Source: a virus. Taken from it: a stretch of 23,977 nt of DNA. The notes beneath the pieces were generated by a model. That model made no database searches and had not been told where the DNA came from. It saw nothing but the letters and a program-made list of their open reading frames with translations. This document shows, one piece after another, positions 1 to 23,977 of this stretch. The translations under genes were made by a program, and so were the position numbers. The first letter of the stretch is position 1. Every line of letters begins with the position of its first letter. The stretch lies in the IMG/VR virus record IMGVR_UViG_3300025598_000181, positions 1-23,977 of that record, one strand, 5' to 3'.

Positions 1-2266
1 CGCTTCCATCGCCAGTATTACCAGCATGATGTTCACGTGCACCAGCAAGACCATCAATGGCACCACCAAATGCTGCAGCGGTAAAGCCCAGATATGGGGC
101 CGCTTTAGCAAAGCCCATACCTAAAGAACCAAGGCCACCAAGTAAGCTGCCAAGACCACCACCGCCGCCCCCGCCACTTGGAGGCTGCGCGACAGCCAAT
201 TTGGCTTGCGGGTTATCATCTGGGATAGTCATCTTGCCTTGATGCTTGAGCAAATCAACATCTTTCGGCTTATCAATATCAACATCTGGTTGGACAGGTG
301 GCTTATTGTCATCATCTACGCTGCCATCTGTCGCATAACCCATGCGGCCACCGCGCCACTTATTCGGATCGGTAGTATCCGTGGATGTGTCTGGCTTTTT
401 AGTATCGTCACTGAATAAATCTTTTGTACCTTGATAAAGACCGGCCAAACCAGAGCCACCAGAGTACTGCCCAGTTTTAGTGTCTTTGACACCACGGCTA
501 CCAATGCCGCCCAAATCTTTGATGGCTGACGTTGTTTGAGACAAACCACTTTGCTGGCGTTGCGGTGTAGGTGCCACCATCAAGTTGCGAGATGGCATTG
601 AACTGGTCATAATATTGCGCTGCGTAGGCACGAGCCCAGCCGCACCTTGAGCCGCACCAGCTGCTCCATATGGATTAACTGCCTGCCTGCCCATCAATTG
701 AGCCAGCAATGCGTTTTGATCTGAACCAGCCAAGCCGCCGATGTCAAAGTTTTCGCGCACATTGTCATTGATAGCTGCGCCACCCATTGACGCTAGGCCG
801 CCTTGATAGAAATGGCCACGGTGGGCTGCATCCTTCGTGGCCTCATCATAGTCAACTGTCTTAATGCCGTGATAGTCACCAACTGCATGCGGGTGATGCT
901 TCTCAACGTCCTGCGCCGACAGACCGATCTGCTTGGGCCCATGCTCGCCTTTATAGCGAAACTTGATAATCTTTTGACCGTCATAGGTCTCACCGATCTG
1001 CTCAATGTCTTCCTTGACGCGCTCGTCCGAGAAAAACCCACCAGACTGCTGCGTTGTTGTCGTCGAACCAGAAAGAGCACCAGTACCTTCGGCAATGTTT
1101 GCCAAGAACTGTGTGACTTGGAACGGATAGGACTGCTGCTGCAAGAACTGATTGTAGAGCGCGGTGAGGCCAGCCTGCTGCGTCTGCTGCTGTTGTTGAC
1201 CAGCTGCCAATTGCGCTTGAGCACCCGTTAAGCCAGCCGTCTGAGCCCCAGTACCCAATGCACCAAGGTTTTGAGCAGTCTGTGCACCCATACCGTAAAC
1301 TTGGTTACCAAGAGCCGCTTGTTGCTGTGCTGCAGTCATGCCTTGACCAAACTGCTGTTGGCCAATGGAACCCAACCCTTGAGCCACACCAGTCTGCTGC
1401 CCGTAAAGTTGCTGGCCCAATGCGCCCAATTGCTGACCAGCGCCAGTGATCTGCCCATACAATTGCTGGCCCGTAGCAGCCTGTGCGGCACGGTTGGCCT
1501 GTTCAGCCGACAAGTTGACACCCTGCTGCTGTTGAGCCGCTCCAAGGGCTTGGCCATAGCCTTGATTGAGTAAATTGCCAACCACGTTGCCAGTAGCAAT
1601 GTCTTGTTGACCACGTAGTGCTGCCTGCGCAATTGCAGCCCGATCACCGCCAAATGCACCGGCTTGAATGGCTTGGCCAGTCTGGGCAGCTCGGTCCATG
1701 GCCTGCTGTTGCTGCAGCGGAGCCAATGTGCCACCGATGACCGTGTTCATGTAAGGGTTCATGAACTGATTGATCTGACCTTGCCCAATTTGTGTAGGCA
1801 TGACATTTTGTGCGCCAGCTAACGTGAATGGCGTAGCAGCGGCAAGGCCACCCGTAATACCGGCAGTAGCGCCAGCGATGTAAGGGGCCGCCGTACCCAT
1901 AGCGCCACTGTAAAGATTGGCGGCCTGCTGATTCGCGGCTGTTCCTTGCTGTTGCGCGGTTCCCACGTCTTGTGTGGCACCAGCAATATAGGGTTGGGCT
2001 TGTTGGACACCGCCAGCCAGCGCTTGACCTGCGGCTTGATACCAAGGTTGTGCTTCACCAGCCGCCGCATTTGTGTTGGCAATACCAGCTTGTTGTGTAC
2101 CAGTTAGAGGGGCGACGAAGGCGTTGGGATCGGTGCTATATTGCTGAAATGGCTGTGTAGCCGTCTGCTCTGCTCTCGCATTGACAGCATTATACCGCGC
2201 CAATACTTCTGGCGGGATAGACACTGTACTGGTTGAGCCACCACCTTTACCACCGCCGCCCGACAT
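1..2266 (-). CDS. Large Gln/Ala/Gly-rich virion protein with central S74-like domain (3' end missing)
   Basis: The frame is open from ATG at 2266 to the window edge, giving 755 visible residues and no stop. It starts 3 bases after the stop of the acetyltransferase gene, and GGAG inside that gene's end serves as ribosome site. Residues 1-25 are Gly/Ser-rich. Residues about 40-395 are low-complexity Ala/Gln/Gly with recurring GQQLYGQ-like units. Residues 413-476 match the S74 peptidase / intramolecular chaperone core: SDERVK (Ser413 and Lys418 in the dyad spacing) followed by KQIGLSAQDVEKHHPHAV. The rest is Gly-rich and acidic, with an RGGRMGYATDG motif and a seven-glycine run near residues 699-705. 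Similar proteins occur in metagenomic phages as tail-fibre-domain proteins. The Q-rich body and position downstream of tail-completion genes would also suit an internal or ejected virion protein. The exact role is unknown. Confidence 0.85.
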   Translation of the reverse strand, partial: MSGGGGKGGGSTSTVSIPPEVLARYNAVNARAEQTATQPFQQYSTDPNAFVAPLTGTQQAGIANTNAAAGEAQPWYQAAGQALAGGVQQAQPYIAGATQDVGTAQQQGTAANQQAANLYSGAMGTAAPYIAGATAGITGGLAAATPFTLAGAQNVMPTQIGQGQINQFMNPYMNTVIGGTLAPLQQQQAMDRAAQTGQAIQAGAFGGDRAAIAQAALRGQQDIATGNVVGNLLNQGYGQALGAAQQQQGVNLSAEQANRAAQAATGQQLYGQITGAGQQLGALGQQLYGQQTGVAQGLGSIGQQQFGQGMTAAQQQAALGNQVYGMGAQTAQNLGALGTGAQTAGLTGAQAQLAAGQQQQQTQQAGLTALYNQFLQQQSYPFQVTQFLANIAEGTGALSGSTTTTQQSGGFFSDERVKEDIEQIGETYDGQKIIKFRYKGEHGPKQIGLSAQDVEKHHPHAVGDYHGIKTVDYDEATKDAAHRGHFYQGGLASMGGAAINDNVRENFDIGGLAGSDQNALLAQLMGRQAVNPYGAAGAAQGAAGLVPTQRNIMTSSMPSRNLMVAPTPQRQQSGLSQTTSAIKDLGGIGSRGVKDTKTGQYSGGSGLAGLYQGTKDLFSDDTKKPDTSTDTTDPNKWRGGRMGYATDGSVDDDNKPPVQPDVDIDKPKDVDLLKHQGKMTIPDDNPQAKLAVAQPPSGGGGGGGLGSLLGGLGSLGMGFAKAAPYLGFTAAAFGGAIDGLAGAREHHAGNTGDGS

Positions 2267-2269
2267 TCA

Positions 2270-2770
2270 TTACACTCCAACAACCATCTGATCGGGCAAG
2301 GCTTCACCCGTCTTTGTCTTATATAAGAAAAACGTCCCAGCTGGTTCCCCAAAATGACGTTCATACATGCGCATCTTAGCACGGGTTCTAGTATTTGACA
2401 TTACCCCAATAACAAGGGGAAGTTCAAGACTATCCGATACTTGCTTACTAAACTCGCAAAGCTTGTTTGCTCTACCACCGCGTTCTTTTCTATACTTGTC
2501 GTCTACAAACAAACACTTCTCTTCTATGTACTTTGTATTGCCGTACCATAATTGAGAGAAGCGGAGCAGAACGCCGCCCTCAAGTGCGCCAACAGGCCCA
2601 ATTACGCCACAAATACCTTCCCAAAGGTACAGAGCTGGCCTAATCATGCCCAAAATCTTGTCGTAATCTGCGTCAAACAGCCCATTTTCATGAAAAACAG
2701 CCATTGCAAGGCGCATTAGTTCTGGTTCGTCTGCAGGTGTCGCTATCCGAACTTTGATCTCATTAGACAT
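2270..2770 (-). CDS. GNAT-family N-acetyltransferase
   Basis: This 166-residue protein has the length and layout of a single GNAT domain, which moves an acetyl group from acetyl-CoA to an amine. The N-terminal strand and helix are IRPA-preceding residues 6-30 (VRIATPADEPELMRLA). The acetyl-CoA loop is the LFVDDKYRKERGGRANKL region at residues 87-104, close to the YR..R.A form common in phage-encoded GNATs. It is followed by a strand (LPLVIGVMSNT) and the C-terminal MYERHFGEPAGTFFLYK segment typical of motif B. It begins 2 bases after the preceding stop, with AAGGA as ribosome site. The substrate cannot be told; lying among virion genes, it may modify a virion or host protein. Fold confidence is high, role confidence low. 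Confidence 0.85.
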   Translation of the reverse strand: MSNEIKVRIATPADEPELMRLAMAVFHENGLFDADYDKILGMIRPALYLWEGICGVIGPVGALEGGVLLRFSQLWYGNTKYIEEKCLFVDDKYRKERGGRANKLCEFSKQVSDSLELPLVIGVMSNTRTRAKMRMYERHFGEPAGTFFLYKTKTGEALPDQMVVGV

Positions 2771-2772
2771 TG

Positions 2773-4017
2773 CTAATCCTTTTTTGGACCGGGGAGCTTC
2801 TGCAATGTCTTGATTGTCTTGTTCCGCATTTTTTTGACAAACAAATCCAAGGCAGCGTGACCAAGCCCCATATTGCCGTTACCAATACGTGCCACTGCCT
2901 CTGGACTAATCACATACTCACCACCAGCCGCAACTATAGGTACACCGCTTTCCGCACCGCCGTGGGCTCTGTGAGGCAATTCAGCCCCATATGGTGTAGC
3001 CGGGCCAGAGTAAGGATTGGTTGCGCCGCTATAGGGCTCACCTTCAAACACGCGCTTGGCATGCTTAAACCCAGCCATAGTGTTGCCTTCACCACTAGCC
3101 GAAATAATGTCGGCTGGAATGACGTAACTTGACTTAGGCACAACCATAGGCAAGTGGTCGGTGCGGCCAGCAACCGAACTATGAATAGGCCCCACATGCA
3201 TTTCAGTGACAGTATGACCACCTTGAGCGTAGCCACCCGTTGCCATTCCTTGCTCGGACAACCGTTGTTTGTAGATGTCAGAGTTGCGAATAAAATCTAA
3301 TGCTGATTCAGAGCCGCCTTCACCACTACGCTGAATACGGCTATCATCCCAAATGTTAGATAGACGTTGGGGAGGCAATGGAGCTTTTTCGGGCAAACTT
3401 TGAGATCCAGTTGCACCAGATTGGCCTCTCGATGTTGCTATTTTACCAAGAATTGCTTCTGGGCTCGAAGTCATATCTGGATATTCATTGGCCGCCCGAT
3501 TTGCATCATATGATTGCGGGACAAGAGCGCGACGACCAAAAGTTACATCTTCAACTGATTGTGGTTGAGGAGTGGCTACTGATGATGTTTGAGGAGAAGC
3601 AACTGATGACGTTTGTATTTGTTGGTGATCATCTCGCACATCCATCAACGGATCCCACCGCATTGTGGGTTGGTTCATGATGGGCTTATAAGCAATTTGC
3701 GCAGCGTTTGGGTTGTCCAATTCATTTCTGCGATTTTTGAATGCAGCACTTACATTGTGTGCAATATTTTTCCAATTGGTTGAACCGCCCGGGGTATCAT
3801 AGCGAGCATCACTCGCATTAAACAAAACGTCTGGGTTATAATCTTCTGTAATAGACCGTTCAAAAGCACTTCTGGGCTGACCGCCACCCGTGCCATAACC
3901 CTTACGCGCCTCATCTAGCGCTGCGGCAATGGCTTGCTTCTGCGGATGACCGGCATGGATCATCTCGCTGATATTAGTGCTGATTGTCTTCTGTGACTTA
4001 CCTTTTTTAAGCGGCAT
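2773..4017 (-). CDS. Conserved phage virion-associated protein with duplicated YVI motif
   Basis: The protein has 414 residues. Residues 1-39 are a basic helical segment (MPLKKGKSQKTIS followed by AGHPQKQAIAAAL) that I recognise as the start of many phage proteins in structural clusters. Residues 40-260 look mostly disordered and polar. The C-terminal 155 residues hold two related units: residues 287-324 (VVPKSSYVIPADI, then GEGNTMAGFKHA) and residues 359-398 (PIVAAGGEYVISPEA, then GNGNMGLGHAALD). It ends in a basic tail, KTIKTLQKLPGPKKD. A GAGG ribosome site precedes the ATG by 5 bases. No enzyme motif is seen. Its position between tail genes and the large Q-rich protein suggests a tail or internal virion component, but this is inference. 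Confidence 0.8.
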   Translation of the reverse strand: MPLKKGKSQKTISTNISEMIHAGHPQKQAIAAALDEARKGYGTGGGQPRSAFERSITEDYNPDVLFNASDARYDTPGGSTNWKNIAHNVSAAFKNRRNELDNPNAAQIAYKPIMNQPTMRWDPLMDVRDDHQQIQTSSVASPQTSSVATPQPQSVEDVTFGRRALVPQSYDANRAANEYPDMTSSPEAILGKIATSRGQSGATGSQSLPEKAPLPPQRLSNIWDDSRIQRSGEGGSESALDFIRNSDIYKQRLSEQGMATGGYAQGGHTVTEMHVGPIHSSVAGRTDHLPMVVPKSSYVIPADIISASGEGNTMAGFKHAKRVFEGEPYSGATNPYSGPATPYGAELPHRAHGGAESGVPIVAAGGEYVISPEAVARIGNGNMGLGHAALDLFVKKMRNKTIKTLQKLPGPKKD

Positions 4018-4024
4018 AACGACC

Positions 4025-4369
4025 TCACGAATATGATACTGTTGCGGTCATGCCACTGCCGGGCACAAACACGATACCGTTAGTAACGGGCAAATTAACT
4101 GTAACAATGCCAACTGTGTTGGGTATAACAGCGATTGGCAGTGTCGGGGATCCTGTTGATACACTATCATAAACCATACCAGATGCAGATCCCGCAGTGG
4201 TTACAGAAACCTTGGCAACCCAACCCGCTCCAGTGCGGACAAGTGTTGCAGCGTTCAATGCTGGCGCGGAAATCTTGCCAGCCGTGAACAGTGTAGCATT
4301 TGACACGCCGTTAATAGCAGTCACGCCGTTCTTTTGCGCTGTTAAGAGGTCGTCAAGTGTTGCTGGCAT
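4025..4369 (-). CDS. Small beta-rich conserved phage structural protein
   Basis: This 114-residue protein has a short helical N-terminus (MPATLDDLLTAQKNGVTAING) followed by alternating beta strands rich in Val, Thr, Gly and Ala, ending VVPG-like (FVPGSGMTATVSYS). Proteins with this N-terminus and length occur beside tail genes in related phages, to my memory. Its start overlaps the stop of the gp10-like gene by one base (TAATG), so translation is likely coupled to that gene. It could decorate or stabilise the tail tube nozzle, though nothing in the sequence proves this. Confidence 0.75.
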   Translation of the reverse strand: MPATLDDLLTAQKNGVTAINGVSNATLFTAGKISAPALNAATLVRTGAGWVAKVSVTTAGSASGMVYDSVSTGSPTLPIAVIPNTVGIVTVNLPVTNGIVFVPGSGMTATVSYS

Positions 4370-6654
4370 TAGAACCGTCCATCTGGTTGAAAGCGGTAGC
4401 GGATGTCACCAAGCCGCCAAAATGTCCCCACGTCATTGCTTGATACTTTAATGGCTATCAAACGGCCTCTGATGCGGGTGCTGATGTATTCTACCGCCTG
4501 CGTCATATTATAAGGGCCATATGCCACCGGTGTATCGCCGGGGTAATTTGTTGAGTAGAATGTAATTTGCACTGTCGAATTAGGCTGCTGGCTATATTGG
4601 CCCCACTTCATGTCTGGCCAAACTTGGTCAAGGAACACCAACTGATCAGCCTCAGACACCTCAAAGTAACCAGTCTGGAAACTAGACAACATAGGCATGC
4701 CATCCGCGTCATTAGTTACTTCGTGCTGATATATGTAACCACTTGCGGGATCGGCACCAATCGGCGGCCCAAGGACTGACTGATCAACCCACGCGCTTCT
4801 TGCTAATGAGCCATAATCCCACTGCTGCAGCACGGTGTTGAATTTGACGTAGCTGTCAACCTCACCATTACCAGCAACAGATGGGTAATACCAAGCCACC
4901 TCATTAAACTGCGCATTAGTTGCACAACGAATACGGTTTGTGTAAGGCAAGCCATTGGCATCATAGCCTTGATTGAGGTTCTGAAATACAACGTCCCACA
5001 CTGGGCAAGGCATCGTGTTTGGATCGCCACCAGAATAGCTAAAAAACTGCTTCTGGCTCATCCAATATGTCACGCCGCCTAATGTAGCGGCTGCACCACG
5101 TGCAATAAGACCACAGCCCGTTTTGACTTTGTTGAATGAATAGACATATGGAGGGCCAATGTATTGCATCGCCCAGAGGTCAATGTCAGTCCACAGCAGA
5201 CCTTGTTGGTTAGCCTGCAAACCGCCTACAATCAAACTGCCGGTAGGAATGCGGTATGACCCAGCTTGGTTTGTGACTGTTGCATCCCAAACAGCGTAAT
5301 TTTCAACGTCCGACCACCGAACCAGCAAGGGATCACTTGTGCCGGTAAATGTTGATCCATATGCAATAACTTGCCGCTGGGGCATCGCAACAAACATGCC
5401 CGTATTTGCAAGAGGCACATTGTCAATGATTTGAGCGTTTTGCAAAACACCGTAAGGCTGCCACACATAAATTGGGCCGCCAGCTGGGCATGCAAGCAAA
5501 TACTCACCCCAATTGTCTAGCGTCCAATCTGTTGCTGTGATGTTTGTCCCGGCTGTGGGTGTAATACCAGACCCAGTACCGTAACCGCCGACCCCATAGC
5601 CACCAACACCATAGCCAGAACCAGCAGGTTGAGGGACAACCGCATAATAAATGATTGCTTCGACATATCCATTGTTTTCAAATGCACCCGTTGTTGATGA
5701 TGCCGTGTTTGACGCAGTAAATGTAAACGTATTGGCATCAATAATTGATGTAATTGTGTAAGTTCCAGATAGTGTAATGCCACCAACTGTAGTGGTTGGA
5801 TCAACCGCTAATTGTGCGCCAACAACTTGCCCATGATTGGGAAATGTCACAGTGATTGTTGGTGAGGCTGTCAGTGTTTGATAATAGGCAACTTGGCCGG
5901 GGAACGATGCTGTATGAGTACCCGACCCAGCAGATGACGTATTGATCAGCGCCCCGCTCGGTGTCAGCGATATATTAAACGTAGTCGAGGTCAAGTTGCG
6001 AACAAAATATGTTGTTCCAGCTGTAATGCCAGTTGGTAATGTGCCCGTGGTTGTAAACTTAACAACAGTGCCACTTGCTGGTGCGGATGCAACAGTGATA
6101 ACAGCAGGCGATGCATTGCTAATAGTTGCTGTTTGCGAGTTTGTATAAGTTGCAGCTGTCTCAGCATTGACTTGAAAGTCATTTGCATCGAGCACGTTGT
6201 CAATAGTATACGCGCCAAAGAGCTTTGTACCGCCAATTGACACAGGCGTAACATAGTAAATGTAGCTGTAAATGTTAGCAAAGCTTGAATTAATTTTCAT
6301 TGTAATCGTAGTTGAGCCCGCCGTTGTCGTAAATGGGGGCACTACGGTATAAATGGCATCTTTGGGCGTAATGTCTTGATCAATGCCATCATAGACAACT
6401 GACAGAGACAATTCTGCGCCAACTGCAAGACGTTGTACACCATTCAAATCTTGCCATGCCTTCATGTTTCGAACGGGCGATGGGATCGTGTTTGGGTAAA
6501 ATTTAACCCACCCACCAAGCTTTTGCGGCAAACCAAGGCCAGACCGATCGGGCAGGAACCGAATGAGATTAGACTGTGAAAGCGCAACCTCATTTAAGGC
6601 TGGCGTTTTCTGAGTATCGACACCGGGAATTAACTTGAGGGCTGCATGTGGCAT
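4369..6654 (-). CDS. P22 gp10-like tail / DNA-stabilisation protein
   Basis: The 761 residues begin with the hallmark of this family: LIPGVDTQKTP, then NLIRFLP and GLPQKLGGWVKFYP (residues 8-54). The C-terminal half (about 375-761) is rich in Trp, Tyr and Gly, as in the beta-propeller part of tail hub/nozzle proteins, and ends DIRYRFQPDGRF. Residues 108-325 are an insertion of three repetitive beta modules of the FCCH-like type found in phage proteins, with repeated endings such as YTIDNVLDANDF and YTITSIIDANTF. A GYGVGGYGVGGYG linker (about 347-359) joins the two halves. In P22, gp10 closes the portal channel below gp4 and keeps packaged DNA in. It lies 3 bases after the adaptor-like gene at 6658-7368, matching the gp4-then-gp10 order. 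GAGG lies upstream of its ATG. Confidence 0.8.
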   Translation of the reverse strand: MPHAALKLIPGVDTQKTPALNEVALSQSNLIRFLPDRSGLGLPQKLGGWVKFYPNTIPSPVRNMKAWQDLNGVQRLAVGAELSLSVVYDGIDQDITPKDAIYTVVPPFTTTAGSTTITMKINSSFANIYSYIYYVTPVSIGGTKLFGAYTIDNVLDANDFQVNAETAATYTNSQTATISNASPAVITVASAPASGTVVKFTTTGTLPTGITAGTTYFVRNLTSTTFNISLTPSGALINTSSAGSGTHTASFPGQVAYYQTLTASPTITVTFPNHGQVVGAQLAVDPTTTVGGITLSGTYTITSIIDANTFTFTASNTASSTTGAFENNGYVEAIIYYAVVPQPAGSGYGVGGYGVGGYGTGSGITPTAGTNITATDWTLDNWGEYLLACPAGGPIYVWQPYGVLQNAQIIDNVPLANTGMFVAMPQRQVIAYGSTFTGTSDPLLVRWSDVENYAVWDATVTNQAGSYRIPTGSLIVGGLQANQQGLLWTDIDLWAMQYIGPPYVYSFNKVKTGCGLIARGAAATLGGVTYWMSQKQFFSYSGGDPNTMPCPVWDVVFQNLNQGYDANGLPYTNRIRCATNAQFNEVAWYYPSVAGNGEVDSYVKFNTVLQQWDYGSLARSAWVDQSVLGPPIGADPASGYIYQHEVTNDADGMPMLSSFQTGYFEVSEADQLVFLDQVWPDMKWGQYSQQPNSTVQITFYSTNYPGDTPVAYGPYNMTQAVEYISTRIRGRLIAIKVSSNDVGTFWRLGDIRYRFQPDGRF

Positions 6655-6657
6655 GCG

Positions 6658-7368
6658 TTAGCCTCTTGTCGGCGTGGCAACAGGTGACGGCGAGTAAGAT
6701 GTCCAAGCCGCCGCCTCATATTTCTTGCGAACTTCTTCAACAAGGGCGCTCTTCAAGAGGGCATTGTACTGGCCTTCATAGCTCTGCGCCATGGCTGGGT
6801 CATCCGACTGGCGGCCAAAGTTACGCTGATAGGCGCTGATATAAATCATGCTGGCCATGATCATAACATCTGGCAGATATGTGCTGATAAAGGTCGTCGT
6901 GTTGGATGCAGACAGACTTGCGGGTCTTGTCGTGCCGGTGATTGTAATAGTGTAGTTGCTGTCGGGCCAAGGGCCAAAAACAATGTTGCTTGAAGTATTG
7001 CCCGTTGTGGTCAAGTCACCGCCATACATGGCAAAATACTGAGGCAGAGCCGCACCGGTATTGGTGCTATAGACGTTCTGAATAAATGTCTTAGACACGG
7101 GCAAAACTGGCGTGTTAGATGGCCCAACGGTGATCGTCTGGGTTGTGACAAAATCACCGGTCGGAATTGCCAACTGGTTTGTGCCCGATGTCAGTGTGTA
7201 AGTGCGCGACACTTGCGTAGAAAGAAAGTCCAGATCGCGGCACATGCGGTTTTCCGCATAGGTGATCATCTGAGGCAAGATGGCGATGTAGTTAGGATCC
7301 GTTTCTGGGACAACGGCCATAGTCGCTATTTGCGTAACATATTGGGAATATGTAAGGCCAGTTGTCAT
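6658..7368 (-). CDS. Tail adaptor / head-completion protein (gp4-like fold)
   Basis: This 236-residue protein has helices at both ends and a beta-rich centre. The N-terminal part contains PQMITYAENRMCRDLDFLS, the pattern of phage adaptor proteins that sit under the portal. The centre has TLTSGTNQLAIPTGDF and IVFGPWPDSNYTITI. The C-terminal helix starts at about residue 165 (YLPDVMIMASMIYISAYQRNFG), and the tail is disordered (SPSPVATPTRG). It immediately precedes the gp10-like gene, as adaptor and nozzle genes often do. AAGG six bases before the ATG supports the start. A second protein with the same layout lies at 19946-20632, so the two may stack as successive rings, or one may serve a different joint. 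Confidence 0.72.
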   Translation of the reverse strand: MTTGLTYSQYVTQIATMAVVPETDPNYIAILPQMITYAENRMCRDLDFLSTQVSRTYTLTSGTNQLAIPTGDFVTTQTITVGPSNTPVLPVSKTFIQNVYSTNTGAALPQYFAMYGGDLTTTGNTSSNIVFGPWPDSNYTITITGTTRPASLSASNTTTFISTYLPDVMIMASMIYISAYQRNFGRQSDDPAMAQSYEGQYNALLKSALVEEVRKKYEAAAWTSYSPSPVATPTRG

Positions 7369-7376
7369 AGGAACCC

Positions 7377-7889
7377 TTATCCTGCCATCTTTGCCGCCTC
7401 ACTCTTGACGCGACCTACACGTGCGCTCCAGCCCTTGCCGTAACGGTCAAAGGTTGGCAACTTTTGCAGATACTCTAGCCTATTATCGCATAGTTTTGAA
7501 GCCGTTTCAGCCCCATCGCAGTCAGCCAGTGCCGCTTTTGTGGCATCGTCCAGCTTGCCGGTCACTTCGACATCCAAAATGGTCTGCACATACCGCAGAG
7601 CTCTTGCTGGGCCGGAGTTGACGGCAAAGTCCATCAAGGCATAATCAAGGCCACGAGGACAAATGTCCCCACCAATAACATCCCAAAAGCGCTGCTGATA
7701 CAGAGGATATACATCAGCAGGAATAAGATTTCGCATAGCCTGCTCAGATACTTCATGCCCACACCAGTCCTCCAAGGTCTTCTTGGTTACACCCCAGTTG
7801 GTCATGCCGCCCGGATCATGCGGGTCGTTCACGAAGCCACCTTCTTCCTTGATGATGAGCTTAATTACATCGTCCCAATTGTCTTTCAT
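7377..7889 (-). CDS. Endolysin, glycoside hydrolase family 108 (N-acetylmuramidase)
   Basis: This 170-residue protein cleaves peptidoglycan glycan strands at lysis. The N-terminal catalytic motif is KEEGGFVNDPHDPGGMTNWG, with Glu16 of the EGG motif as the expected catalytic acid and the D-PGG-TN-G signature following. The second half (from ALMDFAVNSGPARALRYVQ) matches the peptidoglycan-binding domain that usually follows in this family. Length is normal and no key residue is missing. There is no signal peptide or membrane anchor, so it needs a holin to reach the wall. Its ATG overlaps the stop of the phosphoesterase gene by 4 bases (ATGA). GH108 endolysins are mainly found in phages of Gram-negative bacteria. 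Confidence 0.93.
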   Translation of the reverse strand: MKDNWDDVIKLIIKEEGGFVNDPHDPGGMTNWGVTKKTLEDWCGHEVSEQAMRNLIPADVYPLYQQRFWDVIGGDICPRGLDYALMDFAVNSGPARALRYVQTILDVEVTGKLDDATKAALADCDGAETASKLCDNRLEYLQKLPTFDRYGKGWSARVGRVKSEAAKMAG

Positions 7890-8851
7890 TTGCGGAAACC
7901 CTTACTTTTGCTGATGGATTCAACCGACTTTACTTGAGATTGACGGTGATTCGCCCATTGTAACCATTCTGCAGCCGCATCAACATCCATAATGACAGTG
8001 ATAATGCCTTCCTCACGCAGTGCATTGGGATCAACAATGGTTACGCATGCTGGCAGATTGTGGTCTGGGAAGCCCTTTGCATCGGCGAACTCATCGTAAA
8101 CCTTGTAGGCACCGACCCGAATGGCATGCGACCAGAGGCCCGTCATCGGATCTTTAGTGACATTGTAGCCAAAAACGTGTTTGTGGCCACAGACAAGGAT
8201 ATGATCGCGCCAACCCATCTGAGCCGCCTTGGATACGCCGTGGGCTGGGTTCCACTGGCTGTGTCCTTGGAAGTCATGGCGGCAATTGATTCGGATGTCT
8301 CGGCCTTGGCGGTGCTTTAAGTTCAAACGAATGCCGTGATCTTGGTTTGGAGTGCCAATCTGACGGCATAGCCACTTAATAGGATCGTCCGTCCCGCTCC
8401 AGCAGTCGTGATTGCCGTTCACAATGTAAAGCCAATTGACCTTACGCAAGAACCACTCGACAATCATACGGGCCTGCTTTGCCGATGTGGCTTGATTGCC
8501 ATACAGCCGAGCCAGACGGCCAATCCAGTTATTGCGAAGATCACCAACATTGCCAGCCATAAGGTTGGGGGTAATGTTGGTAAGGTTCATGTGATGCTCA
8601 AGCAGCGCAAGGTCACAACCGTCATCGTCAACATGGGGATCACCCATGTGCAGAATGCCATAGACACCGTTTAAGTTGACGTTAAGCGAGACAAGCTTGC
8701 GAGATGTCTTGGCTTCTGCTTTTTGTGTGAATTGCCGCTTGCGCCACTCTATGAGCTCCTCGACGGGCAGGTCACTGTCTGGTAGGTCAATGAAGGTAAA
8801 TTTGTCTGTATAAGCATCTGCATTTAGTTTAGTCGAATTTGCCTTGGACAT
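7886..8851 (-). CDS. Calcineurin-like metallophosphoesterase
   Basis: The protein has 321 residues and all metal-binding motifs of the superfamily in order: GDPH (Asp71, His73), GNVGDLRNN (Asp104), GNHD (Asn147, His148), RHDF (His192), and CGHKH (His223, His225). The domain therefore looks catalytically intact and should bind two divalent metals and cleave a phosphomonoester or phosphodiester. The substrate is not evident. Residues 1-55 are a charged N-terminal extension. No signal peptide or membrane segment is seen, so it acts in the cytoplasm. It is coupled by ATGA to the endolysin gene and lies 31 bases after the holin-like gene, which puts it inside the lysis block. AGGA before the ATG supports the start. 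Confidence 0.92.
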   Translation of the reverse strand: MSKANSTKLNADAYTDKFTFIDLPDSDLPVEELIEWRKRQFTQKAEAKTSRKLVSLNVNLNGVYGILHMGDPHVDDDGCDLALLEHHMNLTNITPNLMAGNVGDLRNNWIGRLARLYGNQATSAKQARMIVEWFLRKVNWLYIVNGNHDCWSGTDDPIKWLCRQIGTPNQDHGIRLNLKHRQGRDIRINCRHDFQGHSQWNPAHGVSKAAQMGWRDHILVCGHKHVFGYNVTKDPMTGLWSHAIRVGAYKVYDEFADAKGFPDHNLPACVTIVDPNALREEGIITVIMDVDAAAEWLQWANHRQSQVKSVESISKSKGFRK

Positions 8852-8882
8852 TTAGTGATCCTACGTTGTTGATTCGGTTGGA

Positions 8883-9404
8883 TTACTTAGACCTTAAATT
8901 GTTTAATGTGTCATCCTTTTGACGGCTACCATTGGAGGAGCCAAACCAAAAACTTAGAACTAAGGTTAACGCAGCATCAAGCGTTCCAAGCACACGAGCG
9001 ACAAGCTCTTTCATCGTCGGCTCAATGACGTGGCTAAAAATGTAAAACTGAATGACAACCCACGCGACGACAACAACAAACGAAAGGATGTCTGGTGTCC
9101 AGTCCTTTGTTTCTATTCGCATTTTTCTTGCCGAATCACGATCTGACGCAGAGATGCGCTCAAGGTCGATGTCGAGGTTCTTCATTTGAACTTTGAAGTT
9201 GTTTTCGGCATTCTTGATGGCCACTATCTGGTCCGGTGAAGCAGATGCAAGAGCCGTATTGATGTCGTCCTCAGAGCCGTTTTCATGACCTAACAAGGCT
9301 GTGGAAAGTGCCTTAACAGCCATACCGGCAACTGGTCCGCCAATTGCTGTTGCGATCGTGGGTGCAATGGTTTCGATGAGAGAGCCAAACTTGCCAAGGT
9401 CCAT
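8883..9404 (-). CDS. Holin-like membrane protein
   Basis: The protein has 173 residues. Residues 12-38 form a hydrophobic or amphipathic N-terminal stretch. The middle is charged (NAENNFKVQMKNLDIDLERI), then SDRDSARKM and KDWTPD precede membrane segment 1 (about 105-126) and membrane segment 2 (about 134-155). It ends with WFGSSNGSRQK. The pattern of D--SAR, TPD, two or three membrane segments and FGSS-GS--K is what I remember for the three-membrane-segment holin family of phages and gene-transfer agents. Such a protein forms the lesion that lets the endolysin out. A GGAG ribosome site lies 9 bases before the ATG. It is the best holin candidate of the three membrane proteins here. Confidence 0.78.
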   Translation of the reverse strand: MDLGKFGSLIETIAPTIATAIGGPVAGMAVKALSTALLGHENGSEDDINTALASASPDQIVAIKNAENNFKVQMKNLDIDLERISASDRDSARKMRIETKDWTPDILSFVVVVAWVVIQFYIFSHVIEPTMKELVARVLGTLDAALTLVLSFWFGSSNGSRQKDDTLNNLRSK

Positions 9405-9409
9405 TATAC

Positions 9410-9877
9410 TTAACTCCGTAAAAGTATAATCCCTATGCCCAGCATTATACTTAACACAAACAAAACAATAGCTGTTACAATACCAGCTTCTTTGATGTCT
9501 TCCAATCTAGCTTCTGCCAAACGCTCTTCTTCATACTTTTGACGTTCAATTTCTTTGCGGATGCTGATCACTTCACGCTGCACTTGATCCCAAGCGGCAA
9601 GACCAAACTGTCCGATAAACATGTTCTTGGCTTTTTCCGCCAAACTAACAGCCTCGGCCTTAGCCGTGTAGCGCTCAATGGCTATCTGTTCCGCTGTCTT
9701 GGTGGAGAATATATTGGTAGACGGCTTTTCAGCGGTCATGTGGGTCAGCTTTGCGACACTACCCCAAAGCTCGGATAGGTCGGCTGCCATGCCTTGTATT
9801 TCTTTACCAGCGGCAATCCCAGCTTGTATGCCCGCATAAGCTGCTTGCGCTGCCGCCAAAATGGTTAATGGATCCAT
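9410..9877 (-). CDS. Conserved phage membrane protein with C-terminal anchor
   Basis: The protein has 155 residues. Residues 1-28 are Ala-rich and helical (ILAAAQAAYAGIQAGIAAGKEIQGM). The centre contains FSTKTAEQIAIERYTAKAEA and FGLAAWDQVQREVISIRKEIER. A long charged helix (about 95-128) leads into one membrane segment at 131-153. Proteins of this layout are common beside holin-like genes in uncultured phages, to my memory, but have no agreed function. The anchor at the C-terminus with a long helical domain ahead of it differs from a classic inner-membrane spanin, whose anchor is N-terminal. It starts with a one-base overlap (TAATG) on the upstream gene. It may assist lysis or superinfection control. 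Confidence 0.75.
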   Translation of the reverse strand: MDPLTILAAAQAAYAGIQAGIAAGKEIQGMAADLSELWGSVAKLTHMTAEKPSTNIFSTKTAEQIAIERYTAKAEAVSLAEKAKNMFIGQFGLAAWDQVQREVISIRKEIERQKYEEERLAEARLEDIKEAGIVTAIVLFVLSIMLGIGIILLRS

Positions 9878-10071
9878 TACGACCCATCCATTTTACGCTT
9901 TGTTGCTTCCTTATATGCTTTGTAGCTGCGGTAAAGTAAAAGGCCCGTACCAAGGATAGCCATGAGTAGGTGCAGCCATGCGTTCAATTCTGCCGCCCAG
10001 ATGGGCATCGTAATCGCTCCTCCAGCAAGTGAGGCATCTATAACTGTGTCGTGTTCCTGCTGGTTGCTCAT
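9877..10071 (-). CDS. Small single-membrane-segment protein, holin candidate
   Basis: This 64-residue protein has an acidic N-terminus (MSNQQEHDTVIDASLAGG), a hydrophobic patch at residues 13-27, one clear membrane segment at about 31-47 (AWLHLLMAILGTGLLLY) and a strongly basic tail (YKEATKRKMDGS). Size, charge layout and position fit a small holin or holin partner. With three membrane proteins in a row, the assignment among them is uncertain. The ATG is preceded by AAGG and the stop is shared with the next start through TAATG. Confidence 0.72.
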   Translation of the reverse strand: MSNQQEHDTVIDASLAGGAITMPIWAAELNAWLHLLMAILGTGLLLYRSYKAYKEATKRKMDGS

Positions 10072-10087
10072 GGCTGCACCTTAAATT

Positions 10088-10258
10088 TTACTGGGCCGGT
10101 GGCTGTGGCGCTTCGGCAGCTTGGGCTTTTGCCAGCTCTTCGGCACCTTGTTTCTGAAGTTTTTCAACCAAATCCTTCACTTCTGCATACGGACGGGCTG
10201 CAACAGCGTTCAAGATGTAGTTCACTTCATCAACAGTCAAAGTCAAATTGATAGTCAT
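10088..10258 (-). CDS. Small conserved phage protein (56 residues)
   Basis: The reading frame starts at ATG 10258 with AAGGA 7 bases upstream and ends with TAA at 10088. The protein begins MTINLTLTVDEVNYILNAVA, continues with ARPYAEVKDLVEKLQKQG and ends in an Ala/Pro-rich tail. The N-terminal half predicts a strand followed by two helices. I recall proteins with this EVNYIL and PYAEV pattern near the fibre and lysis genes of many aquatic phages, always without assigned function. It is not shadowed by a larger frame, fits tightly between its neighbours and has a good ribosome site, so I regard it as real. Confidence 0.78.
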   Translation of the reverse strand: MTINLTLTVDEVNYILNAVAARPYAEVKDLVEKLQKQGAEELAKAQAAEAPQPPAQ

Positions 10259-10270
10259 TTTACGTTCCTT

Positions 10271-11095
10271 TTAGTTCCATGATATGTAAATGCGACCGTC
10301 AGATCCAGTGCCGCCGTATGGATAGTTCCCACTATTGGGAGATGTACCACTTACGCCACCTTGACCAACAATCGCGTTTATCGTTGCGCCTACGGTTAAC
10401 TGTCCGGGGTAAAACACAGATTGTGCATATCCCCCAGATCCTGCGCCGCCAGCAGCCGCAGGAAACTTACCACCAAAGTCATAGTAAAATCCAGCACCGC
10501 CGCCACCCGGAAATGTTCCACTTGGAGCGGGAGTTTGTCTATATCCCGGATCCACGTTACCACCACCATAAGGAGCGCCAGCACCAGTACCTACTACACC
10601 ATAACTTGTTGTTACGCCATTATTACCAGTAATAGATGACACATTTCCGTAGGCACTTCCCCCAGTTCCGCCTGCAGCAAACTCATTGCCGCCGTTACGA
10701 TCTGTCCCTGCCATTTGACCGCCAGTGCCGCCATTGGCATAATAACCGGCAAATGAAGATTGACCGCCAGTCGTTGAGTAATTAGCTAAGTTGCCATAAC
10801 CACCGCCGCCACCACCAGCGCCCCAAATTTGAACGGTCAATGAGTTTCTAAACAGCGGGACAACAAACCCATATGTGCCGTAGGATGTATAATCTACCGC
10901 ACCAGAAGATGCTGGGTCATTAGGCTGTTTGTTGTAAAAGTCTGACAAGCTAATCGTGCCAGAAGAAAAATAGCCAGTATTCAATGAGTTAGGCTGATAC
11001 CAAACTGTGCCACGATAAGCATTAAGATTTGCGCCCCGCCCAAAGACGTTGTTTATGTCGTTAATAGATATGGTTCCGCTAACCGGCGTTGCCAT
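10271..11095 (-). CDS. Glycine-rich tail fibre / adhesin
   Basis: The protein has 274 residues. The N-terminal 57 residues (MATPVSGTISINDINNVFG, then GTISLSDFYNKQ) match the attachment segment common to short glycine-rich phage fibres, where ISIND and ISLSD repeats are typical. Residues about 88-255 are glycine-rich, with GAGGGGGGYG, GGTGG and GGGAG clusters separated by Tyr, Asn and Ser. Glycine-rich domains of this kind can form polyglycine-II sheets that carry receptor-binding loops, as in phage S16 gp38. The C-terminus is GTGSDGRIYISWN, the usual closing strand of these domains. It starts with a one-base overlap on the S74 fibre gene. It probably binds the host surface. Confidence 0.78.
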   Translation of the reverse strand: MATPVSGTISINDINNVFGRGANLNAYRGTVWYQPNSLNTGYFSSGTISLSDFYNKQPNDPASSGAVDYTSYGTYGFVVPLFRNSLTVQIWGAGGGGGGYGNLANYSTTGGQSSFAGYYANGGTGGQMAGTDRNGGNEFAAGGTGGSAYGNVSSITGNNGVTTSYGVVGTGAGAPYGGGNVDPGYRQTPAPSGTFPGGGGAGFYYDFGGKFPAAAGGAGSGGYAQSVFYPGQLTVGATINAIVGQGGVSGTSPNSGNYPYGGTGSDGRIYISWN

Positions 11096-12201
11096 TATCT
11101 AGCCTCCAAAGTTTCCACTTTAGCAGACAATTCTTTAATCGCTTGTATTAACAAGGGAACAAGTCGCTCATATCGCACGGTCAAGTATTTGTTATCTATT
11201 GGAGCGGGTGCAACAATTTCTGGCATGATTGCTTCTACTTGCTGCGCGGATACACCAACTTCGCGTACCTTTTCGTACCCAAACCCAATGGCTGTATCGT
11301 TAGGTTCATAATAAAAACCGCTAAGAGAATTGACCTTATCCAATGCATTAGCAATCACGCCCAAGTTTACTTTTAACCGGTCATCAGAATAGTAAGCCGT
11401 TACGTTACCAGTCGCTGTGATGGCCCCTGTCACAGATAAGCCAGAGCTAAATGATCCCGATGTTGCAGATACAGAACCACCAGACACGTTTGTCGCGGTT
11501 GTGGCACTTGTAGCGGTAGCAGCATTGCCAGAAATGCTAATGCCATATGTGCTGCCATTGTTATACACGCCATTGGTAACCGTAGCGGCATTGCCAGATA
11601 TGTTAATGCCCCAAGTGCCCGAAGCACCCGTTCCAGTAGGTGTTGGCGGTGTATAACCTAAAGCGGTCGTTACGTCACCCGATGTCAAGGATACGGCACC
11701 CGTGCGGGTATTGAAAGACAGCACGCCCGTATTGCTGATCGTCGGGTTATTGCCAGCACTGATTGAGATACCGGCACCAGCATTCAATTGCAGGCGCACG
11801 TCATCAGCGTAAGTAATGTTTGTGCCGTCAGAAAAAATAAACGAACTTTGGGTTAGCCCGTTCCCGCCAGAAGCTGTCACATAAGTGCCGCCGCCAGCAG
11901 AGGCCAGAGTGACAGTGTAAGCGCCCGTGGTGGTGTTCTGGACAATGAAGAAGCCACCGACACCGGCTGGAAAGTAAATGGTGACGTTTGCCGACAATAG
12001 ACCCGTTAACTTAATGCGGGCATTTTGGCAGTTGGTTTGTGTCAAATTGACATTGGCGTTCGTAAGCGCAATCGAATAAGTGCTACCCAAGGACGAATCA
12101 ACTACGTCCATGTCGCTGTTAAGCGGCACGTTCCACGAGTTAACGTAGTCGTTGTATCCCGGCTTTTCCAAGCCCTTATTGGTTGTGTACGAACTGGCCA
12201 T
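11095..12201 (-). CDS. Tail fibre with C-terminal S74 intramolecular chaperone
   Basis: The protein has 368 residues. The N-terminal part (MASSYTTNKGLEKPGYNDYVNSW followed by LNSDMDVVDSSLGS) is a fibre-attachment segment found in many phage fibres. Residues 60-260 are beta-rich Thr/Ser/Gly repeats, including NISGNAATVT and SISGNAATAT. The C-terminal S74 domain starts at Ser272: SDDRLK, with Ser272 and Lys277 as the expected self-cleavage dyad. It continues with VREVGVSAQQVEAIMPEIV and a coiled coil (LLIQAIKELSAKVETLEAR). In the family, this domain helps the trimer fold and then cuts itself off, leaving a mature fibre of about 271 residues. A stop-start TAATG joins it to the next gene. Confidence 0.88.
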   Translation of the reverse strand: MASSYTTNKGLEKPGYNDYVNSWNVPLNSDMDVVDSSLGSTYSIALTNANVNLTQTNCQNARIKLTGLLSANVTIYFPAGVGGFFIVQNTTTGAYTVTLASAGGGTYVTASGGNGLTQSSFIFSDGTNITYADDVRLQLNAGAGISISAGNNPTISNTGVLSFNTRTGAVSLTSGDVTTALGYTPPTPTGTGASGTWGINISGNAATVTNGVYNNGSTYGISISGNAATATSATTATNVSGGSVSATSGSFSSGLSVTGAITATGNVTAYYSDDRLKVNLGVIANALDKVNSLSGFYYEPNDTAIGFGYEKVREVGVSAQQVEAIMPEIVAPAPIDNKYLTVRYERLVPLLIQAIKELSAKVETLEAR

Positions 12202-12202
12202 T

Positions 12203-12544
12203 TTAATTCACCCAAGGCAGCGGAGGAGAAATCGGGTTGGGGCTAATTTGTTGCGCGATCTGATTGTCAATGTTTGCCTCATATGCAGCCACTTGTGCTG
12301 GTCCGAGGGCCGTTGTAACCCACCCCACCACTTGCGCTTGTGTAAGCTGCGCGTATGGCGTAAATGGCTCACCAGCATCATACTTTACATTGACCGTTCC
12401 GTAAACCGAGCCAGTGTGAGGTGTTGGCGTTGCGCCGTCAGACCCGCTCAGTGTCCAGTGGATGGTCGTAACAACATCCGTCTCACCCGCATAAGCTGGA
12501 TAGCAGTCTAATTGAGTGATCGTCCAAGTGTATGTGTTGGCCAT
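12203..12544 (-). CDS. Small conserved fibre-region protein (113 residues)
   Basis: The protein starts MANTYTWTITQLDCYPAYAG and continues with DVVTTIHWTLSGSDG and GSVYGTVNVKY, a beta-rich first half. The second half is helical (LTQAQVVGWVTTALGPAQVAAYEANIDNQI) and ends in a proline-rich tail (SPNPISPPLPWVN). I know this family as an uncharacterised phage domain found beside fibre genes. It lies between the two S74 fibre genes, overlapping the upstream one by one base. A cap, tip or assembly factor for a fibre is plausible, but no residue pattern proves it. Confidence 0.78.
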   Translation of the reverse strand: MANTYTWTITQLDCYPAYAGETDVVTTIHWTLSGSDGATPTPHTGSVYGTVNVKYDAGEPFTPYAQLTQAQVVGWVTTALGPAQVAAYEANIDNQIAQQISPNPISPPLPWVN

Positions 12545-15500
12545 TACTTTTTCTCCAGTGTGGCGATACGAGTTTCAAGGGCATCAATCTTTGCGACTGC
12601 TTCTTGAAGGGCTTTGACAAGACGCGCCTCTGTTTTTGACCAACCAGTAATCATCAACATGCCGTCCTCGCGTTCACCCACTACATCTGGGTAAACGGTT
12701 TGCATCTCTTGCGCGACAAACCCTATCTGGTGACCGCCACCTTCAGATGAAATATAATCAAATTCAACAGGTTTAAGTGCCAAAATTTTGTCAAGCTGCG
12801 GTGGAAGTTGTGTAATGTTTTGTTTTATCCTTTGGTCCGAAGTTGACCCAAATGCCGCCGTATTTGCCCCGTTGGCGTTTATTTGCCCGCAAGCAGCAGC
12901 AGAATTGTTAACATAGAATTTTTGGAATACTTGCGATGTCGTTGTATTGTTATCGTATTTAACAATCAAAACAGCAGCTTGGCTAACATCTCCGGCCGCG
13001 CCAGTATCAAACCGCCCAACAGCATTAACGGCTCCGGCGTTTACATAAAATTTAGCGTTTGCAGATGTTGACCCCACCAGCAGATTGCCGGAGGAGTCAA
13101 TACGCATACGTTCAAAACCGTTGGTGTGGAATGTTTCAACGGTTGAAGCACCGACAGCAGCAAGGCGAAACTCGCCAGAGAGCGCCAACATTGTTCCTGT
13201 GCGAGTGCCGCCGACATTCAAATCATATACTGCGGTGGTTGTGGCATTCAATGTCAAAGCATTATTACCAGCGCCATAAGCGTTAGGCGATGTCGTTCCA
13301 ATCCCCACATTCTGAGACGCATCAATGTATAAGGCAGTCGTATTATTTGACTGCAAGGTCAGTGCATTGCCTGTACCAGAATTGATTGTAGCAATAATTG
13401 GGGTTGTAATGGTTGGCGATGTTTGCAAAACAATCCCGCCCGACCCAGTGACGTTTTGGCCTAGTGCCGTTTGCACACCCGTACCAAAGGCCGAAATGCC
13501 TGTTCCACCGTTGGCAACAGGCAAAATACCAGTGACACCAGTTGTCAAAGGCAAACCCGTGGCATTAGTTAATACAGCCGCAGATGGCGTACCCAAATTA
13601 GGCGTTGTCAATGTAGGTGACGTTTGTAAAACAATACCGCCAGATCCTGTCACAGCGTTACCAATAGCTGCAATAACACCCGCGCCGGTTGTAGTCGTAG
13701 CAGGAGCAGCGCCCACTCCACCGCCTATGACGATGGCATTAGCAGCCAAAGCAGCAGAAGAAGCCCAAGTAGTGCCAGAACTAAAATAAGGGATGCCACC
13801 AGAAGTACCCGCAACAGTTAGAGCCAATGTGCCCGATGTCGTAATAGGCGACCCAGACACCGAAATAATACCACCAGTAAATGTTTGAGCCACACTTGTC
13901 ACTGTACCGGCATAAGTTGATGACCATGAGGCAGTTGTGCCGTTTGATGTCAGCACGGTGCCAGCAGCACCAATCCCCAATCGAGTAGAGCTATTTGTGC
14001 CATTCCCTACTATAAGATCGCCAACACTTGTGATTGGTGAAAGCGCATTAAAGGAAGCTGATGTGGTTGTTTGTCCTGTGCCGCCAGATGCAATTGGCAG
14101 CGTGCCAGTCGTTAACGCAGAGCTTGAAATGGCATAAACCGCACCGCCAGATGTAAAAGATGTTAAACCAGTTCCGCCATTGCCTACCGCTAAAGTTCCA
14201 GTCACACCGGCTGTTAAACTAACTTGCGCCCAAGATGCAGTTGTTCCATTGCTAACCAAAGAATAATTAGATGTTCCGATAGCAAGACGAGTAGCACTAT
14301 TGGTTCCGTTCCCAATAATCAAATCGCCCGCAGTTGTAATTGGCGACAAAGCATTGAAGGCAGCAGTCTTAGTTGTGGCTCCAGTACCACCATTAGCAAT
14401 ATTTAATGTTCCGCCTAATACAACTGCTCCAGTTGTAGAAGATGAAGGAGTAAACCCAGTTGTTCCTGCGCTAAATGAAGTTGTTACACCATCGGCATTG
14501 ATTGTAATGCTACCAGAAGCATTAACAATACTAACCCCCGTCCCAGCCGTTAATGTGGCTAAGGCATAGGAATTTGTGCTAGTGCCGATTAACAATTGCC
14601 CAGTTGTTGGAGCTGTAGAAAGACCAGTTCCACCGTGCGAAATGGTAACAGAACCTGTGTTGATTTGTGATGCATCAATGGCAATCATAGCGCTTGATGC
14701 AGCCGTTAATCTTCCTTGTGCGTCAACAGTAAATGTAGGAACAGCAGAAGACGACCCATAAGAGCCAGCTGTAACAGCTGTATTGGCTAAATTTATCGTA
14801 CCAGAAACAGTGATCGGTCCGCCTGTTAATCCAGTCCCAGTATTGATTTGAGTTACTGTTCCAGCGCCCGTAACAGTTGCCCAAGAAGGATTAGCGCCAG
14901 CACCACCAGTTTGCAACAATTGACCAGCCAAACCGGGGTTTAAAGGCTGCCAATTAGAGGCAGCACGATAAAGCAATTGACCCTGCGTATTGCCAATTGC
15001 GTAGTCAATTAAAGACGACAGCGAGACACCCGTTGGAGCGGCATTGACACCCGTCTCGTTAGCAAGAATGTAGCCGCTTGTGATAGGCGACAAAGACAGC
15101 GTTCTATTGGCGGACAAGTCACCGCCGCCAGTCAATCCCGACCCAGCAGTAATTGTGCGGCTTGTCGGCACAGCGCCGATTGTGGCTGGCGTAATAGCGC
15201 TTGTAGATGCCGAGGTAAGGCGGCCATACGAATCAACCGTAAATGTTGCAACGTCTGCGCCATCACCATATGAACCAGCCGTCACACCAGTTGTCGGTAA
15301 TGAAATTGTCCCCGATGTGGTAATCGTGCCGCCGTTCAAGCCAGCGCCAGCCGTAATGCTTGTTACGGTACCAGATCCGAACCCTTGGCTCTTAACATAT
15401 GCCGTTGTGGCAATGGTTGTGCTATTATCACTTGTCAGTGGAGTTGGAGCAGTTGGCGTTCCAGTGAACGCAGGTGACGCAAGAGGCGCACCAGCAATAA

Positions 15501-15825
15501 GCGACAGCACTTGCGGACCGGTAAGGTCTTGTGGATTGGCCGAGCCAGCAGTGTTGTTGCCTTTGATTGTAAGAGTAGCCATGGGCGCAAGATAGGCATT
15601 AGTAATCCCACTTGATTGCAGCCCGATGGTGCCAGTCGTGGTAATGGTGCCGCCAGAAAGTGGCGCAGATGCTGTAATAGAGGTAACAGTTCCATTAGTT
15701 GCTGCCAAATTGGCAATCTGCTGGGCCGTAACGCGCACGGTCGTATTGCTTTGGACAGCAGGAATTACTTCCGCCCCAGTAAGGGAAATGGCTGCGGGTA
15801 GATTGGTTATCGGTGTGTTAGACAT
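12544..15825 (-). CDS. Long tail fibre with repeats and C-terminal S74 chaperone
   Basis: At 1093 residues this is the largest complete protein here. Residues 1-45 (MSNTPITNLPAAISLTGAEV, then RVTAQQIANL) are a familiar fibre-attachment start. Residues 45-800 are Gly/Thr/Ser-rich beta repeats with recurring GTVTSI, NGGTG, NALSPIT and TNATGLPLTTGVTG units; a 59-residue unit occurs at 476-534 and 578-636. Residues 800-990 carry the fibre-shaft pattern ALYIDASQNVGIGTTSP and RMRIDSSGNLLVGST. The S74 domain starts at Ser996 (SDQRIK, dyad partner Lys1001), with HQIGFVAQEMQTVYPDVV and a closing coiled coil (ALETRIATLEKK). Self-cleavage would leave about 995 residues in a trimeric fibre. The start overlaps the upstream gene by 8 bases. 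Confidence 0.9.
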   Translation of the reverse strand: MSNTPITNLPAAISLTGAEVIPAVQSNTTVRVTAQQIANLAATNGTVTSITASAPLSGGTITTTGTIGLQSSGITNAYLAPMATLTIKGNNTAGSANPQDLTGPQVLSLIAGAPLASPAFTGTPTAPTPLTSDNSTTIATTAYVKSQGFGSGTVTSITAGAGLNGGTITTSGTISLPTTGVTAGSYGDGADVATFTVDSYGRLTSASTSAITPATIGAVPTSRTITAGSGLTGGGDLSANRTLSLSPITSGYILANETGVNAAPTGVSLSSLIDYAIGNTQGQLLYRAASNWQPLNPGLAGQLLQTGGAGANPSWATVTGAGTVTQINTGTGLTGGPITVSGTINLANTAVTAGSYGSSSAVPTFTVDAQGRLTAASSAMIAIDASQINTGSVTISHGGTGLSTAPTTGQLLIGTSTNSYALATLTAGTGVSIVNASGSITINADGVTTSFSAGTTGFTPSSSTTGAVVLGGTLNIANGGTGATTKTAAFNALSPITTAGDLIIGNGTNSATRLAIGTSNYSLVSNGTTASWAQVSLTAGVTGTLAVGNGGTGLTSFTSGGAVYAISSSALTTGTLPIASGGTGQTTTSASFNALSPITSVGDLIVGNGTNSSTRLGIGAAGTVLTSNGTTASWSSTYAGTVTSVAQTFTGGIISVSGSPITTSGTLALTVAGTSGGIPYFSSGTTWASSAALAANAIVIGGGVGAAPATTTTGAGVIAAIGNAVTGSGGIVLQTSPTLTTPNLGTPSAAVLTNATGLPLTTGVTGILPVANGGTGISAFGTGVQTALGQNVTGSGGIVLQTSPTITTPIIATINSGTGNALTLQSNNTTALYIDASQNVGIGTTSPNAYGAGNNALTLNATTTAVYDLNVGGTRTGTMLALSGEFRLAAVGASTVETFHTNGFERMRIDSSGNLLVGSTSANAKFYVNAGAVNAVGRFDTGAAGDVSQAAVLIVKYDNNTTTSQVFQKFYVNNSAAACGQINANGANTAAFGSTSDQRIKQNITQLPPQLDKILALKPVEFDYISSEGGGHQIGFVAQEMQTVYPDVVGEREDGMLMITGWSKTEARLVKALQEAVAKIDALETRIATLEKK
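13660..13821 (-). repeat. Fibre block shared with 18101-18262
   Basis: This encodes 54 residues (LTVAGTSGGIPYFSS, then TWASSAALAANAI, then GGGVGAAP) of the long S74 fibre. The same block occurs in the fibre gene at 17774-19108, with 42 of 54 residues identical by eye. The DNA differs at many third positions, so the copies are old or came by transfer from diverged phages. Confidence 0.8.
13918..14094 (-). repeat. 59-residue internal fibre repeat, copy 2
   Basis: This encodes IASGGTGQTTTSASFNALSP, ITSVGDLIVGNGTNSSTRLG and onward to NGTTASWSS (residues 578-636 of the long S74 fibre). It is separated from copy 1 by 43 residues of other beta repeats. Confidence 0.8.
14224..14400 (-). repeat. 59-residue internal fibre repeat, copy 1
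   Basis: This encodes IANGGTGATTKTAAFNALSP, ITTAGDLIIGNGTNSATRLA and onward to NGTTASWAQ (residues 476-534 of the long S74 fibre). It matches copy 2 at 13918-14094 in about 41 of 59 positions. Confidence 0.8.
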
Positions 15826-16186
15826 TCTGCACTACCCAAGATTGTGTGGCCTCATCCCATATATACAAATTACCGTCATCTGGATAGGGGATTGAAGATT
15901 GCCATTGGCAAGTATTGGTGTTTAATAACCAAGAAGGGAATGGTTTTGGTGGAATAAAAGCATCAATTGATGAATCATAGGTATAGTTTATACCTGCAAA
16001 GTTTTTGCGAAATGATGCGTTATAAGATGTTTGTTTCCAATTTGTATACCCGCCAGACCAATTAGCCAAAAACACAATGCCCTTGGATTCAGATTGCGGA
16101 TACGGCAAACTATCAAGCGTCTCGTTGTCAACAACAAGAACTTCCAAAACCACATTATTGTCATCTAATTTTGCAAAATGTGCCAT
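15818..16186 (-). CDS. Conserved small fibre-region protein, cyanophage-type (122 residues)
   Basis: The protein starts MAHFAKLDDNNVVLEVLVVD, continues with YNASFRKNFAGINYTYD, then AFIPPKPFPSWLLN, and ends with YPDDGNLYIWDEATQSWVV. It is rich in Trp, Tyr and Pro. I recognise this pattern, including FRKNYAG-YTYD and IPPKPFPSW, from T4-like cyanophages and other aquatic phages, where it accompanies fibre genes and has no settled function. It lies between the fibronectin-containing fibre and the long S74 fibre. Its last 8 bases overlap the start of the S74 fibre gene, so the two are probably co-translated. A fibre tip or accessory role is inferred. Confidence 0.83.
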   Translation of the reverse strand: MAHFAKLDDNNVVLEVLVVDNETLDSLPYPQSESKGIVFLANWSGGYTNWKQTSYNASFRKNFAGINYTYDSSIDAFIPPKPFPSWLLNTNTCQWQSSIPYPDDGNLYIWDEATQSWVVQNV

Positions 16187-16188
16187 GT

Positions 16189-17412
16189 TTATCCCGTGTA
16201 TGACCCTGCACCAGTAAATTTAAGAATAGTGTTAGATCCAACTGTTGTAATGGTCGGTGAACCAGAATAAGTGTTAGAATAATAAACGGTTGGCACAGAA
16301 ATAATAACAACGCCGGACCCACCCGACCCACCGTTGTAGTTTGCATAACCACCACCACCGCCGCCACCAGTATAGGCAGTACCAGCAACCCCGACGCTGT
16401 TAAGGCCACCACCATTACCGCCACCGCCGTTGCCCCCAGCGCCAAAATTAGTTGTGCTTTGCCCAGCACCGCCGCCGCCGCCACCGTAATAAAGTGATGA
16501 ACCAGTAATATTTGAAGATATACCATCGCCACCATTACCGGGAGATGATGCAGATGTTCCGTTCGCACCAACAGCAAATGCACCGCCTCCACCGCCGCCG
16601 ACATTGTTGCCTACAGCACCTAAACCGTTACCGCCGCCAGTCCCTTGCCCAGCAATGCCGTTACCACCAACACCATTAACAACAGGAATACCGGTTGCCC
16701 CACCACCACCGCCCGACCCACCATTAGCACCATTTTCAGCGGGAGCAGCAGCACCACCGTTTGGACCGCCGCCGCCACCGCCAATAGCAGTTGTACCAAC
16801 AGCAGAAAATGTGGAATTTGAACCATTACTACCTACGGTTCCATTACTAACTACGGTTCCTCCAGCACCACCCCCTCCAACACTAACAGAATAGCTTGTG
16901 CCAAAAAGTACTTGAGCTGTACTTGTTAAAAGTCCGCCCGCGCCACCCCCGCCGCCGTTAAAACCGCCTCCTCCGCCACCACCAGCAGCGATCAGATAAG
17001 TTACTGTATAAGCAGTATAAATACTTTGTGATGTATTGAGCGCACTATTACCAACAGCATTAGTTGCATAAATATAAAAAGTATATTTTGTCCCTGCACT
17101 TAAGCCTGTGCATGTTATAGGGGAGCTAGCGCTAGTAAATGTTGCTCCGCCGGGGGAAACTGTAACAGTGTAACCTGTTATAGCACTACCTCCGTTGTAT
17201 CCAGCTGCGAAGGCAACACTAACAGAAGACGCGCTGTTAACGGTCAGACCTGTAATAACAGGTGCATTTGGCACAGAAGGAGGTGGACCGCCGGGCCAGT
17301 TAGCTGCCAATGATGACTGTTGAATATCATCCATAGACCAAGCGCCACTAGCCGCAACATTAGTGGACCTGTTCTGAACACCTTTCATGCCACCATTGCG
17401 ACGAGTTGCCAT
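16189..17412 (-). CDS. Fibronectin III plus glycine-rich fibre/adhesin
   Basis: The protein has 407 residues. The N-terminal 41 residues are basic then polar (MATRRNGGMKGVQNRSTN, then GAWSMDDIQQSSLA), a likely attachment segment. Residues 46-132 form a fibronectin type III domain (PNAPVITGLTV, then ITGYTVTVSPGG, then GLSAGTKYTFYIYATNAVG). Residues 142-375 are glycine-rich with runs of five to seven glycines spaced by Ala, Asn, Phe and Tyr. The end is YTGGGGGGGYANYNGGSGGS followed by GVVIISVP and a last beta segment. The glycine part resembles polyglycine-II adhesins. Surface-exposed FN3 domains in phages are thought to make weak sugar or cell-surface contacts. It starts with a one-base overlap on the 116-residue gene. 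Its GGN-rich DNA could vary in repeat number in frame. Confidence 0.8.
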   Translation of the reverse strand: MATRRNGGMKGVQNRSTNVAASGAWSMDDIQQSSLAANWPGGPPPSVPNAPVITGLTVNSASSVSVAFAAGYNGGSAITGYTVTVSPGGATFTSASSPITCTGLSAGTKYTFYIYATNAVGNSALNTSQSIYTAYTVTYLIAAGGGGGGGFNGGGGGAGGLLTSTAQVLFGTSYSVSVGGGGAGGTVVSNGTVGSNGSNSTFSAVGTTAIGGGGGGPNGGAAAPAENGANGGSGGGGGATGIPVVNGVGGNGIAGQGTGGGNGLGAVGNNVGGGGGGAFAVGANGTSASSPGNGGDGISSNITGSSLYYGGGGGGAGQSTTNFGAGGNGGGGNGGGLNSVGVAGTAYTGGGGGGGYANYNGGSGGSGVVIISVPTVYYSNTYSGSPTITTVGSNTILKFTGAGSYTG

Positions 17413-17762
17413 TAGGAGATTACCTCATATGAGCAAACTGCTGTCAAAGTTGCGTTTGTACCAGCCGTCAAACGCAATGAGTCACCTTCATTTAAGTAAA
17501 TAAATTTGCTTAAAACATCATACATAGAGTTAATAGGAATATTAACCGCTGTAGATATTGAGTAAGCAGTTGCTGACCTGTAAACATCAATCGTCACAGT
17601 TCTTATGGCCGTATCATTGTTGCTGACAATCAATGAATCAACCTTAATTACCGTGCCAGAGCCACCCGCATTTGCCACAATAGCGGTTGGCGTTGTCGTG
17701 ACCGCTTGAACCGATGTTGTGCCATAAATGGCTGTGACATTGACAATATTTGGGTTAGCCAT
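17412..17762 (-). CDS. Conserved small beta-sandwich fibre-region protein (116 residues)
   Basis: The protein starts MANPNIVNVTAIYGTTSVQA and alternates Val/Thr/Ile strands throughout: AIVANAGGSGTVIKVDSLIVS, TVTIDVYRSATAYSI, VLSKFIYLNEGDSLRLTAG and AVCSYEVIS. The set VDSLIVSN, VYR, IYL-EGDSLR and CSYE-IS is conserved in a family I recall from aquatic phages, where it sits beside fibre genes. The fold is probably a beta-sandwich, such as a fibre-tip or tail-surface domain. GGAG precedes the ATG by 6 bases. It lies directly after the repeat-rich fibre at 17774-19108. Confidence 0.8.
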   Translation of the reverse strand: MANPNIVNVTAIYGTTSVQAVTTTPTAIVANAGGSGTVIKVDSLIVSNNDTAIRTVTIDVYRSATAYSISTAVNIPINSMYDVLSKFIYLNEGDSLRLTAGTNATLTAVCSYEVIS

Positions 17763-17773
17763 GATAAACTCCG

Positions 17774-19108
17774 TTACCCGCCGAACACAATGCTCATGGC
17801 GATTGCTTTACCAGTTGTTACACCGCCAAGGTTAGACAAGGCAGTAGATGCTGTTGTTGCCCCTGTACCACCAGCGGCTATTGGCAACGTGCCGGCTGTA
17901 AGAACAGACGCAGATGTGGAATAAATAGCGTTATTTGCCGCAGTAAACGTGGAAAGATTTGTGCCGCCATTTGCTGTCGGAAGAACACCAGTGACACCAG
18001 TTGAAAGGGGCAAACCTGTAGCATTAGTTAACGTGCCAGAAGATGGGGTTCCTAATGCGCCGCCGTTAACTACAACTGAACCTGCGGAGCCGACATTTAC
18101 GCCTAATGCCGTTACAACGCCAGTTCCTGTCGTGATCGTGGAGGGCGCGGCCCCAGCACCGCCACCAACCATAATAGCGTTTGCTGTCAATGCAGCAGAA
18201 GATGCCCATGTGGATGCGCTACTGAAGTATGGGATACCACCACTGGTTCCCGCTACAGTCAATGCAGGAGTAGTCGTCGCAGTTGCAACCGATATAATTC
18301 CACCAGTAAATGAGACGCTGGTTACTGTGCCAGACCCGCTGCTTGCTGCTGCCCATGTTGGAACGCCACCAGCAAGAGTAAGAACGTAACCATTTGTCCC
18401 AACTGCTAACTTGGAAAGCGTATTTGTCGCAGAGGCGTAAAGAATATCACCAGTTGTGTAACTAGTGATGTTTGTGCCGCCGTTGGCAATTGGTAGTGTG
18501 CCAGTGACACCCGTTGTTAGCGGTAAACCTGTGGCATTTGTCAGTGTAACTGAAGTGGGGGTTCCGAGAATAGGAGTAACCAAAGTTGGGCTTGTTGACA
18601 GAACAACACTTCCTGTGCCCGTTTTGGTTGTCACGCCTGTCCCGCCATTGGCAACTGCTAACGTGCCAGCCAACGTAATTGTACCGGATGTAGTAACAGG
18701 GCCACCAGATGTTGTTAGCCCAGTCGTTCCACCACTAACGTCAATACTGGTAACCGTGCCAAGACCAGCACCGCCAGAGCTTGCTATGGTTATACCGCCA
18801 GAAACATTTGTAATGCTGATGCCAGCCCCGGCAGTCAAAGTTGAAAGCGTGTATCCAGATCCGTTGCCAATCAACAATTGACCGTTAGAGGGTGTAGAAG
18901 AAAGGCCAGTCCCACCATAATTTACGCCAATCGATGATCCTTGCCACGTTCCACCGGTTACAGACACAGCTGAAAGAGGATACGTTCCATTGTTGATGCC
19001 ATTCAAAGCATTCACAATTGGTGTAAAATTTGCGTCAAGATCACTTGCTGGAACAATGCCGGTAAGAGACCCAAAAACATATGGTACGGATACAGGAAAA
19101 GACATCAT
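17774..19108 (-). CDS. Repeat-rich tail fibre without S74 domain
   Basis: The protein has 444 residues. The start (MMSFPVSVPYVFGSLTG, then IPASDLDANFTPIVNALNG) is a common fibre-attachment segment. From about residue 65 it consists of Gly/Thr/Ser beta repeats with NGGTG, LTNATGLPLTTGVTG and ILYASATNTLSKL units. Residues 283-336 match residues 669-722 of the long S74 fibre (42 of 54 identical by eye), so the two share ancestry. It ends with GKAIAMSIVFGG, a frequent closing motif of phage fibres of this kind, and has no S74 chaperone. Two consecutive ATG codons follow AGGAG; the second (19105) has the better 7-base spacing, so the protein may start one residue later. Confidence 0.85.
   Translation of the reverse strand: MMSFPVSVPYVFGSLTGIVPASDLDANFTPIVNALNGINNGTYPLSAVSVTGGTWQGSSIGVNYGGTGLSSTPSNGQLLIGNGSGYTLSTLTAGAGISITNVSGGITIASSGGAGLGTVTSIDVSGGTTGLTTSGGPVTTSGTITLAGTLAVANGGTGVTTKTGTGSVVLSTSPTLVTPILGTPTSVTLTNATGLPLTTGVTGTLPIANGGTNITSYTTGDILYASATNTLSKLAVGTNGYVLTLAGGVPTWAAASSGSGTVTSVSFTGGIISVATATTTPALTVAGTSGGIPYFSSASTWASSAALTANAIMVGGGAGAAPSTITTGTGVVTALGVNVGSAGSVVVNGGALGTPSSGTLTNATGLPLSTGVTGVLPTANGGTNLSTFTAANNAIYSTSASVLTAGTLPIAAGGTGATTASTALSNLGGVTTGKAIAMSIVFGG
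18101..18262 (-). repeat. Fibre block shared with 13660-13821
   Basis: This encodes residues 283-336 of the S74-less fibre (LTVAGTSGGIPYFSS, then TWASSAALTANAI, then GGGAGAAP). It is the partner copy of the block in the long S74 fibre and marks the clearest stretch of shared ancestry between the two genes. Confidence 0.8.
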
Positions 19109-19142
19109 TTCACTCCTGTACTATGATTAGCATAAATAACCA

Positions 19143-19937
19143 TTAGGGGAAACTCCAAGTGATCGAAGATCCGCCCCCACCAGACCAGTAAATTGGTTGC
19201 CCAGCATTGTTAACCCATTGGTACGGAGTTGTTGCAATGTTTGTGGCAATCCCAATAATCGGAAGTTTTTCGTACCCAATTGGAAGGCCAACTGAACATG
19301 TTGCAACCAATGTAGTATCAGTCAAATAACTGCCCGAACTGATGAAGGGTAATATTTCATAGGTAAATGCAGTCGCCGTTGTAACAGTTACGCTGTAGAA
19401 ACCTTGCACTTGCGGTATCGACGTTCCTGTAATAGCCACTTGATCATTTGTAGATAACCCATGCGGGGCGCTACATGTAACAGTGATGACGTTTGTGCCA
19501 ATTGAAGTAATAGAGGCAACAGGAAGCAGCACGTCAAAGTGCACTGTGCCTTGCAGAGGCATAATACCAGCTGATTCGTTTCCTAATGGAGGGCCAACTT
19601 GTTGAGGCGTGATATTAACTCCGCTTTGCGTTGTAATATTAGACCCAGTGTCGGTGACAAAATAATTAGTTTCATCTGCAGCATAAGGTTCCACACGTGC
19701 ATTCAACACGGGCAATGGGTCCGCCGTTAAAACAATGGCACGTTTCTGCTGTTGTGGGATGTCTTCGCAACGATCGCAGACCAAAATGCGCAAGTTGTTG
19801 AGCTTTGCACCGGCCCAGTCGTATTGCCAGCGAAGGTTTACGTGGTTGTTCCATATGCCACAGCGGTCACAGACGGCAAACGCCTGCGGGTTTCTCGTGC
19901 TTACCCTTGCTCTACCAGCCCGTGATGCATAGGCCAT
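19143..19937 (-). CDS. Zinc-ribbon plus FCCH-like phage structural protein
   Basis: The protein has 264 residues. Residues 21-58 form a four-cysteine zinc ribbon: CDRC (Cys23, Cys26), then RW-YDWAGAKL, then VCDRC (Cys54, Cys57). This CDRC-RW-W-G-L-VC--C pattern is common in proteins just after adaptor genes in aquatic phages, to my memory. Residues 145-197 are an FCCH-like beta module (VITVTCSAPHGLSTNDQVAITG, partly, then YSVTVTTATAFTYEI), related to the modules in the gp10-like protein. The C-terminus is Gly/Trp-rich (WSGGGGSSITWSFP). No catalytic motif is seen. It lies between the adaptor-like gene and the fibre block, so a tail-joint role is plausible. Confidence 0.78.
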   Translation of the reverse strand: MAYASRAGRARVSTRNPQAFAVCDRCGIWNNHVNLRWQYDWAGAKLNNLRILVCDRCEDIPQQQKRAIVLTADPLPVLNARVEPYAADETNYFVTDTGSNITTQSGVNITPQQVGPPLGNESAGIMPLQGTVHFDVLLPVASITSIGTNVITVTCSAPHGLSTNDQVAITGTSIPQVQGFYSVTVTTATAFTYEILPFISSGSYLTDTTLVATCSVGLPIGYEKLPIIGIATNIATTPYQWVNNAGQPIYWSGGGGSSITWSFP

Positions 19938-19945
19938 AACATAAC

Positions 19946-20632
19946 CTACCTATAATAGCCGGAAATCATCGGCGATATGTAATATGACACGTATTCGGTG
20001 TCTTGATCAGCCGCAATCTTGTATGATTCGTCAGCCTCAATCTTCAATTGTGGGCTTATGGGCTTGTTCCAAATACGTGCAAGGCGATAAGCCAAGCCGT
20101 TAGCAACAGCATCGAGCCAACGATACGGTACATCAAGCGTCTGACCACTTGTAAAGTTGGCATCTTGGATCTGCTTTACTACGTAATATTTCAAAACAAG
20201 GTTACTATTATCTGGAACGGGCCAGAGAGTGATTGTCGGATTGATCAAACGGTCAAACCAAAACACCGTGACTTGCCCTTGCTGTGTTTTGTTGGGATAT
20301 GAGGCCCACTCACTGCGCGAAATAGGAAAGATCAATCGATCAATTGGCTGCCCAGAGCTGCTATCTTCAATGTATGCGTCAAGAACCATAATGGTGCTGG
20401 GGTCTACATTGTAGGTTGAAGTACCAGCTGTAAGTGCTTGAGTTACAAGCGAAACTTCCCACAAATTAACGCCTTGATTCGCCCAATTTGCAAACATAAA
20501 GTTGCAAGCCATACGCGCACTTTGCATATGCTCTTGGGTAATTGCTGTAGGGCGGACATCACATAAATTAAAAGCATAGAGCGTGATCTCGCCAAGCGAA
20601 GGGTTAAATGCCGTGGTATTGCTTGTAGTCAA
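19946..20632 (-). CDS. Head-tail adaptor protein (gp4-like), TTG start
   Basis: The protein has 228 residues and is helical at both ends with a beta-rich centre. The N-terminal half has SARMACNFMFANWANQGVNLWEV, matching the ARR-LN-L-AEWANRGLNLW signature I recall for phage adaptor proteins. The centre has ALTAGTSTYNVDPSTIMVLDAYI, then PTITLWPVPDNSNLVLKYYV, and the final helices contain VPYRWLDAVANGLAYRLARIW. Adaptors of this type join the portal to the tail. The start is TTG, since an in-frame stop lies just upstream and the next ATG is 35 codons inside; a perfect AGGAGG sits 5 bases before the TTG. Confidence 0.82.
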   Translation of the reverse strand: MTTSNTTAFNPSLGEITLYAFNLCDVRPTAITQEHMQSARMACNFMFANWANQGVNLWEVSLVTQALTAGTSTYNVDPSTIMVLDAYIEDSSSGQPIDRLIFPISRSEWASYPNKTQQGQVTVFWFDRLINPTITLWPVPDNSNLVLKYYVVKQIQDANFTSGQTLDVPYRWLDAVANGLAYRLARIWNKPISPQLKIEADESYKIAADQDTEYVSYYISPMISGYYR

Positions 20633-20637
20633 TATAA

Positions 20638-20643
20638 CCTCCT
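20638..20643 (-). promoter_or_regulatory. Perfect Shine-Dalgarno AGGAGG deciding a TTG start
   Basis: On the minus strand AGGAGG lies 5 bases before TTG at 20632. It follows the upstream stop codon (TAA directly followed by TAG) with no other start between. This strong site fits a weak start codon and fixes the start of the adaptor-like gene. Confidence 0.85.
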
Positions 20644-20644
20644 A

Positions 20645-21472
20645 TTAGAAGGTTGTGGCAGTAGCATTGTTAATCAAATAACCACCCGCAAAGATTGACC
20701 CAATAAATGGCCCGCCACTATTGGACTTCATTTGATATTGAATGTCAGTACCTGCTGGATGTGCCACTGGAACGGTGTACGGGATGTTGAAAATCTGCAC
20801 AAATGGAGACTGTGACAACAACGTGGTGTTGCCGTTCACAATGTAATTGTATCCATTTTCTTGAATTGTATTGGCAATGTTAAATTTGTTGTATTCAGCA
20901 AATGTCATGTAATTGCTTGAAGTAAAGCCAATGCTCGCGTTTGCTTGAATGTATGTCAAATAGAATGTGTACCCATTTGGCACAGTGTAGATAGACATCT
21001 GCGTTTGACCAACGCCAGCGTTAATTTGAGCATACAAAGTGCCACCGGCAGATTTTGCAGTGATGTTACCAGCGTTAACGCCGTTGGTGATAAACAAGCC
21101 ATTGATGCGGAAATAGGAATTGGTTGTCGTAACCGTCCCAGAGGCGTTGAGCGTGGCAAGTTCGGTAAGGATGTTATAGTTGGCATCCAAGCCATTTACT
21201 TGAACGATCAAGCCAGCATCCGTTGCGCCAGATGCGCTCAACAGCACAAGTGGGATAGCAGAACCGGGGTAAACGTAAGCGCCGCCAGACTGGGTTAAAC
21301 CTTCCCACATTGGACCTAAAGCTGTACCGCCAATTTGAGTGCTGTAGCCAAAAATTTCAACCGGCTGGTGATTCGTAATCAAACCACGGCCAACTTGCAA
21401 TTCGAACGGCTCATGCTTTCCATTTTGCGTAATGGATGGCCAAATAACGCCCGGCTGTGAAAACGCTGCCAT
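20645..21472 (-). CDS. Beta-rich phage structural protein, unknown
   Basis: The protein has 275 residues. It begins MAAFSQPGVIWPSITQNGKH and has a region rich in Thr, Ser and Gly (VLLSASGATDAGLIVQVNGL, DANYNILTELATLNASGTVT). Such a DAG-VQV-GLDANYN pattern occurs in capsid or tail surface proteins of several phages I know of, where it forms a beta-barrel. The second half is rich in Tyr, Phe and Asn (TVPNGYTFYLTYIQANASIG, MTFAEYNKFNI) and ends NATATTF. There is no membrane segment or enzyme motif. It lies between the small basic proteins and the adaptor-like gene, so a head-surface or connector protein is most likely. The exact role is unknown. Confidence 0.75.
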   Translation of the reverse strand: MAAFSQPGVIWPSITQNGKHEPFELQVGRGLITNHQPVEIFGYSTQIGGTALGPMWEGLTQSGGAYVYPGSAIPLVLLSASGATDAGLIVQVNGLDANYNILTELATLNASGTVTTTNSYFRINGLFITNGVNAGNITAKSAGGTLYAQINAGVGQTQMSIYTVPNGYTFYLTYIQANASIGFTSSNYMTFAEYNKFNIANTIQENGYNYIVNGNTTLLSQSPFVQIFNIPYTVPVAHPAGTDIQYQMKSNSGGPFIGSIFAGGYLINNATATTF

Positions 21473-21473
21473 A

Positions 21474-21635
21474 TTACTTACCCTTCTTCGCTACAGCTAT
21501 ATTGTCAACCGCATTTGGATATGGGCGACCCGCAGCACGTGCATGAGCCTTAGCCAGCTGTATCTTCTTGCGCGACAAATGCTTTGTCACATGATCTTCT
21601 GGTGCTTTTGTATCCCAAAATGGTTTCTTAGTCAT
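21474..21635 (-). CDS. Small basic conserved phage protein (53 residues)
   Basis: The frame runs from ATG 21635 to TAA at 21474. The protein begins MTKKPFWDTKAPEDHVTKHL, continues with a Lys/Ala-rich helix (SRKKIQLAKAHARAAG) and ends with RPYPNAVDNIAVAKKGK. The helix followed by AGRPYPN-VDN is a pattern I recall in short proteins near the capsid genes of many uncultured phages. It overlaps the previous stop by one base (TAATG), and the next gene starts one base after its own stop. It is strongly basic and could touch DNA or an acidic virion surface; this is only inference. Confidence 0.82.
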   Translation of the reverse strand: MTKKPFWDTKAPEDHVTKHLSRKKIQLAKAHARAAGRPYPNAVDNIAVAKKGK

Positions 21636-21886
21636 TAGCAACCCCACTTGCGCAATGCTTTATTTATGCGGCTTTCTGGGTCATGTGCATTTTTATGATT
21701 GGTCAACTTAGCCCGCATACCTTCCATTCTGGCACAGAATGATTTGTGGTGTGCGTTGTGCGTGTCTTTTGTGGGCGCATGTAAATGGCCACCAGTTTCG
21801 TGATGATAAGATGCACGACCTTTTGCATTTAATCCACCAGAAGGCGATTTGCCCTCAGAACGCTGCCAACTCGGTGTCTTTGCCAT
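21635..21886 (-). CDS. Small conserved phage protein, DUF6321-like (83 residues)
   Basis: The protein begins MAKTPSWQRSEGKSPSGGLN, continues AKGRASYHHETGGHLHAP, and ends with a basic helical part holding SFCARMEGMRAKLTNHKNAH followed by DPESRINKALRKWGC. The W-R-EGK-P-GGLN-KGR, KSFCARM-GM and DPDSRIN-ALRKW-C motifs match a family I recall as DUF6321, found mostly in phages next to capsid or portal genes. No function is known to me. The two cysteines (in SFCAR and at the very end) and several histidines could bind a metal. The ATG follows the terminator directly, with GAGG 6 bases upstream. Confidence 0.85.
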   Translation of the reverse strand: MAKTPSWQRSEGKSPSGGLNAKGRASYHHETGGHLHAPTKDTHNAHHKSFCARMEGMRAKLTNHKNAHDPESRINKALRKWGC

Positions 21887-21894
21887 TGTAAACC

Positions 21895-21938
21895 TCTAAA
21901 AAGAAACGGGGAGCCGTTGCAGACCCCCCGCTTGTTTT
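21895..21938 (-). terminator. Rho-independent terminator after the head genes
   Basis: On the minus strand the arm AAGCGGGG (21933-21926) pairs with CCCCGTTT (21911-21904): eight pairs with one G-T wobble, around a 14-base loop. The stem is followed by a T-rich run, TTTCTTTTT, whose first three bases belong to the stem. It lies in the longest intergenic space of the window, 20 bases or so past the stop of the histidine-rich protein and just ahead of the next gene's ribosome site. It probably lowers, rather than blocks, expression of downstream genes, since I see no convincing promoter after it. Confidence 0.75.
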
Positions 21939-21956
21939 CACATCTGACTAAGCAGA

Positions 21957-22403
21957 TTAGTCACGCTCTGGCTCATAGGACTTATGAGCTTTGGGCTCGG
22001 TGCCCTTGTGAGCAGAAGAGAAGGGGTTCATGTCAGAAGCTGCGCGACCGCCATGTTTACGGGCAGGACGATCATGACGCTTTGCTGCATGCATGCCGTG
22101 GACATGACCGAGGTGCTTTTTAGCACGACCGCCACGCTTTTTGGCTTCCGCTTCCTTCACAGTGTTAGAGCCTTTGCCAGCATAGATTTCATGCGGGGCT
22201 GGATCCGTATCGAAGTGACCTTCTGGATCGTGCTCTGTCTTACCGCCGTGCTTGCGCACTTTGCGGTTATGCTTCTTCATTTCTTCCATATCATCCATTC
22301 CATGGTGCATATGTGCTTTGTGGGCATGGTGGGCGTGATGAGCATGATGACCTGCATGATGCCCATGATGCGCGTGGTGCCCGTGATGTGCTTTACCCTT
22401 CAT
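21957..22403 (-). CDS. Histidine-rich basic protein of the head block (148 residues)
   Basis: Residues 1-35 contain 18 histidines in repeated HHG and HHA units. An acidic/Met patch follows (MDDMEEMKKH), then a basic, Gly/Arg/Lys-rich part with KHGGKTEHDPEGHF, KRGGRAKKH, and RPARKHGGRAASDMNPFSSA. The RKHGGR-A-MNPFSSA segment resembles a C-terminal motif I recall in small basic proteins following capsid genes in other phages; the histidine tract looks like an addition. The protein should be disordered, bind divalent metals (Zn, Ni, Cu) and be positively charged at low pH. AGGAG lies 8 bases before the ATG. It is the last gene before the terminator. Function is unknown. Confidence 0.8.
   Translation of the reverse strand: MKGKAHHGHHAHHGHHAGHHAHHAHHAHKAHMHHGMDDMEEMKKHNRKVRKHGGKTEHDPEGHFDTDPAPHEIYAGKGSNTVKEAEAKKRGGRAKKHLGHVHGMHAAKRHDRPARKHGGRAASDMNPFSSAHKGTEPKAHKSYEPERD
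22302..22388 (-). repeat. Histidine-codon tandem repeat
   Basis: On the minus strand, CAT/CAC pairs separated by GGC, GCA, GCT or similar codons recur about every 9 bases over 29 codons. They encode the HHG/HHA tract of the histidine-rich protein. The unit is imperfect, with changes mostly at third positions, so the encoded pattern is kept better than the DNA. Confidence 0.75.
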
Positions 22404-22415
22404 GGTAAGCTACTC

Positions 22416-23321
22416 CTACGCTTGTGTTACGCCAAACAGCCCAGTGATGGAACTGATGTTGGCAAGTGATGGTGACTGGGTAACCAACAGACGCTTGGTA
22501 GCATCTGAAGCCGATTGTACTGCATAAGTACCGCGCACATCGCCAGTGGTAGTGGTTGCGGGTGAAGTAGTAACACCAGCAGTGTAACCAGTCGTCGAAG
22601 TGATCGCAGCGCCGTTCCAAGCAATGGCCACATCAGCATCAGCTCCGGGGTTATACGCAGCTGAGTAGATGGGGAAGCCATACACGTCACCGGTACCAAC
22701 AGTCACGGTTGCACCAACGGTGCCGACTGGAGTTACGCTTGCAATGTACTTGAAGGCTTTTGCGCCAGAAACGGTACCAGCGCCAGCCGCTGTAATGGCT
22801 TCTGACATTGGATAACCATAGATGTCATAACCCTTAACAGTGTAGACGGCAGTATCGCCCGATGCAGTAGTGATACGCACGTTCCGAGCAAGAGCCTTAG
22901 TAGGATCCCACAACTGAACAGTGCCAGCAGAGCCGAAAGAAACCAACCCAGCTGCACCATCAAGAGCCAAAAGGCCGCTGACAGATGTACCTGTGGAGGC
23001 GTTTACAATTGTAACGCTACCAGTCACGCCCGTACCGGCAGTGAGTGTAACAGCAGTGCCGGACACAGGGGTCTGTGAAGTGGCAATGTTAGTTGCAGAC
23101 AAAGCGGAAGGGACTTGGTTAACAGTCAAGATGCGGGTAAAGCCGAGGAAACCTGCGGTGATATTACCAAAGCCTTGACCGGGCTCGTAGGTGTAGAACT
23201 GACGCGGATCAAGAAGACCCGCACCAGCATAGAATAAAGACGGACCCAATTCGGGGTTGTAATCTGCATAAGGCGCTTGACCAAATGCGATAACCGGACC
23301 AGAGAAAGCTGTAATAGACAT
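22416..23321 (-). CDS. Capsid-associated / decoration-type structural protein
   Basis: The protein has 301 residues. It begins MSITAFSGPVIAFGQAPYAD and has LDPRQFYTYEPGQGFGNITA at about residues 37-56. From residue 65 on it is almost entirely beta-rich Ala/Thr/Gly/Val sequence, with VTLTAGTGVTGSVTI, NVRITTASGDTAVYTVKGYD, IYGYPMSEAIT and VYGFPIYSAAYNPGADADVA. Proteins with GYD-YGYPMSE-IT and YGFP segments commonly follow the major capsid gene in uncultured phages, where a decoration or head-surface role is assumed. It starts 15 bases after the capsid gene stop, with GGAG about 8 bases ahead. No enzyme motif or signal peptide is present. Confidence 0.8.
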   Translation of the reverse strand: MSITAFSGPVIAFGQAPYADYNPELGPSLFYAGAGLLDPRQFYTYEPGQGFGNITAGFLGFTRILTVNQVPSALSATNIATSQTPVSGTAVTLTAGTGVTGSVTIVNASTGTSVSGLLALDGAAGLVSFGSAGTVQLWDPTKALARNVRITTASGDTAVYTVKGYDIYGYPMSEAITAAGAGTVSGAKAFKYIASVTPVGTVGATVTVGTGDVYGFPIYSAAYNPGADADVAIAWNGAAITSTTGYTAGVTTSPATTTTGDVRGTYAVQSASDATKRLLVTQSPSLANISSITGLFGVTQA

Positions 23322-23336
23322 TTGCTGTCTCCAATC

Positions 23337-23977
23337 TTACGAAGTTGGGAATGAACCGTAGATCGAACGCCAGTTGTAGTACGAGAAAGAGTAACGCTCG
23401 TAACCTTTAACAAGCAGGTTGTCCGTGACAAAATCAACTTGCATATCGGTTTCGAAGGGAATGCGCTCCATGTACGACAGACCGTCAATGTTGGTCAGCA
23501 AGAACCAAGCATATGCGGAGGTCAAGAAGTCGTTGACCATATAGCTTTCGGGCAAGCCGCCAGCCGTGGTCAGAATAGCATTCACATCGTTATCTGCTGT
23601 GCCGGGGCGCAGTTCGGTCTTCGTCAGACGAATTGCGATCGGCTCCAACTGAGGAGGAACGATCAGTTTGCGGCCACGAGCGAAGACTTTCAGACCAGCT
23701 TGGTCACGGAAGTTCGTACGAATGGCAATCATTGCGTTAAGCAATGTAGCTTCGTTGAGGTCAACCTGCGTGGTAGGCGTGTTAGCAACCGTGCCGCCGT
23801 CGATAGGATGGGCAGTGGAGCAAAGCGCCACGCCGTCACCGCCAACAGCAGAGTTGTAGGTGGTTGCAGTGTTCAACACGTTAGCGCCGTAGATTTCCTT
23901 CGTCTGCTGGAACGATTCGATCAAGCCGAGGTTGGAAGGTGCAAACTGTGTTTTGTAGAGGTTGTCGTCGATTGCCT
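23337..23977 (-). CDS. Major capsid protein, C-terminal part (5' end outside window)
   Basis: The frame is open from the right edge to TAA at 23337, giving 212 residues. Motifs include LCSTAHPIDGGTVANTPTTQ, LNEATLLNAMIAIRTNFRDQ, LIVPPQLEPIAIRL, ELRPGTADNDVNA, VNDFLTSAYAWFLLTN, and a C-terminal YERYSFSYYNWRSIYGS. CSTAHP--GGT-SN, then DQ-G--I-----LIVPP-L---A, then DND-N, then yL-D--AWFLLT is the usual pattern of HK97-fold capsid proteins of the Mu gpT type. The first in-window start codon (TTG at 23924) is not the real start, because the frame and homologous-looking sequence (AIDDNLYKTQFAPSNLG) continue upstream to the edge. It builds the icosahedral shell. Confidence 0.88.
   Translation of the reverse strand, partial: AIDDNLYKTQFAPSNLGLIESFQQTKEIYGANVLNTATTYNSAVGGDGVALCSTAHPIDGGTVANTPTTQVDLNEATLLNAMIAIRTNFRDQAGLKVFARGRKLIVPPQLEPIAIRLTKTELRPGTADNDVNAILTTAGGLPESYMVNDFLTSAYAWFLLTNIDGLSYMERIPFETDMQVDFVTDNLLVKGYERYSFSYYNWRSIYGSFPTS

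Follow-up and report, generated by a model that had tools for sequence, protein, structure and literature searches.

A short S74 domain without a coiled coil inside a putative fused podoviral DNA-ejection protein: a candidate for self-cleavage

The channel through which podoviral DNA crosses the cell envelope is built from ejection proteins, whose storage and release are, to our knowledge, poorly understood. For phage P22 there is a report of a host protease that takes 20 residues off gp7 (PMC4992974); ejection proteins are thus already known to be processed, and hydrolase domains are known to swap between them (PMC8954989). Self-cleaving S74 (ICA) domains have been described in other settings. 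MYRF (S587/K592) and endoNF (S911/K916) are cut before the Ser and only as trimers, which are held together mainly by a C-terminal coiled coil, and mutation of the coil blocks MYRF cutting (PMC8326128, PMC3742443). In MYRF the S74 domain is internal and separates two working halves (PMC3742443), and in a Bdellovibrio S74 fibre the Ser is required for self-processing (PMC10769870).

The window, by which we mean the whole 23,977-nucleotide stretch of viral DNA that was analysed, encodes at one end a large protein with an S74 domain in its interior. The features of this locus are as follows.

2..2266, minus strand: ORF 2266-2, putative fused ejection protein, 755 amino acids in the window, open at the window edge
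1031..2266, minus strand: N-part, residues 1-412, Q/A/G-rich (PHROG 6121 and 4287, composition)
824..1030, minus strand: short S74/ICA core, residues 413-481 (Pfam, alignment, fold model)
881-1030, minus strand: Pfam PF13884 match, residues 413-462
1028..1030, minus strand: Ser413, codon TCG, putative nucleophile and putative N-terminus after cleavage; the same in all 130 distinct copies
1013..1015, minus strand: Lys418, codon AAG, putative general base, invariant in 130 distinct copies
2..823, minus strand: C-part, residues 482-755, probable linker towards Hydrolase_2, as in relative L003 (comparison with L003)
2270..2770, minus strand: upstream gene in the P22 gp14 position; shares 50% identity with the 'putative acetyltransferase' at the equivalent place in MW202675
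4369..6654, minus strand: Tail B / P22 gp10-like stabilisation protein; shares 43% identity with its MW202675 counterpart, 'phage stabilization protein'
11095..12201, minus strand: tail fibre with a classical C-terminal S74 and coiled coil, 97 residues from Ser to end (Pfam)
12544..15825, minus strand: tail fibre with a classical C-terminal S74 and coiled coil, 98 residues from Ser to end (Pfam)

The initial annotation had recognised an S74 core in ORF 2266-2 from Ser413 and Lys418 in the motif SDERVK, which is followed by QIGLSAQDVEKHHPHAVG. A profile search bears this out: PF13884 (Peptidase_S74; curated cut-off, 22 bits) matches residues 413-462 with an E value of 6.4e-7 and 30 bits, over positions 1-57 of the 58 in the model. 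Residues 1-412 are 54% Q+A+G and 4% charged and the S74 domain is 36% charged; because charge and composition shift so sharply at the domain, the match is not an artefact of composition. The view that this S74 is shortened and lacks a coiled coil also holds, since the conserved block stops about 10 residues past VDY, at about residue 481, which is where free-standing forms of the protein terminate. No DNA repeat accounts for the presence of the domain.

In profile, core fold, SDxxxK spacing of 5 and the Gly before xAQ, the window domain is like the S74 domains of fibres and endosialidases (endoNF, GA-1 gp12, and the T5 L-shaped fibre). It is unlike them in what it lacks: two known S74 elements, the trimer coiled coil and the helix that lies between strands one and two, are missing from it and from its whole subfamily, and there is no sign of a triple beta-helix upstream of the short core. 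It also differs in being internal and in having what is probably an ejection protein as its carrier. The two fibres of the same window do conform to the classical pattern, as had been stated earlier, with complete S74 copies of 97 and 98 residues that include the coiled coil. The closest parallel in layout is the ICA domain of MYRF (PDB 7dc3), which is also internal, has large working parts on both sides, and is the best fold match in the PDB. However, unlike the window domain, MYRF keeps the leucine-zipper helix that is required for cleavage and a beta-helical stalk.

The fold was approached by profile and by modelling. A profile of 114 copies searched against the PDB finds the S74/ICA structures 6f45, 7dc3, 3gud, and 8hqz (E values of 0.004 to 0.015). 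A second AlphaFold2 model, built as a monomer from a tighter and deeper alignment, has an overall pLDDT of 78, with 83 to 89 across most of the core. The AlphaFold2 fold consists of strands 12-20, 26-32, and 40-43, helix 45-51, strands 56-59 and 62-65, and short final helices. When this model was searched against BFVD, there were 25 matches at E values of 1e-3 or lower, many of them named S74/ICA proteins, including an 'Endosialidase chaperone' at a TM score of 0.80 and 28% identity. Alignment with VIA-align against the PDB places MyRF ICA at the top (Z 4.4, 2.5 Å over 62 residues), and the runner-up has a Z of 2.2. The Z of 4.4 is modest alone, but it counts since the sequence indicates the same family. 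Plain Foldseek against the PDB gave no S74 entry among the matches listed, all of which had E values above 0.5, so the support for the fold rests on BFVD, VIA-align, and the sequence profiles. Taken together, these indicate that residues 413-481 adopt the core S74/ICA fold in the predicted structure, in agreement with the initial annotation. A first model of 131 residues (pLDDT 51), in which MyRF ICA was the sole entry with a Z of at least 2 (Z 3.9), is too weak to serve as stand-alone evidence. A single-sequence PDB match to dengue envelope domain III (E 0.7) and matches to ThreeFoil and RecA were set aside as chance or repeat-driven.

The N-part of the window protein belongs with podoviral DNA-ejection proteins. 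In the PHROG scan, ORF 2266-2 matches 6121, 'virion structural protein' (1.9e-16; window residues 245-479 against profile positions 164-390), and 4287, 'DNA ejection protein' (1e-8; window residues 303-475 against profile positions 185-385), and both matches reach the final positions of the profile. The first ~440 residues correspond to free-standing ejection proteins of PHROG 4287/6121, which end in the same short S74 core without a coiled coil. Proteins of 271 to 468 amino acids with such an end are found in EPV2, Sulfitobacter phages NYA-2014a and phiGT1, Ochrobactrum phage OH, Rhizobium phage RHph_N2, Bradyrhizobium phage ppBeUSDA76-2, Sinorhizobium phage phiM5, Myxococcus phage Mx8, Pseudomonas phages PAE2 and AH02, and Microcystis phage Mae-JY35. 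In one set of closed free-standing forms, 67 of 74 terminate no more than 15 residues past the domain. One of them, phiM5_27, matches PHROG 4287 from end to end, and its GenBank note records that it was detected in the phage particle proteome. Based on these alignments, residues 1-412 appear to correspond to a free-standing ejection protein minus its S74 end, and the product of ORF 2266-2 is probably ejected into the host together with the DNA.

The window protein is like phiM5_27, phiGT1_17, EPV2 gp27, and Mx8 p54 in N-part family, gene neighbourhood, coil-less S74, and Ser/Lys dyad; it is unlike them in that the free-standing forms end with the S74 domain and have the hydrolase as a separate gene. 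PAE2 gp13 is likewise free-standing with a short C-terminal S74, but its N-part belongs to PHROG 598, 'DNA ejection', which we take to be the P22 gp7 family. Because the free-standing relatives end in the same coil-less core, the short S74 is a common subfamily whose usual place is the C-terminus of podoviral ejection proteins. The earlier description of an unusual short internal S74 therefore stands as to its internal position in this protein, but the domain is not a one-off. A Bradyrhizobium relative of 282 amino acids is without the S74 domain, and a further free-standing relative, L338 (ORF from base 1769, plus strand), is a natural variant whose catalytic Ser is replaced by Cys (LCDRRKKENI).

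Gene order points in the same direction. Several relatives have the order tail B-like protein, acetyltransferase, ejection protein, and then murein hydrolase or injection protein, and in EPV2, phiGT1, NYA-2014a, and OH the ejection protein and hydrolase are separate genes in this order. The window has tail B, acetyltransferase, and ejection protein, as in ejection modules, although the gene at 2270..2770 has no Pfam match of its own. The impression that the body of the protein resembles an internal or ejected protein is strengthened by this order and by the PHROG matches.

What follows the domain had been described as low-complexity sequence. Within the window 274 residues follow the conserved block, but they are not just a low-complexity stretch: in relatives they lead to a murein-hydrolase domain. 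The closest long relative, L003, is 74% identical with an open frame of 1,519 amino acids. Its residue 910 aligns with the last residue of the window protein, after which about 600 residues remain, and by this comparison we expect ~600 further residues of ORF 2266-2 beyond the window. The Hydrolase_2 domain itself falls outside the window and is known from L003, where this cell-wall hydrolase domain lies at 945-1026. Another fused relative, L012, has a GH108 domain, and in both L012 and L082 the first 340 to 440 residues match ejection families nearly end to end and are followed by matches to endolysin families. Among 45 C-parts, Pfam finds SLT in 7, Hydrolase_2, GH108, VanY, and Phage_lysozyme2 in 2 each, and single others. 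The median open frame among 89 proteins closed at both ends is 1,526 amino acids. Long proteins with an internal short S74 are also found in MW202675 ('internal virion protein D', 1,185 amino acids, with an SLT hydrolase domain at 601-694) and in BFVD entry A0A6J5LD05 (1,487 amino acids); for MW202675 and the BFVD entries we found automatic annotation and no description. Since free-standing relatives have the ejection protein and hydrolase as separate genes, the reading that fits the window protein best is a podoviral DNA-ejection protein fused in frame with a downstream murein hydrolase part, and its S74 core would be placed at the ejection/hydrolase seam. The word 'fusion' here names the arrangement and implies no direction of change.

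The S74 domain is present in 54 of 56 distinct complete relatives that were retrieved by patterns drawn from the N-terminus alone, and 20 of the 56 have two copies. Three complete fused proteins, L101, L172, and L041, have no S74, and L101 and L041 retain the flanks. Because these three do without it, S74 is a detachable module of ejection-type chains that is usual but not essential.

Conservation within the domain is concentrated on the dyad. Among 130 distinct lineage copies, the only columns at 100% are the Ser, the Asp, the Lys at +5, and one Gly; the Gly two residues ahead of AQ (the active-site Gly) is at 99.2%. The Ser/Lys pair, on whose conservation the initial proposal depended, is thus present in 130 of 130. 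The Ser codon is TCN in all of 133 copies, and the preceding residue is Phe in 102 of them. SD...K is kept in 147 of 148 further copies, mostly free-standing forms, and the sole exception is Ser to Cys. By set, these counts are 76 of 77 (retrieved by motif-free patterns) and 71 of 71 (retrieved partly by the motif); since the sets may partly overlap and the copies are related, the dyad counts are not independent events. Some second S74 copies have lost the AQ motif and retain SDxxxK.

The most likely single reading, to which we give about an even chance, is that self-cleavage at Ser413 would part the ejection half from the hydrolase half. Ser413, activated by Lys418, would cut between Phe412 and Ser413 by the S74 mechanism, freeing a 412-residue ejection part from the hydrolase part and restoring the two-protein state of relatives with separate genes. 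In free-standing forms the same reaction would remove about 64 residues from the C-terminus as a tag. Activation would need oligomerisation, which would be supplied by assembly of the ejection proteins and not by a coiled coil. Self-cleavage is favoured because the Ser is never Ala, Thr, or Gly and is once Cys, another nucleophile, which is how a nucleophile would be expected to behave. The degenerate second copies that still hold SDxxxK without the AQ motif also argue for cleavage, and MYRF may serve as a precedent for an internal S74 that parts two working halves. By the same analogy, the absence of the coil that MYRF needs speaks against cleavage, since the known activation route would be missing in the whole subfamily, and the invariant Ser, Asp, and Lys could serve structure. 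Cutting would not be essential, because L101, L172, and L041 are complete without the domain. More broadly, and tentatively, a coil-independent class of S74 may process podoviral ejection proteins, shedding itself from free-standing forms and splitting fused chains, perhaps triggered by assembly inside the capsid or by ejection; we put this somewhat short of even.

A close rival is that the S74 fold does not cut and acts in assembly, docking, or folding, for example by keeping the protein attached to the portal or to its fellow ejection proteins until packaging; conservation of Ser, Asp, and Lys would then be structural. That neither of the known activating elements (trimer coil, helix following strand one) is present, that most closed free-standing forms end so soon after the domain, and that the Asp and one Gly are as invariant as the dyad would all fit such a role. 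However, if the Ser were structural, one would expect Ala, Thr, or Gly at its position in a few of the ~278 distinct copies, and only Cys is seen. We regard a non-cutting module as a real but minority possibility. If self-cleavage does occur, self-processing joins ejectosome maturation and S74 works without a coiled coil; if it does not, this is a case of an S74 fold put to a new use while its dyad stayed fixed. Either outcome is directly testable in cultured phages such as phiM5 and phiGT1.

It is improbable that the domain is a functionless relic, whether acquired by recombination with a tail fibre gene or remaining as a by-product of the fusion. The same phage carries two S74 fibres, and three complete relatives lack the domain, with both flanks intact in two, but nearly all complete relatives retain it, the dyad is strongly conserved, and the domain occurs in many distant podovirus lineages. 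Less probable still is that the window protein is a tail fibre or tailspike, as record names of relatives ('tail fiber domain-containing protein' or 'putative tailspike protein') would have it, since such names reflect nothing beyond the S74 match, while the N-part groups with DNA-ejection families, the genes are ordered as in an ejection module, and the window encodes separate fibres.

Public records annotate S74 on ejection proteins automatically (phiGT1_17, Rhizobium phages, and BFVD names). In the open-licence literature we found no description of S74 on ejection or internal virion proteins and no paper that describes the short-S74 subfamily, its lack of a coil, or the fused form.

Several further observations concern the relatives and the rest of the window. 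In L033, L044, L073, L076, L098, L104, L139, L163, and others, the two S74 copies are 90 to 513 residues apart, and recognisable hydrolases are seemingly rarer in two-copy chains (1 of 13 versus about 16 of 32, Fisher p 0.015), a lead only, since the 16 was taken from totals per family and the relatives do not count as independent. The window has a separate GH108 lysozyme (7377-7889, minus strand; 2.4e-25) besides the hydrolase that we expect in the portion of the fused protein beyond the window. Two SU10_adaptor (PF24175) proteins (6658-7368, minus strand, E 7.9e-20; 19946-20632, minus strand, E 2.2e-10) may represent a dual tail-A arrangement of the kind reported in phiGT1 and Bcep22-like phages (PMC10386132). 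The first 40 residues of a 414-amino-acid product (2773-4017, minus strand) match PHROG 2423, of unknown function (2.4e-14), with no assignment for the remainder of the protein, and a 148-amino-acid ORF at 21957-22403 (minus strand), with no Pfam match, has a strongly His-rich N-terminus, HHGHHAHHGHHAGHHAHH.
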